In this document: positions 1 to 64,000 of the stretch, in pieces
Layout of the letters: the number at the start of each line of letters is the position of its first letter
Numbering within the stretch: the stretch's first letter is position 1
Source: Defluviitaleaceae bacterium
Lineage (GTDB): Bacteria > Bacillota > Clostridia > Lachnospirales > WQUN01
DNA: 64,000 bases
Assembly: GCA_009780585.1 (NCBI GenBank)
Contig: WQZS01000003.1
Span: forward strand, 62,001-126,000
Direction of reading: 5' to 3'
Made by a program: the position numbers and the translations under genes
Notes under the pieces: generated by a model
Database searches by the model: none
What the model was told of the DNA's origin: nothing
Seen by the model: the letters and a program-made list of their open reading frames with translations, nothing else

Positions 1-810
1 CATGCTCAATTCGATTAAATCCTCCAGCGTATAGCCCAAAATGTCGTATACCTGTTCGAATAAGGCGTCGGTTTCGATGGGGTCGGTCAGCATCGCCCGC
101 ACGAAGGAATCGGTGAACAGCAATTCGGGCAGGGCGATCAATTCCCGCATGTTAAACGCGCACACCGCCACCGCAGCCTCCACGATTTCCTTAAAAAACT
201 CGGCCGGCGGTTTATCCGATTTTTCCTCCCAATCGCGCGTGACCTCCAAGCGGTTGACGTACAGGGAGGGGATTTTCGCCAACAGCTTCATCTTCAACGC
301 CACTTCCAATAAAAAAGCGGCATAAGCCGGGTCGGGGATGGTCAGTTTTTGCGCCAACTCCATTTGCTGCGCGTCAAAAAAATAATTTCCCTCTTGCAAG
401 TCCACATGAGGGAGGCAATATCCGATCAGCCGCGCCAAATCGTCGATGACCGGGTGGCGTTCGCCGCCGTACGGATGCAGTTTTATCTCAAAGCCGGAAA
501 ATTTGCTTACGCTGCGCAGGACCGATTGCGGGTACAGGGCCGCGTCCTGCCTGTAATGCAGGCAAATCGATTCCATGATATTGGCGGGAGAAAAGGGCGT
601 ATTCTCGATCAGCGTGGAATAATACCAACGGCGGTACATGGAAGCGGCGTACGGGATCACCCGCCTGCGCTTACGGGTATTGGCAACGCGGTAGGCATCG
701 GCGAACCCGTTTTCGAACAGGACATGCAAGGCTTTGATTTGCTCGGGGAAGGTGTTGTCCAATGGCGCGCCGCCTTTCCGTATATTTACGATGTAACTTG
801 ATTGTAACAT
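1..810 (-). CDS. Hypothetical protein, 3' end outside window
   Basis: The minus strand is open without a stop from 810 to the window edge (270 codons, starting MLQSSYIVNIRKGG). I do not recognise the family. The protein is soluble-looking, mixed charged and hydrophobic, with no signal peptide or membrane helix and no obvious catalytic motif. The ATG at 810 has no Shine-Dalgarno site; a TTG at 762 is preceded by AAAGGCGG and gives a protein starting LDNTFPEQIKALHV, so the true start may be there. The plus-strand frames over this stretch look like shadows. The reading frame is well supported; the function is unknown. Confidence 0.6.
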   Translation of the reverse strand, partial: MLQSSYIVNIRKGGAPLDNTFPEQIKALHVLFENGFADAYRVANTRKRRRVIPYAASMYRRWYYSTLIENTPFSPANIMESICLHYRQDAALYPQSVLRSVSKFSGFEIKLHPYGGERHPVIDDLARLIGYCLPHVDLQEGNYFFDAQQMELAQKLTIPDPAYAAFLLEVALKMKLLAKIPSLYVNRLEVTRDWEEKSDKPPAEFFKEIVEAAVAVCAFNMRELIALPELLFTDSFVRAMLTDPIETDALFEQVYDILGYTLEDLIELSM

Positions 811-852
811 TGCGGGTGGTGTAAAATCAATGTGAGAGCCGTTCGGGGGTAC

Positions 853-1028
853 GCGTGGGGTGCGCGGGATGCGACGCGTGCTGAGCGAAATCGGGTGATG
901 ATCGGCTCCGTGCGTGTAGTGCTTACGTCGGTCTTGGGAAGCAGCCCGACGTCAAGCACATAACACGCCCGTTCGCCGCTAATCACCCGATTTCGCAGGC
1001 ACGCTTACGCATCCCGCACACCCCACGC
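853..1028. repeat. Long imperfect inverted repeat (cruciform or structured RNA)
   Basis: The 47-nt arms at 853-899 and 982-1028 are reverse complements with a few mismatches (left begins GCGTGGGGTGCGCGGGATGCG, right ends CGCATCCCGCACACCCCACGC when shortened to its core). Inside them a second pair, 912-931 and 945-968, also matches (GCGTGT..GTGCTTACGTCGG against CCGACGTCAAGCAC..ACACGC). The whole 176 bp can therefore fold into one long hairpin with a loop near 932-944. It fills most of the gap between the gene ending the left edge and the nucleotidyltransferase at 1088. It could be a MITE-like element, a structured RNA or a terminator-like barrier; there is no U-run and no transposase. Confidence 0.65.
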
Positions 1029-1087
1029 TCGCCGCGCTCACGGGCGTTTTAAGTAAGAATCGAAAATGATAAACACCGTAATGATTA

Positions 1088-1567
1088 TTGGGGATGATTT
1101 ATTTGTTAACGGAAAAACAAGATGAAGTAATTAAAATTATATATAACCGTTTAGACCAACATGATATTATTTGGGCGTTTACGGGAAGCACTTCGCAAGC
1201 GATACACGGTATGGAGATAATACCCGTCGATATTGATATTCAAACTGATAAAGCCGGTGCGTATGAAATAGGTTCGTTGTTAGAACAATACGAAATCGAA
1301 CCGGTAGCATTTTCATCGACCGATTGGATACGCTCGTACTTCGGTACGTTTTTTATTGAAGGAATCACCGTCGAAGTGATGGGCGATATCCAAATAATAA
1401 AAGATGGTAAATGGGAAGAAGTAATCGATTTAAACACACTCATCGAATATAAAATATATAAAGGTTTACCATTACCCGTGATGAATCTCGCTTATGAAAG
1501 CGCAGCTTACCGAATCATGGGCCGCCATGAACGCGCGGACGCAATTAATCGATTTTTATTAAATTAA
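1088..1567 (+). CDS. Minimal nucleotidyltransferase-like protein
   Basis: A 159-aa protein with the core signature of the polymerase-beta nucleotidyltransferase fold near residues 28-54: a Gly-Ser turn (FTGSTSQAIHG) followed by a D-x-D pair (PVDIDIQTD). It resembles stand-alone aminoglycoside adenylyltransferase or MNT-type proteins, which transfer nucleotides to small molecules or proteins. It lacks a C-terminal helical domain that would identify a substrate. The listed start is TTG; an ATG lies 6 nt downstream and a TTG at 1103 follows GGGGA, so the N-terminus is uncertain. The gene is AT-richer than its neighbours, suggesting recent acquisition. No HEPN or other toxin partner is visible. 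Confidence 0.6.
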   Translation: MGMIYLLTEKQDEVIKIIYNRLDQHDIIWAFTGSTSQAIHGMEIIPVDIDIQTDKAGAYEIGSLLEQYEIEPVAFSSTDWIRSYFGTFFIEGITVEVMGDIQIIKDGKWEEVIDLNTLIEYKIYKGLPLPVMNLAYESAAYRIMGRHERADAINRFLLN

Positions 1568-1574
1568 CGCCTAA

Positions 1575-1617
1575 CACGGGGAATGTCCGTGCGGCGGGGG
1601 TGCGTACGGCGCACCCC
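1575..1617. other. Two GC-rich hairpins in the clpS leader
   Basis: Between the nucleotidyltransferase stop and clpS, CACGG/CCGTG (1575-1591) and GGGGTGCG-TACGG-CGCACCCC (1597-1617) form consecutive hairpins. They are not followed by a T-run, so they may be an unusual terminator, an mRNA-stabilising structure or part of the clpS leader. The role is not established. Confidence 0.4.
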
Positions 1618-1658
1618 GAACCCTCCCCCGCAGTTACTGCTTTTATAAGGAGCCTGCC

Positions 1659-1970
1659 ATGCATACCCAATCAAACGTTTTGACGCATACCGACCGGGAC
1701 ACGTCCCTGCGTATGCCGCACCAATACGCGGTCATCATCCACAACGACGAGGTTACGTCGATGGACTTCGTGGTGGAGGTTTTGGTCAAGGTCTTCCATA
1801 AGTCCTCGGTGGAGGCGTCGAATCTGATGATGACGGTACACAACGAAGGGCAGGGCGTGGCGGGCGTGTTTACCTATGACATCGCGGTGACCAAAAAATA
1901 TCAGGCTGAACGGCGCGCCGCGGATAAGGGCTTCCCCCTGCGGCTTACCTTATGGGAGGTGGAGGCGTGA
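1659..1970 (+). CDS. clpS: ATP-dependent Clp protease adaptor ClpS
   Basis: This 103-aa protein carries the ClpS core: the sequence YAVIIHNDEVTSMDFVVEVL around residues 23-42 contains the conserved H-N-D-(D/E)-x-T-x-x-(D/E)-F-V motif that binds N-degron residues, followed by a helix and the closing strand. ClpS docks on the N-domain of ClpA and delivers N-end-rule substrates. AAGGAG lies 7 nt before the ATG. The stop overlaps the clpA start (GTGA), so the two are translationally coupled, consistent with adaptor and unfoldase being made together in the cytosol. Confidence 0.95.
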   Translation: MHTQSNVLTHTDRDTSLRMPHQYAVIIHNDEVTSMDFVVEVLVKVFHKSSVEASNLMMTVHNEGQGVAGVFTYDIAVTKKYQAERRAADKGFPLRLTLWEVEA

Positions 1971-4192
1971 AACTGGACGATCTGACCAACCAGGTATATG
2001 TGGTGGCAGTCAACGAAGCGCGTTTGCACGGGCATGAATACATCACGCCTGAGCATTTCCTGTATTCCGCGCTTTTATTCGATTACGGCAAGGAAGTCAT
2101 CACCGCTTCGGGCGGCGAATTGAACGCCATCGGCATCGATTTGGCGTCCTTCTTCAATGAACGGGTACCCCGCATGATGACGGAAAGCCCGACGGAATCG
2201 TTTTCGCTGGTGCAGATGTTTGAGCAAGCCGCGCTCAGGGCGCAAGTGGCGGGCAAGCAATACGTCGGGCTGGGGGAATTCCTCGGCGCGATATTCGGCT
2301 TGAAGGAAAGTTTCGCCGAATACATCCTCGCCAAAAACGGGATGAACAAACACCGCTTGGCCCGCTTCCTAAACCGCGCGGCCGAACAGGACAGGGCGAA
2401 GGATACCCCGCAAGGCACGCCGCACGAATCCCCCAAGCCCACCGCCGACGAAGCGCTGCTCGCCGCCTACACGGTGGATTTGTGCGAAATGGCGCGTCAA
2501 GGCAAGCTCGACCCCCTCGTCGGCCGCGAGGACATCCTCGCCCGTACCACGCAGGTATTGTGCCGCCGATTGAAGAACAACCCCGTGCATGTGGGCGACC
2601 CCGGCGTGGGTAAGACCGCCATCGTGGAGGGCTTGGCGCAGTTGATCACTTCGTGTCAAATCGACACGAAGTTACAAAACGTACGCATATTAAAGCTCGA
2701 TTTGGGTGCGTTGATAGCGGGGACACGCTACCGCGGCGATTTTGAGGAACGCCTGGTTAAGCTGTTGCAAGCCGTAACCGCGTTGGAGAATCCGATCCTG
2801 TATATCGACGAAATCCATACGGTCGTGGGTACGGGCGCGGTTTCGGGCGGGGGGATGGACGCGACAAGTATCATTAAGCCCTACCTTTCACGCGGGGAAA
2901 TCCGCTTCATCGGCTCCACCACACACGAAGAATATAAAAAGTTCTTCGAAAAAGACCGCGCGCTGGCGAGGCGTTTCGCGCGGATCGACATCCCCGAGCC
3001 CACGCAGGAGGAATGTGTGGAAATCCTAAAGGGATTGCTGCCGCGTTACGAGGAATTCCACCGCGTCAAGTATCCCGCCGAAGCGTTGCCGCACATCGTC
3101 GCGCTCGGCGCGCGGTATATGAACGACCGTTTCCTGCCCGATAAAGCCATCGATATCATGGACGAAGCCGGCGTACAAACGCGTATATTAAATGAAGCGA
3201 AAAAATCGCCGCGGGTTACCCACGCCATAATTGAGCGGGTGGTCGCGCTGATGGCGAAGGTCCCCGCCAATACCGTCGGAAAGGACGAAAAAGCTATATT
3301 GGCGAATTTGGCCGCGGAATTAAACGCGCGGATATTCGGCCAGGAGGATGCGGTGGAACGCGTGACCCAAGCCGTTTTCTCCTCCCGATCGGGGTTAAAC
3401 GAACCCGACCGTCCCGTAGCCAATCTATTATTTATCGGGCCTACGGGGGTCGGCAAGACGGAGCTTGCCCGCCAATTGGCGGATTGCCTGGGTATCCGGC
3501 TCACCCGCTTCGATATGAGCGAATACCAGGAACGCCACGCCGTCGCGCGTTTGATCGGCGCGCCGCCGGGGTACGTGGGGTACGATGAAGGCGGCCTGCT
3601 GACCGAAGCGGTCCGCAAGCATCCCCATTGCGTTTTGCTGCTGGATGAAATCGAAAAGGCGCACGGCGATATATTAAATGTTTTATTGCAAGTGATGGAC
3701 TACGGTATGCTGACGGACAACAACGGCAAAAAGGCCGACTTCCGTAACGTGATCATAATCATGACCTCAAACGCGGGCGCGCGTGAAATGGCGAGGCAAA
3801 CCATCGGTTATCTCGGGGAATACGATGTGTCCGCCTCACTTAAAGCCGTGGAGCGTATCTTCAGCCCCGAATTTAGGGGACGGCTTGACGCGGTGGTACA
3901 ATTCCGCCCCGTGGATGAAAAGATGGCGCGCCGCATCGCGCAAAAGTCGCTTACCCGTTTGGGCGAAAGGTTAAAGGCGCGGGACATTACCTTCGCGCCG
4001 TCGAAAAAGGCAATCGATTTCATCGCCGCGCAGGGCCGCTCCGAAGCCTACGGCGCGCGCGATATCATCAGGATCGTGGAAAACGACGTAAAGCGCTTGC
4101 TGATGGGCGAAGTCCTCTTTGGTACCCAAGTAAAAGAAAAGCGGATAAAGCTGGATGTTAAGGACGGAATATTGTCCGTAACACTTTTTTAA
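1967..4192 (+). CDS. clpA: ATP-dependent Clp protease ATP-binding subunit ClpA
   Basis: A 741-aa double-AAA+ unfoldase that feeds substrates to ClpP. It has the Clp N-domain (about 1-140), AAA1 with Walker A GDPGVGKT near 210 and Walker B LYIDEIHT, and AAA2 with Walker A GPTGVGKT near 491, Walker [12 protein letters not shown] and the C-terminal D2-small domain. The ATG at 1952 in the same frame is also open, but the GTG at 1967 sits 5 nt after GGAGGTGG and overlaps the clpS stop by 4 nt, so I choose it. There is no long middle domain, which fits ClpA rather than ClpB or ClpC. A 25-bp palindrome of a dispersed family lies in frame just after the first Walker A (2648-2672). Confidence 0.93.
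2648..2672. repeat. Dispersed palindrome, copy A (in frame within clpA)
   Basis: ACTTCGTGTC-AAATC-GACACGAAGT: 10-bp perfect arms around a 5-nt loop. It is translated as T-S-C-Q-I-D-T-K-L in the variable loop after GLAQLI of AAA1. The cysS copy (51277-51303) is read in the same frame and gives T-L-S-Q-I-E-T-K-L. Other copies lie at 9477, 14360, 14400 and 47931. Confidence 0.75.
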
Positions 4193-4212
4193 TAATTTAT
4201 TCATAAATTATT
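4191..4212. other. AT-only inverted repeat after clpA
   Basis: AATAATTTAT-TC-ATAAATTATT is a perfect 10-bp inverted repeat beginning within the clpA stop codon region. It is too AT-rich to be a convincing terminator. It lies immediately upstream of the promoter at 4222 and could be an operator or a weak terminator. Confidence 0.4.
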
Positions 4213-4221
4213 AAGAAAGTG

Positions 4222-4250
4222 TTGCAATTTTTTAGCAAGCGTGTTATCAT
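4222..4250 (+). promoter_or_regulatory. Promoter for the M23 peptidase-bactofilin pair
   Basis: TTGCAA at 4222-4227, a 17-nt spacer and TATCAT at 4245-4250 match a vegetative sigma-A promoter. The predicted transcript starts about 30 nt before the first start codon of the peptidase gene. Confidence 0.65.
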
Positions 4251-4286
4251 GGGGTCACATGAATGTAACATAAAAGGATGAACCCC

Positions 4287-5531
4287 ATGTTTTTCAAGAA
4301 AAATCCGCAAGCACCCCCCGCGGTAAAGGTAAAAAAAGCCAGCGATATTATCAAATCCGGCTCCCATAAGCAAAAAAAATACCTCTCGCTTATGCTCGTG
4401 CCGTCATATACGACGGGTAAGACGCGGAGCGTCCGCATCCCCCGCGCGTTGTTCTACTGCGTACTCATCTCCGTATTCGCCATTTCCTCCGTCATCGCGG
4501 GCCTGCAAATCCGCGCCGAACACCTCCGCCGCATGGCGCAGCACTACAGCACACAGCTTTCCATGACCGAAGAGCAGTTCCGCGAATTCAAGTTCGAAAC
4601 CGAAGAGGAACTTGACGAATGGAGAGCCGCCAACGCGGACCTTGCCGACCAGCTCGGCGATGAAATCTTTGACCGCCGCCGCGCGGAAATCAACATGCGC
4701 CGCGAGCATCAAGGCACCTTGGACGACGTGCAGGATTACCTGGAAGAATTGGAACGCCAAATACAGGATTTTGAGGAAAAATTAAACGCCGCCGTTACGG
4801 GCCTTACGCACCGCACCTTCATCCCCCAAATCGCCAACCTATTGGAACAAATGAATAATTCGCAAGCGCAAATCCGCGCGGCCTTCCTTCCCGCCGAAGC
4901 CGCTTATGAAAACGGCTATGCCAACGGCCACGCAAGCGACCACACCGTCGCCTTTGCCGACACCCGTGTTGATGGCGTCGTGGGCTTAAGCGCGGTTTCC
5001 CTCTCACTTCCCCCCGTAGTCACGGAAGACGATCTGCACGCCCAAATATCCGACCTCCTCAACACACTCGAAATGCTGACCGAGCTTAAAGAAAATATGC
5101 AATACTACCGCGAACGCATCCAACCCTTCTGCGATAACTACCCAACCCTTTGGCCCGTACGCGCAACCATTTCCTCCGGCTTCGGCGGGCGCAGGTGCCC
5201 CTTCGGCAGCGGCCAATGGCAGCAGCACACGGGTATAGACATCCAATCCCCGCGCGGTACGAGCATCCGGGCGGCGGGCGGCGGGGTCGTCACCTTCGCG
5301 GGGTGGGCAAGCGGCGGCTTGGGCAACAAGGTCATCATCGACCACGGCAACAACATACAAACATGGTACGCGCATAACAGCGTAAACCTGGTAACGGTCG
5401 GCCAACGGGTCTCCCGCGGGGACATTATCGCCCGCGTGGGCACCACCGGCTCCACCACCGGCCCGCACGTACATTACGAGGTACATGTCAACGGCAGGCC
5501 CGTGAATCCCCGTCCATTCCTAAGCGAATAA
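4287..5531 (+). CDS. M23 family metallopeptidase with coiled coil
   Basis: A 414-aa membrane-anchored peptidoglycan endopeptidase. A basic N-terminal tail is followed by one membrane helix (about 55-73), a long acidic coiled coil (about 75-170), a linker and a C-terminal M23/LytM domain. The zinc ligands are visible: H-x-x-x-D in QHTGIDIQ (H314, D318) and H-x-H in GPHVHYEV (H394, H396). All residues needed for catalysis appear present. An ATG 9 nt upstream (4278) directly abuts AAAAGG, so the ATG at 4287, 9 nt from it, is the better start. The bactofilin gene follows 13 nt later; M23 peptidase-bactofilin pairs are a known arrangement in cell-shape control. Confidence 0.9.
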   Translation: MFFKKNPQAPPAVKVKKASDIIKSGSHKQKKYLSLMLVPSYTTGKTRSVRIPRALFYCVLISVFAISSVIAGLQIRAEHLRRMAQHYSTQLSMTEEQFREFKFETEEELDEWRAANADLADQLGDEIFDRRRAEINMRREHQGTLDDVQDYLEELERQIQDFEEKLNAAVTGLTHRTFIPQIANLLEQMNNSQAQIRAAFLPAEAAYENGYANGHASDHTVAFADTRVDGVVGLSAVSLSLPPVVTEDDLHAQISDLLNTLEMLTELKENMQYYRERIQPFCDNYPTLWPVRATISSGFGGRRCPFGSGQWQQHTGIDIQSPRGTSIRAAGGGVVTFAGWASGGLGNKVIIDHGNNIQTWYAHNSVNLVTVGQRVSRGDIIARVGTTGSTTGPHVHYEVHVNGRPVNPRPFLSE

Positions 5532-5544
5532 GGTTGTGAAATAA

Positions 5545-5943
5545 ATGGCTAAAACCCGTACGCAAGACGAATTTACAAGGCCCACCGGCACCGTAATCGG
5601 CAGGGGCTTCTCCATCCAAGCCGCCCGCGTTGTAGGCTCCGAATCGGAATCCATGCGCTTGGACGGCGTTATACAGGGCAACCTTGAGCTTGACGGCGTC
5701 CTTAACCTGGGCGAATCGGGTCGCGTGGAAGGTGACATCGTAGCCGAATCCGCGCGGATCGCGGGTGCGGTGTACGGCAGTATCCAATGCCGCTACGCCT
5801 TACATTTGACCGCCACCGCCGAAGTAACAGGCGATATACTGACCGAAACACTCATCATCGACAAGGGCGCGATCCTGCACGGCCGCTGCCAAACCTCCAC
5901 CTCGGTGAACGCGACGCCCGCACTTTCCTACGCCACGGCGTAA
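5545..5943 (+). CDS. Bactofilin (polymer-forming cytoskeletal protein)
   Basis: A 132-aa protein consisting almost entirely of a right-handed beta-helix of the bactofilin/DUF583 type: IGRGFSIQAARVVGSESES.., LDGVIQGNLELDGVLNLGESGRVEGDI and further short beta repeats through residue 115. Bactofilins self-assemble without nucleotide into membrane-associated filaments that localise cell-wall enzymes. The upstream M23 peptidase, in the same operon, is the likely client. A rho-independent terminator follows 34 nt after the stop. Confidence 0.9.
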   Translation: MAKTRTQDEFTRPTGTVIGRGFSIQAARVVGSESESMRLDGVIQGNLELDGVLNLGESGRVEGDIVAESARIAGAVYGSIQCRYALHLTATAEVTGDILTETLIIDKGAILHGRCQTSTSVNATPALSYATA

Positions 5944-5976
5944 ACCAAGCCTCCTCTTTTATTCACAATAAAAAAG

Positions 5977-6017
5977 TCCGCGTTCGTTATCCTTCCCCGA
6001 CGAGCGCGGATTTTTTT
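5977..6017 (+). terminator. Rho-independent terminator after the bactofilin gene
   Basis: TCCGCGTTCGT pairs with ACGAGCGCGGA (one G-T pair allowed) across a 12-nt loop, followed by TTTTTTT at 6011-6017. Confidence 0.85.
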
Positions 6018-6047
6018 AGTCATGAAACTATGTGGAAGTATATTCAC

Positions 6048-6078
6048 TTGACTATTTGCCGTTTAACGTACATATATA
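6048..6078 (+). promoter_or_regulatory. Probable promoter for the S41 peptidase gene
   Basis: TTGACT at 6048-6053 is followed by a TATATA run at 6073-6078. The 19-nt spacer is long, although CATATA at 6071 gives 17. It lies between the terminator and the Shine-Dalgarno site GGGAGG before 6112. Confidence 0.4.
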
Positions 6079-6111
6079 TGAAGATAGAGCGACCGCGGGA
6101 GGATTACATAC

Positions 6112-7326
6112 ATGGGATGGAATAAAAATTCATTTTTGATGGGGCTGGCGGCGGGGATCGTATTCGTGTGCCTTGCTTTGGTGGGGTATAACGAATACGG
6201 CAAACGCGTCGTATGGCAGGGGACTACCCCGCCCAACACAAAAGTGCTGGAGATATTCGATTTATTGGATCGGTATTCGATCATCGCGTTCGAGCGGGAG
6301 GAAATGTTCGACGGTATGTATCGGGGCTTGTTGGACGGCGTGGATGACCCGTATACGCAATACTTCGACCAAGACGCGCTGGAGGCTTTCCGCGTACGGA
6401 CAGAAGGCGTGTTCGCGGGGATCGGCGTAACGAGCCTGATGGACGAAAGCGGCGAATACCTGACGGTATACGAGGTTTTCGATAATTCGCCCGCCCATAA
6501 CGCGGGTTTGCTTGCCGGGGATAAATTTTTGGCGGTGGACGGCGAAAGCGTCGTCGGTCAGCCGCAAGGGGAAATCACGGATAAAATACGCGGGCCCGAA
6601 GGCACGACCGTTCGCTTGACGATGCTGCGCCCCGACGAATACGACGAGGATTACAACGGCGACTCCGCCGACGGGCTGATATTCGACGTACACATCGTGC
6701 GGGCGATGGTGGAGGTGCCGACGGTCTTTTACCAAATGCCGGAGGACGGGATCGGCTTAATCCGCATCGACGGCTTCGCGCGGATGACGCTGCCGCAATT
6801 TAACGAAGCGCTGGATGATTTGATCGGTCAAGGGATACGGGCGTTGATCATTGACGTACGGAACAACCCCGGCGGTTCGATGCCCGCGGTGGTGCAGATC
6901 ACCAACCGCCTCGTACCCGAGGGGATCATCACCTACACCGAACACGCCGACGGACGCCGCGAATACCACCGCGCGACGGAGGAATACCTGGGCTTGCCGT
7001 TGGTGGTGCTGGTCAACGGCAGGAGCGCAAGCGCTTCCGAAATATTAGCCGCGGCGGTGCAGGACACGGGTGCGGGTACGATTATCGGCACGCAAACCTA
7101 CGGAAAAGGAAGCGTGCAAAACCTGATGTATTTATCCGACGGCCACGCCGTAAAGATGACAATCGCCAAATACTTTACGCCCAACGGCATATCGATACAC
7201 GGGATTGGCGTTACGCCGGATGTCGTCGTGGAAATGGACGAAGCGTTAAGCCGCCGAACCGGTATGCTGACGCTTGATGAAGACGTGCAACTGCAAGCGG
7301 CTATATACTCCCTGACTCGTAGGTAA
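6112..7326 (+). CDS. S41 family carboxy-terminal processing peptidase (CtpA-like)
   Basis: A 404-aa secreted or membrane-anchored serine protease. The N-terminus has one hydrophobic segment (about 8-26), then a helical region, a PDZ domain (about 95-175, VFDNSPAHNAGLLAGDKFLAV) and the S41 catalytic core with NPGG at 252-255, the serine cluster NGRSASASEI at 302-311 and the lysine of TYGKGSVQ (K332). The Ser-Lys dyad appears intact. GGGAGG lies 9 nt before the ATG. Its last 26 bp overlap the end of the oppositely oriented YitT gene. Confidence 0.93.
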   Translation: MGWNKNSFLMGLAAGIVFVCLALVGYNEYGKRVVWQGTTPPNTKVLEIFDLLDRYSIIAFEREEMFDGMYRGLLDGVDDPYTQYFDQDALEAFRVRTEGVFAGIGVTSLMDESGEYLTVYEVFDNSPAHNAGLLAGDKFLAVDGESVVGQPQGEITDKIRGPEGTTVRLTMLRPDEYDEDYNGDSADGLIFDVHIVRAMVEVPTVFYQMPEDGIGLIRIDGFARMTLPQFNEALDDLIGQGIRALIIDVRNNPGGSMPAVVQITNRLVPEGIITYTEHADGRREYHRATEEYLGLPLVVLVNGRSASASEILAAAVQDTGAGTIIGTQTYGKGSVQNLMYLSDGHAVKMTIAKYFTPNGISIHGIGVTPDVVVEMDEALSRRTGMLTLDEDVQLQAAIYSLTRR

Positions 7327-8143
7327 AGCCCTTGCCGTGTACGTCGGTGACGGTATCGGTGATCATGAAGGCGTGGCGATCGTGTTGGTTTACGATGGCG
7401 ATTAATCGCTGGTAATCCTTTTTATCCAGCGTAACCATAAGCATCGTCTTTTCCTGTTGCTCGTACGCGCCGACCGCGGGGATGATCGTTACGCCGCGGC
7501 CGATGATATTGTGAATGTCTTGCATAATCAAATGGTGTAGATCGCTGATGATGTACACCATTTTCTTTTTATTCGCACCGTTTTCGATATAGCTCATGAC
7601 GGCGGACGTGATGAAAATAGAGGCGATCGCGTAGAAGAACGCATCAACGTCGAATACCCACAAGCACAACAAAACGATAAAACCATCGGAGATAAACAAC
7701 CCGACGGACGTGTTCATGTTAAAGTATTTTTTCAATATCAACGGCGGAATGGCGGTGCCGCCGCTGGACGCGTTGTTGGCGTACAGGATCGAAACCGCGA
7801 CACCGAACAAAGCGGAACCGATCAGCATTGACAGCATGGTATCGTTGACAAGGGTAATCCTCGGCACAACCCCGATCACCAAGGGCAACATGGTTGCGCC
7901 GATGACCGTATTAATAAAGATTTCCTTGCCCAGCAGGAAAAGCGTAACCACCAAAAGCGCGGCGTTGCCGATCAATATCACCCACGTACGGCTCAGCCCC
8001 AGCCATTCCTCCAGGATAATCGCCAAACCCGTAAGCCCGCCCGCCGCGATGTTATGCGGCGCAAGGAACATATTTACGCATACGCTGATCATCACGATCG
8101 CAAGCGTGATGTACGCGAGCTTGATAAGCCAATGCTTAAACAT
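7301..8143 (-). CDS. YitT family membrane protein
   Basis: A 280-aa protein with five or six membrane helices in the first 190 residues, including the conserved FLAPHNIAAGGLTGLAIIL and NNASSGGTAIPPLILKKY segments of the DUF161 repeats, followed by a cytoplasmic DUF2179 domain (about 205-280, YIISDLHHLIMQDIHNIIGRG). Family members are uncharacterised integral membrane proteins common in Bacillota; transport is suspected but unproven. AAGGAGGG stands 6 nt before the ATG. The gene converges on the S41 peptidase gene with a 26-bp overlap of the two 3' ends, leaving no room for a terminator between them. Confidence 0.92.
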   Translation of the reverse strand: MFKHWLIKLAYITLAIVMISVCVNMFLAPHNIAAGGLTGLAIILEEWLGLSRTWVILIGNAALLVVTLFLLGKEIFINTVIGATMLPLVIGVVPRITLVNDTMLSMLIGSALFGVAVSILYANNASSGGTAIPPLILKKYFNMNTSVGLFISDGFIVLLCLWVFDVDAFFYAIASIFITSAVMSYIENGANKKKMVYIISDLHHLIMQDIHNIIGRGVTIIPAVGAYEQQEKTMLMVTLDKKDYQRLIAIVNQHDRHAFMITDTVTDVHGKGFTYESGSI

Positions 8144-8179
8144 GGATTCCCTCCTTCCTTTGTTCCGTTACGGTTATTT

Positions 8180-8209
8180 TTGGCGGGGAAGGGGGATTTT
8201 ATGTATATT
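8180..8209 (+). promoter_or_regulatory. Possible promoter for the AraC-type reading frame
   Basis: TTGGCG at 8180-8185, an 18-nt spacer and TATATT at 8204-8209 preceded by TG one base upstream (extended -10). The transcript would run straight into the hairpin at 8224-8261. Confidence 0.4.
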
Positions 8210-8223
8210 TCAACGTAAATTTT

Positions 8224-8261
8224 TCCCGTCGCAAACCATTCAAAAAAAGACGGGATTTTTT
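8224..8261 (+). terminator. Terminator-like hairpin in the AraC leader
   Basis: TCCCGTC (8224-8230) pairs with GACGGGA (8249-8255) and is followed by TTTTTT. No plus-strand gene lies upstream, so it would end a transcript starting at about 8216. It may be an attenuator or the end of a very short RNA. Confidence 0.5.
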
Positions 8262-8301
8262 ATTTGCCGCCTGTTATATTTACAGCGGAAAGGGGGCGCG
8301 G

Positions 8302-9477
8302 ATGAACACGACATCCTATTTAAACGACGCGGTACGGTACATCGAAAAACGGCTGTTTGACGTCATCGACTTCACCGAGGCGGCACGGATCGCTTGTTGT
8401 TCGGAATACCAGTTCCGCCGGATATTTTCATACCTCGCGGGGATGCCTTTAAACGAGTACATCCGCAAGCGCAGGTTATCGCTGATAACGGAGCAGCTTT
8501 ACCCGGGCGACGCGCGGATTATCGACTTGGCATACCGTTGCGGGTATGAAACGCCGGATGCGTTCGGCAAGGCGTTCGCCGCGCAATTCGGCATCACCCC
8601 GTCGGCGTACAGGAAAAAGCCCGTACCGCTGACGATATTCCCGCCGCATTTTTTCCATATATCATTATTTGAGGGCATCGGTGCAAACCACCGGGTGTTT
8701 CATGAATTATGGCAGCCGCGCCATAACGATAAAGGAGGACATATGTATAAACTAAGCGATTTTACGAACGCGGAACGGGACAAGTGCCTGCCCGTGGTGG
8801 CGCAAATCATCGAATGTGCCAACATCACGCGGGCGCAGGGCGTGCTTGCGCTGGAGGAATGGTGCAAGCAACACGAGAATACCTTCATTACCTTCATGTT
8901 ATTGATGGTATGCGACGGCACCAACCCGGAGCTGGTAAGGGATATCGGCGTAACGCTCATCGATTCGGGCGATTATAAAGGGGAGGAACTACTTTCACGG
9001 CTGATGACCGTGGAGGGCGTGCTTTCGATACAAGCGGGCGAAAATCCGGTTATCATCGAAAAGAAGCTCTTTTCCATGCTCGGCGAAAAATACCTGATGG
9101 CGAAGGGTTACATGAGCACCGACGGCAACCCCCACTACCCCGAATACGAACGGCGTTACGCGGCGATGGCCGCGAAGGAGGGCATACCCGGTTCGGAATT
9201 CGACGCGGCATTTGAAGCGCTTTCCAACCGCGATATCCAAATGGTCCTGCGCGAAACCGACCAACATGATTTATCCTTGGCGCTGAAGGCTAGCGGCGGC
9301 ACGGCAGCCGTAAAAATCATGGGCAACCTTTCCAAACGGCTAGCCGCGATGATATTGGAAGAAATGGAACTCATGGGCACGGTAACGAAAGCGGATGCCT
9401 TAACCGCCCAAGGGAAGCTGCTGGATACCGTAAAACGCTTAAGCGAAATGGACGGAATCGTTTATACCTACGGATAA
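8302..9477 (+). CDS. AraC-type HTH frame fused to a MotA/FliG-like protein
   Basis: One 391-codon frame. Residues 1-110 are an AraC/XylS DNA-binding domain with both helix-turn-helix units (LFDVIDFTEAARIACCSEYQ and IIDLAYRCGYETPDAFGKAF) and the closing FGITPSAYRKKPVPL. The usual AraC effector domain is missing. After about 35 linker residues the frame continues without a stop into the MotA/FliG-like protein that starts at residue 148. A perfect AAAGGAGG precedes that internal ATG (8743), so either this is a true fusion or a truncated regulator whose stop codon was lost and whose downstream gene keeps its own translation start. GGAAAGGGGG precedes the ATG at 8302. The HTH identification is secure; the fused state is not. 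Confidence 0.65.
   Translation: MNTTSYLNDAVRYIEKRLFDVIDFTEAARIACCSEYQFRRIFSYLAGMPLNEYIRKRRLSLITEQLYPGDARIIDLAYRCGYETPDAFGKAFAAQFGITPSAYRKKPVPLTIFPPHFFHISLFEGIGANHRVFHELWQPRHNDKGGHMYKLSDFTNAERDKCLPVVAQIIECANITRAQGVLALEEWCKQHENTFITFMLLMVCDGTNPELVRDIGVTLIDSGDYKGEELLSRLMTVEGVLSIQAGENPVIIEKKLFSMLGEKYLMAKGYMSTDGNPHYPEYERRYAAMAAKEGIPGSEFDAAFEALSNRDIQMVLRETDQHDLSLALKASGGTAAVKIMGNLSKRLAAMILEEMELMGTVTKADALTAQGKLLDTVKRLSEMDGIVYTYG
8743..9477 (+). CDS. Soluble MotA-cytoplasmic/FliG-C-like fusion, paralog 1
   Basis: Internal start in the frame above: ATG at 8743 with AAAGGAGG 4 nt upstream gives 244 aa. Residues 26-112 match the cytoplasmic part of the stator protein MotA: TRAQGVLALEEW, CDGTNPELVRDI and then directly EGVLSIQAGENPVIIEKKL, the segment that in MotA follows the fourth membrane helix. 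Helices 3 and 4 are absent. Residues 155-243 match the FliG C-terminal domain (NRDIQMVLRETDQHDLSLAL, NLSKRLAAMILEEMELMG, AQGKLLDTVKRL). In flagella these two surfaces touch each other to transmit torque. No membrane segment and no other flagellar gene are present. The paralog at 57886 has the same architecture. The function is unknown. Confidence 0.75.
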   Translation: MYKLSDFTNAERDKCLPVVAQIIECANITRAQGVLALEEWCKQHENTFITFMLLMVCDGTNPELVRDIGVTLIDSGDYKGEELLSRLMTVEGVLSIQAGENPVIIEKKLFSMLGEKYLMAKGYMSTDGNPHYPEYERRYAAMAAKEGIPGSEFDAAFEALSNRDIQMVLRETDQHDLSLALKASGGTAAVKIMGNLSKRLAAMILEEMELMGTVTKADALTAQGKLLDTVKRLSEMDGIVYTYG

Positions 9478-9501
9478 CTTCGTCTCAATTTGAGACGAAG
9501 T
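9477..9501. repeat. Dispersed palindrome, copy B (at a stop codon)
   Basis: ACTTCGTCTCAA-T-TTGAGACGAAGT: 12-bp perfect arms around one base. Its first base is the last base of the TAA stop of the MotA/FliG-like gene. No T-run follows, so it is not a canonical terminator. Confidence 0.75.
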
Positions 9502-9556
9502 CGCGGGGCTTTAATTATGGTAAAATGGGCGGAGTTCCTTTCGGGAGGGCTTCGCC

Positions 9557-11719
9557 TTGTTTCATGTATCGATTAACGGCAAGGAATATACCGCATACGA
9601 AAACGAAACACTTTTATCAATCGCGCGGAGGGAAGGGATTTTTATCCCCTCCCTTTGTTTTGATCCGCGGGTGGAGGTTTCGGGGGCGTGCGGTTTATGT
9701 CTTGCGGAAATCGCCGACCCGTCGGGAACCTTCGCGCAAAAGCCCGTACGCGCGTGCGCCACGGTTGCCGTACCGGGGATGGTAATACGCACCGATACCC
9801 CGCGCGTCCGCCAAGCGCAGAAAAGAATTATCGAACTGCTCCTTTCCGCCCACGACGGCGATTGCGTCGCGCCCTGCCGTTTGGCTTGCCCCGCGGGAAC
9901 GGATTGCCAAGCATACATCGCGCTCATCGCCGAGGGGAAATACGAAGAAGCCGTAAACCTCATGTACAAAGCGCATCCCTTCCCCGCGTCGGTCGCGCGG
10001 ATATGCCCGCGTTTTTGTGAAAAAAATTGCCGCCGTGCGGAAAAGGGCGAAGCCGTAAATATCGCGGGGTTAAAGCGTTACGCCGTGCAGCAAGCGGGAA
10101 AGGAGTTATCCCCCGTCGGATTAAACTTTACAGCGCATCCTTCGAAAGGGGATCATTCCGGAAACGCGCCCGATGCGCAGAGTGTGAACGTGTTGGATGA
10201 TTCCTTCCCCATCGGCGTAAATTTTACTGTGCATCCTTCGCCGGAATCCCCCGTCAAGCGTTTCGCCATTATCGGCGGCGGCCCCGCGGGTTTGACGGCG
10301 GCGTATTTCCTGCGCCGCGCGGGGCATCATGTAGTGGTGTACGACCGCGCCCAAAAAATGGGCGGCCTTCTGCGATACGGCATCCCCGAATACCGCTTGC
10401 CCAAAAAGGTGCTGGACGCGGAACTGGCGGTGTTGGAGCGGATGGGGATTATATTTAACAACGACGGATGGTTGGGATATACCTCCAACCCCGAATCGAA
10501 TAATCATCACAACGCGCTATGCGTCGAAACCCTCTGCGCCGAAAACGACGCCGTCATCATCGCCACCGGAGCGTGGAACCCCAAACCCTTAGGCTGCCCG
10601 GGGGACGACTTGCCCGGGGTTTACGGGGGTACGGCTTTCTTACTGCTGGTTGCCATGGGTTATATTTCAAAAGAACGTATGCCGAACCTTAACCGCGTCG
10701 TGGTCGTCGGCGGAAGCAATACCGCCATAGACGCGGCGCGTACCGCCTTGCGCATCGGCGCAAAGGAAGTCGTCATCTCCTACCGCCGCACCCGTACCGA
10801 AATGCCCGCCGAACCGCGGGAAATCGCCGAAGCGGAAGCAGAAGGAGTAGTGTTCAAATACCTAACCGCACCCATCGAAATTACCGCGAAGGAAGTACCT
10901 TCGGAGGATATTCCCGACCCCGCTCCCCTAATTTCCGCTTCCGGCATCCGCTTGCAACGCATGTCCCTAGGCGAACCCGACGAAAGCGGACGGCGCGCGC
11001 CCGTCCCCTTCTCCGGCGCGGAGGAATGGCTGGAAGCCGACATGATCATTTCCGCTATCGGCCAAGCGGTGGAACCGGAAATTTCCAACCTCAACCTACC
11101 CAACGTACACATCATCGGCGACGCAACGGGCCAAACCTCCTACGCCATCGAAGCCATCGCCCAAGGGAAAAAAGCCGCGGCGGTAATCCTCGCCGCCTTT
11201 GAAACGCCCCCCTTTACCCTCACTTCCCAACGCCTAACACCACATTCCGACCTCCCCCCCACCCCCCGCCAAACCGCGCAAGCCCTACCCTCCGCGCAAG
11301 CAAAAAAGGGATGGGATGAAATCCACCCCGACCTTTCCCCCGCGCAAGCCGCCAAGGAATCGGCACGCTGCCTGTCCTGCGGATGCGCGGGTTATCATAA
11401 ATGCAAGCTCATTTCCCTAACCAATCGATTGGGCGCGGACCCGCATAAATACAGGGCAAAATCGGATAGCCCCAAATTATCGCTCCCTTCCCACGACCCC
11501 GACAAATGCGTCCTGTGCGGCTTATGCGTCCGCGCCTGTGAAAAACGCAACGGCGCGGGGCAGGGCTTGCTTTCCGCTTCCCATCGGGGTATCCGTACGG
11601 TTTTGCACACAGCGCAGTTGGGCTCCCCCGCTTGCGAAGGGTGTACGGATTGCGCGGACATTTGCCCGACGGGCGCGATGAAGCCGCAATGTATTGCACC
11701 CCTCCCACCCAACTGTTAA
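9557..11719 (+). CDS. Iron-sulfur flavoprotein oxidoreductase (GltD/NfnB-like with ferredoxin domains)
   Basis: A 720-aa multi-cofactor enzyme. Domains in order: an N-terminal 2Fe-2S ferredoxin-like domain (about 1-80, cysteines in SLCF, GACGLC and RACAT); a helical 4Fe-4S domain (CVAPCRLACPAGTDC and ICPRFCEKNC, about 103-165); a pyridine-nucleotide-disulfide oxidoreductase core with the FAD motif AIIGGGPAGLTAAY and the NAD(P) motif VVVVGGSNTAIDAA; and C-terminal cysteine clusters (CLSCGCAGYHKC, CVLCGLCVRACE, CEGCTDCADICPTGAM). It probably shuttles electrons between NAD(P)H and ferredoxin or a partner dehydrogenase; the partner is not encoded nearby. The start is TTG with GGGAGGG upstream. 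It stands alone as a single-gene unit. Confidence 0.85.
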   Translation: MFHVSINGKEYTAYENETLLSIARREGIFIPSLCFDPRVEVSGACGLCLAEIADPSGTFAQKPVRACATVAVPGMVIRTDTPRVRQAQKRIIELLLSAHDGDCVAPCRLACPAGTDCQAYIALIAEGKYEEAVNLMYKAHPFPASVARICPRFCEKNCRRAEKGEAVNIAGLKRYAVQQAGKELSPVGLNFTAHPSKGDHSGNAPDAQSVNVLDDSFPIGVNFTVHPSPESPVKRFAIIGGGPAGLTAAYFLRRAGHHVVVYDRAQKMGGLLRYGIPEYRLPKKVLDAELAVLERMGIIFNNDGWLGYTSNPESNNHHNALCVETLCAENDAVIIATGAWNPKPLGCPGDDLPGVYGGTAFLLLVAMGYISKERMPNLNRVVVVGGSNTAIDAARTALRIGAKEVVISYRRTRTEMPAEPREIAEAEAEGVVFKYLTAPIEITAKEVPSEDIPDPAPLISASGIRLQRMSLGEPDESGRRAPVPFSGAEEWLEADMIISAIGQAVEPEISNLNLPNVHIIGDATGQTSYAIEAIAQGKKAAAVILAAFETPPFTLTSQRLTPHSDLPPTPRQTAQALPSAQAKKGWDEIHPDLSPAQAAKESARCLSCGCAGYHKCKLISLTNRLGADPHKYRAKSDSPKLSLPSHDPDKCVLCGLCVRACEKRNGAGQGLLSASHRGIRTVLHTAQLGSPACEGCTDCADICPTGAMKPQCIAPLPPNC

Positions 11720-11778
11720 AATCCGGTTAATACGGGCATATTTTATAGAAACCTATCCCAACCAATGAGGTGTATTCC

Positions 11779-14359
<2,581 letters not shown>

Positions 14360-14361
<2 letters not shown>

Positions 14362-14386
14362 CTTGTGCCCTAATAGGGCACAAGTT
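14360..14386. repeat. Dispersed palindrome, copy C (overlaps the secA stop)
   Basis: AACTTGTGCCCTA-A-TAGGGCACAAGTT: 13-bp perfect arms around one base. It begins at the second base of the secA TAA. Compared with copy D, changes in one arm are matched in the other. Confidence 0.8.
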
Positions 14387-14399
14387 GACGGGGTAATAT

Positions 14400-14426
14400 A
14401 ACTTGTCCCCTAGTAGGGGACAAGTT
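14400..14426. repeat. Dispersed palindrome, copy D (between secA and Nudix gene)
   Basis: AACTTGTCCCCTA-G-TAGGGGACAAGTT: 13-bp perfect arms, 13 nt after copy C. It ends 4 nt before the CGGAGG of the Nudix gene, so a hairpin here could affect ribosome access. Confidence 0.8.
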
Positions 14427-14444
14427 AACGGAGGAATTATTAAA

Positions 14445-14987
14445 ATGGCCGAATTGTGGGACATCCTGGATGCCCAAGGCAACAAAACCGGACGCCTGCA
14501 CGAACGCGGCAAACCCCTGGCACCAGGCGATTACATGTTGTGCGTCCACATTTGGAAGCACAACGGACGCGGCCAATGGCTCATCGACAAACGCACCCCC
14601 CGGGGTCACAACCACATGGACGGCAAGTGGGAAACCACCGGCGGCGCTGCGCTGGCGGGGGACGATTCCCTCACCGCCGCCTTGCGCGAGGTAAAAGAGG
14701 AATTGGGGCTAACCCTGGACGTTGCGAAGGGGCGCTTCTTCAAGCGCATACCCTATGTCAACGTGGGTGAAAATAAAAACACCTCCTTTTTCGTGGATGT
14801 ATGGGTGTTCGAACACGATTGCCCCCTGTCGGACGTCACCTTCCAGGAAGGCGAAACCTGCGGCGCCCGCTGGGCAACCGCCGACGAAATACGGCATATG
14901 ATGCACACGGGGGAATTCCTGACCGAAGGCAGGCAGGGGTTGTTTTACCCGTATTTTAATGAGATGGTGGCATGGGTGTATCCTTGA
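14445..14987 (+). CDS. Nudix hydrolase
   Basis: A 180-aa protein with a Nudix fold. The Nudix box spans about residues 66-88 (GGAALAGDDSLTAALREV, continuing KEELGL); the metal-binding REVKEELGL core is intact, and the first glutamate of the canonical box is an aspartate. The N-terminus (ELWDILDAQGNKTGRLHERG) resembles the isopentenyl-diphosphate isomerase-like/YfcD branch, so the substrate may be a diphosphate other than dNTPs. CGGAGG lies 9 nt before the ATG. The frame is open upstream through palindrome D, but that part has no start with a ribosome site. It is probably transcribed with the next gene 23 nt downstream. Confidence 0.85.
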   Translation: MAELWDILDAQGNKTGRLHERGKPLAPGDYMLCVHIWKHNGRGQWLIDKRTPRGHNHMDGKWETTGGAALAGDDSLTAALREVKEELGLTLDVAKGRFFKRIPYVNVGENKNTSFFVDVWVFEHDCPLSDVTFQEGETCGARWATADEIRHMMHTGEFLTEGRQGLFYPYFNEMVAWVYP

Positions 14988-15010
14988 AAATGTAAGGAGG
15001 GAAATCGAAC

Positions 15011-15391
15011 TTGTCGTCTTTAAGCCACGAAGAACAATTAACCTTAACGGAATCGCTAAACTGGGATTGTTCGGACAAACCGGAGGACATGCTCGCCTTA
15101 ATCAAAGGACAGCTTGAAACCTCCGGCTCCTTTACCCGAAGCACGCTGTTCATCCGTTCCTTGGAGCGCTTACCGTGGCATTATATGACGGCACTTTGGG
15201 GTGTTAACGCGATTAAGGAACTGTATACCCCGGAAATAGCCGAACGCATTTGGCCCAAGGAAAGGAGGCATCATTTTGACTTCGCCCTCGCGGTATTACG
15301 CGGAGAACCTCTACCCCCTTCAAGATGGGGTCATGAATATTTTAAATCGCAGCGGCACCGATTTTTTTCTGACCGGAGGGACGGCGCTTAG
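15011..15391 (+). CDS. Partner protein of an AbiEii-type nucleotidyltransferase
   Basis: A 126-aa soluble protein (SLNWDCSDKPEDMLALIKGQ, LFIRSLERLPWHYMTALWG, FDFALAVLRGEPLPPSRWG). It belongs to a conserved family that usually sits directly before, and overlaps, genes for AbiEii/AbiGii-type nucleotidyltransferase toxins; an antitoxin or regulatory role is inferred from that context only. The start is TTG, about 9 nt after AAGGAGGG. The 3' end overlaps the truncated nucleotidyltransferase frame by 116 nt, which looks like the normal arrangement because the overlapping tail still reads as family sequence (LRGEP..W...RHRFFSDR). Confidence 0.6.
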   Translation: MSSLSHEEQLTLTESLNWDCSDKPEDMLALIKGQLETSGSFTRSTLFIRSLERLPWHYMTALWGVNAIKELYTPEIAERIWPKERRHHFDFALAVLRGEPLPPSRWGHEYFKSQRHRFFSDRRDGA

Positions 15392-15464
15392 CCGGGGTTA
15401 TTATCATCACCGTTATTCCGACGACCTCGATTTTTCAACGGGATATAAGGAATATTACGTTTGA
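15276..15464 (+). pseudogene. Truncated AbiEii-type nucleotidyltransferase
   Basis: A 62-codon remnant starting TTG after AAAGGAGG. It keeps the N-terminus and active-site core of AbiEii-like toxins: YPLQDGVMNILN, FFLTGGTALSRGYY and HRYSDDLDF, i.e. the GG-x-x-L and D-x-D elements. It stops about 10 residues after the catalytic aspartates. Family members run to roughly 200-300 residues, so the rest, including the lysine-bearing helices, is gone. The next gene on the other strand ends 42 nt later, marking a deletion or insertion boundary. Confidence 0.65.
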
Positions 15465-15506
15465 TATGTTGAACGGGTAAAAACCGAGCATTACAAGAAG
15501 GGTAGC

Positions 15507-16907
15507 TTACCGCGCCAACCAAAACGGGATATACAAAACATCCTGCTCCCTGTCCAGCCGGTCTTTGGTGATGACCACCGATAACGGAATCTTGGCATTA
15601 AAAAATGTCTGTTTAAATTCAACCAACGAAGTATGCCTTACGTTCGACCTATATTTAACCTCGACGGGAAGCACTTCGATTTTTTTATCGATTACCAAAT
15701 CAACTTCAACACCTTTCTCCCGCCAATAGTGCAACGTCCAAAGATTGTCTTCGCAGGCTGCCAACGCATTTCTCGCGCAGATGCTTTCGACGATGTGCCC
15801 TGCTTGCGTGTCGGTTATCTCCGGCAACCGAAGCATCGCGTTGGCGATGCCGTTATCCAAAACATAGAGCGTTTTATTTTTTCGCAGGGTTTTTCCGGCG
15901 TTCGGGGCATAATTGCTCAGCACAACGGTTAAATACGCTTGGGAAAGATAGGTGAGGTAGGCGCTCACGGTTTCGTTGTCGCAGCCGATGGTATCGGCGA
16001 TGGTCTTCATATTAAAATCCTGCCCGTTGTTGTCCGCGACGAAGAACAGCAGCTTTTCCAGTTTATCCGCCGCTTTGATTTTATAAATACTCACGATGTC
16101 ACGGTACAAGCCTTGTCCGATGATATCGTCCACAATCCGCTTCTGCCAAAGGGTGGTATTGTCGTCCATAAAATATTCGGGATAGCCGCCGATTAACAGG
16201 AACGCTTGCAATACCGCATTTACATATGGCTTGAACCCGTCCCACCGCCATGCTTGCTGTTTTAATGCGTCGTAATAAGCGGCAGGGTCAACATACAGGC
16301 TCCCGTCGGGAATCGCCTCCAAGAAATCCGCAACCTTTTCGTCGCTCCGGTATACCGACCAAAAACGGCAAAATTGCATCAGGTCCAAAGGCATTAACCG
16401 CATCGTGTCCGTGCGGCCCATCAACGATTCCTTCGCGCCGTCAAATAAGTGGCTTGCGGAGGAACCGCTGACGACGAACTTTATATTGTAATGCGGTTCG
16501 TAATAATTCTTTAGCCATAACTGCCAGCCGGTGAACATATGAATCTCGTCAATGAACACATAGATTTTATCGTTTAATTCGGAAACCGCTTCATGAAGCA
16601 CATCGTTCAAGTACCCCTCGATAACGTCCCCGATGGATGTGTTTCCGCCAAACAACGTAGGGTCATCGCAGCTAAAAAACAGGACGCGTTTGGGCGCTGT
16701 ACCGGACTTTAATAAATGCCCGATAGCCTGTTGTATCAAGGTAGACTTGCCGACGCGGCGCGGCCCTATGATAATTTGTATCCTTCTCGCGCTCAAGCCT
16801 TTGATTACGGTATCCAACTCATTACGCGCCAATTTGTATACAGCATCCACGGATGACTTTCCCGTAACCCACCATTCATTCCGGCGGCCGAGAATTGCTG
16901 CGATCAT
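15507..16907 (-). CDS. AAA ATPase of the DUF4143 type
   Basis: A 466-aa ATP-binding protein. Walker A is GPRRVGKST (about 48-56) and Walker B is IYVFIDEIHMF (about 114-124), followed by VVSGSSASHL as sensor. The C-terminal half is the DUF4143 domain with a restriction-endonuclease-like end (VEVDLVIDKKIEVLPVEVKY, matching the D..(E/Q)xK pattern of nuclease folds). These proteins are abundant, often mobile, and of uncertain function. AGGTGA precedes the ATG, and a strong sigma-A-type promoter lies at 16943-16971. It is AT-richer than the core genes and looks acquired. Confidence 0.8.
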   Translation of the reverse strand: MIAAILGRRNEWWVTGKSSVDAVYKLARNELDTVIKGLSARRIQIIIGPRRVGKSTLIQQAIGHLLKSGTAPKRVLFFSCDDPTLFGGNTSIGDVIEGYLNDVLHEAVSELNDKIYVFIDEIHMFTGWQLWLKNYYEPHYNIKFVVSGSSASHLFDGAKESLMGRTDTMRLMPLDLMQFCRFWSVYRSDEKVADFLEAIPDGSLYVDPAAYYDALKQQAWRWDGFKPYVNAVLQAFLLIGGYPEYFMDDNTTLWQKRIVDDIIGQGLYRDIVSIYKIKAADKLEKLLFFVADNNGQDFNMKTIADTIGCDNETVSAYLTYLSQAYLTVVLSNYAPNAGKTLRKNKTLYVLDNGIANAMLRLPEITDTQAGHIVESICARNALAACEDNLWTLHYWREKGVEVDLVIDKKIEVLPVEVKYRSNVRHTSLVEFKQTFFNAKIPLSVVITKDRLDREQDVLYIPFWLAR

Positions 16908-16942
16908 TATAAAATCACCTACTTTAATGTAGTATCGCCATT

Positions 16943-16971
16943 ATTATAACATGTTATGCGGATATATTCAA
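16943..16971 (-). promoter_or_regulatory. Promoter for the DUF4143-type ATPase gene
   Basis: Read on the minus strand: TTGAAT, 17 nt, TATAAT. The -10 is 36 nt upstream of the start codon. Confidence 0.75.
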
Positions 16972-16986
16972 ATTAATAATAAATAT

Positions 16987-17006
16987 AGTGCGATTGTATT
17001 CGCACT
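16987..17006. other. Short hairpin upstream of the ATPase promoter
   Basis: AGTGCGA-TTGTAT-TCGCACT is a perfect 7-bp stem in an AT-rich stretch. The rest of the gap from 16908 to 17044 holds only the promoter and this repeat. Confidence 0.35.
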
Positions 17007-17044
17007 TTGTGATATATATATTATTCGAACAATGCGGCAACATA

Positions 17045-17090
17045 AATAAAACGCCGCGCCTGTTTACCATACGATAACAGACGTGGCGTT
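17045..17090 (-). terminator. Terminator of the 84-aa gene
   Basis: On the minus strand AACGCCACGTCTGTT pairs with AACAGGCGCGGCGTT (two non-canonical positions) and is followed by TTTATTTATG. It lies 18 nt after the stop of the gene at 17109. Confidence 0.65.
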
Positions 17091-17108
17091 GTTACGGGAC
17101 AAGGTCAC

Positions 17109-17363
17109 TTAAACTATTTTTGGCAAGGGATTTAATAATTTATGGTTCACGTATAAAGAACATTTAATCCGGAAAATACCGCCTATTGTAGCTTTAATTT
17201 CTTCTCCGTTTATTAATTTTCCACGTAAGCGATGATCTGATGTTGAATAAATGTCACTACAGTTGTCTTGTACATCGCCATTTACAATTAATTCGCTTCC
17301 GCCTGACTGCTTGTAGGTTACTTCAATTACATTGTTTTCATGTTGATACGACCATCTTTTCAT
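17109..17363 (-). CDS. Small hypothetical protein
   Basis: An 84-aa protein (MKRWSYQHENNVIEVTYKQ, SELIVNGDVQDN, LRGKLINGEEIKATIG, KCSLYVNHKLL) with alternating beta-strand character, similar in pattern to small stand-alone beta-sandwich domains in clostridial genomes. No signal peptide or membrane helix. AAAGGAG sits 7 nt before the ATG. It lies downstream of the structured RNA on the same strand, separated from it by that RNA's terminator. AT-rich; function unknown. Confidence 0.6.
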   Translation of the reverse strand: MKRWSYQHENNVIEVTYKQSGGSELIVNGDVQDNCSDIYSTSDHRLRGKLINGEEIKATIGGIFRIKCSLYVNHKLLNPLPKIV

Positions 17364-17454
17364 AATTTTCTCCTTTTTAACAATATTTTTATTTGAAATA
17401 TCGGCGTCCCCGGGGAAATGTTTTCACTTTTCCCTGCGAGGTATGCCGTTAACC

Positions 17455-17503
17455 AAAAAGGCGTGTAAGGGACGACGGCTTACACCGTCACCACCTACAC
17501 GCC
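17455..17503 (-). terminator. Terminator of the structured RNA
   Basis: On the minus strand GGCGTGTA pairs with TACACGCC, enclosing an inner hairpin GACGG..CCGTC, and is followed by TTTTTGG. It defines the 3' end of the RNA at about 17455. Confidence 0.8.
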
Positions 17504-17714
17504 AAAATCGGCTGCTACAGATTTCCACCACTACCGCACGTAGTACAAGCCACCCATACCACCTACCCCGTTATTGCGGGTAAAAGTGATAATGTGTATA
17601 CTTATCCAACTGCAACGGCAGGGTTTCCCCTGTGTTTGTAGGTGATGTGTACTCATCCCTACACTCGTCGTGGAGCGCGCTCAAACGCTTCACGGACGTT
17701 GCGGTTTTTGTTTC
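17455..17714 (-). ncRNA. Independently transcribed structured RNA, family not identified
   Basis: A 260-nt stretch between its own promoter (17721-17749) and terminator (17455-17503) with no coding frame worth annotating. In order on the minus strand it holds a GAGCGCGCTC palindrome, a stem TGTAGG-GATG..CATC-CCTACA, a CAGGG-GAAA-CCCTG hairpin with a GNRA tetraloop, GATAA..TTATC, TACCCG..CGGGGTA, CTAC..GTAG and the terminator stem. GCAACG near the 5' end can also pair with CGTTGC after the GNRA hairpin. The motif GGTGG recurs four times. I see no signature of tmRNA, RNase P, SRP or a known riboswitch; 6S RNA and the raiA motif are possible but I cannot match them. Confidence 0.65.
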
Positions 17715-17720
17715 GCGGTT

Positions 17721-17749
17721 ATAGTAGCAGGTTTATAAGGGATATACAA
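17721..17749 (-). promoter_or_regulatory. Promoter of the structured RNA
   Basis: On the minus strand TTGTAT, 17 nt, TACTAT. The expected transcript begins near 17714. Confidence 0.65.
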
Positions 17750-17815
17750 GAAAAATTTATGCATTATAATATATGAAGCGCAATTTATCCGATTCACAAC
17801 ACGGCAGGGGTTGAC

Positions 17816-18169
17816 ATGAACATTTCAAAAGTATTCGACTACGCCCGGCATGACAATAAATTCCCCCACCATATGAGCAATTTCGGGCATATCTTCCTGG
17901 ACTCGGCGGATGCTTCCCTGGTTTGCGACGAGCCACCCTTTTATCCCGACTTGCCCAAAAGCGCGTACGTCTTCGCCGCGGGGTTCGTGCATTATTGGTG
18001 CGACGTTTTCATGCTTCCCGTGCCGGAATGGGTGAATGGAGAAAATTACAGATTCGAAGAACCCTATTTCAACCAACCCTTGATGAAGGATGAAATCATA
18101 AAATTAACCCCGACGCAATTCGCCGGACGGAATTATTTTATCCCCTCCTCGGAAGTGATTTATGTATGA
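17816..18169 (+). CDS. Hypothetical protein, first gene of a three-gene overlapping cassette
   Basis: A 117-aa protein rich in aromatic residues (MNISKVFDYARHDNKFPHHM, AAGFVHYWCDVFMLPVPEWV, LTPTQFAGRNYFIPSSEVIY). No membrane helix or known motif. AGGGG lies 6 nt before the ATG, and TATAAT at 17765-17770 may be its -10 box. Its stop overlaps the next start (ATGA at 18166), so it is translationally coupled to the nucleotidyltransferase-like gene and is a plausible partner or antitoxin for it. That role is inference from context. Confidence 0.6.
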   Translation: MNISKVFDYARHDNKFPHHMSNFGHIFLDSADASLVCDEPPFYPDLPKSAYVFAAGFVHYWCDVFMLPVPEWVNGENYRFEEPYFNQPLMKDEIIKLTPTQFAGRNYFIPSSEVIYV

Positions 18170-18807
18170 TGTATAAAAAAGTATCGGATTTGTTCTTGAT
18201 GGACAGGAAAAAGATGCTCTTTTATTTTAATAAGGCCGACGCCGTGCTGAAGGAAATGGGCAAATCGCTGTCCATTTGGGTTAGCGGCGGGGCGAACATG
18301 TGCTTCTATATCCGTTCGCGCGAGTCCACCCATGACATTGACACCTACCCCGACGACGAAGCCGTGCTGCGTGAACTGTCCCGGAATATGCAAAAATTAT
18401 TCCCATTACCCAACGCGTGGCTTAACGCTTCGGGGCGAATCTTCATAACGGAACGGATGCGCGAAGAATCCGAGCAGGGGCTCAACTTTAATCATTTGAA
18501 GGTGAATTTTCTAAGGGCGGAAGCCATGCTCGTCCTTAAAGTATTGGCGGGGAGGACGGGGGAGGAATTCCACGACGTTGAAGATACCGTCGCGTTGCTA
18601 AAGCATTTGAATATCAAATCCTTAAACGCCGTTGACGCGCTGATAATGGAATATAAAGAAGATTGGAACACGCCCCTGGTCATGCATTTCGCGAATGAAG
18701 CGTTAAAAAAATGTTGGGGCGACGATGTCGAACCGATAGACAAAGAAACCGCTTCCGAATCTTTGAAAAGGTACCTTGCTATAAAACCACCCGAGGCTCC
18801 GCTATGA
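18166..18807 (+). CDS. Nucleotidyltransferase-like protein (DUF6036 type)
   Basis: A 213-aa protein with a Gly-Gly turn and a downstream D-x-D (IWVSGGANMCFY then STHDIDTYP, residues about 38-62), the pattern of DUF6036 and related AbiEii-like nucleotidyltransferases. The middle part LRAEAMLVLKVLAGRTGEEF provides the lysine-bearing helix typical of these folds. Such proteins occur as toxin-like components with small partners. It overlaps its neighbours by 4 nt on both sides (ATGA at 18166 and 18804), so the three genes form one tight translational unit. Substrate unknown. Confidence 0.65.
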   Translation: MMYKKVSDLFLMDRKKMLFYFNKADAVLKEMGKSLSIWVSGGANMCFYIRSRESTHDIDTYPDDEAVLRELSRNMQKLFPLPNAWLNASGRIFITERMREESEQGLNFNHLKVNFLRAEAMLVLKVLAGRTGEEFHDVEDTVALLKHLNIKSLNAVDALIMEYKEDWNTPLVMHFANEALKKCWGDDVEPIDKETASESLKRYLAIKPPEAPL

Positions 18808-19292
18808 ACCTTAAACCCGCTACACTCGTCGCAGGGGGAATCCTCCTTCCGTTGGGCGCGGTGTTTTTCATCATCCAATTCGCTGTTGTGTTATATTCCG
18901 CAGCGAATACCGTTGCGTTTTTCGTATCGGGCGGGGTAATGTGCGTGTTGGGGTTCGTATTCCTCATGGTCGACGGGCTGCGCAAGCGGCTTCTCGAACG
19001 CTTAAAATATGAAGGCACCGCGTATGAAGCGGATAATGTATGCATCTATACCCCTTATTTTGAACGGGTGGGTATTATAGATATCAATACGGGCGCGACC
19101 TTCGTGCGTATCGGTCCGTGGATGGACGCGTATGTCGAATGTGTGTTCCGCGACGGGAACGGTACCGGCCGCTCCGTGCGCAGCCACCGTTTTATGTATA
19201 ATACGTTTGAAAAGATACCGGTCGGCGCGCGGGTTTGGATAGACCCGCGGGATGAAACGATTTATATTGTAGAGGTTTTCCCATTTGAATAA
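18804..19292 (+). CDS. Hypothetical two-helix membrane protein
   Basis: A 162-aa protein: two membrane helices (about 7-30 and 36-56), a basic loop (DGLRKRLLERLKYEG) and a cytosolic or external beta-rich domain of about 100 residues (GATFVRIGPWMDAYVECVF, IPVGARVWIDPRDETIYIVE). The ATG at 18804 overlaps the stop of the nucleotidyltransferase-like gene. A longer in-frame start at 18711 lies inside that gene and lacks a ribosome site. Its presence in the cassette suggests the system acts at the membrane, but I do not recognise the family. Confidence 0.65.
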   Translation: MNLKPATLVAGGILLPLGAVFFIIQFAVVLYSAANTVAFFVSGGVMCVLGFVFLMVDGLRKRLLERLKYEGTAYEADNVCIYTPYFERVGIIDINTGATFVRIGPWMDAYVECVFRDGNGTGRSVRSHRFMYNTFEKIPVGARVWIDPRDETIYIVEVFPFE

Positions 19293-19293
19293 A

Positions 19294-19310
19294 AAAGGAC
19301 GTGACAAACA
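19294..19310. repeat. 17-bp direct repeat, left copy
   Basis: AAAGGACGTGACAAACA, identical to 20113-20129, where the last A is the first base of the prfB start codon. The two copies bracket an 802-bp AT-richer segment with two genes. Confidence 0.8.
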
Positions 19311-19344
19311 AAGCGGATTTTAACAACTCCGGTAAATAATAAAA

Positions 19345-19366
19345 ATATAGTATATTACTACTATAT
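19345..19366. promoter_or_regulatory. Inverted repeat upstream of the 90-aa gene
   Basis: ATATAGTA-TATTAC-TACTATAT is a perfect 8-bp inverted repeat 17 nt before the start codon at 19384. It probably overlaps the promoter and may be an operator. Confidence 0.45.
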
Positions 19367-19383
19367 ATCGCGGGAGGTTAGCA

Positions 19384-19656
19384 ATGGTTAAAAGATTGAA
19401 TGAAACGGTTGTGCGTACAGAAAAGGAAATCGACCACCTTTACCCGGGTCAATGGGTATTATTGGATGAGCGCGATTATCCGCACCAGGGTCGCGGTCGT
19501 ATTGTCGCCATTGGTGAAAATACGGATTCCGACCTTGATGATTTGCTCAATATTAAACTTACCGAATTTAAAGGGAAGGGACATATGATGTGCGGTTGTC
19601 CGAACAGGGGAGAAATGTCAAGTGGTATACAATTTGAATATTCACACAAACGCTAA
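19384..19656 (+). CDS. Small hypothetical protein paired with a retropepsin-like gene
   Basis: A 90-aa hydrophilic protein (IDHLYPGQWVLLDERDYPHQ, GRIVAIGENTDSDLDDLLNI). GGGAGG lies 5 nt before the ATG. It overlaps the retropepsin-like gene by 35 nt. The spacing suggests a coupled pair; family and function are unknown. Confidence 0.55.
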   Translation: MVKRLNETVVRTEKEIDHLYPGQWVLLDERDYPHQGRGRIVAIGENTDSDLDDLLNIKLTEFKGKGHMMCGCPNRGEMSSGIQFEYSHKR

Positions 19657-20107
19657 GCATCGGATTTATGTAACGGCATCGATAAAATATATCCATCCCG
19701 CCAATGAATTAAATGAAGTACGCGTCATGGTGGATACGGGATGTTATAACACAATGGTCCCTCTCTGGATGGCAAAACGGACAGGGTACAACTTAGGAAT
19801 CAATCGGAGCGTTGTAATCGGCGGAACAACGGGTACGGGGCAACTATACGCGTTAAACATGCTTCATTTCGGCGGGTGTGTAATAGAACGTGCCGTTGTG
19901 CTTGCTTACCCTTTCCCCGCCGCAAACGAATTATATGACACCATCTTATTAGGGACAAATATCCTCAACAATTGGCGGTACACCATTGACCGTGAAACAG
20001 GCACCTTTACTTTTACCGAAAATCTCCCTCACTTTCTTCCCAATAAAATAAATCCATACCAAAATTATTTCAACGAAGCCTACGAATACGTATCTGTTCA
20101 AATCTAA
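19622..20107 (+). CDS. Retropepsin-like aspartic protease domain protein
   Basis: A 161-aa protein with a single aspartic protease motif VMVDTGCYNTMVP (D-T-G near residue 37) and the following ILLGTNIL segment (about 103-110), as in clan AA retropepsin-like proteins that act as homodimers. No signal peptide is visible, so it is probably cytosolic. The start is GTG with AGGGGAG about 10 nt upstream, inside the preceding gene. It lies in the AT-richer segment bounded by 17-bp direct repeats. Confidence 0.65.
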   Translation: MVYNLNIHTNAKHRIYVTASIKYIHPANELNEVRVMVDTGCYNTMVPLWMAKRTGYNLGINRSVVIGGTTGTGQLYALNMLHFGGCVIERAVVLAYPFPAANELYDTILLGTNILNNWRYTIDRETGTFTFTENLPHFLPNKINPYQNYFNEAYEYVSVQI

Positions 20108-20112
20108 CCCGC

Positions 20113-20129
20113 AAAGGACGTGACAAACA
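20113..20129. repeat. 17-bp direct repeat, right copy
   Basis: AAAGGACGTGACAAACA, identical to 19294-19310. It includes the AAAGGA ribosome site of prfB and ends at the A of its ATG. Confidence 0.8.
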
Positions 20130-21242
20130 TGCTCGCCTTGGAAGAACTCCTACGCGCACTCGCACCTTACCGCGCGCGGCTCGTTGAAATGGGGGATTCA
20201 CTTTGACTCCGCCAACGCGCGTGTTAAAATCGATCGGCTGGAAGCCCAAACCGCGGACGCGGACTTTTGGGCCGACCCCGCCAAGTCGCAGGGTGTACTG
20301 CGTGAATTGAAGCTGTTGCGCGGGAAGATTTCCGCGTACGATAGATTGCTGACGATGTACGACGACATCCAAACGCTGGCCGAATTGGGGATGGAAATGC
20401 GGGACGAATCCGTCATCCCCGAGGCGCAGGGTACTTTTTCGGATTTCGCGGAAGGGTATGGCCGCTTGCGGGCGGAAACGCTGTTGGCGGGTGAATATGA
20501 CGGCAATAACGCCGTCGTCACGCTGCACCCCGGCGCGGGCGGCACGGAATCGTGCGATTGGGTGTCGCTTTTGTTGCGCATGTATAATAAATGGGCGGAA
20601 AAACGCGATTTCAAATTCGAATTGCTGGACTTGCTTGACGGGGAGGAAGCGGGGGTCAAATCCGCCACGTTCCAAATCAACGGCGACAACGCCTTCGGGT
20701 ATTTGAAGAGCGAGCGCGGCATCCATCGGCTGGTGCGGATTTCACCCTTCGATTCGTCGGGCAGAAGGCATACGTCTTTCGCCTCGTGCGACGTAATGCC
20801 GGAATTGGACGACAACGCGACCGTGGAAATCAACCCCGAGGATTTGAAAATCGACACCTACCGTTCCGGCGGGGCGGGCGGCCAGCACGTTAATACAACG
20901 GACTCCGCCGTGCGCATCCGCCATGTGCCTTCGGGTATCGTGGTGCAATGCCAAAACGAACGCAGCCAAATCCAAAACCGCGACCGCGCCATGAAGATGC
21001 TCAAAGCACAGCTATTCCTCAAGCAACGCGAGGAACAACTCGAAAAAATATCGGGCATACGCGGCGAGCAGAAAGACATCGCGTGGGGTTCGCAAATCCG
21101 CTCCTATGTATTCCACCCCTACAGCATGGTGAAGGACCACCGCACCGGCGAGGAAACGGGCAACGTACAAGCCGTGATGGACGGCGCGCTCGACCCATTC
21201 ATGAATGCCTATCTCATTTGGCTGGCCAAACAAAATGGGTAA
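20129..21242 (+). CDS. prfB: Peptide chain release factor 2, programmed +1 frameshift
   Basis: RF2 recognises UAA and UGA and triggers peptide release. The first frame runs from ATG 20129 for 25 codons (MLALEELLRALAPYRARLVE..) to an in-frame TGA at 20204. The site GGGGGATTCA-CTT-TGA-C has the hallmarks of autoregulated +1 slippage: an internal Shine-Dalgarno-like GGGGG and CTT before TGA followed by C. Translation continues from GAC at 20205, giving about 370 aa. The continuation contains GGQHVNTTDSAVRI, the catalytic GGQ loop, and SPFDSSGRR, related to the SPF codon-recognition motif. Low RF2 increases slippage, so the gene regulates itself. Confidence 0.95.
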
Positions 21243-21274
21243 AATTATTGTCGGGGCACACGGGGATATTTTTT

Positions 21275-22258
21275 ATGCCGCATAGCTATACCATACCGCC
21301 CCAAGACGCCAACCGCCGCCTGGACAGGTTCCTTTTCGCCTACCTGCGGGAAGCCCCGCATCCTTTGCTGTATAAATTACTGCGAAAGAAACGCGTAAAA
21401 CTAAACGGCGCGCGCGCGGAAGGGAACGAAACACTTAACGAAGGCGACACGCTGGATTTTTACCTCTCGCCGGAAACGCTCGCAAGCCTGCGCGGCACGA
21501 GGAACATCCCCCTCGCGGCGGCGTTAACGGGCATTATCTACGAGGACGAGCATTTGCTGATCCTCAACAAACCCGCCGGGTTGCCGTCCCACGGCGGGGT
21601 ATCCATGGCAAGCGGCGAAAATAATGACCACTTGCTGGCGCGGGTGTTATACTATCTGTACGAAAGCGGCAGCTATGACCCATCAGCCGCCTTCACCCCC
21701 GCGCTGTGCAACCGGCTGGACGTCAACACAAGCGGCTTGGTCGTTTGCGGAAAAACGCTGCACATGTTGCAAACCTGCGCGGCATTATTCGCCGGCGGCG
21801 GCTTCGATAAGGAATATCTTGCGGTTGTAGAAGGAAAATTGGAAGGCGAAGCCACGCTGACCGGGGAATACTTCAAAGATGAAGAAAGGAACACCGCACG
21901 GATTGTCATAAGAGACGCACACCTTATGGGTTCGAGTAAAGAAGCCGTCACAAAATATAAATCCTTAGCGACAACCGACCGCCATTCCCTCCTTCTCGTC
22001 CGCCCCGTTACAGGCCGCTCGCACCAAATCCGCGCGCACTTGGCAAGCATCGGGCATCCGCTGGCGGGGGACGTAAAATACGGCGGGTATCGTACATCCT
22101 ACACACCCGCGCAACTATTACATGCCTACCGTCTGACACTTTCCGACGCATCCGAAGCGGAGCGTTTCCCCGCTCCCGCTTCATGGACGGCCCCGCCGCC
22201 GCATAAATTCCGCCGTTTCATACAAGAATGTTTTCATATCAACATAAATAAAATATAA
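21275..22258 (+). CDS. RluA family pseudouridine synthase
   Basis: A 327-aa enzyme converting uridine to pseudouridine in rRNA or tRNA. It has an N-terminal S4-like RNA-binding part (about 12-70, RLDRFLFAYLREAP..LLRKKRVKLNG) and a catalytic domain with the family motif CNRLDVNTSGLVV containing the catalytic aspartate, then SHQIRAHLASIGHPLAGD. The reading frame extends upstream into prfB, but the ATG at 21275, 33 nt after the prfB stop, is the natural start (GGGGAT upstream). The exact target site cannot be told from sequence. Confidence 0.88.
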   Translation: MPHSYTIPPQDANRRLDRFLFAYLREAPHPLLYKLLRKKRVKLNGARAEGNETLNEGDTLDFYLSPETLASLRGTRNIPLAAALTGIIYEDEHLLILNKPAGLPSHGGVSMASGENNDHLLARVLYYLYESGSYDPSAAFTPALCNRLDVNTSGLVVCGKTLHMLQTCAALFAGGGFDKEYLAVVEGKLEGEATLTGEYFKDEERNTARIVIRDAHLMGSSKEAVTKYKSLATTDRHSLLLVRPVTGRSHQIRAHLASIGHPLAGDVKYGGYRTSYTPAQLLHAYRLTLSDASEAERFPAPASWTAPPPHKFRRFIQECFHININKI

Positions 22259-22271
22259 AGGAGACCGATCC

Positions 22272-22925
22272 ATGAACATCATCCGCACAAAGGTAGTCGA
22301 ACTCACCACCATCCCCGCCGTAGCGTACAAGGTCAAGCTGCGCACGGGCGGCAGCGGCATCAAGCTGCATTTTACCGACCATGACGCCACCGCTTTCGCC
22401 GAGGTGGACAAGCGCACGGGCGAAGTCGTGCTGGACGCCGTGTCCGAAGCCGCCGAAGGCCTGCGTGAAGGCTTTGAGGAAGCGCAGGAATTGCTGGCGG
22501 GCTTGCCGTATTCCGGCCGCGGCAAGGTAAGGATTACGGTTTCGAACGAATGTGAGGACGACGAAATCACCGAGGAGGAAGCCCAAAAGGTGACCGCTTC
22601 CTGCATGGTGGCGAGCGACGAGTTTAAGGCCATCATCGACCGGTTTTCGGACGAAAACGGCAAGATCAACTACACCCTCATGAATAAGCAGTTCATCCAA
22701 TTCGCGTCCTCCAGCTCCGTCGTGCGCGACATGGCGGGCAAACGCGCGAAAGCCCCCGAAATTCTGATGTTTGTACTCAAAAACCGCGCGGCCTTCCTCG
22801 CAAACAAGCGCGAACACCTGCCCGACGACGAAGCGCAGGCATTATTGGAAGCCCTTAACGACATCAACCCGCGCAGCGCGTTTAAGGAATTGAACTTGCA
22901 CCTGCGCAAAATGCTTTCGCGGTAA
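22272..22925 (+). CDS. Conserved-looking hypothetical protein
   Basis: A 217-aa soluble acidic protein (RTKVVELTTIPAVAYKVKLR, VSEAAEGLREGFEEAQELLA, VTASCMVASDEFKAIIDRFS, LNDINPRSAFKELNLHLRKM). AAGGAG lies 8 nt before the ATG, 13 nt after the RluA gene, so the two are probably cotranscribed. No membrane helix, signal peptide or recognised catalytic motif. It is followed by a terminator. The coding status is secure from codon pattern and ribosome site; the role is unknown. Confidence 0.7.
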   Translation: MNIIRTKVVELTTIPAVAYKVKLRTGGSGIKLHFTDHDATAFAEVDKRTGEVVLDAVSEAAEGLREGFEEAQELLAGLPYSGRGKVRITVSNECEDDEITEEEAQKVTASCMVASDEFKAIIDRFSDENGKINYTLMNKQFIQFASSSSVVRDMAGKRAKAPEILMFVLKNRAAFLANKREHLPDDEAQALLEALNDINPRSAFKELNLHLRKMLSR

Positions 22926-22943
22926 AGATTTTCCGCGCCAAAT

Positions 22944-22965
22944 CCCCGCTTGCAACGGGGTTTTT
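22944..22965 (+). terminator. Terminator after the 217-aa gene
   Basis: CCCCG-CTTGCAA-CGGGG followed by TTTTT. Confidence 0.75.
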
Positions 22966-22980
22966 GCCCCGACACGCGCG

Positions 22981-23016
22981 GGCAGCGGCGGAACAGCCTC
23001 CCGTTCCGCCGCTGCC
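22981..23016. other. Strong isolated hairpin
   Basis: GGCAGCGGCGGAAC and GTTCCGCCGCTGCC form a perfect 14-bp stem around AGCCTCCC, 16 nt after the terminator. No T-run follows on either strand. It may back up the terminator or stabilise an RNA 3' end. Apart from this and the promoter at 23101, I see nothing in 22966-23158. Confidence 0.6.
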
Positions 23017-23100
23017 CTCCGTTATGTAAATTTTTTGCATCATTTTCGCCGAATGAAACACCACGCCCCCCACATTTTTTGTTTATTTAAACAATAACGC

Positions 23101-23130
23101 TTGCCATTATGCGGGTTTATGCATTATATT
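23101..23130 (+). promoter_or_regulatory. Promoter of the sensor diguanylate cyclase gene
   Basis: TTGCCA, 18 nt, TATATT. The expected start of transcription is about 25 nt before the start codon. Confidence 0.6.
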
Positions 23131-23164
23131 ACACATATGCGGTACGTATGATGGGGGAATGGCT

Positions 23165-25372
23165 GTGACTTTCGGGGTATTATTTTCCAACGCGGACAAT
23201 TTCGCGCAAATGGAAATGTGGCGCGGCATCAATGAATACGCCAAACAACACGACATCCATTTGATCGCGTACATGGGTACTTACCAAAGCAGCCACTTGG
23301 ACCTTGCCTCGCACATGGACACCTGCTTCGATTCGATATATACAAGCAAGCATCTGGACGGCGTCATCCTGTTTTCCGGTTTTATCTCCCACCTCATCGG
23401 CGGCGATAAAATCCTTAACTCCTATGTAAAAAAAATCCCCGAACATATCCCCTGCATATCCTTGTCGCAAATCATCCCCGGCGTACCCTCCATATTGGCG
23501 GACAATATCGGCGGTATCTACAGCGCGGTCGATCACTTAATCAAAACACACGGCAAAAAGCAAATCGCCTTCGTTAAAGGTCCCGACGGTCACCAGGAAG
23601 CGGAAGACCGCCTGATCGGTTACAAAAAGGCGCTGGCGGATAACGGCATCCCCTTCGACGCGAACTACGTGCTGCCCGGCGATTTCAGCCACGAAGGCGC
23701 GCGGCGGGCGACCGTCGAGCTTTTGGACAACCGCAAGATCCCATTCGACGCCGTCGCCACATCGGACGATATCTCCGCCATACAAATATTGACCGAATTT
23801 AAGCGCAGGGGCATCCAGGTCCCCACCGATATCGCCATCACCGGCTTCGACGATGACCGCGACGCGGCAACCTGCATACCCTCGGTCAGCACTTCGAAGC
23901 AAAACTTCTATGAAATGGGCATCGAAAGCGCGAACACGTTGCTTACGATCATTAACGGCGAGAAAGTGGACGCCGTAAAATACGTGCCTTCCGTTTTCAT
24001 CGCGCGGCAATCGTGCGGTTGTTTTAAGCGCGATTACGGCGACGCGGAGGCCGAAAGCGATTCCGCCGAAACCGAAGCCTTCACCCCCTACGTATTGAAA
24101 AAGCTCCTGCCCCTCTTCCCGGCGGAAATCTCACCGAAAAGGGCGCAGAATTGGATCACGCAATTGATCCGCAAAGTGGTCGGGACCCCCTTCAAAAAAG
24201 TGGAATTCCTCAATCTGCTGGACGAGATATTGGTGGGCTACAGCCACCGTTCCAAGGATTACACCGTTTGGCATGAATTGCTTAACGTCTTTATGGCAAG
24301 CACCCAGCGGTACAAGGAGGACATCCAAAACCCCCACAGGGTGTTGGAAACGCTGCTCCACGCCGTTACGCTGGTCAACGATATCTCCGCCAATGAGGAC
24401 AAGGTACGCGAAAACCTCGCGAGCGATTCGCGCTTGGCGCTGCGGCGGGTAACGAGCGCGCTGGTATTGATCTTCGACATCGATACGATGGCGGACGAAA
24501 TATGCCGCCTGCTGCCCGAGGTCCAAATCAACATGGCGCTCATCGGGCTGTACAGCAACCCGATACGCTCGGGCGACGCGGACGCCAACCGCACGATCGA
24601 TACGTTAATCGGCTTCGACGGCGATACGCGCTTTAATATGAAGCACAACAGTTGGAACCCGATCATGTTCTCCGACTTCTCCACGATCGACAAATTCGAC
24701 TTTAACCGTGAACGGCGGATGCTCTTCTTTATCCCGCTCTTCTTCAAAGACGAGGAACTGGGCGTCATCTTCCTGCCCTACGACCCCGAAATTACCGTCC
24801 ACGCCTACGAAACCCTGCGCGTAAATATCTCCACCGCCATCAAAGGCGCGGAACTGCTGACCAAAATCCAAACCCTCTCCATCACCGACGAGCTTACGGG
24901 TTTGTTAAACCGCAGGGGTTTCTTCCAATTCGTATACTCCCGCATGGACTTCATGCGGCGCAATTCCGACATGATCCCGACCGTCATGTTTATGGACATG
25001 GACGGGCTCAAAATGATCAACGACACCTACGGCCATAAGGAAGGCGACAAAGCGATCGCCGCGTTCGCGCACATCCTCAAGGAAACGCTGCGCAAAGAAG
25101 ACATCATCGGGCGTATGGGCGGCGACGAATTTATCGTGTTCTCCTCCGTCAAATCCAAGGAAACGGGCGAGCATGTAGCCACCCGCCTGCGTGTAAAGAT
25201 CGACGAATACAACGCGCGCGGCTTCCACCCCTATAAGGTGCAATGCAGCATAGGCAGCGTCGTACTGGAAGAAGCCACAAAGGAATGTTTCGAAACAGCC
25301 ATCCTAAGCGCGGACAACGTGCTGTATGAAGAAAAAATGCGGAAGAAGAAGGAAGGGTCGTCGAGACAATAA
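23165..25372 (+). CDS. Diguanylate cyclase with LacI-type sensor domain
   Basis: A 735-aa protein. Residues about 1-285 are a periplasmic-binding-protein-like domain of the LacI/GalR type (VTFGVLFSNADNFAQMEMWR, GVILFSGF, DAVATSDDISAIQILTEFK, ITGFDDDRDAATCIPSVSTS) with no HTH and no signal peptide, so it should sense a cytosolic ligand. A middle GAF-like region (about 400-560) leads to a C-terminal GGDEF domain with an intact active site (GRMGGDEFIVF, near 654) and the RxxD inhibitory site RKED five residues upstream. It should make c-di-GMP in response to a small molecule. The GTG at 23165 is better spaced from GGGGGA than the ATG at 23159. Confidence 0.88.
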   Translation: MTFGVLFSNADNFAQMEMWRGINEYAKQHDIHLIAYMGTYQSSHLDLASHMDTCFDSIYTSKHLDGVILFSGFISHLIGGDKILNSYVKKIPEHIPCISLSQIIPGVPSILADNIGGIYSAVDHLIKTHGKKQIAFVKGPDGHQEAEDRLIGYKKALADNGIPFDANYVLPGDFSHEGARRATVELLDNRKIPFDAVATSDDISAIQILTEFKRRGIQVPTDIAITGFDDDRDAATCIPSVSTSKQNFYEMGIESANTLLTIINGEKVDAVKYVPSVFIARQSCGCFKRDYGDAEAESDSAETEAFTPYVLKKLLPLFPAEISPKRAQNWITQLIRKVVGTPFKKVEFLNLLDEILVGYSHRSKDYTVWHELLNVFMASTQRYKEDIQNPHRVLETLLHAVTLVNDISANEDKVRENLASDSRLALRRVTSALVLIFDIDTMADEICRLLPEVQINMALIGLYSNPIRSGDADANRTIDTLIGFDGDTRFNMKHNSWNPIMFSDFSTIDKFDFNRERRMLFFIPLFFKDEELGVIFLPYDPEITVHAYETLRVNISTAIKGAELLTKIQTLSITDELTGLLNRRGFFQFVYSRMDFMRRNSDMIPTVMFMDMDGLKMINDTYGHKEGDKAIAAFAHILKETLRKEDIIGRMGGDEFIVFSSVKSKETGEHVATRLRVKIDEYNARGFHPYKVQCSIGSVVLEEATKECFETAILSADNVLYEEKMRKKKEGSSRQ

Positions 25373-25404
25373 ATCCTTGATTGCGGACAGACTGCGCTTG
25401 AAAT

Positions 25405-25455
25405 AAAAAGCGGGGTTGCCTTGTTAAAAATTTAACAAGGCAACCCCGCTTTTTT
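25405..25455. terminator. Bidirectional rho-independent terminator
   Basis: A 19-bp perfect stem, GCGGGGTTGCCTTGTTAAA (25410-25428) with its complement at 25431-25449, flanked by AAAAA on the left and TTTTTT on the right. It ends the diguanylate cyclase transcript on the plus strand and the LysM gene transcript on the minus strand. Confidence 0.92.
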
Positions 25456-25508
25456 GTCCGCTCCCTTGCGGAGCAGCAAGGGAGCGGCTTCAATATATCG
25501 GAACGAAG

Positions 25509-27080
25509 TTAAGGGATAATCAGCCATTGCCCTTCGTAAATACGGTTGGCGTTGGGAATCCTGCCGGCGTTGGCTTCATGGAGCCGTCTCCATTCGGCGG
25601 CGTTACCGTAAAAGTGCAGGGCAATCGTCGCCAGGGTGTCGCCGCTTTGCACCCGGTACATGCCGGCGGCATTGGCGGCATTGGCACGGTCGATGGGGTC
25701 GCGCAAACCCTGCACGGGTAAGGTAATGACCGTTTGCGCGGTCAGCGCGCCGCTTGCGGGGATTACGCCGCGGTTGGCGGCTATGATGCGGTTGACGGTC
25801 GGGGCTTGCATGGAACCGTAATAATTAAACCCGATGCTCCACACCGTTTCACCCGCTTGTACGGTGTAGCGCAGGTCTTGCCCCGCCACGGGTGCGGGAG
25901 GTACGACGGAAACAAGGCGTTCGGAAGTCGCCAGCCCTGCGGGAGCGGGTAGGGTAACCACAAGGGCGGGTGTGGGTGCAGGGGTCGGCTGCGGTGTTGG
26001 TGCGGGTGTTGGTTGTGGTGTAGGTGCGGGTGTAGGCGTCGGTGCGGGGGCGGGTTGCGGCGTCGGTGTAGGCGTTGCCGTAGTTAAGGCTTCAGCTTCA
26101 ACGACTTGGAATAAAGCTGTTCTGTTGCTAGCGCCAGTTATTATACTTCCAATACCACCAGCTCCACCCGTTACACGGCCAGAGGCATTGAACCGATAAC
26201 GCCTGCCGACGCGTCCGAACGTATAAGTAGCTGTATTGCCGTTTATTGTCCAATCGGGTATTCCCAACCAGTCGCCTACCAGGTTCAGTATTTCCAGTAC
26301 ATATCCGGTTGAAGTTGTGTCTATCGAAACGTAGGACATCATTACAGCGCCATCTTCGCTTACCCAGCCAAATTCTGAAACAACCATATTGTCAGTAGCG
26401 GTTAACAATTCGACCGTTATAGTGGTTCCCACTTCAACAAGGTACAAAGGAACAGGTGTTTCCCACTCCATGGGGAATCCTTCACCCACTTCTTTGGGTT
26501 GCCGGTTTAAGGATATACGTAACGGCATATCACTTATACCATACGTTTGCACTTCATACGCTGCCGCGGGCGCAGGGGTGGGCGCAGGGGTTGGTTGCGG
26601 GGTTGGTGCGGGGGTGACATCGGGAGTGTCTACCACGCGGACAATGAACAACCGTGAAACACTTATTGTCCTTACCCCAATTCCCCTGGATATTTCACCA
26701 CTGACGGTATAATAACCCGGTGTATTAAATACATATGTTTCAAAGGAACCGTCATCAATATGGAGGAAAAGGCTCGTTATTCTTTCTGTTGCGTTGGGTG
26801 ATGCGGGGATTAATACCATGTTTGCGTTAATGCTGACGGTATAAATATACATGAGAAGTTCAAAGGGTTCTGCGCCTTCCCCTTCGGGATAGAAAGTTAT
26901 AAGCTCCTGTTCCGCTGATAGAATCGAATCCAATTCAATCCTACCGCCGTTTGGGTCATCAAGTTCAAAAACGACCTGTCTCGTCCCCGCCGCTGCTACG
27001 GTCATACCGCCAAAAACGGCAACCATCGGCAACATCAGTACCGATACTAACAACAAACTTACAAATCTTTTCAACTTCAT
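25509..27080 (-). CDS. Secreted protein with proline-rich repeats and two LysM domains
   Basis: A 523-aa exported protein. A signal peptide (residues 1-31, [20 protein letters not shown], ending AAAG) is followed by two beta-rich domains separated and followed by (Pro-Thr/Ala/Gln) repeat linkers (about 160-175 and 338-378) and two C-terminal LysM domains (about 404-452, [18 protein letters not shown]; about 473-523, [18 protein letters not shown]). LysM binds peptidoglycan N-acetylglucosamine, so the protein is probably retained in the wall. No catalytic domain is recognisable. The middle part (26.1-26.9 kb) is AT-richer than the LysM part, suggesting a mosaic gene. AGGAGGAG precedes the ATG. 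Confidence 0.85.
25970..26080. repeat. Tandem PT-rich coding repeats
   Basis: Short 6-12 nt units of the type GGTGTTGGTGCGGGT (plus strand) encode the Pro-Thr-Pro-Ala/Gln linker of the LysM protein. A shorter block is at 26571-26620. Such tracts expand and contract by slippage; the length may vary between strains. Confidence 0.7.
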
Positions 27081-27119
27081 ATTACTCCTCCTTATTCGCG
27101 CCTTTCCGGCGCGTATTGT

Positions 27120-27149
27120 TATATATGCCGCTCGATATTATCCATTCAA
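27120..27149 (-). promoter_or_regulatory. Promoter of the LysM protein gene
   Basis: On the minus strand TTGAAT, 18 nt, TATATA. A second candidate, TTGACA (27172-27177), 17 nt, TATCCT (27149-27154), lies just upstream, with its -10 inside the palindrome at 27138-27170. Confidence 0.55.
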
Positions 27150-27170
27150 GGATAATCCTTCCATGGATAA
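27138..27170. promoter_or_regulatory. Operator-like palindrome between LysM and XRE genes
   Basis: TTATCC (27138), GGATAA (27150) and GGATAA (27165) form overlapping inverted repeats: TTATCCATTCAAGGATAATCC is nearly the reverse complement of the adjoining GGATAATCCTTCCATGGATAA. It covers the promoters of the divergent LysM gene. The XRE regulator encoded at 27221 is the obvious candidate to bind it. Confidence 0.55.
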
Positions 27171-27220
27171 ATGTCAACATCCATATTCAATGATACTTTG
27201 TTCATAAAAGGCGGAATTTT

Positions 27221-27520
27221 ATGGACAACGGTATCTTCTTCCTAAAAGAATACGGGCGGGTTATCATAACCCTTAGGGATGTAATGGATCAAAAAGGCAT
27301 TACACGCAACAAATTGGCTAACCTCACGGGCCTTGTTTACAATTCAATCAACCGTTACTACCAATCCGCACCCATTTCGAGCGTTGATTTGGATATCCTG
27401 GCGAAAATTTGCTATGTCCTTAATTGCAAAATTGAAGATATCCTAAAATATGAAAAGCCGCCGCTGCCCTATAACGGGGATACCCGCGCCCCCGTTGAAC
27501 CCCATGATACAGAAAAATAA
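27221..27520 (+). CDS. XRE-family (Cro/C1-type) transcriptional regulator
   Basis: A 99-aa protein with one helix-turn-helix domain (about 17-80: IITLRDVMDQKGITRNKLAN, LTGLVYNSINRYYQ, LDILAKICYVLNCKIEDIL), followed by a short proline-rich tail. The HTH is of the HTH_26 kind that usually acts as a dimeric repressor. AAGGCGG lies 7 nt before the ATG. It is divergent from the LysM protein gene and separated from it by a palindromic site, so autoregulation and control of that gene are likely. Confidence 0.85.
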   Translation: MDNGIFFLKEYGRVIITLRDVMDQKGITRNKLANLTGLVYNSINRYYQSAPISSVDLDILAKICYVLNCKIEDILKYEKPPLPYNGDTRAPVEPHDTEK

Positions 27521-27567
27521 ATAAAAATAAATATCGACTTAGGAATATTTTGAAAAAAATTTAACAT

Positions 27568-27606
27568 AAAAATAAACGCTTACCCATTTCCCACGGCAGC
27601 GTTTAT
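27568..27606. terminator. Terminator between the XRE and antitoxin-like genes
   Basis: ATAAACGC (27572-27579) pairs with GCGTTTAT (27599-27606). On the minus strand it is followed by TTTTTATG, and on the plus strand by CATTTTG, so it fits the minus-strand gene best but may serve both. Confidence 0.6.
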
Positions 27607-27690
27607 CATTTTGTATTTATTACAGCAAGTTAGCCCAATCGCGCCTGCTGTACATTCATATTATTCTTCGCACGGTTTGTAACGAGAACA

Positions 27691-27933
27691 TCATACGCCA
27701 TACTGCGTCAACTCCCGGCGTATATCCGCCATAGCAGTTGCAAGGGGTTGTACATTGCCTTGACGCATATCGTCCATTCCTTCGTTTATTTTATTGTAGA
27801 ATTCATCTTTTGCAATTATTTCGAACGGAGGCTTCCGTTCGCATAGGAACCGCAAGTAATCCAACGCACTCGCCAAGCGTTCGTCGGGCATTTCATTTAT
27901 ATAACCGATAGCTTTTTCCTTGATAGCCAACAT
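27691..27933 (-). CDS. Antitoxin-like small protein
   Basis: An 80-aa protein (MLAIKEKAIGYINEMPDERL, ALDYLRFLCERKPPFEII, EGMDDMRQGNVQPLATAMAD). The N-terminal helix pattern resembles DUF2281/RelB-like antitoxins found widely in clostridia. AAGGAG lies 8 nt before the ATG at 27933; an upstream in-frame ATG at 27978 lacks a site. No toxin gene follows on the same strand, so it is an orphan or a solitary regulator. Confidence 0.55.
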   Translation of the reverse strand: MLAIKEKAIGYINEMPDERLASALDYLRFLCERKPPFEIIAKDEFYNKINEGMDDMRQGNVQPLATAMADIRRELTQYGV

Positions 27934-28060
27934 AAAGTTTGCTCCTTTCCATTCATTCCCTTCCTGTTCTTGCGCCAATCCCTTTTATAACCTTCAAACC
28001 ATATCACATTATTTCACTTTTGTTAAGCGGAATAATGAAATGAAAGGAAATAACACCGCC

Positions 28061-29992
28061 CTAATCCAACGATATACCGTAAACCTGCTCCACTTCCTTT
28101 TTATTGCTTTCGTAGGCGACGTTATTGATTAGGCCCATAAAGTTCACGCCCATGGCGAAATGGGGCAGGGCTTCTTCCGCGCGGCCCGCTTGGTGGAGCA
28201 GGGTCGCGTATACGCCCGCCACATCGGCTAAGGTGTCCGTAATACAGTAGGTTGCGACTTGCTTGCGGATGATTTCCATTTCGCCCCATACTTCGTCGAC
28301 GCGGCCGAGCATACACATGCCCAGGATGTAATGGAACCGGAAATCCTTGCTGAAAAGTACCTTTAAGGGTTCGTCGAAGGCGTAGCTTTTTTCAATGCTT
28401 TCCAGGGTTCTTTTTGCCACGGCTACACGCCGCGCGTCGTCTTTATTGTATAAATAATAGTTCATCATCGTCCACAACAGGCTTTTTTCGGTAGCCGACA
28501 GGGGGTACCGGTCAATATGCTCCTCGTTGTAATCGGGTATGGTTATACGCAGGATGGCTTCCAGTTCCTCCTTAAGTTCGGGGGTATATTTTTCGGGGCT
28601 GCGGGTATACCGCGCGATTTTATTTTGGCGGATGAGGCGTTCATACAAGTGTGAATGTGAAACCGCCCGGCGGCGCAGTTCTTCAAGCAAGGGGGGGAAC
28701 GCGTCATAATCGTGGGTCAGTTTCTTCATCGAAATGGTGTAACGCAAATTGGATAAAATAAAATCCTCTTCGTTAAAGAAAACATAAAAATAAGCGCGGT
28801 AATCGCGCCCGGTACGGTAAAACAATTCACCCATCAATAAGGAATCCATGTTCTTTACCTTGCCCGCTTCGATTTTTGAATAATACCCCTGCGTACATAA
28901 ACCGTTGTACACAGCTTTTGCAGTCAAGCCCGCTTCCTTACGGAAGTGGCGCAGCAATTCGCCGATGGTTTGCACATTTGCCGTACCGCGGCGTTTGGGC
29001 GCGGTAGGCGCGTAAGCGGTCAATGGGGTGGCGGGCAGGTTTTCCGTACCGAATGTCGTGATGTCAAGGCCCGTTAATGCCTTGGCATCGCGTAGTACCC
29101 GGTCGCGCTTTTCCTTCATTTCCATAATGGCGTAACCGAAATAGGTATATTTTGCCTGGCGTATACATTCCTCACGCTGTTTTAAATGGTGGTGGCACAG
29201 GGTCTTGTACCAGCTTAGTTCGGGGGTATAAAACGCGGCGCATAACCGGACCGTAACGGCAATGCCTTCGGTGCAAAGGGGCAACGCTTTTTCATAATGC
29301 CCCGTTTCCACCCATATACGCGCAAGGGCAACCATTGTGCGAAGGTTTGCGTGTTCCTTGTCGCTGTCCCAAATCGGGGCGTTATCGCTTCCCGCCAACA
29401 TTTGTTCCAATAAGGCAATCGCTTGGGCGGGTTTTCCGGTCTTGCTTTCCGCTATGGCTATACAGCGCAGCAGCTCGGCTTCCTCGAACAAAAGCAGCCC
29501 GCCGTCAAACCCCTCGCGGTCAAATTCGGGGTATGTAAGCAAAATACCCTCGCCCGCAAGCCCGGCAGCATTGGCGTACTCCCCTTTAAACAAAGCCAAC
29601 CGCGCCCGGCAAGCCAAAATGAATTGCCGGTTAAGCAACGAATCGCTCTCCAGCATTTGCGCCAGGGCTTCCAATTGTTTTTCAGCCAGCCCGTACGCCT
29701 CGGGGTCATGCTCGATAATATTCAAATAATAAACAATTTGCTCGCGCAGGAGGATTGTTTCGGTAGTTTGCCCATCCATATACGGGCAAAAAAAGGTGTT
29801 CTTCGCCAGCTCCAGTATATCCATCAAATCGTCCAGCGTTTTATCGCCGGGGTGCTGGCGCAAATTTTCAATACGCGAAAGCGTGGTGGTAATAGTCGCG
29901 GGCGTTTTGGCAAGCCCCTGTAAATAACTCTGCTGCCAACCCTTGCGCCTGCGGATTTGCCGAATCAATTCCCCCGTAATAATGCCTGTCAT
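28061..29992 (-). CDS. Large regulator with two HTH domains and TPR-like repeats
   Basis: A 643-aa protein built as a tandem duplication. The first XRE-type HTH lies at about 8-60 (LIRQIRRRKGWQQSYLQGLA, TITTTLSRIEN), followed by a TPR-like helical array; a second HTH lies at about 340-400 (TIGELLRHFRKEAGLTAKAV, YYSKIEAGKVKNMDSLLMGE), followed by another array. One HTH plus a helical array is the layout of Rgg/PlcR/PrgX peptide-sensing regulators; here it occurs twice in one chain. GAGGAGG sits 8 nt before the ATG at 29992; the frame is open further upstream without a site. No small peptide pheromone gene is evident nearby. Cytosolic. Confidence 0.75.
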   Translation of the reverse strand: MTGIITGELIRQIRRRKGWQQSYLQGLAKTPATITTTLSRIENLRQHPGDKTLDDLMDILELAKNTFFCPYMDGQTTETILLREQIVYYLNIIEHDPEAYGLAEKQLEALAQMLESDSLLNRQFILACRARLALFKGEYANAAGLAGEGILLTYPEFDREGFDGGLLLFEEAELLRCIAIAESKTGKPAQAIALLEQMLAGSDNAPIWDSDKEHANLRTMVALARIWVETGHYEKALPLCTEGIAVTVRLCAAFYTPELSWYKTLCHHHLKQREECIRQAKYTYFGYAIMEMKEKRDRVLRDAKALTGLDITTFGTENLPATPLTAYAPTAPKRRGTANVQTIGELLRHFRKEAGLTAKAVYNGLCTQGYYSKIEAGKVKNMDSLLMGELFYRTGRDYRAYFYVFFNEEDFILSNLRYTISMKKLTHDYDAFPPLLEELRRRAVSHSHLYERLIRQNKIARYTRSPEKYTPELKEELEAILRITIPDYNEEHIDRYPLSATEKSLLWTMMNYYLYNKDDARRVAVAKRTLESIEKSYAFDEPLKVLFSKDFRFHYILGMCMLGRVDEVWGEMEIIRKQVATYCITDTLADVAGVYATLLHQAGRAEEALPHFAMGVNFMGLINNVAYESNKKEVEQVYGISLD

Positions 29993-30026
29993 TGGATTGC
30001 CTCCTCGGTATATTCCCGTTTTTGCA

Positions 30027-30055
30027 AGTGTAACAAATTTCCGACCCGTTTCCAA
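30027..30055 (-). promoter_or_regulatory. Promoter of the two-HTH regulator gene
   Basis: On the minus strand TTGGAA, 17 nt, TACACT, 35 nt upstream of the ATG at 29992. Confidence 0.55.
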
Positions 30056-30106
30056 TAAAAAAGCCGCCTCCAAAGGCAGCCATTTTACATAATCCTTAAT
30101 CCGCGC

Positions 30107-30643
30107 CTACACCAGCTCCAGCACTACCATCGGCGCGGCGTCGCCCCTGCGGGGGCCGAGCTTTACCATACGTGTATAACCGCCGTTACGCCCGGCGAAG
30201 CGGCTGCCCCACTTATCAAACATCATCCCCGCCATATCGACGGGCTTTGACTCCGAACGCATACGCCGCTTGTCGTCCGGCGTTTTGGTTACGGGGTACA
30301 ATACGCTTAATATCCTGCGGCGGGCCACAAGGCGCGAAGGGCTGTCCTTTTTAATATTACGCTCCACGTCGTTGTAAACGGTAACTTTTTTTCCGTTTAC
30401 CTCTTTTTTTACGCGCTTGCCGTCCTTGTCCTTTTGGGGGACCTTGGCCGTAACCGTTTCGGTCGTGTAGTTATCTTTTTCCCGCACAGCCAGGGTGATC
30501 AGCTTTTCGGCGACGCGGCGCACTTCCTTTGCCCGGGTTTCGGTCGTGGTTATCTTCCCGTGATATAAAAGCTGGGTCGCAAGCGCGCGAAGCATCGCTT
30601 TACGCTGGGCGGACGCCCTCCCCAATTTTCTGTAGCCGGCCAT
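30107..30643 (-). CDS. rplQ: 50S ribosomal protein L17, with insertion
   Basis: A 178-aa L17, last gene of the ribosomal run. The N-terminal core MAGYRKLGRASAQRKAMLRA and the C-terminal GGYTRMVKLGPRRGDAAPMV are canonical. Bacterial L17 is usually 115-130 aa; the extra length is a lysine-rich insertion near residues 58-95 (VPQKDKDGKRVKKEVNGKKV), known from some clostridial L17 proteins. It starts 13 nt after rpoA with AAAGGAG upstream. Confidence 0.95.
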   Translation of the reverse strand: MAGYRKLGRASAQRKAMLRALATQLLYHGKITTTETRAKEVRRVAEKLITLAVREKDNYTTETVTAKVPQKDKDGKRVKKEVNGKKVTVYNDVERNIKKDSPSRLVARRRILSVLYPVTKTPDDKRRMRSESKPVDMAGMMFDKWGSRFAGRNGGYTRMVKLGPRRGDAAPMVVLELV

Positions 30644-30656
30644 AAAATCTACTCCT

Positions 30657-31610
30657 TTATTCTTCCGACGGCGTCAATGCCAATCCAAGGTCCGTCATTT
30701 TATTCAATACTTCCTCCAGGGATTTACGCCCCAGATTCCGCACCTTCATCATATCCTCTTCCGTTTTACCCGCCAAATCCTCCACGGTGTTGATCCCCGC
30801 GCGTTTTAGGCAATTGTACGAGCGTACGGAAAGGTCAAGTTCTTCGATGGTCATTTCCAGCGACTTGGTTTTCGTTCCGCTTTCACGCGTTACCAATACG
30901 TCGGTGCTTTTCGCGTTGTCCGAAAGGTCATCGAACATCATAAAATGCCCGATCAATATCCGCGAAGCCATGCAAACGGCGTCGTGCGGGGTAATCGTCC
31001 CGTTGGTCCATACCTCAAGGGTCAATTTGTCGTAGTCGGTCACGTCACCGACGCGGGTGGAGTCCACGGTATAGTTCACCTTGCGCACCGGCGTATATAT
31101 CGAATCGATCGGTATCACGCCGATGGGTTGGTTGGCGGATTTATTCTTATCCGCGCCCACATAGCCATGGCCTTTTTTAATGGTCAGCTCGATTTCCAGC
31201 TTCGCGTCGTCGCCATCCAGCGTCGCGATCAGCAACTCGGGATTCAACACTTCAACGTCCGCGTCGAACCTGATGTCCTTAGCCATTACCTCACCCGTAC
31301 CGCTTGCGGAAATGGTGGCGATCTTCGGGTCATTGCCTTCGCTGAGGTTGCGCAGGGCCAGTTCCTTTAAATTTAATATGATTTCCGTCAAGTCTTCCTT
31401 CACGCCGTTGATGTGGCTGAACTCATGCAACACGCCTTCCACGCGGATATTGCACACCGCCGCACCCGGAAGGCTGGACAAGAGCACCCGGCGAAGGGAA
31501 TTGCCCAGCGTAGTGCCGAAGCCGCGCTCTAACTGATCCACGATAAAACGGCCGTAGGTGCCGCCCTTTGCATCCGCCATCTCGATGTGAGGCTTTTCGA
31601 TTTCCAGCAC
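30657..31610 (-). CDS. rpoA: RNA polymerase subunit alpha
   Basis: About 317 aa. The N-terminal domain has the dimerisation region ([20 protein letters not shown]) and the C-terminal domain the DNA- and activator-binding helices ([39 protein letters not shown]). The GTG at 31610 lies 7 nt after AGGAGG; the TTG at 31616 abuts the site, so GTG is preferred. It lies 11 nt after rpsD and 13 nt before rplQ. Confidence 0.96.
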
Positions 31611-31621
31611 GCGCAACCCTC

Positions 31622-32251
31622 CTATTTCGAGTACAACTCGACGATAAACGTTTCCTTAACGGGTATGGTGATATGCTCGCGGGTGGGCATCGAAGCCACA
31701 ATACCGCGCATTTGCTCCGCTTCGCGGGTCAGCCAATCGGGGATCGGCCGTCCGTCGGTCATGCTCATAACTTCCTTAAAGCGGTCAAGGGACTTCGACT
31801 TGTCGCGCACGGCGATCACGTCGCTCATCTTTACTTGATACGAAGGGATGTTTACCTTTTTGCCGTTGACGGTAATCAAATTATGCCGCACGATTTGGCG
31901 CGCTTCCGTACGGGAGCGGCCGTAACCCAGCCTAAAGACTACGTTATCGAGCCTAAGCTCCAAGAGCCGTAACAGGTTTTCACCCGTTACGCCGGGGGTG
32001 CGCCGCGCGATATCGAAATATTTACGGAATTGCGATTCCAACACGCCGTAGATACGCTTGGCTTTTTGCTTTTCGCGCACTTGTTGGCCGTATTCGGAAA
32101 GTTTCTTGGGGCGGGCGTTGCCGTGCTGCCCCGGAGGGGTCGGGCGTTTATTAACCGGGCAGGAAGCCTTTACGCACTTTTCACCCTTTAGGAACAACTT
32201 TTCGCCTTCCCTGCGGCAACGTCTGCACACAGGGCCTATATATCTAGCCAT
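31622..32251 (-). CDS. rpsD: 30S ribosomal protein S4
   Basis: A 209-aa primary 16S-binding protein with the S4 RNA-binding domain ([40 protein letters not shown]). The N-terminus carries a four-cysteine zinc motif ([18 protein letters not shown] and KASC), as in zinc-type S4 proteins. S4 is often the feedback regulator of its operon in bacteria; no leader pseudoknot is visible within the 1-nt gap from rpsK. Confidence 0.96.
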
Positions 32252-32252
32252 A

Positions 32253-32654
32253 TTACACCCTCCTCCTCTTCGGCGGTCTGCAGCCGTTGTGGGGAACCGG
32301 CGTTACGTCCTTGATCAACGTAACCTCCAACCCCGCCGCTTGCAAAGCGCGTATTGCCGCTTCACGCCCGCTGCCCGGACCGTTTACGTATACCTCCACC
32401 ATGCGGAGGCCGTATTCCTTGGCGGCGGCGGCGGCGGTGTCGGCCGCCATCTGCGCCGCGTACGGCGTGGACTTGCGGCTGCCGCGGAAGTTAAGCGACC
32501 CCGCCGATGACCAACTGAGCGCGTTGCCCGTCGCGTCGGTTATGGTAACGATGGTATTGTTAAAGGATGATTGGATATGGGCTTGGCCGCGATCGACGAA
32601 CTTTCTGTCGCGCTTTCTGCGTGTGGCCGCCCGCCTTACTTGTTTTTTAGGCAT
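32253..32654 (-). CDS. rpsK: 30S ribosomal protein S11
   Basis: A 133-aa platform protein of the small subunit, with [20 protein letters not shown], the [11 protein letters not shown] segment and the basic C-terminal tail ([18 protein letters not shown]). It lies 1 nt before rpsD and 17 nt after rpsM. GGAGG precedes the ATG. Confidence 0.96.
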
Positions 32655-32671
32655 ACATGATCCTCCAAGTG

Positions 32672-33040
32672 TTACTTCTTCTTATTCGCGACCGTCCTTG
32701 CCTTACCCTTGCGGGTACGCGCGTTGGTACGGGTACGTTGGCCGCGGACGGGCAAACCCTTACGGTGCCGTATCCCGCGGTAGCAACCTATTTCTACCAG
32801 CCGCTTTATGTTAAGCGCGACTTCCCTGCGCAAATCGCCTTCAACGGTTTGGGTACGCTCAATTACGCCGCGGAGGCGCACCACTTCGTCGTCGGTCAAA
32901 TCCCGCACACGGGTACCGAGCGCGACCTTCGCTTCTTCCATAATGCGGATCGCGGAAGGCCGTCCGATGCCGTAGATATAGGTGAGGCCGATTTCAGCCT
33001 TTTTTTCTCTGGGCAAGTCAACGCCTGCAATACGTGCCAT
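32672..33040 (-). CDS. rpsM: 30S ribosomal protein S13
   Basis: A 122-aa protein of the small-subunit head that contacts the P-site tRNA and the bridge to the large subunit ([40 protein letters not shown], with the lysine-rich tail). CAGGAGG lies 7 nt upstream. Gap of 51 nt to rpmJ. Confidence 0.96.
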
Positions 33041-33091
33041 TTGATTACCTCCTGAACATCTGCTGCTTATTAATTACGGGGAATATAACGA

Positions 33092-33205
33092 TTATCCCTG
33101 TCTTTGCTTGTGGCGGGGATTATCGCAAATCACCCGAATGGCGCGCTTGCGCCTGATGATCTTGCATTTTTCGCATATCGGCTTTACCGAGGGCCTTACT
33201 TTCAT
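33092..33205 (-). CDS. rpmJ: 50S ribosomal protein L36
   Basis: A 37-aa gene read directly from the minus strand: it begins [16 protein letters not shown] and ends [14 protein letters not shown]. The C-x2-C..C-x4-H zinc ligands (C11, C14, C27, H32) show this is the zinc-binding form of L36. It sits between infA (47-nt gap) and rpsM (51-nt gap), its usual place. AGGAGATGATTGAC precedes the ATG. Confidence 0.96.
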
Positions 33206-33252
33206 GTCAATCATCTCCTGATGCGAATCCCGTTTAATTCGGGGGTCCGCAT

Positions 33253-33471
33253 TTACTTATCCCGCCAAACGATCCTTCCTTTGGTCAGGTCATATGGCGA
33301 CATTTCTATCAGCACCTTATCACCGGGAATGATGCGGATAAAGTTCATCCGCAATTTACCGGATATGTGCGCAAGAATGGTATGTCCGTTTTCCAGCTTT
33401 ACTTGGAACATGGCATTGGGCAGTTTTTCAACGACCTTGCCTTCCACTTCTATTACATCATCCTTCGCCAA
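33253..33471 (-). CDS. infA: Translation initiation factor IF-1
   Basis: A 72-aa OB-fold protein that blocks the ribosomal A site during initiation ([51 protein letters not shown]). The family start corresponds to a TTG at 33471, 8 nt after AGGAGGTG; no ATG fits, so this essential gene appears to use a TTG start. It overlaps the 3' end of the KOW gene by 14 nt, and its ribosome site lies inside that gene. Confidence 0.93.
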
Positions 33472-33736
33472 CCGGGTGCACCTCCTCTCCAAGCATTTTG
33501 CGTATGTCCGCATCCTGCAAGCCTCGGGGGCCCGCACGCGTCAAGTCCGCGTAGGAATTCGTGGGCTGCACGTGCATTGCCTTCTTTTTTTTGGGTTTGG
33601 ATAGGGTGCGCGCCTTCCCGTCTGCCAGCGTTAAAAACGTCGCTTCGGCGGTTTTACCGGGTTCCACAGCCAGCACAACCATCATGCGGCCTTTGTCCCG
33701 CCCCTTCTTTACGATTACGATTTGTCCGATCTTCAT
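33458..33736 (-). CDS. KOW domain RNA-binding protein (L14e-like)
   Basis: A 92-aa protein with an N-terminal KOW motif ([20 protein letters not shown]), related to archaeal/eukaryotic L14e and found in clostridia at this very position between map and infA. It probably binds rRNA, but its role is not established. The ATG overlaps the map stop by 4 nt, and its end overlaps infA by 14 nt. Confidence 0.85.
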
Positions 33737-34479
33737 AGGGTTAAAATATCGGGTTCGCCGTCGGTGATCAGCACGGTGTCTTCGTAGTGGGCGGAAAACT
33801 TGCCGTCCTTGGTCACCACCGTCCAGGTGTCCTGGTGTATATTCAATTCATGCGTCCCCACGTTTATCATGGGTTCGATGGCTAAGGTCATGCCCATCGC
33901 CATACGCGGGCCGCGGTTCTTTTGCTTGGTATGCGGTATGGAAGGGTCTTCGTGTACCTGCCTCCCGATACCGTGTCCGCACCATTCGGTCACCACGCTG
34001 AAGCCGTTGGACGCTACATACTCTTCAATGGCGGCACCGATTTCATGCAGGTGGACGCCGTGTTCGGCAAACTTCATCGCTTCGAAAAAGCTCTGCTTCG
34101 TTACCTCAATCAAGCGTTTGTGCTTTTCGCTTACTTCGCCCACGGGGTGGGTCCTTGCCGCGTCCCCATGGAACCGCTTGTAACATACGCCTATATCGAT
34201 ACTGACAATATCGCCGTTTTTCAATTTCCTTAAACCGGGGACGCCGTGTATCACCTGCTCGTTAATACTGGTGCATATGGCGGCGGGGAAGCCCCGATAT
34301 CCCAAAAAGGACGGGGTCGCTCCTTGCGAGCGGATATATTCATCGGCGATCCTGCACAGCTCACCCGTGTTAATACCGGGTTTGATATGGGTAGCCAGTA
34401 ATTCGTGTGTGTCCCGGCAGATTCTGCCGGCTTGCCGCATCCATGAAATTTGCTCGTCGTTCTTTATAAAAATCCCCAT
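33733..34479 (-). CDS. map: Methionine aminopeptidase, type I
   Basis: A 248-aa dinuclear metalloprotease that removes the initiator methionine. The metal ligands are in VSIDIGVCYKRFHGDAART (two aspartates), the histidine in EWCGHGIG, and the glutamates in TLAIEPMIN and YEDTVLI. It starts 6 nt after secY without a strong ribosome site, so coupling to secY is likely. In most Bacillota adk lies between these two genes; here there is no room for it. Confidence 0.95.
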   Translation of the reverse strand: MGIFIKNDEQISWMRQAGRICRDTHELLATHIKPGINTGELCRIADEYIRSQGATPSFLGYRGFPAAICTSINEQVIHGVPGLRKLKNGDIVSIDIGVCYKRFHGDAARTHPVGEVSEKHKRLIEVTKQSFFEAMKFAEHGVHLHEIGAAIEEYVASNGFSVVTEWCGHGIGRQVHEDPSIPHTKQKNRGPRMAMGMTLAIEPMINVGTHELNIHQDTWTVVTKDGKFSAHYEDTVLITDGEPDILTL

Positions 34480-34485
34480 TATTGG

Positions 34486-35811
34486 CTAGTTAAGGAATCC
34501 TTTGTAGTGACGCATCAAGAGTTGGCTTTCCAATTGCTTCACGAACTCAAGCGCCACACCGATTACGATCAGTATCGTCGTGCCGCCGAAACCGATGGAC
34601 ACCGGAAGCACCACGTCCAATATGATCGGGGTTAAGGCGATGATGCTGTAGAATACCGAACCGATCCAGCTTAAACGCTTTACCGTCACTTGGATATAAT
34701 CGCTGGTGGGTTTGCCTGGTCTGATACCCGGGATAAAACTGCCGTTCTTCTTCATATTTTCGGCCATATCCACCGGATTGATCGAAAAGGACGTATAGAA
34801 ATGTGTGAACGCGAATATCATCACGACATACAGAGCTACGCCGAACGGATGGATCGGTAACCCCTGCCCGCTCGTAAAGTTAAGCCAGCGGACTACATTA
34901 GCGAGTCCTTCGTTTTGGAAAAATCCTAAAATTTGTGCGGGGAAATGCATGATGGAAACCGCGAAGATAATCGGCAGAACGCCCGCGATATTTACCTTTA
35001 AGGGCATGTATTCCGAACCGCCCCTGCCGAAGTTCATGCGTCCGGCCGCGGCTTTACGCGCGTTTTGCACGGGTATTCGGCGTTCACCTTCATTCACCAA
35101 TACGACGAAGGTGATGACAAGGGCAAAGACGACCAGCACCACAACCAACTGCGAACCGCCGATCATCCAATTGGCCGCGTTGGTGGCCATACCCCAAATC
35201 CTGGAGATGTCACCGGGCATACCCGCCAATATGTTGGCGAAAATCAAGAACGACGCGCCGCTGCCGATGCCTTTTTCCGTAAGCAATTCCGCCAGCCACA
35301 TGATAAAAATCGTACCCGTCATCATGGCGACCGCCGCGACAACGTACACCATCATATTCTGATGCTCGGGCCTAAACAGGTTAAACCCGCCGCCGCCCGG
35401 CGGCCAGTTTCTGTATGAAAATACCGTTGCCGCCGCTTGTACCGCTGCCAAACCCACCGCGAGGAAACGGGTGATTTGCTGGATTTTTTTGCGCCCGTCG
35501 TCGCCGTCCTTCTGCATTTGCGATAACGCGGGTACGGCGTAGGTCAAAAGCTGCATGATAATCGAAGCGGTGATGTAAGGCGCGATACCCATGGCAAACA
35601 CGGAGAAGTGACCGCCGCCCGCAATCAACGAAAACAACGTCATTCCCGTGGTTTGTTGGTCACCGAAGCGCCACGCGTACAACATGCCCAAATCGATACC
35701 CGGTAAGGGTATTACGGAGCCGATGCGGTATATTAACAGCAACAGGAAGATGAACAGCAATTTCCTGCGGATGTCCTGTACGCGCCAAGCATTAGCGAAA
35801 ATCTTAAACAA
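34486..35811 (-). CDS. secY: Protein translocase subunit SecY
   Basis: A 441-aa ten-helix membrane channel, the partner of SecA. Recognisable are the N-terminal FANAWRVQDIRRKLLFIFLL, the plug and lateral-gate helices (ITASIIMQLLTYAVPALSQM) and the C-terminal loop (GIRPGKPTSDYI) that contacts SecA and the ribosome. The start is TTG, 6 nt after GAGGTGG. The 83-nt gap from rplO contains two hairpins that may modulate its expression. Confidence 0.95.
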   Translation of the reverse strand: MFKIFANAWRVQDIRRKLLFIFLLLLIYRIGSVIPLPGIDLGMLYAWRFGDQQTTGMTLFSLIAGGGHFSVFAMGIAPYITASIIMQLLTYAVPALSQMQKDGDDGRKKIQQITRFLAVGLAAVQAAATVFSYRNWPPGGGGFNLFRPEHQNMMVYVVAAVAMMTGTIFIMWLAELLTEKGIGSGASFLIFANILAGMPGDISRIWGMATNAANWMIGGSQLVVVLVVFALVITFVVLVNEGERRIPVQNARKAAAGRMNFGRGGSEYMPLKVNIAGVLPIIFAVSIMHFPAQILGFFQNEGLANVVRWLNFTSGQGLPIHPFGVALYVVMIFAFTHFYTSFSINPVDMAENMKKNGSFIPGIRPGKPTSDYIQVTVKRLSWIGSVFYSIIALTPIILDVVLPVSIGFGGTTILIVIGVALEFVKQLESQLLMRHYKGFLN

Positions 35812-35833
35812 CTATACCACCTCATCAAGCGCA

Positions 35834-35889
35834 GCGTAATCGCAGACTTTTCTTGCGATTACGCGAAGCGGTTTTTCCCGAGGGAAAAA
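35834..35889. other. Two hairpins between rplO and secY
   Basis: GCGTAATCGCA and TGCGATTACGC form a perfect 11-bp stem (35834-35864), next to TTTTTCCC-GA-GGGAAAAA (35872-35889). On the minus strand the second hairpin lies right after the rplO stop. They could be an internal attenuator or processing site that sets the lower SecY level relative to ribosomal proteins. Confidence 0.5.
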
Positions 35890-35894
35890 TAAAA

Positions 35895-36347
35895 TTACTT
35901 TTTATGAGAAATCGTTTCGGTTTTCCCGCCGGCGGCTTCGATCTTTTCCACGGCGGACGCGCTGAAATGGTTGACCTGTACCGTCAACTTTTTCTTCAAA
36001 TCCCCGTTGCCGAGGATCTTCACGCCGTCGCGCGGATTGGACACAAGGCCCTTTTGCTTCAACGCCGCGATATCAACGACCGCTCCGTCTTCAAACACGT
36101 TAAGCAACGAAACGTTGATCGCTATGATTTCCTTTGTGTTGCGGCAATTAAAGCCGCGCTTGGGCAAACGGCGGTATAAAGGCATTTGTCCGCCTTCGAA
36201 ACCGATCTTGCCGCCCGAACCGGAGCGGGAACGTTGCCCCTTATGCCCGCGGCCGGCCGTTTTGCCGTTACCCGAGCCATGACCGCGTCCGCGGCGCCAA
36301 TCCCGTGTCGTCGAACCTTCGGCGGGTTTTGTTTGTCCGAGTTTCAT
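35895..36347 (-). CDS. rplO: 50S ribosomal protein L15
   Basis: A 150-aa late-assembly protein, with the glycine-rich N-terminal extension ([20 protein letters not shown]) that threads into 23S rRNA and the globular C-terminal domain ending [11 protein letters not shown]. Its ATG overlaps the rpmD stop by 4 nt. Confidence 0.96.
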
Positions 36348-36529
36348 GCTTGTACCTCCTCGACCTTGAGTAAGTACCCTATTTGACGTATCATCCCGCG
36401 GATCGCCGGATTGTCCTTTTGCGTAACGGCCGCGCCCAACTTACGCAAGCCCAGCGCCTGCACGGTAAGCCTATGCTTGGGTTTGCACCCAATGGGGGAG
36501 CGTACCAACGTTATCTTTAAATCAGCCAT
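36344..36529 (-). CDS. rpmD: 50S ribosomal protein L30
   Basis: A 61-aa protein ([36 protein letters not shown]). The ATG at 36529 overlaps the 3' end of rpsE by 8 nt; the GGAGGTG of its ribosome site lies inside rpsE. Overlaps on both sides suggest strict coupling rpsE-rpmD-rplO. Confidence 0.95.
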
Positions 36530-37037
36530 TATTACCCAGCACCTCCTCAACGGATTTGCCTCTCAAACGCGCCACTTCGGAGGGGGTCTTCATGCGCGCG
36601 AGCCCTTCCAGCGTGGCCTTCACCACGTTATGCTTGTTGTTTGAGCCGATGGATTTCGTCACGATGTTGCGGATACCCGCCAATTCCAACACCGCGCGCA
36701 TGGCACCGCCCGCGATAACGCCCGTACCTTCGGGGGCGGGGCGCATCATCACCTTCGCCGCGCCGAAATGGCCGAGGAGTTCGTGATAGAGGCTGGCGTT
36801 TTCATTGGTTTCCAGGAACATCATGTTCTTCTTCGCGTCTTCCTTGCCTTTGCGGATGGCTTCGGGGATTTCATTCGCCTTACCCAAGCCCGCGCCTACG
36901 TGACCGTTTTCGTCACCCACGATTACCAACGCGGCGAAGCGGAAGGTACGCCCGCCCTTAACCACTTTGGTTACGCGGTTGATGGCCACGACCCTGTCCT
37001 TTAAATCCAAGCTGTTTGCGTCTATTTTCGTTCTCAT
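36522..37037 (-). CDS. rpsE: 30S ribosomal protein S5
   Basis: A 171-aa protein with the double-stranded RNA-binding N-terminal domain ([20 protein letters not shown]) and the C-terminal domain ([20 protein letters not shown]). It acts in decoding accuracy. It begins 16 nt after rplR with AAGGAG upstream, and overlaps rpmD by 8 nt. Confidence 0.96.
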
Positions 37038-37053
37038 GCTTGTTCTCCTTCGC

Positions 37054-37428
37054 TTAAAACTTCAATCCGGCTTCGCGGGCGGCATCGGCCAGGGCCTTAA
37101 CCCTGCCGTGATACAGATAACCGGCGCGGTCAAAGACTACGGTATCAATGCCTTTTTCCAAAGCCTTTTTGGCCACTTGCAAGCCTACGGCTTTCGCGGC
37201 TTCGAGGTTTGACTTGGATTCGAGCTTCGCTTCCTTTACAAGCACCGCGTCCATGGTGGATGCGCTGGCCAGCGTATGGCCCGCCGTGTCGTCAATCACT
37301 TGCGCGTAGATATATTTATTGGATTTGAAGACGGACAAGCGGGGGCGCGCCGCGGTTCCCGATAAATAACGGCGCATTTTATGGTGACGTTTACGCCGCG
37401 CCGCGGCGCGTGAAGGTTTGTTGATCAT
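37054..37428 (-). CDS. rplR: 50S ribosomal protein L18
   Basis: A 124-aa 5S rRNA-binding protein ([60 protein letters not shown]). CAGGAGG lies 6 nt upstream. The 77-nt gap to rplF holds no visible feature. Confidence 0.96.
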
Positions 37429-37505
37429 GATTTCCTCCTGGCAATGAACGGAATTGATTGGGATCTAACCCGCAATTTCGTACATTTGTTTTTTTAACGT
37501 CAAAC

Positions 37506-38048
37506 CTACTTCTTGCCGGATTTACCGGCTTTGCGCCTGATGCGCTCTGTTTCATATTTGATACCCTTACCCTTAAAGGGTTCGGGGGGTCTTTTGAACC
37601 GAATGTTGGCGGCATATTGGCCGACCTTTTCCTTATCGATACCGGAAATAACGATCTTGTTGTTACCTTCTACCTCGGAGTTGACCCCGTCGGGGTCTTC
37701 CATCACGATGGGGTGGGAATAACCCAATGTCAGCGTCAACTTGTTTCCGGTTTTGGCGGCGCGGTAACCCGTCCCGTTAATTTCCAACTTCTTTACATAA
37801 CCCTGTGTAACACCGACCACCATGTTGTTAACAAGCGTCCGGGTAAGCCCGTGCAGGGCTTTGTTTCTTTTTAAATCGTTGGGGCGCGTTATCAAAAGCT
37901 GCCCTTCTTCTTGTGCGATGTTCATGTTTTCAGAAAGTTTACGCGTCAACGTTCCCTTAGGGCCGGTAACTTTTAAAAGGTTATCCTTGCTTAGCTCGAC
38001 TTTGACCCCTGCGGGAATAACGACGGGAAGTTTACCTATCCTTGACAT
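37506..38048 (-). CDS. rplF: 50S ribosomal protein L6
   Basis: A 180-aa two-domain protein near the factor-binding site (MSRIGKLPVVIPAGVKVELS, GYRAAKTGNKLTLTLGYSHP, PPEPFKGKGIKYETERIRRK). The ATG at 38048 is 6 nt after AGGAGGTG; the GTG of the longer frame lies inside that site. Confidence 0.96.
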   Translation of the reverse strand: MSRIGKLPVVIPAGVKVELSKDNLLKVTGPKGTLTRKLSENMNIAQEEGQLLITRPNDLKRNKALHGLTRTLVNNMVVGVTQGYVKKLEINGTGYRAAKTGNKLTLTLGYSHPIVMEDPDGVNSEVEGNNKIVISGIDKEKVGQYAANIRFKRPPEPFKGKGIKYETERIRRKAGKSGKK

Positions 38049-38078
38049 GGTCTGCACCTCCTTATTGTTGAATGAAAT

Positions 38079-38100
38079 TTCGCAAGCTTTTGTTGCGAAG
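38079..38100. other. Hairpin between rpsH and rplF
   Basis: TTCGCAA and TTGCGAA form a 7-bp stem in the 66-nt gap, next to two AAGCTT sites. It is a possible processing or regulatory hairpin. Confidence 0.35.
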
Positions 38101-38114
38101 CTTCTTACCTTAAA

Positions 38115-38513
38115 CTACCAAACGAATGCCAATACTTCCCCGCCGACACCTTGCTTACGGGCTTCGTGATCGGTCAAAACGCCCTTGTTGGTCGAAACAA
38201 TGGCACAACCCAGTCCGTTAAGCACCTTGGGTAAATCCTCACATCCGGCATACACACGAAGACCCGGCTTAGAGATGCGTTTGATCCCCGAAATAACTTT
38301 ATCGCTTTTGGTGCGGCCGTATTTGAGTGTGATGCGCATGGTTTTCTTTACGCCGTCTTGCAATATCTCATAGCCTTTGAGGTAGCCTTCGCGCACCAAA
38401 ATGTTGGCGATGTCAACTTTCATTTTGGACGAAGGCACTTCAACGGTGGTATGCCTGGCTGATGTTGCGTTACGGATTCTGGTGAGCATATCCGCGATAG
38501 GGTCAGATAACAT
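38115..38513 (-). CDS. rpsH: 30S ribosomal protein S8
   Basis: A 132-aa 16S rRNA-binding protein ([20 protein letters not shown], with the C-terminal [20 protein letters not shown] motif). In E. coli S8 represses the spc operon; no copy of its binding site is evident here. Gap of 23 nt from rpsZ. Confidence 0.96.
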
Positions 38514-38536
38514 GGTTGCCCCTCCTTATTTTCGAT

Positions 38537-38722
38537 TTACCAGCTTGCCTTGCGCACACCGGGAATTTGCCCTTTGTAGGCCAATTCACGGAAGCAGATA
38601 CGGCAAATGCCGTACTTGCGCAAGGTTGCATGGGGGCGGCCGCAAATATTGCAACGGTTGTAAGCCCGTGTGGTGAACTTGGGTGGTTTCCTTGATTTTA
38701 ATACTAACGCTTTCTTTGCCAT
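38537..38722 (-). CDS. rpsZ: 30S ribosomal protein S14, zinc type
   Basis: A 61-aa S14 of the zinc-binding C+ type, with CNICGRPH and CRICFREL providing four cysteines. The ATG at 38722 ([20 protein letters not shown]) is preferred over an in-frame start 12 nt upstream. The zinc form here implies no zinc-starvation substitution at this locus. Confidence 0.95.
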
Positions 38723-38774
38723 GCTTACCTCCAATGCGTAACTCTAACCGCACCTGCGCGGGGAATTATCGCTG

Positions 38775-39317
38775 TTAGCTTCTAATGAAAGGCATACCGA
38801 ACAAGGCAAGCAATTCGCGCGCTTCCTCGTCCGTTTGGGCGGTAGTGACGAACACGACTTCCATACCGCGCAGCTTGTCGATTTTGTCAAAGGAAATTTC
38901 GGGGAAGATCAATTGTTCCTTGATCCCCAGGGTATAGTTACCGCGCCCGTCGAACGAATCGGGGCTTACGCCGCGGAAGTCGCGTACGCGCGGTATCGAA
39001 ACGTTGATCAAGCGATCCACGAAGCTGTACATCTTCGCGCCGCGCAGGGTTACCTTACAGCCCACGGGCATACCCGCGCGCAGCTTAAACGCGGAAATGG
39101 ATTTCTTCGCCTTGGTCACCACGGGCTTTTGTCCGGTGATGACGGACATATCGTTGGTGGCGTGTTCGATGACCTTGGCGTTTTCCTTCGCTTCACCCAG
39201 GCCCATGTTAACGACGACCTTTTCGATCCTGGGCACGGCCATCTTATTCTTATAACCGAACTTCTTCATCATGCCATCGATGACTTCGGTATTGTAATGC
39301 TCTTTTAATCGGCTCAT
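38775..39317 (-). CDS. rplE: 50S ribosomal protein L5
   Basis: A 180-aa 5S rRNA-binding protein of the central protuberance ([60 protein letters not shown]). Starts 15 nt after rplX. Confidence 0.96.
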
Positions 39318-39332
39318 ATTTACCGTCCTCCG

Positions 39333-39701
39333 TTAATCGATGACTTCGCCGGTGGACTTGGCGATGCGTTGTTTCTTTACCACACGCTTGCCGTTTTCCT
39401 CGGTGACTTCAACTTTATAACCAATCCTTGTCGGCTTGTCTTTGTGCAGGTACATGACGTTGGAAGCGTGGATCGGTGCCTCACGGCGTGTAATGCCCCC
39501 GGTTTGGTTGGCACGGTTCGGCTTTTGGTGCTTGGTTTGCATGTTCAAGCCTTCCACGATCACCTTATCAAACGAACGGTCAACCTTGAGGATCTTGCCC
39601 GTACGCCCGATTTCCTTACCGGCGATAATCTTTACCATGTCGCCGCGCTTTAATTTGATTTTATGCTCGATTTTTGGGGTTGCCTTGTTGGGTCCGGGCA
39701 T
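39333..39701 (-). CDS. rplX: 50S ribosomal protein L24
   Basis: A 122-aa assembly-initiator protein with the KOW motif ([20 protein letters not shown]). It has about 10 extra N-terminal residues ([15 protein letters not shown]) and a lysine-rich C-terminal tail relative to the common 103-aa form. It starts 2 nt after rplN, with GGAGGTG upstream. Confidence 0.95.
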
Positions 39702-39703
39702 GG

Positions 39704-40072
39704 TTACAGCACCTCCGGCGCAAGCGAAATAATACGGGTGAACTGCTTTTCGCGCAGTTCACGCGCTACGGGGCCGAATATACGCGTGCCCCTCGGGGTT
39801 TTGTCTTCCTTAATAATCACGGCGGCATTTTCGTCGAAGCGGATGGACGAACCGTCGGAACGCTTCATCCCTTTAACCGTGCGTACGATGACGGCGCGAA
39901 CGACTTCGCCCTTTTTAACCACACCGCCGGGGTTGGCATCTTTTACCGAGCACACGATGATGTCGCCCACGTTACCGTAGCGCCTTTTGCTGCCGCCAAG
40001 TACGCGTATGCACATGAGTTCCTTCGCGCCGGAATTATCCGCGGCCGCCAGGCGGCTTTCTTGTTGGATCAT
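39704..40072 (-). CDS. rplN: 50S ribosomal protein L14
   Basis: A 122-aa beta-barrel protein at the subunit interface ([55 protein letters not shown]). 13 nt after rpsQ. Confidence 0.96.
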
Positions 40073-40085
40073 GAGTGTTAACCTC

Positions 40086-40355
40086 CTACTTCGCCTTCTC
40101 GAGGACCGTGACCAAACGCCAGCGTTTTTCCTTGGAAAGGGGGCGCGTTTCCATCACACGTACCCTGTCGCCGATGCCGCATTCGTTCGCTTCGTCGTGC
40201 GCCTTTAGTTTATACGTACGCTTTACGATTTTGCCGATGACCGGATGTTTTACGCGGTTTTCTACGGCTACTACGATGGTTTTATCCATTTTATCCGAGA
40301 TTACGCGTCCGATACGGGTCTTGCGCAGGTTACGTTCGACTTTTACCGGTTCCAT
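40086..40355 (-). CDS. rpsQ: 30S ribosomal protein S17
   Basis: An 89-aa OB-fold 16S-binding protein ([60 protein letters not shown]). It starts 3 nt after rpmC. Confidence 0.96.
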
Positions 40356-40358
40356 AAG

Positions 40359-40628
40359 TTACCTCCTGCCTTGACCCGACGCTAATCGGTTACGTTTTGG
40401 CTGTTTCTTTTTGGGTTTTTCGCCGTTTGCCCATTCGCGCTGGCTCATGACGGTGAGGATACGGGCGATGTTCTTACGCACTTCGGTGATGCGCGCGGTA
40501 TTGTCCAATTGGTTTGTGGCGTTTTGGAAGCGGAGGTTGAATAATTCCTTTTTCGTATTCACGAGTTCCGTTTGTAATTCATCCACGGTTTTATCGTTGA
40601 GCGTTTCCATGTATTTCGTCGATTTCAT
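40359..40628 (-). CDS. rpmC: 50S ribosomal protein L29
   Basis: An 89-aa helical protein at the peptide exit tunnel ([40 protein letters not shown]). L29 is usually 60-70 aa; the C-terminus carries a basic extension ([20 protein letters not shown]). The ATG at 40628 is spaced from GGAGG better than an in-frame GTG 9 nt upstream. Confidence 0.93.
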
Positions 40629-40643
40629 TAACCTCACCCTCCT

Positions 40644-41108
40644 TTACGCGCCGGCCAAAGCGGCTTGGGCTTGTTCTTCGGCCTCTTGAGCCGCTTTTTG
40701 TTCCGCCTTGGAGACGATCTTACATTTTATGGGTAATTTATACGCGGCGAGCTTTAACGCCCTGCGGGAGATTTCCTCCTCCGCGCCCGCGATTTCGAAC
40801 ATGACGCGCCCCGGTTTAACCACGGCTACCCAATATTCGGGTGAACCCTTACCGGAACCCATACGTGTTTCCGCGGGTTTTTGCGTGACGGGCTTGTCGG
40901 GGAAGATTTTGATCCACACCTTACCGCCGCGCTTCATGGTACGGTTCATGACGATACGCGCCGCTTCGATTTGGTTTGCGGTGATCCAAGTGGGTTCCAT
41001 CGCTACCAGGCCGAACTCGCCGTACGTAATCGTATTACCGCGCAACGCCTTTCCGGTCATTCTGCCTCGGAACTGTTTGCGTCTTTTTACCCTTTTTGGC
41101 ATCAGCAT
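40644..41108 (-). CDS. rplP: 50S ribosomal protein L16
   Basis: A 154-aa protein ([60 protein letters not shown]). The C-terminal glutamine/alanine-rich tail ([20 protein letters not shown]) is longer than usual. The first 74 nt overlap the end of rpsC in another frame, including the whole ribosome-site region. Confidence 0.95.
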
Positions 41109-41769
41109 ATTCGCTTGCTCCTTCCCTTCTCCCGCGGGCTTGACCCGGGAGGACTTCGCCCTTGTAGATCCACACCTTCACACCCAACTTACCGTAGGTG
41201 GTTTTGGCTTCGGCGAAGCCGTAGTCTATTTCCGCGCGCAGCGTTTGCAGCGGTATGGTTCCTTCATGGTAGTGCTCCGTACGCGCGATGTCCGCGCCGC
41301 CCAAACGGCCCGATACACCCGTTTTGATTCCCTTCGCGCCCATCTTCATCGTGCGGGTCATGGCTTGCTTCATGGCTCTGCGGAAAGTTACGCGGTTTTC
41401 CAAATCCTTCGCGATCGTTTCCGCCACCAGTTGCGCGTTGAGTTCGGGGCGTTTGATTTCCTGTATGGCTACGTCGGCCTTTTGGTCGGTCATTTTTTGG
41501 ATTTCGGCGGTCAAATCCGCGATGGCTTGGCCGCTCCTGCCGATGATCACGCCCGGCGACGCCGTGTGTATCGTTACCTTTATATTGCTGGTGGTACGCT
41601 TGATTTCGATGCGGGAAATCTTGGCCGCGAAGAGCTTATCCTTGATATATTTGCGGAGCTTGTGGTCTTCCAGCAGGAACTTGGCGAAATCCTTTTCCGC
41701 GTACCATACGGAGTCCCATTCCTTGTTGATGCCCAATCGCAAGCCGTGGGGGTTAACTTTTTGGCCCAT
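41035..41769 (-). CDS. rpsC: 30S ribosomal protein S3
   Basis: A 244-aa mRNA-entry protein with KH domain ([20 protein letters not shown]) and C-terminal domain ([20 protein letters not shown]-like segment, then [19 protein letters not shown]). The final about 24 residues ([20 protein letters not shown]) are read from DNA that also encodes the start of rplP, an overlap of 74 nt, far more than the usual few bases. Confidence 0.95.
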
Positions 41770-41770
41770 A

Positions 41771-42163
41771 TCAGCTCTCCTTCTTCTCGTTGAGGATGAT
41801 GGTTATATGGCTTGTTTTTTTATTGATGCGGTAAGCGCGGCCCTTGGCCCGGGGTTGGATACGCTTCATGGTCGGGCCTTGGTTGGCGATCACTTCTTCA
41901 ACGAACAATTCGTCGGGGTCGAGGGAATGGTTTTCCTGCGCGTTCGCGATCGCCGATTTGAGCACCTTACCCGCCAAGTACGCGCCGAAGCGCGGGTTAT
42001 ACTTAAGGATGGCTTCGGCAACCGTTACGGGCTTACCCTTAATCTGCTCCAATACGATGCGCGCCTTGGTGTCGGAAATGCGGGCGAACATATGGTGCGC
42101 GTGCGGGCGCTTTTCGCGGTTTTCCTTATTACGTTCTTGCTTGAATTGGCTGCGTGATGGCAT
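41771..42163 (-). CDS. rplV: 50S ribosomal protein L22
   Basis: A 130-aa protein whose extended hairpin lines the exit tunnel ([40 protein letters not shown]). AGGAGG lies 7 nt upstream; only 1 nt separates it from rpsC. Confidence 0.96.
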
Positions 42164-42174
42164 GTTTGGCCTCC

Positions 42175-42459
42175 TTATTTAACGCGGGAGCGTTTCTCCG
42201 CGTCCTTACCGTGTCCGCGGTAGGTGCGGGTAGCCGCAAACTCGCCCAGCTTATGACCGACCATATCCTCCGTGATGTATACGGGTACATGCTTGCGCCC
42301 GTCATGCACAGCGATGGTCAATCCGATCATTTCGGGGAAAATCGTCGAGCGGCGCGACCAAGTCTTGATGACGGACTTGTTGGAGACATTGGCCATGGCT
42401 TCGACTTTCTTTAACAGGTGGGCGTCTGCGAACGGCCCTTTCTTCAATGAACGACCCAT
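42175..42459 (-). CDS. rpsS: 30S ribosomal protein S19
   Basis: A 94-aa head protein ([60 protein letters not shown]). 11-nt gaps on both sides. Confidence 0.96.
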
Positions 42460-42470
42460 GCGAGCCTCCC

Positions 42471-43304
42471 TTATTTCTTACCGCGTTTGCGGACAATATA
42501 TTTGTTGGTTTGCTTGTTCTTCTTACGGGTTTTGTAACCCAGCGCGGGCTTGCCCCAAGGTGTTGAGGGTGACGGCCGCCCGATGGGGGCGCGTCCTTCG
42601 CCGCCGCCATGGGGGTGGTCGTTGGGGTTCATGACCGAGCCGCGTACGGTGGGGCGGATGCCCATGTGACGCTTCTTACCGGCTTTACCGATGTTGATCA
42701 GTTCATGGTCGAGGTTTCCGATTTGGCCGACGGTTGCGCGGCAATTGACGGGAACCAAGCGCATTTCACCCGAAGGGAGACGCACGGTTGCGTACCTTTC
42801 GTCCTTCGCCATTAATTGCGCCACGTTACCCGCGGAACGAACCAATTGGCCGCCGCGTCCCAGCTTCATTTCGATATTATGGATTTCCGTACCTACGGGG
42901 ATGGATTTCATGGGAAGCGCGTTCCCTACGCGTACCTCCGCTTCCGTGCCGCTCATCAGGCTGTCGCCGATTTTTAAGCCGTTGGGGGATAGGATGTAAC
43001 GCTTTTCGCCGTCGGCGTAGAAAAGGAGCGCGATATTGGCGGTACGGTTAGGGTCATATTCGATAGCGGCAACCTTCGCGGGTACGCCGTCTTTATTACG
43101 CTTAAAATCGATGACGCGGTATTTGATCTTCGCCCCGCCGCCCCTGTGGCGCACGGTGATTTTGCCCTGGTCGTTACGCCCGGAATACTTCTTCAAGTGA
43201 ACGGTCAAGGACTTTTCCGGCGCGGACTTGGTAATCTCCGCAAAGTCGGAAACGGTCATCTGCCGTTGGGAGGGGGTGATGGGTCTGTATCGTTTTACGC
43301 CCAT
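42471..43304 (-). CDS. rplB: 50S ribosomal protein L2
   Basis: A 277-aa protein next to the peptidyl transferase centre ([20 protein letters not shown], and the conserved [20 protein letters not shown] containing the essential histidine). The C-terminus is basic ([20 protein letters not shown]). Gap of 71 nt from rplW. Confidence 0.97.
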
Positions 43305-43375
43305 ATTACATTCTCCTTACTTCGTATCTGACTTCCATTTATTTCTTGTTGATAATGTCAAACCTTTTTTATCGC

Positions 43376-43708
43376 TTACATGCCTTGGAATACTTCGATT
43401 TCCTTACTGCCCGGCGCGAGGGTGACGATGGCTTTTTTACGCTTCGTTGTAGAACCCGCGGCAAAGCCCCTGCGTTGACGCTTTTTGGGGTGGCAGTTCA
43501 TGGTATTGACGGAGGCTACCTTCGTACCCGAAAAGAGCCTTTCCACGGCGTCCTTCACCTGCGTTTTGGTCGCTTCGGGGTGTACGTAGAAGGAATACGC
43601 GGGGGCGTTCCCCTGATCCTTCGCGTCCGAACCCGCTTCCATAAAACGCATGGATTTTTCCGTCATGAGCGGCTTGAGCAGTACGTCGTAATATTCAAGT
43701 TTGGCCAT
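43376..43708 (-). CDS. rplW: 50S ribosomal protein L23
   Basis: A 110-aa exit-tunnel protein that docks trigger factor and SRP (EYYDVLLKPLMTEKSMRFME, YSFYVHPEATKTQVKDAVER). It has a short insertion after the first helix (AGSDAKDQGNAPA). Its ATG overlaps the rplD stop by 1 nt (TAATG). Confidence 0.95.
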   Translation of the reverse strand: MAKLEYYDVLLKPLMTEKSMRFMEAGSDAKDQGNAPAYSFYVHPEATKTQVKDAVERLFSGTKVASVNTMNCHPKKRQRRGFAAGSTTKRKKAIVTLAPGSKEIEVFQGM

Positions 43709-44328
43709 TATGCGTACACCTCCTGCATTTCCAAAGCGGCTTCCTTGGTTACGACGAGGCTGTCATAACGCAGGATGTCGTAGACATTAATCGTATTCGT
43801 TCCGGCGGTCTTGATGCCGGGGATGTTACGCGCGGATAAGATGACGTTCGTATTGGAACCGGTTAAGACGAACAACGCGTCGGGGGTGTTCAGTTTTTCG
43901 CAAACGGTCGCGACCGCTTTCGTCTTGATTTCCGGCAGGTCGAAGCTGTCCAGCACCACGAGCTTGTCCCGTTTTACCTTGTCGGTTAACACGGACTTAA
44001 GCGCGAGGCGCTTTTGCTTCTTATTTAATTTTATCGAAAAATCCCTCGGTTTGGGGGCGAATACCACGCCGCCGCCCGTCCATTGTGGTGAGCGGATGGA
44101 GCCCTGGCGCGCGCGTCCCGTACCTTTTTGACGCCACGGCTTGCGGCCGCCGCCCCGTACTTCGGCGCGGGTCTTGGATGATTTATTGCCTTGCCTGCGG
44201 TTGGCGAGGTACTGCACCACGGCCATATGCACGGCATGTTCATTCACATCTATCCCGAAAAGGGCGTCGTTGAGTTCCATTGAACCGACGGTTTCGCCGT
44301 TGATATTTTTTACGGGTACTGTTGCCAT
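43708..44328 (-). CDS. rplD: 50S ribosomal protein L4
   Basis: A 206-aa protein with an extended loop into the exit tunnel ([40 protein letters not shown]). In E. coli L4 represses the S10 operon; no equivalent leader hairpin is obvious here. 27 nt after rplC. Confidence 0.96.
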
Positions 44329-44355
44329 AACTGCAACTCCTTTACGTTACGCTTC

Positions 44356-44994
44356 TTACTGCTTAACCGTGCTCTTTACCGTTACCAGCGCACCCTTGAC
44401 ACCGGGGATCGCGCCCTTGACCAACAGGAGGTTCTTTTCGCCGTCGGCACGGATGACTTCCAGGTTTTGCACCGTGATATTTCTTGCGCCCATGTGGCCG
44501 GGGAGCTTCCTCCCTTTACGGACTTTACCGGGGGTGGTGCCGGCAGCTAACGCACCGGGGCCGCGGTGGTATTTGGAACCGTGGGTCAGGGGGCCGCGGG
44601 TTTGACCGTGGCGTTTGATCGAGCCTTGGAAGCCCTTGCCCTTTGATATGCTTGAGATATCCACGGCATCACCCGCGGCAAAAAAATCGGCTTTGATTTC
44701 CGTACCCACTTCGAAGGCGTCGCAATCGTCGAGTTTAAGTTCGCGCAGTACCTTCCTGGGGGCGGTATTCACACCCACACGCGCTTCGAAATGGCCGCGC
44801 CGGGGTTTGTTGGTTTGCTTGACTTTCACGTCGCCGAAGCCTACCTGTAAAGCGGCGTAGCCGTCCTTTTCGGCGGTTTTCCTCTGCACGACGAGGCAGG
44901 GACCCGCTTCCAAAACGGTTACGGGGATGACCGTGCCGTCTTCGGAAAAGATTTGGGTCATGCCCAATTTTTTCGCGAGAATCGCTTTCTTCAT
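44356..44994 (-). CDS. rplC: 50S ribosomal protein L3
   Basis: A 212-aa early assembly protein ([60 protein letters not shown]). The ATG at 44994 is 6 nt from AGGTGG; an in-frame GTG 9 nt upstream lies in that site. 61 nt after rpsJ. Confidence 0.96.
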
Positions 44995-45055
44995 ATTTAC
45001 CACCTGCTATAATCAAAAATTTATATTGCCGGTCAATTCTTTTCCGATATTTTTA

Positions 45056-45367
45056 TCAAGTGACTTTTACGGAAATGCTGACGCCGTCGGGTAAATCCAA
45101 GCGCGTTAAGGCGTCCACGGTTTTTTGCGTGGGCATAAGGATGTCGATGAGGCGCTTGTGCGTACGCATTTCGAATTGTTCGCGGGAATCCTTGTACTTG
45201 TGAACCGCGCGGAGAACCGTTACGACTTCCTTGCGGGTGGGGAGGGGGATGGGGCCGGAGATGGCCGCGCCCGTGCGTTTGGCGGTCTCTATGATTTGAG
45301 CCACGGATTGGTCTATCAGCTTGTGGTCATAGGCCTTTAGGTTGATACGGATCTTGTTACTGAGCAT
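45056..45367 (-). CDS. rpsJ: 30S ribosomal protein S10
   Basis: A 103-aa protein, first gene of the run ([60 protein letters not shown]). It also acts with NusB in antitermination. ACGGAGG lies 6 nt upstream; the promoter at 45476-45504 gives a leader of about 100 nt. Confidence 0.96.
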
Positions 45368-45475
45368 GGAAAACCTCCGTTTAACATACTGGGAACGAAT
45401 GTAATGGTCCTTCTACACGCGACCGGGTGTGTCGCGAACCGCGGCATGATCTTGCGTTTCGGCCGACAAGGAGGC

Positions 45476-45504
45476 AGTCTACAGCATATTCCAGGTAAAT
45501 GCAA
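45476..45504 (-). promoter_or_regulatory. Promoter of the ribosomal protein operon
   Basis: On the minus strand TTGCAT, 17 nt, TAGACT with TG two bases before the -10 (extended -10). It is the only good promoter I see for the run from rpsJ to rplQ. The rest of the 254-bp gap to the PilZ gene shows no other feature. Confidence 0.65.
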
Positions 45505-45621
45505 CACTTTTTTCAAAAATATTTTTTTCTGCGCATTTCGATTCATTTATCGAAAATATATCAACCGAAAAGTATTGAAATCATACGCCCTGTGTTATAC
45601 CCTATCAGCGGTGATTATACA

Positions 45622-46170
45622 ATGCCAAAGGGCGACTATACGGGTTGTGACGTTTTACTGTACAACGACAAGGGCGATTACTTAAATCGGTGCGAGGCTT
45701 CCCATTTCGACAAACGCACATATCAATTGCGTTTGCGCGGCGGCGTACCCTTGTCGTTGGCCGCGGATGACATCTGTTCATTATTGATTTTAACCGAACC
45801 CTCCCCGAGGGAATATAAAGGACGCGTATTGACCGAAAGCTCGGAACGCGTCCTTGTTTTGTTCCGCGGGAAGGAAAAGGAAAGCCGCCGCGTGGGCCGC
45901 TATAAAGTTAACTTTACCGCGCAAATCATTTCGCTGATACGCGAAGGCGAAAAATACGACTTACATACGCCTACCGGGGTACGGGTCGTCAACATCAGCC
46001 GGAGCGGTATGCGTTTGCGCGCGCAGACGAACTCCCTGCGCGAAAAGGATCGGATTAATTTGAAGGTGGATATAGACGGGACCGAAAAGCATTTGACGGC
46101 CGCGGTGGTCAACCTGTTGGATAGGGACGACGAATTTTCCGAATACGGCTGCGCGTTGGTCGGGGTATAA
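45622..46170 (+). CDS. PilZ domain protein (c-di-GMP receptor)
   Basis: A 182-aa protein. Residues about 1-85 form a small beta-rich N-terminal domain like that of YcgR-type proteins; residues 88-180 are a PilZ domain with both c-di-GMP-binding motifs: R-x-x-x-R (R89 to R93 in SRRVGRYKV) and N-x-S-x-x-G (NISRSG, 124-129). YcgR-like proteins bind MotA or FliG surfaces in flagellated bacteria, which is relevant to the MotA/FliG-like proteins in this window. Frames open upstream lack a ribosome site. It is followed after 1 nt by an HD-GYP gene, so sensor and phosphodiesterase are cotranscribed. Confidence 0.85.
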   Translation: MPKGDYTGCDVLLYNDKGDYLNRCEASHFDKRTYQLRLRGGVPLSLAADDICSLLILTEPSPREYKGRVLTESSERVLVLFRGKEKESRRVGRYKVNFTAQIISLIREGEKYDLHTPTGVRVVNISRSGMRLRAQTNSLREKDRINLKVDIDGTEKHLTAAVVNLLDRDDEFSEYGCALVGV

Positions 46171-46171
46171 T

Positions 46172-47242
46172 ATGAAGGAAATCGATTTGATCCCCATCCC
46201 CATCGATACGTTGCAAGCAGGTACGCTCGCGCAGGAAAACGTATACGCCCACGACGCCGGACAATTGTTGATCAAGGCCGGCACGTTTATCGACGATAGG
46301 ACGATCCAACGCGTCAAACACCTAAACAACGGAAAAACGACGGTCTTTCTCGCGGGGCAACCCTTAATACCGCTAACCGTGCCGCTTGAGGAAATGGAAC
46401 GCCGCCGCGTCGCCCTAGAAAAGGCGACGGGGTACGACAAGATTACCGACGAAGCCGTCGAATACCTTTCCGAGGCGGCGGAAAGCAAGCATGTCGATCC
46501 CACCAAGCTAAAGAAAATCTCGCATCTGCTTTCCGACCGCGTGGGTACGGCCAGTTCTTCCATTATCCTTACGCTGGTAAGCGCGCTCGCCCCCGTGGAC
46601 GAATACTTACAGCGCCATTGCGTAAACACCGCGTTCCTCAACGGCTTGATGGGTAAATGGATGGGCTTGCCCGCGGAAGCGGTCAGCCGCTTGGCCCTTA
46701 TCGGCCTTTTGCACGATTGCGGGAAGGCGTTGATGCCGCACAGCATCTTAAATGAACACAGGCGATTGACCGTGGTCGAATACGAAGTGATCAAGACGCA
46801 CCCCTTGTACAGCTACGATTTATTAGCCGACTTCCCCGAAGACATTCGCCTGGCCGCGCGCGGACACCATGAAAAAATGAACGGAACAGGCTACCCCGAC
46901 CATTTGCAAACCGATAAAATCCCCATCGAGTCCCGCATTACAGCCATTTCGGATATCTACGACGCATTGGTGGCCCAGCGCGCGTATAAGGAACCGAGGT
47001 CCCCCTTCAGCGTACTCGCGCTGTTAAAACGCGTCGCAAAGCGGGAGCTTGATCATCGGCTGGTGGATTTGTTCCTGGCGAACATTCCCAAGGAATTGCT
47101 TGGCAAACAGGCCGTTCTTTCCAACGGGACGCTGGCGTACATACACGAAATCGATTATGATGACATCGAATACCCGATCGTCAACCAATTCGGCGAACAA
47201 GTGAAGACAAACGGGAACTTGTACTGCACTTCCATGTATTAA
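46172..47242 (+). CDS. HD-GYP domain c-di-GMP phosphodiesterase
   Basis: A 356-aa protein: an N-terminal domain of about 75 residues, a helical linker and an HD-GYP domain (about 145-320). The metal-binding histidine and aspartate are in LLHDCGK (H181, D182), with further ligands H210, HHE (232-234) and D261, and the GYP signature in the HHEKMNGTGYP block (232-242). It should hydrolyse c-di-GMP to GMP in the cytosol. Coupled to the upstream PilZ gene, it opposes the diguanylate cyclase encoded at 23165. Confidence 0.9.
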   Translation: MKEIDLIPIPIDTLQAGTLAQENVYAHDAGQLLIKAGTFIDDRTIQRVKHLNNGKTTVFLAGQPLIPLTVPLEEMERRRVALEKATGYDKITDEAVEYLSEAAESKHVDPTKLKKISHLLSDRVGTASSSIILTLVSALAPVDEYLQRHCVNTAFLNGLMGKWMGLPAEAVSRLALIGLLHDCGKALMPHSILNEHRRLTVVEYEVIKTHPLYSYDLLADFPEDIRLAARGHHEKMNGTGYPDHLQTDKIPIESRITAISDIYDALVAQRAYKEPRSPFSVLALLKRVAKRELDHRLVDLFLANIPKELLGKQAVLSNGTLAYIHEIDYDDIEYPIVNQFGEQVKTNGNLYCTSMY

Positions 47243-47267
47243 TCAGGAATAAAGAACGGGGGATAAG

Positions 47268-47927
47268 ATGCTTAATCCTGTTGATATGTACAACAGTATA
47301 AAGAACGGTATATTGGATCGGATCCCGCAGGGGGACGCTTTCCGCGCGCGCGCGACGCAAGCGGCGGAGGAAAATACAAGCGAAACCGCGCAAACCGGGG
47401 CGAATGAAAACCGACCGCCCATGATCAATACCGACGCGGTATTCAGCGATTTGGTAAAGCAATTCGAAGAAGCGACACGGCGCGCGGGACTGCCGTCAAA
47501 TGACGCGTTAAACGACCAAATCAACCGGGAAATACGCGCCGCCGCCGCGCGGTACGACCTTGATCCCGAGTTGATCCGCGCGCTTATCCGCGCGGAATCG
47601 AACTTCCGGCCCGACGCGGTATCGAGCGCGGGCGCGATGGGGCTGATGCAGCTCATGCCCGGCACGGCGGCGTCCCTCGGCGTAACCGACCCCTTCGACA
47701 TCGCCCAAAATATCAACGGCGGGAGCCAATACCTCCGCAGAATGATGGACCTTTTCGACGGGGACACGTCACTTGTCTTAGCCGCCTACAACGCGGGCGC
47801 GGGCGCGGTGCAACGCCACGGCGGCATACCCCCCTTCCGCGAAACGCAGAACTTCGTACCCCGCGTACAAAGCTATTGGGAACGGAACCTGCTGGAATCG
47901 TACCGCGAATCGACGAAGTTCGGATAA
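47268..47927 (+). CDS. Lytic transglycosylase, SLT domain
   Basis: A 219-aa protein with a C-terminal soluble lytic transglycosylase domain (about 90-205): the catalytic glutamate lies in LIRAESNFRPDAVSSAGAMG, followed by LMQLMPGTA and YNAGAGAV. It cleaves peptidoglycan glycan strands to 1,6-anhydro products. There is no signal peptide; the N-terminal 85 residues are hydrophilic, so export must be non-classical or coupled to another system, as for flagellar or phage-like muramidases. GGGGG precedes the ATG. Palindrome copy E follows the stop. Confidence 0.87.
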   Translation: MLNPVDMYNSIKNGILDRIPQGDAFRARATQAAEENTSETAQTGANENRPPMINTDAVFSDLVKQFEEATRRAGLPSNDALNDQINREIRAAAARYDLDPELIRALIRAESNFRPDAVSSAGAMGLMQLMPGTAASLGVTDPFDIAQNINGGSQYLRRMMDLFDGDTSLVLAAYNAGAGAVQRHGGIPPFRETQNFVPRVQSYWERNLLESYRESTKFG

Positions 47928-47930
47928 AAC

Positions 47931-47957
47931 AACTTCGTGTCAATTCGACACGAAGTT
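47931..47957. repeat. Dispersed palindrome, copy E (after the transglycosylase stop)
   Basis: AACTTCGTGTC-AATTC-GACACGAAGTT: 11-bp perfect arms, 3 nt after the stop codon. The core is identical to the clpA copy. Confidence 0.8.
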
Positions 47958-47963
47958 GATACC

Positions 47964-47993
47964 TTGACATTTTTACAAGGCTTATGCTATCTT
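47964..47993 (+). promoter_or_regulatory. Promoter of tRNA-Thr
   Basis: TTGACA, 18 nt, TATCTT with an extended TG motif one base before the -10. It ends about 37 nt before the tRNA. Confidence 0.75.
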
Positions 47994-48030
47994 TTCCCTC
48001 GCGCAAAATCTACGGACATTGCGCGGAAGT

Positions 48031-48103
48031 GCTGCTGTAGCTCAAATGGTAGAGCGCGTCCTTGGTAAGGACGAGGCAGGCGGTTCAATACCGCCCAGCA
48101 GCT
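48031..48103 (+). tRNA. tRNA-Thr (GGT)
   Basis: The 73-nt cloverleaf has a 7-bp acceptor stem (GCTGCTG/CAGCAGC), D-arm with GGTA, anticodon stem CGTCC/GGACG around TTGGTAA (anticodon GGT) and T-arm GGCGG-TTCAATA-CCGCC. The CCA end is not encoded. Confidence 0.97.
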
Positions 48104-48140
48104 TTGCTGCATAAGTAAATAATAAACAAGGAAGCATTTA

Positions 48141-48174
48141 TCCGTCGGACCGTACAGGGCTCGGCGGATTTTTT
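48141..48174 (+). terminator. Terminator after tRNA-Thr
   Basis: TCCGTCGG pairs with TCGGCGGA (with G-T pairs) and is followed by TTTTTT. Confidence 0.7.
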
Positions 48175-48184
48175 CATTCCTTTT

Positions 48185-48931
48185 TTAATTCATTTCATCC
48201 GAATATTCGAAGGCATTGGCGAAATTCTGTATAAAATGTATCACAATCACAAACAACAGGGAACCGCTTGCGATGTAAATGAGCGTAAAGAACGCCCCCA
48301 CAAGCGTGGTCAGCACCAAGCCCTTCATTCCTTGATACAAATGACCCAAGCCGAACAGGACGACCGCGCCGGCGGCTACCCAATAAATCGAAATATCGGG
48401 GAATATACTTACGAGCAGGAAGATGAACGCACCCCGAAATATGATTTCCTCACACATCCCCGCCGTAAAGGAAACGCCGAACCACCACCGCTTTTCGGCT
48501 TTGGTCATGGGCGTCATCAGCTTGGAAACGACCAAATCATAATAATCGTTTCCGTTTTCCTTCTTTATTAAGATTTCGTTGCGGCGGCGCCTGTGCTTCG
48601 CGCTTGTTAGGAAAGCGACGATCATATACACAAAATACGCCGTCCATATAAACACCGCGGCGAATACGATGGCCGTCACCGCAGGATGCAACGCGAAGGA
48701 CGGCAGCGTAAAACCGATATCGGCGAACGTGATATCCGAAAACGCCGCCACGATGAATAATATAATGACGGGTATCCACATGGAAAACGTGATTGCCGCG
48801 TAATGCCGCGTACGGGCTTTTTCATCGATGTCCGTTTCTAGCTGGTGTTTCGTTTGCTTAACCCCGGCGACGGACCCAATCGTAAAGAATAGTACGAGCG
48901 AAACCAATAAAATGATGTGCAGCATCTTCAT
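48185..48931 (-). CDS. CPBP family intramembrane metalloprotease
   Basis: A 248-aa membrane protein with about six helices. The CPBP/Abi (CAAX protease-like) motifs are present: EE-x3-R in CEEIIFRG (E161, E162, R166), F-x3-H in FGLGHLYQG (F193, H197) and a late H-x3-N in HFIQN (H232). Family members cleave within the membrane and are often bacteriocin-immunity or signalling proteases; the substrate here is unknown. A basic loop (KHRRRRNEILIKKENG) lies between helices 3 and 4. Confidence 0.88.
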   Translation of the reverse strand: MKMLHIILLVSLVLFFTIGSVAGVKQTKHQLETDIDEKARTRHYAAITFSMWIPVIILFIVAAFSDITFADIGFTLPSFALHPAVTAIVFAAVFIWTAYFVYMIVAFLTSAKHRRRRNEILIKKENGNDYYDLVVSKLMTPMTKAEKRWWFGVSFTAGMCEEIIFRGAFIFLLVSIFPDISIYWVAAGAVVLFGLGHLYQGMKGLVLTTLVGAFFTLIYIASGSLLFVIVIHFIQNFANAFEYSDEMN

Positions 48932-48944
48932 CCCCCAATTTCCT

Positions 48945-48985
48945 TAAAAAAATCCGGCATAAAATCAAGGTTGATTTCATGCCGG
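48945..48985 (-). terminator. Terminator of tRNA-Leu
   Basis: On the minus strand CCGGCAT.AAATCAA pairs with TTGATTT.ATGCCGG, followed by ATTTTTTT. Confidence 0.85.
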
Positions 48986-48992
48986 TAAATTT

Positions 48993-49094
48993 TGCCCTCT
49001 CGCGCGCTTCGCGGGGGGTATGCCCTCTCGCGTGCTTCACACGCTGGCCGGGCGGCCTGCGCCTGCGGCGCACCCGCTTCGCGGGGGTATGCCC
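48993..49094. repeat. GC-rich direct repeats beside tRNA-Leu
   Basis: TGCCCTCTCGCG occurs at 48993 and 49021, and CGCTTCGCGGGGG(G)TATGCCC at about 49006 and 49076. The second copy runs into the 3' end of the tRNA-Leu gene. This looks like partial tandem duplication within the tRNA transcript trailer. Confidence 0.55.
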
Positions 49095-49173
49095 GAAGCC
49101 GGAATCGAACCGGCACGGTGTTGCCACCGAGGGATTTTAAGTCCCTTGCGTCTACCTGTTCCGCCATTCGGGC
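49090..49173 (-). tRNA. tRNA-Leu (TAA)
   Basis: The 84-nt class II cloverleaf on the minus strand has acceptor stem GCCCGAA/TTCGGGC, anticodon stem GGGA/TCCC around the loop with anticodon TAA, a long variable arm (CGGTGGCAACACCG) and T-arm GCCGG-TTCGATT-CCGGC. No CCA is encoded. Confidence 0.96.
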
Positions 49174-49185
49174 CGGAACTTTTTT

Positions 49186-49214
49186 ATTATGGGATTATTT
49201 TTATGGGGTGTCAA
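49186..49214 (-). promoter_or_regulatory. Promoter of tRNA-Leu
   Basis: On the minus strand TTGACA, 17 nt, CATAAT. The -35 box overlaps the stop codon of trmL. Confidence 0.8.
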
Positions 49215-49675
49215 GTACGGCGCGGATGCGGGAAGCCGATTTGCCGCAGGGCTTCGTACAGAACGATGCCGACGGAAACAGAGAGGTTGAGCGAACGCCC
49301 CGTGCCGATCATGGGTATACTGACGATACGATCGGGGTATTTTTCCAACATCCAAGTGGGCAGGCCGCGGGTTTCCGAACCGAAGATCAAGAAATCCCCC
49401 GCGGTATAGGAAACATCGGCGTAGGTTTTTTCAGCCCCTGTTTCCACCAGGAAAAAACGCGCGTTTGGATTTTCCTCCGTGAAGTGCGTAAAGCCGTCGT
49501 ATTCCCGTACGTTTAATTTATGCCAGTAATCCAAGCCCGAACGTTTCAACGATTTTTCATCTAAATAAAAACCCAGCGGACGGATGAGGTGAAGCGCGGA
49601 ACCCGTCATCAGGCAGGTACGGCCGATCGCGCCGGTGTTGTGGGGGATTTCGGGTTGGTGCAGGACGATGTTCAT
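49211..49675 (-). CDS. trmL: tRNA (cytidine/uridine-34 2'-O)-methyltransferase TrmL
   Basis: A 154-aa SPOUT-class enzyme that 2'-O-methylates the wobble base of tRNA-Leu isoacceptors. The family core is complete: MNIVLHQPEIPHNTGAIGRT, LIRPLGFYLDEKSLKRSGLD, FGSETRGLP and MIGTGRSLNLSVSVGIVLYE (the knot and cofactor site). It stands directly upstream of tRNA-Leu(TAA), one of its expected substrates. There is no Shine-Dalgarno site and the -10 box lies about 7 nt before the ATG, so the message may be leaderless. Confidence 0.92.
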   Translation of the reverse strand: MNIVLHQPEIPHNTGAIGRTCLMTGSALHLIRPLGFYLDEKSLKRSGLDYWHKLNVREYDGFTHFTEENPNARFFLVETGAEKTYADVSYTAGDFLIFGSETRGLPTWMLEKYPDRIVSIPMIGTGRSLNLSVSVGIVLYEALRQIGFPHPRRT

Positions 49676-49682
49676 ACGGCGA

Positions 49683-49710
49683 TTATTATGTACGGGTTAT
49701 CATTTGTCAA
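49683..49710 (-). promoter_or_regulatory. Promoter of trmL, leading to a near-leaderless mRNA
   Basis: On the minus strand TTGACA, 16 nt, TAATAA, with the trmL ATG 7 nt after the -10 box. The -35 overlaps the -35 of the divergent ispF promoter. Confidence 0.55.
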
Positions 49711-49733
49711 AGGATTTGCGTGTGGGGTATAAT
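49704..49733 (+). promoter_or_regulatory. Promoter of the ispF-cysS-mrnC operon
   Basis: TTGTCA, 18 nt, TATAAT. It shares its -35 sequence with the divergent trmL promoter. Confidence 0.7.
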
Positions 49734-49778
49734 TCCAATTGATAATCATTTTGCTTAAATCGTAAGGAAGGTGCGGTT

Positions 49779-50264
49779 ATGGCGTTCCGTATCGGTCAAG
49801 GTTATGACGTACACCGCTTGGCGGAAAACCGCCCGCTCATCCTGGGTGGTGTGGAAATTCCGTATCCCTTGGGGTTGTTGGGACATTCGGACGCGGACGT
49901 GCTGTGCCACGCTATAATAGACGCGCTCTTGGGCGCGGCGGGACTGGGGGATATCGGGCGTCACTTTCCCGACACGTACCCGCAATATAAAAACATGTCC
50001 AGCCTTAGCATGTTGAGCATGGTAGCGGACTTGCTGGCGAAGAACCAATTAGCCGTCGAGAACATCGACGCGACCGTCGTCGCGCAGGAACCCAAACTTA
50101 CTGTATACAAAGAAAAAATGGCGGAGAATATCGCGCGTACGATGAAGCTGCCTTCGGACGCCGTAAACATCAAGGCCACCACCGAAGAAGGGTTGGGCTT
50201 TACCGGCGCGGGGGAAGGCATCGCCGCGCAAGCCGTATGTCTGCTACGAAAGGGCAACGTTTAA
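49779..50264 (+). CDS. ispF: 2-C-methyl-D-erythritol 2,4-cyclodiphosphate synthase
   Basis: A 161-aa enzyme of the MEP isoprenoid pathway, forming the cyclic diphosphate with release of CMP. The zinc ligands are visible in GYDVHRL (D, H) and GHSDADVL (H), and the C-terminal [20 protein letters not shown] binds CMP. AAGGAAGG lies upstream. The stop overlaps the cysS start by 1 nt (TAATG). Confidence 0.96.
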
Positions 50265-51685
50265 TGAACATAAAAATCTATAACACCCTCACGCGCAGGA
50301 AGGAACCCTTCGTTCCGCTCGACCCCGACGGTAAAACCGTACGGATGTATACTTGCGGCCAAACGGTGTACAACGACATCCATATCGGTAACGCGCGTTT
50401 TTATGTGGTCTTTGACGTGATACGCCGCTATTTGGAATACCGTGGTTTTGACGTTCAATATATGCAAAATTTTACGGACATCGACGACAAGATCATCGCC
50501 CGCGCCGTGCAGGAAGGCAAAACGGTGGATGACATCGCCGACACCTTCGTCGCCCGTACCTTGGAAGACGTGGAAAATCTGAACGTGCGCCCCACTACGG
50601 CCAACCCCCGCGCCACGTATGAAATGCCCGAAATCGTTGATATGATTGCCCGGCTAATCGGGATCGGCGCAGCGTATGAAAGGGACGGTTCCGTTTACTT
50701 CGATACCACCCGCGTACCCGGCTACGGCAAGCTCTCACGAAAAAAACCCGAGGATTTAATCGCCGGCGCGCGCGTCGAAGTGGATTCGGAAAAGCGTAAC
50801 CCCGCGGATTTCGTGCTTTGGAAGCCCGCGAAGCCCGGCGAACCGTTTTGGCCAAGCCCGTGGAGCAAAGGCCGCCCGGGCTGGCATATCGAATGTTCCG
50901 CCATGGCGTATAAATATTTGGGCGAAGAAATCGACATCCACGGCGGCGGAGCGGACCTCATCTTCCCCCATCACGAAAACGAAATCGCCCAAACCGAAGC
51001 GATTACGGGCAAGCCTTTTTCCCGTTATTGGATGCATTGCGGCATCCTCACGGTCGATCATAAAAAGATGTCCAAGTCGCGCGGCAATTTTCAAACCCTG
51101 CGCGAAGTGGCCGAACGCTTCCCGTACGACGTGATCCGCTTTTACCTGCTCAGCGGGCATTACCGTATGCCGATGGAGTTTACCGACGAAGTGATCACCG
51201 CCGCCGCGAAAGGGCTGGAACGGATACGGAATTGTTACGACGCGTTGGCGCGATTATCCGAAAAAATGACCGAAGCAACTTTGTCTCAAATTGAGACAAA
51301 GTTAAATTGCCCGTATGAAGACGCTTTTTACGCCGCGATGGATGACGACTTCAACACCGCCGATGCCGTTACGGCGATCTTTGAATGGGTAAAGTTTATC
51401 AACACGGAGTTGGCGAAGCACGAAAAACCCCCGCAAGAAACGTTTGAACGCATGAAGGAACAGTTAACCCGAATGTGCGGTTTGCTGGGTATCGATTTGG
51501 AAAAACCCGCAACCCCTTCCGAAGATGACCCCGACACCGCCTACATCGAAGCCCGAATCGCCGCCCGCCAAGCCGCGCGCGCTGCGAAGGATTTCACCGA
51601 ATCCGACCGTATCCGCAATGAATTAACCGAACGGGGTATTGTATTGGAAGACACCCGCGAGGGCGTAATTTGGAAAAGGGTATAA
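50264..51685 (+). CDS. cysS: Cysteinyl-tRNA synthetase
   Basis: A 473-aa class I synthetase with the HIGH-type signature (HIGNARF), zinc ligands (MYTCGQTVYND, IECSAM, FPHHENEIAQTEA) and KMSKS (KKMSKSRGNF). The start is the ATG overlapping the ispF stop; an upstream in-frame start lies inside ispF. A 27-bp palindrome of the dispersed family lies in frame in the anticodon-binding helical region (51277-51303) and encodes T-L-S-Q-I-E-T-K-L. Gene order ispF-cysS-mrnC is common in Bacillota. Confidence 0.96.
   Translation: MNIKIYNTLTRRKEPFVPLDPDGKTVRMYTCGQTVYNDIHIGNARFYVVFDVIRRYLEYRGFDVQYMQNFTDIDDKIIARAVQEGKTVDDIADTFVARTLEDVENLNVRPTTANPRATYEMPEIVDMIARLIGIGAAYERDGSVYFDTTRVPGYGKLSRKKPEDLIAGARVEVDSEKRNPADFVLWKPAKPGEPFWPSPWSKGRPGWHIECSAMAYKYLGEEIDIHGGGADLIFPHHENEIAQTEAITGKPFSRYWMHCGILTVDHKKMSKSRGNFQTLREVAERFPYDVIRFYLLSGHYRMPMEFTDEVITAAAKGLERIRNCYDALARLSEKMTEATLSQIETKLNCPYEDAFYAAMDDDFNTADAVTAIFEWVKFINTELAKHEKPPQETFERMKEQLTRMCGLLGIDLEKPATPSEDDPDTAYIEARIAARQAARAAKDFTESDRIRNELTERGIVLEDTREGVIWKRV
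51277..51303. repeat. Dispersed palindrome, copy F (in frame within cysS)
   Basis: AACTTTGTCTCAA-A-TTGAGACAAAGTT: 13-bp perfect arms. It is read in the same frame as the clpA copy and gives a nearly identical peptide. Confidence 0.8.
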
Positions 51686-51686
51686 T

Positions 51687-52082
51687 TTGGAAGCGGATTT
51701 AAACCCCTTAACCTCCACCGCTGCCTTGGCATATTTGGGCGACGCGGTTTTTGAATTGCGCGTACGCGAAATGCTGCTTGCGCGGGACGAATGTAGTGCG
51801 TCGCCGCACGCATTAAACAAACAGGCGCGTAAATACGTGTCGGCGCAAGCGCAATCCGCCATGTACCACGCGATTTTCCCCTTGCTTAACGAACACGAGC
51901 AATCGATCATGAAGCGCGGGCGCAACCTTCATTCAACCTCCCGCGCAAAGAACGCCGACGTTACCGCCTACCGCCACGCAACCGGCCTCGAAACGCTCTT
52001 CGGCTACCTGCACGAACGCAACGACCAAACCCGCATCAACGAATTATTTTCCGTATGCATAAACCACATAAATAACGCTTAA
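51687..52082 (+). CDS. mrnC: Mini-ribonuclease 3
   Basis: A 131-aa RNase III-like enzyme without a dsRNA-binding domain, which matures 23S rRNA in Bacillota. The catalytic region is LAYLGDAVFELRVREML (acidic residues of the RNase III signature), with HALNKQARKYVSAQAQ downstream. The start is TTG, 1 nt after the cysS stop. Its position after cysS is canonical. Confidence 0.92.
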   Translation: MEADLNPLTSTAALAYLGDAVFELRVREMLLARDECSASPHALNKQARKYVSAQAQSAMYHAIFPLLNEHEQSIMKRGRNLHSTSRAKNADVTAYRHATGLETLFGYLHERNDQTRINELFSVCINHINNA

Positions 52083-52116
52083 TTTTTTAACTTCCAATTC
52101 AAAAAAGGGGCCGACT

Positions 52117-53574
52117 ATGCGTAACCTCACCCTGCTTACCGACTTCTACGAACTCACCATGATGCAAGCCTACCACCATGCCGCCGAAACCACGGGGCAG
52201 GGCCAGCGGGCCGTTTTTGACATGTTCTACCGCGAAAACCCCTGCGGCAACGGATACGCCGTGGCGGCGGGTTTGGCGCAATTGATCGAGTACATCAAGA
52301 ACCTGCGCTTCGAAGACGCGGACATCGCTTACCTGCGCTCCGCGGGCGCGTTCCGCGAACCGTTTTTAAATTACCTTGAAAATTTCCGCTTCACGGGGGA
52401 TATACACGCCGTACCGGAGGGGACGGTCGTATTCCCCGGCGAACCGCTGGTGCGTGTGACCGCGCCCTTGGCGGAGGGGCAGTTCATCGAAACCGCGTTG
52501 CTCAATATTATTAACCATCAAAGCCTGATTGCCACCAAGGCCGCGCGTGTATGCTGGGCGGCGGGAAGCGACCGCGTGCTGGAGTTCGGCCTGCGGCGCG
52601 CGCAAGGGCCCGACGCGGGCATATACGGCGCACGCGCGGCGATGATCGGCGGCTGCCACGGTACCTCAAACGTGCTGGCGGGGCAGCTCTTTGACGTGCC
52701 CGTGCGGGGTACCCACGCGCACAGTTGGATCATGTCCTTCGACGAGGAGATTACGGCCTTCCGCAGTTACGCCGAACTGTACCCGAACGCGTGCATCCTT
52801 TTGGTTGATACCTACGACACGCTCAAATCGGGCGTACCCAACGCGATCAAGGTCTTCGAGGAAATGCGTGAAAACAGCATCCCGTTGACCCTCTACGGCA
52901 TCCGCTTGGATTCGGGCGACTTGGCCTACCTTTCCAAACGCGCGCGGGAAATGCTGGACGAAGCGGGATTCCCCGACGCCATTATCAGCGCGTCCAGCGA
53001 TTTGGACGAAACGTTAATTACCGAGCTGAAGGCGCAAGGCGCAAAGATTACCCTGTGGGGTGTGGGCACGAATCTGATCACCTCCAAGGAATGTCCCGCG
53101 TTCGGCGGTGTGTATAAGATGGCAGCGCTTTCGTCGGACGACGGCCCGTGGATCCCCAAGATAAAACTCAGCGAAAACCCCGTTAAAGTCACCAACCCCG
53201 GCGTTAAGACGATATACCGCCTGTACGATACCGCCACGGGCAAGATGAAGGCCGACCTGATTACCCTCGCCGACGAACCGCTTTCCAACCGCGAAGACTT
53301 GACGATTTTCGATCCGCTGGCAACGTGGAAGCGCATGACCCTATCCGCGGGGGCGTTTATCGTACGCGAATTGCTGGAGCCCGTATTCATGGGCGGCGAA
53401 TGTGTTTATCCCGACCACCCGGTGATGCGCATACGCGAATACGCCGAAGCCGAGCGCGAAACGCTGTGGGAGGAGCATAAGAGGCTGCTTAACCCGCACA
53501 TTATGCCGGTGGATTTGTCACAAAAATTGTATGATTTGAAGCAAATGATGATTGCGCAGGCGCGGGGGCGGTAG
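52117..53574 (+). CDS. pncB: Nicotinate phosphoribosyltransferase
   Basis: A 485-aa enzyme joining nicotinate and PRPP to nicotinate mononucleotide, for NAD salvage. Conserved blocks are TLLTDFYELTMMQAYHH, EFGLRRAQGPDAGIYGARAA, PVRGTHAHSWIMSF (with the reactive histidine) and LYGIRLDSGDLAYLSKRARE. AAGGGG precedes the ATG. It is 34 nt after mrnC and probably in the same transcript. Confidence 0.94.
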   Translation: MRNLTLLTDFYELTMMQAYHHAAETTGQGQRAVFDMFYRENPCGNGYAVAAGLAQLIEYIKNLRFEDADIAYLRSAGAFREPFLNYLENFRFTGDIHAVPEGTVVFPGEPLVRVTAPLAEGQFIETALLNIINHQSLIATKAARVCWAAGSDRVLEFGLRRAQGPDAGIYGARAAMIGGCHGTSNVLAGQLFDVPVRGTHAHSWIMSFDEEITAFRSYAELYPNACILLVDTYDTLKSGVPNAIKVFEEMRENSIPLTLYGIRLDSGDLAYLSKRAREMLDEAGFPDAIISASSDLDETLITELKAQGAKITLWGVGTNLITSKECPAFGGVYKMAALSSDDGPWIPKIKLSENPVKVTNPGVKTIYRLYDTATGKMKADLITLADEPLSNREDLTIFDPLATWKRMTLSAGAFIVRELLEPVFMGGECVYPDHPVMRIREYAEAERETLWEEHKRLLNPHIMPVDLSQKLYDLKQMMIAQARGR

Positions 53575-53626
53575 GCAAAACAAAAACTATTCAACGATAT
53601 GAAGTAAAGAAAGGCAGGAAATCTAA

Positions 53627-54565
53627 ATGAAATTGATATGCTTTGATAATATACCCGTCGCAAACGGTGTGTTTTACGGCGGGGACGCGGGCGCAAAGGA
53701 TGCTGTTTTGTATGAAAACAACGTTTGGATGTTGAAATACCCAAAAACCACACGTGACATGGTAAATCCGCAAATTTCCTATACCACCAGCCCGCTAAGC
53801 GAATATTTGGGTTCAAACATATATACTTCCATGGGATTTCCCGTACACGATACGTTGTTGGGTGTGCGGAATAATAAAATGGTCGTCGCGTGCAAGGATT
53901 TTACGAGAAGCGGCGATGAATTGTGGCAGCCGTCACGGCAGTTGATTCATTTCCATTACTTAAAAAACAGCTTCATGGCAAGCGATTTGGAATCCTATTC
54001 CGGCTCGGGTTCGGAAACCCTTTTGGATGAAGTCCTCGCCGCTGTTAACGGGCAAATTAATTTACGTACCGTTCCCGGCGTTACCGAGCGATTTTGGGAT
54101 ATGTTTGTCGTGGACGCTTTCATCGGAAACAATGACCGCAACAACGGGAATTGGGGGCTATTGTTAAACCCATTAAACGGCGAAATGTCACTCGCCCCCG
54201 TGTACGACAACGGCAACGCTTTTTTTAATAAAAGCGGCGCGATACAAATGGAAAAACATCTAAATGACATTAATATCATGACAAACCTTGCGTACAAAAA
54301 TCCCCGCTGCGTTTATAAATATACAAGCGTAGACGGCACGGGGGAAAGAATAAACCCCTTTGTGTTTATTAAGCAGCGTGACAACCCCGATTGCACCGCC
54401 GCTGCCGAACGCTTCTTGCAACGCGTGGATATGAAGCGCATCCAAGCCATCATCGAAGAAGTCCCCGAAACTTACGGCGCGTTGTCGGTCATGCCTGCGG
54501 TGCAAAAGGAATTCTATTTGGAATTGCTGCGCTTGCGGTTGGAATTTTTAACGCAGGCGATATAA
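53627..54565 (+). CDS. HipA-like (CtkA-type) serine/threonine kinase
   Basis: A 312-aa protein with the HipA kinase C-lobe motifs: FIGNNDRNNGNWGLL (catalytic D-R..N-N region, about 165-179) and LAPVYDNGNAFF (metal-binding D-x-G, about 190-201). Lysines in VWMLKYPK near residue 37 could bind ATP. It lacks the HipA N-subdomain 1, resembling the short CtkA type. No HipB-like HTH gene is adjacent, so the toxin-antitoxin idea has no partner here. AAAGGCAGG precedes the ATG. It is somewhat AT-richer than its neighbours. Confidence 0.75.
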   Translation: MKLICFDNIPVANGVFYGGDAGAKDAVLYENNVWMLKYPKTTRDMVNPQISYTTSPLSEYLGSNIYTSMGFPVHDTLLGVRNNKMVVACKDFTRSGDELWQPSRQLIHFHYLKNSFMASDLESYSGSGSETLLDEVLAAVNGQINLRTVPGVTERFWDMFVVDAFIGNNDRNNGNWGLLLNPLNGEMSLAPVYDNGNAFFNKSGAIQMEKHLNDINIMTNLAYKNPRCVYKYTSVDGTGERINPFVFIKQRDNPDCTAAAERFLQRVDMKRIQAIIEEVPETYGALSVMPAVQKEFYLELLRLRLEFLTQAI

Positions 54566-54566
54566 A
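54539..54566 (+). promoter_or_regulatory. Promoter of the beta-galactosidase gene
   Basis: TTGGAA, 16 nt, TATAAA, lying at the end of the kinase gene about 30 nt before the start codon. Confidence 0.55.
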
Positions 54567-54591
54567 AGAATATAAATATTTTACGAGGTGA

Positions 54592-57870
<3,279 letters not shown>

Positions 57871-57885
57871 AAAGGGGCAACGCAT

Positions 57886-58839
57886 ATGTACACATTGGAA
57901 AACCGTAGGTTCTTTAAATGCACGTTGAAGGAACGGGCATCCTGTATGGACGTTGTCGAAACCGTCGTGGATTTGGCGAACACCGCGCGCAAGGAAGGCG
58001 TACTGGCGTTGGAGGACCGCGCCGTAAACATGGACGACCCTTTCATCCAAAAAGGGCTGATGCTGATTGTGGACGGCACCGACCCCGAGTTGGTATATGA
58101 TATCTTGCGGGTGGAAATCGTAACCTCGCAGCGGGAGGGTGCCGCGCTGCTGCGGTGGGTAATGGCGCTGGAAGGTCTGCTCTCCATCCAAGCCGGGGAG
58201 AACCCCCGCATCATCGAGGAAAAATTAAAGGGCTTCATCGGTTTCGACGCGTTGGAATCCTTCGATGAAGAATTAAATAAAAAACCGCGTGTGAAGGTTC
58301 CCAACCCCCTGTGGGAAGGCAAATGCGATAAAATCCGTACCCGCAACCGTGCCCGCATCAGGGAAATCAAACATTTGCGGGATACCGTAAACCGCCAATC
58401 CGCTATTATATTTGAGTTGAGAAATAAAAATAACGCTATCGAAGCAGCGCAACCGCGGGAGGGTGACACCCCCGAAATTGCAAACGCTTCCGTATCGGCA
58501 AACATCTCCGCATCCGCAAACACCCCCGAAGCCACGGACACCCTCTCCGCAAAAACGTTCACCTTCGAGGATTTCCTTGCCTTCCCCAACCGCGACATAC
58601 AAATCATACTGCGCGAGGTTGACCAAACGGATTTTTCCATTGCCCTAAAAAGCGCGTCCGAAGCCTTAAAAACCCACTTCTTCGCTAACCTGTCAAAGCG
58701 CCTTGGTGAATTTATTAAAGAAAATATGTCACTCATGGGCGAGCTTCGCCCGGCGGACATAGAGGAAGCGCAACTAAAAATAATCAACATCGCCCGCCGC
58801 TTACAGGACTGCGGCGAAATTGTGGGGTGCCCGATATGA
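57886..58839 (+). CDS. Soluble MotA-cytoplasmic/FliG-C-like fusion, paralog 2
   Basis: A 317-aa protein with no membrane helix. Residues 34-117 match MotA's cytoplasmic sequence: TARKEGVLALEDRAVNMDDP, LMLIVDGTDPELVYDIL, then directly LEGLLSIQAGENPRIIEEKL. In MotA these two parts are separated by membrane helices 3 and 4, which are precisely missing. A basic linker and a low-complexity Ala/Ser/Thr stretch (about 135-222) lead to a FliG C-terminal domain (226-313: NRDIQIILREVDQTDFSIAL, NLSKRLGEFIKENMSLMG, ADIEEAQLKIINIARRL). Both interacting surfaces of the flagellar stator-rotor contact thus sit in one chain. AAAGG lies upstream. The stop overlaps the YjjG-like gene by 4 nt. Function unknown. 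Confidence 0.8.
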   Translation: MYTLENRRFFKCTLKERASCMDVVETVVDLANTARKEGVLALEDRAVNMDDPFIQKGLMLIVDGTDPELVYDILRVEIVTSQREGAALLRWVMALEGLLSIQAGENPRIIEEKLKGFIGFDALESFDEELNKKPRVKVPNPLWEGKCDKIRTRNRARIREIKHLRDTVNRQSAIIFELRNKNNAIEAAQPREGDTPEIANASVSANISASANTPEATDTLSAKTFTFEDFLAFPNRDIQIILREVDQTDFSIALKSASEALKTHFFANLSKRLGEFIKENMSLMGELRPADIEEAQLKIINIARRLQDCGEIVGCPI

Positions 58840-59522
58840 AAAAATACGATGTGTTCCTGTTCGACGCGGACAATACGTTGTTCGACTACGACGCCGCGGA
58901 AAAAAACGCGCTGACAATTATATTAGCGCTTTACGGCTTGCCGTTTAACGAAGAACTCCACGAAAAATACCGTGAAATCAACGCCGCCGTGTGGGCGGCC
59001 TTCGGACGCGGCGAAATGACGAAGACGCAATTACAGCACATCCGCTTCAAGCGGCTGTTTGCGCACATGGGCGCGGATGATGACGTTTCCGCTTTTAACG
59101 ACGGCTACCTGGAGGAACTGGGCAAAGGTTCACAGCTCATCGAAGGCGCGTACGAAATATGCAAAGCCATCACCGAGCGCGGCAAAACCCTCTATATCAT
59201 CACCAACGCCATCCTTAAAACCCAGCAGAACCGAATCAAACACTCCGCCATCAGCCCTTTTATTTCCGATTCCTTCATCTCCGAAGTGGTGGGCTACGAA
59301 AAACCCCACATAAAATTCTTCGAACACGTCCTCGCCCAAATCCCGCCAACCAAAAAGGAAAACATCCTCGTCATCGGCGATAACCTGTACGCCGACATCC
59401 AAGGCGGCATCAACACGGGGCTGGATACCTGCTGGTGTAATTTCCGGAGGGAAACGAACAAAACGGGGATAACGCCGAAATACGAGATCACCGGACTTGG
59501 GGAAATGGCCGGGTTTGTGTGA
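58836..59522 (+). CDS. HAD family phosphatase, YjjG-like nucleotidase
   Basis: A 228-aa HAD hydrolase with the C1 cap. Motif I DADNTLFDYD gives the nucleophile aspartate (about residue 10), motif II is ITNA, motif III the lysine in VGYEKPHIKFF, and motif IV VIGDNLYADIQGG. This matches pyrimidine 5'-nucleotidases of the YjjG type that clear non-canonical nucleotides. The ATG at 58836 overlaps the preceding stop (ATGA); an in-frame GTG at 58827 is less well placed. Confidence 0.85.
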   Translation: MKKYDVFLFDADNTLFDYDAAEKNALTIILALYGLPFNEELHEKYREINAAVWAAFGRGEMTKTQLQHIRFKRLFAHMGADDDVSAFNDGYLEELGKGSQLIEGAYEICKAITERGKTLYIITNAILKTQQNRIKHSAISPFISDSFISEVVGYEKPHIKFFEHVLAQIPPTKKENILVIGDNLYADIQGGINTGLDTCWCNFRRETNKTGITPKYEITGLGEMAGFV

Positions 59523-59542
59523 TTCTTCCCTTATGCTATTAT
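59515..59542 (+). promoter_or_regulatory. Promoter of the Phd-like antitoxin gene
   Basis: TTGTGT, 16 nt, TATTAT with an extended TG motif. The palindrome GTCAT-AATA-ATGAC at 59546-59559 covers the expected transcription start and is a likely autoregulatory operator. Confidence 0.5.
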
Positions 59543-59586
59543 ATTGTCATAATAATGACTAAATCCTATATGGAAGGGTTGACTTT

Positions 59587-59841
59587 ATGGTAGGATTCAT
59601 GCCTGATGTAAAACCGTCAACAAGCATACGGCACGATTATAATTTGTTTTCCAAGCATTGTAAGGAATCGCATACGCCCGTTTTATTGACAAAAAACGGT
59701 GAGGCGGATTTGGTCGTAATGAGCGTTGAAACATATCAAAAAATGATGGCACGGCACAGACTGGGACAAATGCTTTCAAAAGTGGATAAGGACATCGCCG
59801 CAGGCGCACCCATGCGTGATTTTAAAGATATATCATTTTAA
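59587..59841 (+). CDS. Phd/YefM family antitoxin, orphan
   Basis: An 84-aa protein of the Phd/YefM type: an N-terminal DNA-binding fold (VKPSTSIRHDYNLFSKHCKE, PVLLTKNGEADLVVMSVETY) and a C-terminal helical toxin-binding tail (LGQMLSKVDKDIAAGAPMRD). AAGGG precedes the ATG at 59587, with a second ATG at 59599. No Doc, YoeB or RelE gene follows; the next 109 bp hold only a large hairpin. It may act in trans or be a relic of a lost pair. Confidence 0.8.
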   Translation: MVGFMPDVKPSTSIRHDYNLFSKHCKESHTPVLLTKNGEADLVVMSVETYQKMMARHRLGQMLSKVDKDIAAGAPMRDFKDISF

Positions 59842-59871
59842 ACATCCGACCCACACGACACCCGCCCCGCA

Positions 59872-59928
59872 GGGGTCATCGCGCCGCAAGACACGACTTT
59901 CACAGAGTGGCTTGCGGCGCGATACCCC
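59872..59928. repeat. Large hairpin between antitoxin and GH5 genes
   Basis: GGGGTCATCGCGCCGCAAG (59872-59890) and CTTGCGGCGCGATACCCC (59911-59928) pair along 18 bp with one bulge around a 20-nt loop. It lies between two convergent genes and could block both transcripts, although neither side carries a T-run. Confidence 0.65.
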
Positions 59929-59950
59929 GAGAGGGGCGGAGTCAGCACGG

Positions 59951-61018
59951 TTATTTCAACGGAAACACCAACTCCGGGTATTTATCCCGCATATGGTTAA
60001 TCGCGGGCTTCAATTCCTCGAACCCGCCGCAGCCGTCCACACGGTTGGAAGTCCAAGGCATGACGCCCTGCCAGCCGTTATCGAAGGCGTTTTGGTAATC
60101 CTCCGTAAGCGTATACCCCGCCGAGCCGTTGGCGGCACATTCGCCCAGTACCGCGGGCTTAGGGGGCCACAAGCCCCATCCGCCGGAAGCGGGTGAGCCG
60201 AAGGGCTTGACTTGGAAGGGCGAGCCGTAATGCTTACCCACCCAATCGTAATAATGCGGGGAATAGAAATCGATGTAAGCGTTTTTGTTCGGATAAATGC
60301 TTTGCAAGAAAGCGTCGGAAACCTTGTCCCCTTCGTAGCGGGCGTTGTCCTCGTAGCCCTCGAAGCCGTCGGAATGGTACTTGGGGAAGGAGAGCCCGAC
60401 GGTTACGGGTACGTCGGAATTTTCATGGATGGCTGCCGCCGCGCGAGCGAAATAGCGGGAAAGGTCCTCCCATGCCAGGTTGCCACGGTATTCCTCCTCG
60501 TGGGCCCAATCGGGTTCGTTCATCAAGTCGATGCTCCACAGGTAGGGATTTTCCTTGTAACGCAGGGTAAACGGGATTACATAATGCTTGACGAAGGCAT
60601 CGACCTTTTCGTCGGTCAGCACCATTTTGCGCCAACGGCTTGCGTCGGGCCGTTCGTCGTTGCGGTTTTGGAAATGGTCGAAGGAGGTCAGCGTCGCCAT
60701 GATGTAGATTTGGTGGCGTTCGGCGGCGGCGAAGAAGAGGTCGAGGTCGTCCCAATGCTTCCGCGATGTGCCGCTTACCGTGCCTTCCTCGTCGATAATG
60801 ACCGCGCCCTGGTTGTTGTTACAGTTGACCCATACGCGGGTGGCGTTGAGCCCGTTTTCGTGCAGCAGCGCGAAGTGCTCGTTCCACCACGCGTCGTTGT
60901 ATTCGCCGCCGAAGTCGTTCCACTTGTTCCACGGAGTGTTTGCCCCGTTGATCCAAATCCGCTTACCGTCCACCATGAAATGCTCACCTTGGATGGTGAT
61001 TTTTTTATTTGCGCCCAT
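59951..61018 (-). CDS. Glycoside hydrolase family 5-like enzyme
   Basis: A 355-aa TIM-barrel glycosidase. The two catalytic glutamates are clear: E168 in WSIDLMNEPDW (acid/base) and E293 in PAVLGECAANG (nucleophile). The N-terminal HFMVDGKRIWINGANTPWNK is typical of GH5 mannanase/cellulase-like enzymes that act on beta-glucan or mannan oligosaccharides. No signal peptide or carbohydrate-binding module, so it should act inside the cell on imported oligosaccharides. Divergent from the GH172 gene. Confidence 0.83.
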   Translation of the reverse strand: MGANKKITIQGEHFMVDGKRIWINGANTPWNKWNDFGGEYNDAWWNEHFALLHENGLNATRVWVNCNNNQGAVIIDEEGTVSGTSRKHWDDLDLFFAAAERHQIYIMATLTSFDHFQNRNDERPDASRWRKMVLTDEKVDAFVKHYVIPFTLRYKENPYLWSIDLMNEPDWAHEEEYRGNLAWEDLSRYFARAAAAIHENSDVPVTVGLSFPKYHSDGFEGYEDNARYEGDKVSDAFLQSIYPNKNAYIDFYSPHYYDWVGKHYGSPFQVKPFGSPASGGWGLWPPKPAVLGECAANGSAGYTLTEDYQNAFDNGWQGVMPWTSNRVDGCGGFEELKPAINHMRDKYPELVFPLK

Positions 61019-61066
61019 GTGTTCCGCTCCCTTTGCCCGGCAACCGTTACGATTGCGGGTATATGT

Positions 61067-61096
61067 TTGTTTATCCCCGATATTATACGTTATAAT
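61067..61096 (+). promoter_or_regulatory. Promoter of the GH172 gene
   Basis: TTGTTT, 18 nt, TATAAT. It overlaps the divergent GH5 promoter; TATTATA-CGT-TATAATA (61081-61097) is a perfect palindrome containing both -10 boxes. Confidence 0.65.
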
Positions 61097-61109
61097 AGAA
61101 ACATTACAA
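61082..61109 (-). promoter_or_regulatory. Promoter of the GH5-like gene
   Basis: On the minus strand TTGTAA, 16 nt, TATAAT, about 63 nt upstream of the start codon and interleaved with the GH172 promoter. Confidence 0.6.
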
Positions 61110-61137
61110 TCTCATTACATTTTAAAGGAGCGTCCCC

Positions 61138-62244
61138 ATGTTTGACTTATCGAACATCACCCGCATCACCTCCGGCACCACGCGCCTTTTCTCCCCCGAA
61201 AACGTTTACGCCGAAAAAGGCAAGGGCGGCATGGCAGACACAAGCGATACGCCGCAGGAGGAAGTCGTACGCATCGGGCAGCAATGGGAAAATAACAAAG
61301 CCGCCCGCGAATTGGGGCAAAAGTGGAAGGTGCGCCCCTGCATCACCATCCCCGCAGGGGACACAGCCACCATCATGGATACCCAAGGCCCGGGGCGCAT
61401 CACGCACATATGGTTTACCGTGGACCAGAAGCGCTTCCGCGATTTGGTTCTGCGCATGTATTGGGACGGCGAAGCGGAACCCAGCGTGGAGTCCCCCGTA
61501 GGCGATTTCTTTTGCTGCGGTTTTTCGAAGGCATTGGCGATAACGGCCTTGCCGATTAACGTCAATCCGACAGGCGGTATGAATTCTTATTTCCCCATGC
61601 CTTTCCGCCAATCGGCGAGGATCACGGTGGAGAACCGCGGCGTGGAGGATTGCGGCGGCTTCTTCTACGCCATTTCCATGGACGAAGCTCCCGTCGCCGA
61701 CGATGAGGCGTACTTCCACGCCAAGTTTCGCCGCACCAACCCCCTGCCTTACGGCGAGGATTATTTGATTATCGACGGCATCAAAGGCGCGGGTCACTAT
61801 GTAGGAACGCAAATCGCCTGGCAGCAGAATTCCAACGGCTGGTGGGGCGAAGGCGAGGTAAAGGCGTTTATCGACGGCGAAAAGGAATTCCCCGGCTATT
61901 GCGGCACGGGCACGGAGGACTACTTCGGCGGCGCGTGGTGCTACAACGCCAATTATTCGGCGCCGTTCCTCGGGTATCAAGACTTGATGGCGCTTGGTTT
62001 GTTCGGGCAGAAGCGCGAAACCAACGTGACCGGTAACCGCCATTCCATGTACCGCTTCCATATCATGGACCCCATTCGTTTTAAAAAGGACTTGAAAATC
62101 GTCGTGCAAGCTATCGGCTGGCGCAGCGAATGGCGTTACTTGCCGTTGCAAGACGATATTTCATCCGTAGCGTACTGGTACCAAAGCGAGACGCATAATA
62201 AATTTGAACCGCTGGGTGACCGCAACGCGCTGGAAGTAATATAA
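61138..62244 (+). CDS. DUF2961 protein, glycoside hydrolase family 172
   Basis: A 368-aa protein of the DUF2961 family: GPGRITHIWFTVDQKRFRDL, RMYWDGEAEPSVESPVGDFF and the signature YCGTGTEDYFGGAWCYN (about 258-274), which contains the catalytic glutamate of GH172. Characterised members cleave difructose dianhydride, arabinofuranosides or fructofuranosides. No signal peptide. AAAGGAG lies 8 nt before the ATG. The HD-APH fusion gene starts right after its stop. Confidence 0.88.
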   Translation: MFDLSNITRITSGTTRLFSPENVYAEKGKGGMADTSDTPQEEVVRIGQQWENNKAARELGQKWKVRPCITIPAGDTATIMDTQGPGRITHIWFTVDQKRFRDLVLRMYWDGEAEPSVESPVGDFFCCGFSKALAITALPINVNPTGGMNSYFPMPFRQSARITVENRGVEDCGGFFYAISMDEAPVADDEAYFHAKFRRTNPLPYGEDYLIIDGIKGAGHYVGTQIAWQQNSNGWWGEGEVKAFIDGEKEFPGYCGTGTEDYFGGAWCYNANYSAPFLGYQDLMALGLFGQKRETNVTGNRHSMYRFHIMDPIRFKKDLKIVVQAIGWRSEWRYLPLQDDISSVAYWYQSETHNKFEPLGDRNALEVI

Positions 62245-63975
62245 ATGTACGAAACCATCAAGGAACGCTTCCTTGCCTATACCAACGCCTTGCCCTTGAC
62301 ACAAGAGCAACGCGAAGTAGCGAATACCATCAAGCTCGACCATACCCTGCGTGTGGTCGAGCTTTCCGATGTTTTGGCGCGTTCGGTATTCGGCGACGAC
62401 CCCGCCCGTATCGGGCTGGCGAAGGTCATCGGCTTATTGCATGATATCGGGCGCTGGGAGCAGGTTCTTTCGGCGGGCGCGTTCAGCGATACGCAAAGCG
62501 ACCACGGCGCGATGGGCGCAAACGCCGTAATCCGCACCGGCATGATTCATGATTTAAGCGAATCCGATCAAGCCCTAATCCTGACCGCAATCCGCGAACA
62601 TAACAAAAAATATTCCGCGTCCCATGACCCCGAAACGCAAGCCTTTGTGGACATCGTGCGCGACGCGGACAAGGTGGACGGTTTTTACGTAAACGTGAAG
62701 AACTACAGCCTTTCAAGCGACGAATGGAAGCGGGTACTGCCCATGTTCCTGCCCTTCTCCCACGAGATGAGGCTGTCCGACGGCTTGTACGACGCCATCA
62801 TGGAGGAACGGCTTGCCGATTCCGCCGAGCGGCAGACGGTCATCGACTTCCGCTTTTTCATCATGGCGTGGGTGTATGACATGAAGCTGGAAAAGAGCAT
62901 GGAAATCCTCCGCGAAAAAGGATACCTCCACACCTTGTACAACGACATCCCCAACCCCGACGAGCGCATGACGCGGGCTTACCGGAAAATCTGTGATTTC
63001 ATAACACCCGAATATTTGTTTACCCGGGAGATTGCGGATTGGGACGCGTGGGGGAAGGTTTTCCAATCCGCCGAAGCCTTTACGCCCCTTGCCGCCCATA
63101 TTTTTGAAAAGGAAAACCTACCCTTCGCACCGTTGGAAAACACGACCCCCGGCACGAACGCCGTGTTCAAATCCGGCGAATATGTAATCAAAATCTTTGC
63201 GCCCCATGCCAGCGAAGGGGCTACCCTGCGGGAGACCTTCGGCACGAACGTGGATGTGGAGATGTTCGGGATGCGGTGGGCGGAAGCGCAGGGCGTACCC
63301 GCGCCGCGCCTCATCGCCCACGGGGAGGTTAAGGATAAATATAATTTCAAGTACATGGTCATGGATTACATCAAGGGTGAGCTGTTCAACGACGTGGAAA
63401 AACGCCTGACCTACGACGAAAAGGTCATCATCGGGCAAAAGGTGCGCGCCATCACCGACAAATTGAACCAACCCTGCGAAAACTTTAACAAAATTGACAT
63501 GATGGAATACGCCTTCGCCGACCCCTCATGGGAGGACGAAGGCTTCCCCGCGTCCTTCCAAGCGGAACGGATGGCGTATTTACGGGACTTTGACACCGAT
63601 GCGTACAAGCACCCACGAGCCTCCGATGCCGCAGCATACGAAAAAGTATACTGCCACGCGGACTTCCACGGGGAGAATATCCTGGTGGACGAAAACCTGG
63701 ACGTATACCTCGTAGACTTCGCCGATGCCATGTACGCCCCCGCCCAATATGAACAGGTGTACGTCGTAAGCGCGTTGTTCTGCTTCGAAAAGCCGTACAT
63801 GCGCGGCTATTTCGGCGAATACAACACGGAGGAAATCGTTGACCTATGCATGGTGTGGCTGCCCATACACGTATGGGGACATTCCACGATTACCGGCCAT
63901 TTTAAGCCCGTGTCGGAAATTACGTCGTTTGAAGTTTTGCGGGAAAAGCTGCGCGCTTTAATCGAAAAATCATAG
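62245..63975 (+). CDS. HD domain fused to an aminoglycoside-phosphotransferase-like kinase
   Basis: A 576-aa two-domain protein. Residues 1-260 form an HD phosphohydrolase domain (H33 in LDHTLRVV, H66-D67 in LLHDIGRWEQ, H119 in REHNKKY, D142 in RDADKVDG). Residues about 285-576 are a protein-kinase-fold small-molecule kinase of the APH family: ATP lysine K316 in VIKIFAPH, catalytic loop HADFHGENILVDENLD (D473, N478) and metal-binding VDFAD (D491). All key residues of both domains are present, so one chain may both add and remove phosphate, or sense and act. The ATG follows the GH172 stop directly. The substrate may be a sugar or other metabolite of the preceding glycosidases. Confidence 0.8.
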   Translation: MYETIKERFLAYTNALPLTQEQREVANTIKLDHTLRVVELSDVLARSVFGDDPARIGLAKVIGLLHDIGRWEQVLSAGAFSDTQSDHGAMGANAVIRTGMIHDLSESDQALILTAIREHNKKYSASHDPETQAFVDIVRDADKVDGFYVNVKNYSLSSDEWKRVLPMFLPFSHEMRLSDGLYDAIMEERLADSAERQTVIDFRFFIMAWVYDMKLEKSMEILREKGYLHTLYNDIPNPDERMTRAYRKICDFITPEYLFTREIADWDAWGKVFQSAEAFTPLAAHIFEKENLPFAPLENTTPGTNAVFKSGEYVIKIFAPHASEGATLRETFGTNVDVEMFGMRWAEAQGVPAPRLIAHGEVKDKYNFKYMVMDYIKGELFNDVEKRLTYDEKVIIGQKVRAITDKLNQPCENFNKIDMMEYAFADPSWEDEGFPASFQAERMAYLRDFDTDAYKHPRASDAAAYEKVYCHADFHGENILVDENLDVYLVDFADAMYAPAQYEQVYVVSALFCFEKPYMRGYFGEYNTEEIVDLCMVWLPIHVWGHSTITGHFKPVSEITSFEVLREKLRALIEKS

Positions 63976-64000
63976 AAAGCCTTGAACGGTTTTACATCCA

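Follow-up and report, generated by a model that had tools for sequence, protein, structure and literature searches.

The window, the whole stretch of 64,000 nucleotides that was analysed, comes from a Defluviitaleaceae genome (G000, C3:62001-126000) and contains at 17455-17714 a 260-nt stretch that is noncoding, as the original prediction had stated, and that lies, as it had also stated, between an ATPase gene and a nucleotidyltransferase gene. That prediction further described one structured RNA of 260 nt with its own promoter and terminator and no known family, and these attributes hold, but a single RNA made from one strand does not. We infer from the sequence that the stretch encodes two overlapping transcripts of opposite direction, a structured antisense RNA of ~105 nt on the plus strand (RNA-A) and a leader of ~255 nt on the minus strand (RNA-B). 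The features, in order of position, are as follows.

15507-16907, minus strand: AAA_14/DUF4143 ATPase, flanking the element
17052-17095, minus strand: hairpin followed by a T-rich run, just 3' of the 84-aa open reading frame (ORF), read from the sequence; likely the end of the RNA-B unit
17109-17363, minus strand: downstream ORF of 84 aa, ATG at 17363, AAGGAG at 17375-17370; predicted regulated gene
17455-17713, minus strand: putative RNA-B leader when terminated, ~255 nt, placed from the promoter position and hp2
17455-17503, minus strand: hp2, intrinsic terminator found by folding, hairpin 17503-17460 followed by TTTTT at 17459-17455
~17499-17489, minus strand: 5' arm of hp2, TGTAGGTGGTG, antiterminator strand b, pairing with the anti-P3 3' arm
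17574-17602, plus strand: RNA-A promoter, TTGCGG at 17574-17579, 17-nt spacer, TATACT at 17597-17602
about 17606-17710, plus strand: RNA-A, four-helix structured antisense RNA with a terminal U-run (T 17705-17709), from covariance model and covariation
17611-17617 with 17697-17703, plus strand: helix P1, TGCAACG with CGTTGCG, which closes RNA-A and serves as the terminator stem preceding the T-run
17618-17633, plus strand: P2 hairpin
17637-17663, plus strand: P3 hairpin, near-invariant arms TGTAGGTGAT/ATCCCTACA, T17643 bulged, hypervariable loop at ~17648-17654
17637-17647, minus strand: anti-P3 3' arm in RNA-B, CATCACCTACA, antiterminator strand a, forming a duplex with the hp2 5' arm
17668-17695, plus strand: P4 hairpin
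17721-17749, minus strand: RNA-B promoter position, TTGTAT at 17749-17744, 17 nt, TACTAT at 17726-17721
18166-18807, plus strand: DUF6036-like nucleotidyltransferase (below the Pfam cut-off), flanking the element on the other side

Elsewhere in the window, the ORF at 19622-20107 (plus strand) encodes a retropepsin domain of the gag-asp protease-like type (PF13975) in what is a bacterial genome.

The stretch folds more stably than its shuffles on both strands (z of -4.4 on the minus and -4.5 on the plus strand), bearing out a folded state, and for this reason one sequence alone cannot tell which strand is relevant. The original prediction had folded the minus strand; the conserved fold is that of the plus strand. 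In the consensus structure of 38 copies, the plus strand has 1054 Watson-Crick, 123 G-U and only 5 A-C cells, RNAalifold gives -37.9 kcal/mol for plus against -27.1 for minus, and 206 G-U stand against 19 A-C cells across 89 copies. Since a G-U pair on one strand is an A-C mismatch on the other, the P1-P4 fold is selected on the plus strand. Covariation with homologs, proposed as a check on the prediction, supports the fold: in a 65-sequence Clostridia alignment fitted to the covariance model, compensatory changes occur at 31 of the 33 RNA-A pairs, 95.3% of cells are paired and none of 500 shuffles is equal, and a MAFFT alignment agrees, both partners having changed in 18 of 33 pairs. All seven pairs of P1 covary (C-G/U-G/U-A and A-U/G-C), as do 6/6 pairs of P2 (alignments A2 and A4) and 10/10 of P4. 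P1 is the long-range GCAACG/CGTTGC pairing already recognized in the prediction. Its CAGGG/CCCTG hairpin likewise corresponds to P2, but the GNRA loop is not a conserved minus-strand feature; the P2 loop is of GNRA type in many other copies.

RNA-A scores 92.4 bits with covariance model R1 and 88.7 bits with R2, a model built with six additional genomes of the class matched by R1. A cmscan of the window region against Rfam 15, the test called for by the original prediction, gives no match to RNA-A at the gathering score or even at E<=10, and ten distant loci give none at E<=1, in keeping with the claim of no known family. The raiA motif, 6S and other Rfam families are likewise structured intergenic RNAs of Firmicutes, and none matches RNA-A in cmscan. 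The plus-strand promoter was overlooked in the original prediction. It scores 8/12 in the window, reaches at least 9/12 in 61 of 89 family copies (4.4% of shuffled regions) and in all 27 distant copies (8.9% of shuffled regions), and lies at a near-fixed distance from the RNA among copies. A mechanical terminator scan missed both the RNA-A terminator and hp2, which were located by folding.

The minus strand has a constant layout in nearly all copies. In the window, the promoter position is followed by the complements of RNA-A and of its promoter, a spacer, hp2 with its T-run, and then the AAGGAG and ATG of the 84-aa ORF. The sigma-A-like minus-strand promoter of the original prediction is conserved in position, but its score here is only 7/12; at least 9/12 is reached by 22 of 89 family copies against 9.8% of shuffles, which is weak on average, and by 21 of 26 distant copies, which is clear. 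The predicted rho-independent terminator exists and is hp2. Most of the 89 copies have a terminator of the hp2 type with a matching 5' arm, and its minus strand shows 122 G-U against 13 A-C cells. The G-U bias of RNA-A on the plus strand and that of hp2 on the minus strand together show that both strands carry selected RNA structures. Four GGTGG repeats are present as described, but only one lies in the hp2 5' arm, where it is complementary to anti-P3, and the other three lie in spacer that is not conserved. The 84-aa ORF has no Pfam match and one weak homolog within the family.

The two RNAs are linked by a shared sequence. The hp2 5' arm has the sequence of the RNA-A P3 5' arm, so that its complement, the anti-P3 3' arm, is present in RNA-B. 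The resulting antiterminator duplex is predicted at -17.6 kcal/mol in the window copy and at a mean of -19.3 kcal/mol over 69 copies, compared with -9.1 for shuffled arms. Cognate arms beat permuted partners, with none of 2000 permutations as good, and none of 5000 within divergent subfamilies (kinship of copies is ignored in both). Examples read from the sequence are ATCATCCAC with GTGGGTGAT in L109 and CCTACGCGT with ACGTGTAGG in L150. At 27 distant loci from other Clostridia families, which were located with RNA-A models alone, the energy is -12.8 kcal/mol for cognate arms, -10.9 for permuted partners (0/5000, kinship again ignored), -8.0 for shuffled arms and -4.0 for other leader windows; hp2 is at the automated pick in 26 of the 27, the pick at L146 being wrong. 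A protein-binding motif common to P3 and hp2 might also account for their similarity.

Predicted folding of the nascent leader agrees with this pairing. When the leader is folded up to the hp2 5' arm, the antiterminator has a mean probability of 0.90 and exceeds 0.5 in 62 of 69 copies, not being favoured in the other 7, whereas shuffled arms give a mean of 0.18 and exceed 0.5 in 34 of 207. In the window copy, the antiterminator (0.81) and the anti-P3 hairpin (0.85) are about equal in the truncated leader. Once the part covered by RNA-A is blocked, the hp2 terminator has a predicted probability of 1.0. At equilibrium the terminator is favoured in the full leader of nearly every copy (0.96), and antitermination would therefore need a kinetic effect. 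The structures of both RNAs, the strand of each, and the complementarity and co-variation of the two arms are what sequence analysis brings out.

Mapping the element across genomes, we found that it is not a lone accessory oddity but one of 9 copies in G000, in a family spread over Clostridia. Copies turned up in 14 of 61 genomes searched at the DNA level, several per genome, and a pattern search across 84,980 species genomes yielded 31 loci, all in Defluviitaleaceae metagenome-assembled genomes (MAGs), relatives that presumably come from termite guts, judging from isolate codes. With R1, RNA-A is present in 24 of the 38 family genomes, with a maximum of 51 copies (G014). R1 also matches six other genomes in the class and none in other families of the order. 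R2 matches 16 of 391 class genomes including G000, hence 15 further Clostridia genomes, and no other genome in a phylum-wide draw of 299. The lack of matches elsewhere in the order and among other genomes of the phylum draw indicates a patchy spread. DNA searches of phage and plasmid collections with the window copy and distant copies as queries gave no match, and the main-family pattern is absent from viral contigs; the distant-type pattern matches five viral contigs. Copy numbers are very high in G014 (51 matches), G029 and G011, with many copies near contig ends, which suggests recent spread or repeats that break the assembly. At the ends of two G000 contigs (C24 and C40), RNA-A copies are fused within P4 to the same 65-nt foreign sequence (L096:3086-3164 and L097:3015-3094), either by insertion into P4 or by an assembly break at a repeat.

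Within a genome, paralogs resemble one another over about 310 bp, beginning at the RNA-B -35 region and ending with hp2; their flanks are usually unlike, apart from one G029 subfamily in which likeness extends to about +700. Co-directional ORFs lie downstream in 58 of 75 copies (77%) and upstream in 44 of 79; the downstream neighbour is not co-directional in 17 of 75 by ORF calling. Such sharp homology borders, up to 51 copies per genome and the many copies near contig ends would also fit a dispersed MITE-like repeat that holds promoters and terminators by chance and has no regulatory role. This is exceedingly unlikely, given the compensatory changes throughout, the co-directional placement and the conservation across many Clostridia families; moreover, terminal inverted repeats are not obvious on reading.

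The genes downstream of the cassette are mixed. In the family they encode flagellin, Asp23, F420-ligase-like, GtrII, RCC1-repeat and copper-amine-oxidase-N proteins, and many of the products are predicted to be exported by a simple hydrophobicity rule. In several subfamilies (L117, L118, L122, L123, L112, L029; L099, L105, L109), the cassette is followed first by a gene for a small AbrB/MazE-fold or HTH_3 regulator, an arrangement that may be older. Distant Clostridia have DUF6809-like, SymE toxin, serine recombinase, Spo0E-like and phage ssDNA-binding genes in this position. SymE is found at some distant loci only and is absent from the window; SymE_toxin (PF08845) genes stand behind the element in L134, L136, L154 and L178. 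In five entries from other Clostridia and viral contigs (L142, L149, L154, L176, L180), DUF6809-like, SymE and/or tandem serine recombinase genes form one apparent operon behind RNA-A, possibly a regulated integration module. L178:662-3486 has genes for a SymE-like and a phage Enc34-type ssDNA-binding protein downstream, resembling a phage early operon.

The P3 loop is hypervariable. Stem columns of P3 mostly have an entropy of 0-0.5 bits and loop columns ~1.9 of 2 bits, and 79 of 83 parsed loops are distinct, a few being mis-framed by the loose pattern. Among 30 within-genome pairs that share at least 85% identity elsewhere, the P3 loops have a mean identity of 0.41, against 0.84 for the P2 and 0.64 for the P4 loops; L119 and L120 are 0.99 identical outside the P3 loop and 0.38 within it. 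This variation suggests selection for private, locus-specific recognition by loop-loop (kissing) contacts, but it may also arise through targeted mutation or through gene conversion between copies. Loop diversity, like the cassette borders and the orientation bias, is read directly from the sequences compared.

These patterns bear on two other ways of reading the element. RNA-B could be a ligand- or protein-sensing leader, a riboswitch- or T-box-like attenuator with the plus-strand signals as by-products, as a conditional terminator before genes and nearly invariant anti-P3 arms would allow. However, the conserved multi-helix fold accommodates G-U when read as plus strand but not as minus strand, 27/27 distant copies keep the plus-strand promoter, a ligand pocket predicts no randomized loop among near-identical paralogs and Rfam holds no match, which makes a sensing leader very improbable. 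Alternatively, the many structured copies per genome, each with its own promoter and terminator, might form a family of trans-acting small RNAs (Hfq-/ProQ-type or 6S-like) that act on other mRNA targets and overlap the leader incidentally. We regard this as more doubtful still: nearly every copy retains hp2 and, with it, the ability to pair with the RNA-A complement, the cassette borders take in the leader promoter and hp2, and the would-be seed loop differs in nearly every copy.

Countertranscript attenuators are textbook plasmid copy-control devices, and pT181 is controlled by antiterminator competition. The element is most likely a promoter-plus-attenuator cassette under antisense-RNA control that follows the pT181/pIP501 logic. 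By sequence, it has an antisense RNA opposite a 5' leader with its own promoter and terminator, an intrinsic terminator in the leader just 5' of a co-directional ORF, and an antisense target region that pairs with the terminator 5' arm in duplex energies, permutations and nascent folding. RNA-B would be transcribed on the minus strand as the leader of the downstream gene, and during its synthesis the anti-P3 3' arm (CAUCACCUAC) would pair with the hp2 5' arm (GUAGGUGGUG), so that the terminator is blocked and polymerase reads into the gene. RNA-A, transcribed opposite that leader, would recognize nascent RNA-B, probably first by kissing of the variable P3 loop with its complement, and would sequester anti-P3, freeing the hp2 5' arm for termination before the gene. 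By analogy with the plasmid systems, premature termination would most likely be caused by RNA-A. Given that P3 loops vary from copy to copy, an RNA-A would be expected to act chiefly on the leader with which it is encoded. We infer that both RNAs are produced, that RNA-A attenuates transcription and that the loop sets its specificity.

Instead of attenuation, regulation between the two strands could come from promoter interference during convergent transcription, or from RNase III cutting the duplex. Face-to-face promoters are inherent in the layout, and convergent transcription also matters in pIP501 (PMC4981023), but this alternative is quite improbable, leaving hp2, its co-variation with anti-P3 and the conserved RNA-A fold unexplained. 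The antisense attenuator, in turn, resembles pIP501 RNAIII/RNAII and pT181 in its dimensions, a leader of ~260-320 nt and a structured antisense RNA of ~100-136 nt (PMC5703833, PMC4981023); leaders of the pIP501 type are ~320 nt long, with an antisense promoter midway and a terminator just before the start codon (PMC5703833). Unlike these plasmid loci, the cassette is chromosomal and in mobile islands, is present in many copies per genome with private loops, and precedes unrelated genes, with no Rep among those examined. Covariance models show no relation of RNA-A to Rfam plasmid antisense families. We rejected a pIP501/Inc18 copy-control locus as an identity for the element: the downstream genes examined include no Rep, and HTH_3 is found downstream in some subfamilies rather than upstream as copR.

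The loci with SymE_toxin genes are also reminiscent of the SymE/SymR type I toxin-antitoxin system of Escherichia coli, in which the antisense RNA SymR opposes the 5' region of the symE mRNA (PMC1891008). In contrast to SymR, which represses symE translation, the cassette RNA sits upstream of the gene, beside a terminator, and is found in front of many genes other than SymE as well. In the literature we found only the plasmid systems and SymER as equivalents; most subscription papers were outside our reach, so an earlier description is possible. The design is familiar from plasmids, and a chromosomal family of it before dozens of unrelated genes is apparently new.

Taken as a whole, we consider it fairly probable that the element represents a Clostridia-wide class of chromosomal antisense attenuators, previously uncatalogued, whose cassettes likely have their root in mobile elements (DUF6809/SymE/serine-recombinase operons), have been copied in termite-gut lineages before dozens of unrelated genes and are insulated from one another by fast-diversifying P3 loops, so that they would constitute natural orthogonal antisense switches. 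With its fixed stem and hypervariable loop, P3 provides a direct natural experiment on the evolution of orthogonal antisense pairs, and its variants a parts set for synthetic biology. For SymE/recombinase islands in Firmicutes, the cassette also supplies an RNA regulator that can be tested. If this reading is true, antisense attenuation would be a general way of running genes in some Clostridia, and the cassette a portable control unit for genes of flagellin, surface proteins, the cell envelope, regulators and mobile elements.

Follow-up and report, generated by a model that had tools for sequence, protein, structure and literature searches.

An HD-domain phosphohydrolase fused to an APH-type kinase in two Defluviitaleaceae genomes

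A gene that joins a phosphohydrolase domain of the HD type to a kinase domain of the APH type raises two questions, namely whether the joining is genuine and what such a chain would do. The gene lies at the end of the window, by which we mean the whole 64,000-nucleotide stretch of a Defluviitaleaceae genome (G000) that was analysed, and it is a single uninterrupted frame from an ATG start to a TAG stop. Pfam places an HD domain at residues 32-145 (32.9 bits against a cut-off of 22) and an APH domain at residues 343-515 (59 bits against 23.2), and the source genome holds the gene in single copy. The features of the gene and of its surroundings are collected in Table 1. The inverted repeat, seen by eye, starts at the stop codon of the fusion, and its second arm lies just past the end of the window.

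Table 1. Positions, within the window, of the fusion gene, its main residues and its neighbours
Feature	Positions	Strand	Basis
Whole HD-APH fusion gene, 576 aa	62245..63975	+	open reading frame, Pfam and copy in a second species
HD half, residues 1-252	62245..63000	+	Pfam HD 62338-62679; AlphaFold2 pLDDT 92.4
HD metal ligand H33	62341..62343	+	alignment; motif as in the accessible part of PMC8177086
HD metal ligands H66-D67	62440..62445	+	alignment
HD ligand H87, first extra histidine of the two-metal motif	62503..62505	+	alignment; accessible part of PMC8177086
HD ligand H119, second extra histidine	62599..62601	+	alignment; accessible part of PMC8177086
HD metal ligand D140	62662..62664	+	alignment
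Join, residues 253-257 (ITPEY), from HD protein end to APH protein start	63001..63015	+
APH kinase half, residues 258-576	63016..63972	+	Pfam APH 63271-63789; modelled as 253-576, pLDDT 90.0
Kinase Lys K316	63190..63192	+	alignment
Catalytic Asp D473, HxD motif	63661..63663	+	alignment
D491-F492-A493-D494, Mg-binding Asp and Asp at the 'DFG+1' place (APH2 group)	63715..63726	+
GGAAG, Shine-Dalgarno-like, 8 nt upstream of the ATG, within the end of the GH172 gene	62232..62236	+	by eye
Inverted repeat, first arm, terminator-like, at gene end	63973..63984	.	by eye in L002 and L033
GH172 (DUF2961) neighbour, stop codon touching the fusion ATG	61138..62244	+	Pfam
Mannanase-like (GH5-type) neighbour	59951..61018	-	PDB profile match

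The same gene was found in a second genome, the Defluviitaleaceae MAG Lab288P3bin217 (G002, contig WRDO01000031.1), which we take to come from a termite-gut sample. There the open frame has 583 aa (582 aa from the ATG), its product is 89% identical to the protein of the window over residues 1-576, and the two genes share about 88% DNA identity with no stop or frame shift. A preliminary description of this DNA had named, as the result that would refute it, homologs encoded by two separate genes and a fusion caused by sequencing; that check fails because the second species has the same fused gene, and it is relatives outside these two genomes that carry the HD or the APH half as a separate gene. 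An assembly or sequencing error is hardly conceivable, since two separately assembled genomes both have the uninterrupted fusion, and we regard it as nearly certain that the fusion and its two-domain architecture are genuine. The surroundings are shared as well, the order LacZ-like, FliG_C-like, YjjG-like HAD, mannanase-like, GH172 and fusion being common to both genomes, with an extra 266-aa frame between the HAD and the mannanase-like genes in G002, where the neighbours were named from the analysis of the window copies.

Between the two genomes the HD half has a dN of 0.111 and a dS of 0.930, and the APH half has values of 0.031 and 0.341 (Nei-Gojobori, NG86). With dN/dS near 0.1 in each, both halves are held by selection, and purifying selection acts on them alike. 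These values bear on the reading that the join was accidental and kept without function, one half being a passenger. Such a reading would fit the several kinase relatives that are broken (by one TAG in G010, by a split across frames in G126 and G032), from which the kinase gene family appears dispensable, but the low dN/dS in both halves and the intact catalytic residues argue against it, and we hold it to be quite improbable.

Synonymous divergence is uneven along the fusion, with a drop near codon 190, within the HD half and away from the join; in a comparison of positions 62245-63975 of the window with the copy at L033 8001-9749, codons 1-190 carry far more of it than the remainder. A recombination tract within the HD half is possible, and the step points to exchange, or to rates that differ along the gene, once the fusion had formed. 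That recombination took place at the join itself was rejected, since the step in dS lies near codon 190 and not at the join.

How the halves were joined can be read from their stand-alone relatives. In another genome of the same genus (G004) the HD protein stands alone, is 251 aa long and 51% identical, and ends at a point corresponding to residue 252-253 of the fusion; four stand-alone APH relatives of the same bacterial family begin with MSLFT (two of them), MQLFN or MHLFN where the fusion reads EYLFT or KFLFT. Since these ends and starts match the borders of the join, the chain appears to be two complete proteins joined end to end with about five residues added, and the joining of the two genes would have taken place in an ancestor of the two termite-gut Defluviitaleaceae species. 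Separate translation of the APH half was rejected, as the two species have no start codon in common at the join (TTG in G000, TTA in G002) and no Shine-Dalgarno sequence was seen there by eye.

The trees of the single domains were built separately. In the HD tree (46 domains, leaving out duplicate loci, L065 on a phage contig and the weak L056) the fused HD halves of G000 and G002 group with the G004 protein at a support of 100/100; the 8 fusions among these 46 domains are an upward-biased share, L106-L110 having been fetched because of their long frames. In the APH tree (25 domains, leaving out the fragments L011, L013, L017 and L105, the weak L058, L059 and L061, and duplicates) the fused APH halves fall within a clade of eight family f1 APHs, at a support of 100/99.

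An architecture survey, as the preliminary description had proposed, was carried out through full-protein searches of 146 relatives and of draws of 391 (class), 398 (phylum) and 392 (order) genomes; the draws overlap, and scoring in them was limited to three candidates per genome. Genomes with a match numbered 29, 33, 36 and 74, respectively. Among the matches listed in these four surveys, both halves occur in one frame in G000 and G002 and in no other genome, and the remaining matching genomes have one half only, alone or with another partner. None of those listed has HD and APH as separate genes, adjacent or apart, so the step before the fusion is one that we infer. A scan of genome contigs (genome_contigs), which finds close relatives only, returned 6 loci, among which is the G002 fusion. 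Matches in plasmids (11 records, all from Enterococcus) concern the APH part only, with a best identity of 37.5%, and of the two phage records one matches the APH only (37.5%) and the other the HD only; viral contigs, searched with short exact patterns sensitive to close relatives only, gave no match. A phage or plasmid origin of the fusion was rejected because no full-length match was found in plasmids, phages or viral contigs, and a role in anti-phage defence because PADLOC gave weak matches only, the fusion scoring 1.3e-4 at best. In the open-licence PMC literature we found no description of a chain that combines an HD hydrolase with an APH-type kinase. The domains are of known kinds and the combination is new: a real, conserved and rare two-enzyme chain.

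To characterise the halves, an alignment of fusion, HD-only and APH-only rows together (A3) was made; it was misaligned, and the halves were therefore modelled separately. The APH alignment (A2) left out L017, L042, L045, L057, L058, L059, L061, the near-identical L063 and L064 and the split genes L011/L037 and L013, and it holds L036 as a partial row (the part of a broken gene after the stop). The statement of the preliminary description that both domains, on a single chain, keep their key residues is borne out: K316, E339, D473, N478, D491 and D494 (64, 87, 221, 226, 239 and 242 in the numbering of the half) are identical in all 20 aligned kinase rows, one of them partial, and the ligands of the HD half are equally constant (see below). 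Model and alignment agree that the whole domain has the APH fold and holds the catalytic Lys, Glu, Asp, Asn and Asp.

A profile search of the PDB with the APH half gave hygromycin-B 7''-O-kinase (E 4.6e-19), followed by spectinomycin kinase (3.8e-12). The AlphaFold2 model superposes on APH(7'')-Ia (6iy9) with a Z of 25.5 over 298 residues and an rmsd of 3.3, and the next-best chain reaches a Z of 17.7; plain Foldseek places the spectinomycin kinase APH(9)-Ia on top, with amicoumacin and choline kinases close behind. APH folds comprise choline, amino-sugar and other kinases too. An Asp follows the DFG-like motif (DFxD, here DFAD) in 20 of 20 rows, which the accessible part of PMC4702295 describes as a mark of APH2, with DFTD in the hygromycin B kinase. 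Judged by its model, the kinase half has its closest counterpart in APH(7'')-Ia, the hygromycin B kinase, with which it shares the whole-domain fold, an N-terminal stretch before the kinase core and the HxD and DFxD motifs; it differs from it in sequence (21% identity), in being fused to an HD domain and in its score with the NCBIfam model of APH(7'')-Ia (NF000137), which at 26.2 bits is far below the 640-bit cut-off. To our knowledge APH(7'')-Ia is not a fusion protein. The C-terminal half would then be a small-molecule kinase of the APH2 group that uses ATP or GTP and stands nearest to APH(7'')-Ia; it may phosphorylate aminoglycosides or aminocyclitol-like compounds at a hydroxyl beside an amino group.

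The preliminary description evoked a resistance-like enzyme with built-in control; such control is conceivable, and the resistance-like character fits the kinase half, through its likeness to APH(7'')-Ia and through the ant(6)-Ia and AAC contexts of its relatives. Twelve plasmid or phage records have an APH match, and in all three that were opened (two Enterococcus plasmids and one S. suis phage) the APH relative precedes ant(6)-Ia by about 2 kb. This relative (37.5% identity; L062/L063 8995-9912, L064 6995-7912) stands in Enterococcus/Streptococcus suis multiresistance clusters; it is not annotated as a resistance gene in the opened records, being a hypothetical protein in the phage record, and its accession, WP_002328887, did not turn up in the open-licence PMC literature. 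Around chromosomal stand-alone APH relatives, no drug-resistance gene was found in most of the contexts read by eye, and the neighbours are mixed, for example fumarase genes (G030) or two GNAT genes (G033), also by eye.

In two genomes of one genus (G076 and G095) an APH relative follows, in the same chain, a GNAT domain that scores best with the NCBIfam model of the AAC(6')-Ie family (162.9 and 156.3 bits, below the cut-off of 340). In G076, the one context examined for this fusion, the next gene is AAC(3)-like (PF02522, 167 bits), with NCBIfam AAC(3) scores below the cut-offs. The fused pair is located at L018 1414-2913 (-) and L019 910-2412 (+), and the AAC(3)-like neighbour at L079 6437-7240 (-). 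This fusion is a candidate for a second kind of AAC-APH bifunctional enzyme. Two-enzyme drug-modifying proteins are already known. As in AAC(6')-Ie/APH(2'')-Ia, two enzymes share one chain in the fusion of the window and the C-terminal one is an APH2-type kinase, and the two relatives just described have an AAC(6')-Ie-like partner; its own N-terminal part, however, is an HD hydrolase and not an acetyltransferase, and its kinase is nearer to APH(7''). The HD partner is not an acetyl-, nucleotidyl- or second phosphotransferase, so the chain differs from a bifunctional aminoglycoside-modifying enzyme, in which both domains modify drugs. The small APH(7'')-like branch, found on enterococcal multiresistance plasmids and, elsewhere, in an AAC(6')-Ie-like fusion, provides candidate aminoglycoside kinases.

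Turning to the HD half, all 23 aligned rows agree in H33, H66, D67, H87, H119 and D140 (alignment A1, which left out L025, L053, L065, L056, L031 and L060), and K30, R70, D82, N120, R139, D142, K143 and D145 are likewise invariant. The half therefore has the six-ligand motif H...HD...H...H...D in all rows, which according to the accessible part of PMC8177086 is diagnostic of a two-metal site, YqeK being the phosphatase example. The AlphaFold2 model is nearly all helical, and VIA-align relates it to 2pq7 (Z 14.4), PPX/GppA (14.2 and 13.3), YpgQ (13.3) and the YqeK protein SP1746 (Z 11.2, 25% identity over 118 residues); since helical bundles can reach values of about 10-14 by chance, we relied on the motif and on the sequence profile. 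The latter has 2pq7 as its best match (E 8.4e-6), and Foldseek gave nothing for the HD model at E <= 0.001 (best E 0.014). The predicted HD hydrolase 2pq7 is thus the nearest structure by profile and also the top VIA-align row, tied with PPX (160 residues, 22% identity); it differs in being shorter than the HD half of the window, and it is named merely as a predicted hydrolase.

With YqeK, the HD-domain Ap4A hydrolase, the half shares the six-ligand two-metal motif and a fusion to another enzyme, the HD of YqeK being also fused to a nucleotide-handling transferase, NadD (accessible parts of PMC8177086 and PMC9426524); it is different in length, with 252 residues against 187-195 in solved YqeK chains. 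The HD half of the window does not match the YqeK model TIGR00488 at E 0.1, and this model matches 5 of the 23 HD members weakly (best 1.6e-4). Three residues after the HD Asp, all 23 rows have Arg70, at the position where the accessible text of PMC11857287 reports the active-site Lys62 of S. pyogenes YqeK. Three residues ahead of the first His all have Lys30, where an Arg is typical of HD-domain phosphatases as far as the accessible part of PMC8177086 describes them; Lys30 could play the same role as this Arg. Identity with YqeK was rejected, given the lack of a family-model match and the replacement of Arg and Lys by Lys30 and Arg70. In all 23 rows Asn120 comes after His119, in place of the double His of HD-GYP proteins and HD phosphodiesterases (H...HD...H...HH...D in the same part of PMC8177086). 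For an HD oxygenase (PhnZ, TmpB), a further possible reading of this half, the matches are weak, TIGR03276 with one of the 23 members at E 0.071 and the TmpB profile at E 0.021.

Further indications come from the partners of this HD subfamily, which elsewhere is fused to Nudix (G1111), Maf (G1028), HAD_2 (G085, G1113 and G1074) and Cof-type HAD (G1078) domains. Loci with HD fusions of this set, all from family f5, are L106 1134-2507 (-), L107 1328-2890 (+), L108 1128-2612 (-), L109 1511-3103 (+), L110 1234-2832 (-) and L028 601-2238 (+), and by eye the HAD_2-HD genes L078/G085 and L108/G1113 adjoin a GMP synthase-like gene. Maf proteins are nucleotide pyrophosphatases according to the accessible part of PMC3899018. 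Fusion of the subfamily to Nudix, Maf and HAD enzymes suggests that the HD half is a nucleotide or phospho-metabolite hydrolase. The G004 gene for the stand-alone HD protein lies between genes for a nicotinate phosphoribosyltransferase and an MFS_2 sugar transporter, its open frame overlapping both, the transporter gene at its end, and these neighbours would point both ways, to nucleotides and to sugars. Near the same gene, L070 4392-6629 (+) encodes a Peripla_BP sugar-binding domain joined to a GGDEF diguanylate cyclase. The N-terminal half would be a two-metal HD hydrolase acting on a nucleotide-like phosphoanhydride or phosphomonoester, YqeK-like or house-cleaning-like, and the subfamily, whose partners include Nudix, Maf, HAD and APH enzymes, may represent a new kind of house-cleaning hydrolase.

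From these results we tentatively favour a bifunctional enzyme, a resistance-type kinase and a nucleotide-type hydrolase with separate reactions on one chain, at a little under an even chance; that the labour is divided in this manner between the HD and APH halves is quite possible, if short of probable. The two activities would have stayed on one chain because both are of use in a common stress or detoxification state.

The two halves might instead form a coupled pair, in which the HD domain acts on the product, a by-product or the substrate of the kinase, as a proofreader, as an off-switch or as the first step of a phosphate relocation (one phosphate removed and another added elsewhere). In the five genomes of the genus, each of the three kinase copies found has a phosphohydrolase as its fusion partner, HD in G000 and G002 and Metallophos in G003; in the latter the kinase is followed by the Metallophos protein with no stop between them, in an 874-aa frame, so that Metallophos stands at the opposite, C-terminal end. 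The orthologous Metallophos protein of G000 and G002 has a different N-terminal domain, joined at the same boundary. In G000 this domain is an APH by Pfam (31.7 bits); that of G002 is homologous to it and did not reach an APH match at E 1e-4, and neither matches the profile of the window APH family. The genes concerned are L112 814-3177 (-) (G000:C17) and L113 568-2925 (+) (G002:C36), with a weakly APH-like domain and a purple-acid-phosphatase-like Metallophos, and L034 7956-10577 (G003), with an APH(7'')-like kinase and the same Metallophos protein. A pair of this kind is favoured by the tethering of all three kinase copies, by the kinase-like N-terminus (with its APH match in G000 only) at a common boundary of the Metallophos ortholog, and by the precedent of YqeK, whose HD domain fused to NadD is proposed, in the accessible part of PMC9426524, to remove the wrong products of NadD.

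Fusions of APH domains to other partners also occur in the bacterial family. A PF01636 search of 38 family genomes found APH in at least 37, some of it in long frames, and of nine frames examined by Pfam five join APH to another domain (Metallophos, GrpB, Nudix, Pkinase or DUF402), one has Metallophos with no APH reaching the threshold, and the other three have APH alone. The GrpB-APH, APH-Nudix, APH-Pkinase and DUF402-APH set is found at L117 496-2784 (-), L118 835-2313 (-), L123 1351-3180 (+) and L134 391-2853 (-). As APH fusions are not rare in the family, a fusion is by itself no proof of coupling; the HD subfamily, too, occurs joined to at least four other kinds of enzyme, the partners look interchangeable, and the APH-Metallophos join of G003 was seen in one genome only. 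A coupled pair is, in our judgement, doubtful. Rather unlikely is the wider proposal that the tethering of an APH-type kinase to a phosphohydrolase is a selected feature of the genus, by which a single aminated small molecule would pass through a phosphate relay or substrate cycle. If true, the tether would be a built-in reverse gear, by which a compound is detoxified and the phosphate is then reset or relocated; no description of such a device for resistance kinases was met in the open-licence PMC literature.

The last reading to be weighed concerns sugars. The preliminary description had considered a sugar phosphate as substrate on the basis of the glycosidase neighbours, and accordingly the kinase could phosphorylate a sugar or amino sugar freed by glycosidases, for example the GH172, mannanase-like and LacZ-like enzymes encoded upstream, and the HD domain could trim the sugar phosphate. 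The first neighbour matches DUF2961 with 301.8 bits, which we take to be GH172; the best PDB match of the second is a beta-1,4-mannanase (E 4.1e-16), with no Pfam match at 1e-3, its GH5 label being that of the preliminary description and not of Pfam. Since the GH172 stop codon touches the ATG of the fusion and GGAAG precedes it, translational coupling of the fusion to GH172 is likely, and this arrangement, together with the conservation of the whole block in G002, speaks for a sugar substrate. GH172 is present in 4 of the 5 genomes of the genus, however, and G003 has the divergent pair as in the window (75% identity for the mannanase-like protein) without the fusion, its APH gene being on another contig and no HD match being found there; in G001 the GH172 gene lies near a contig end and neither half has a match. 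By these two genomes the glycosidase link of the fusion itself is lineage-specific, and together with the scattered carbohydrate genes near some relatives it is weak, though not negligible, evidence for a sugar substrate.

These carbohydrate genes are of several kinds. The APH of G346 adjoins a GH31 gene, that of G122 has a GH3 gene at a distance of about 3 kb, and a GH2/epimerase/GH130 group stands at least about 3 kb away from the broken APH gene of G010; Mannitol_dh occurs near the HD gene of G094. These gut genomes are rich in carbohydrate genes. The neighbours of G346, G122, G010 and G004 give more weight to the sugar reading and less to the favoured one, a bifunctional enzyme with two separate reactions, but they vary from case to case, and none was seen by eye in G030, G033, G016 and G031. 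A sugar is the less likely substrate, and the reading as a whole we consider unlikely. In the same block of the window, between the LacZ-like and the YjjG-like genes, positions 57886-58839 (+) encode a 317-aa FliG_C protein (101.7 bits).
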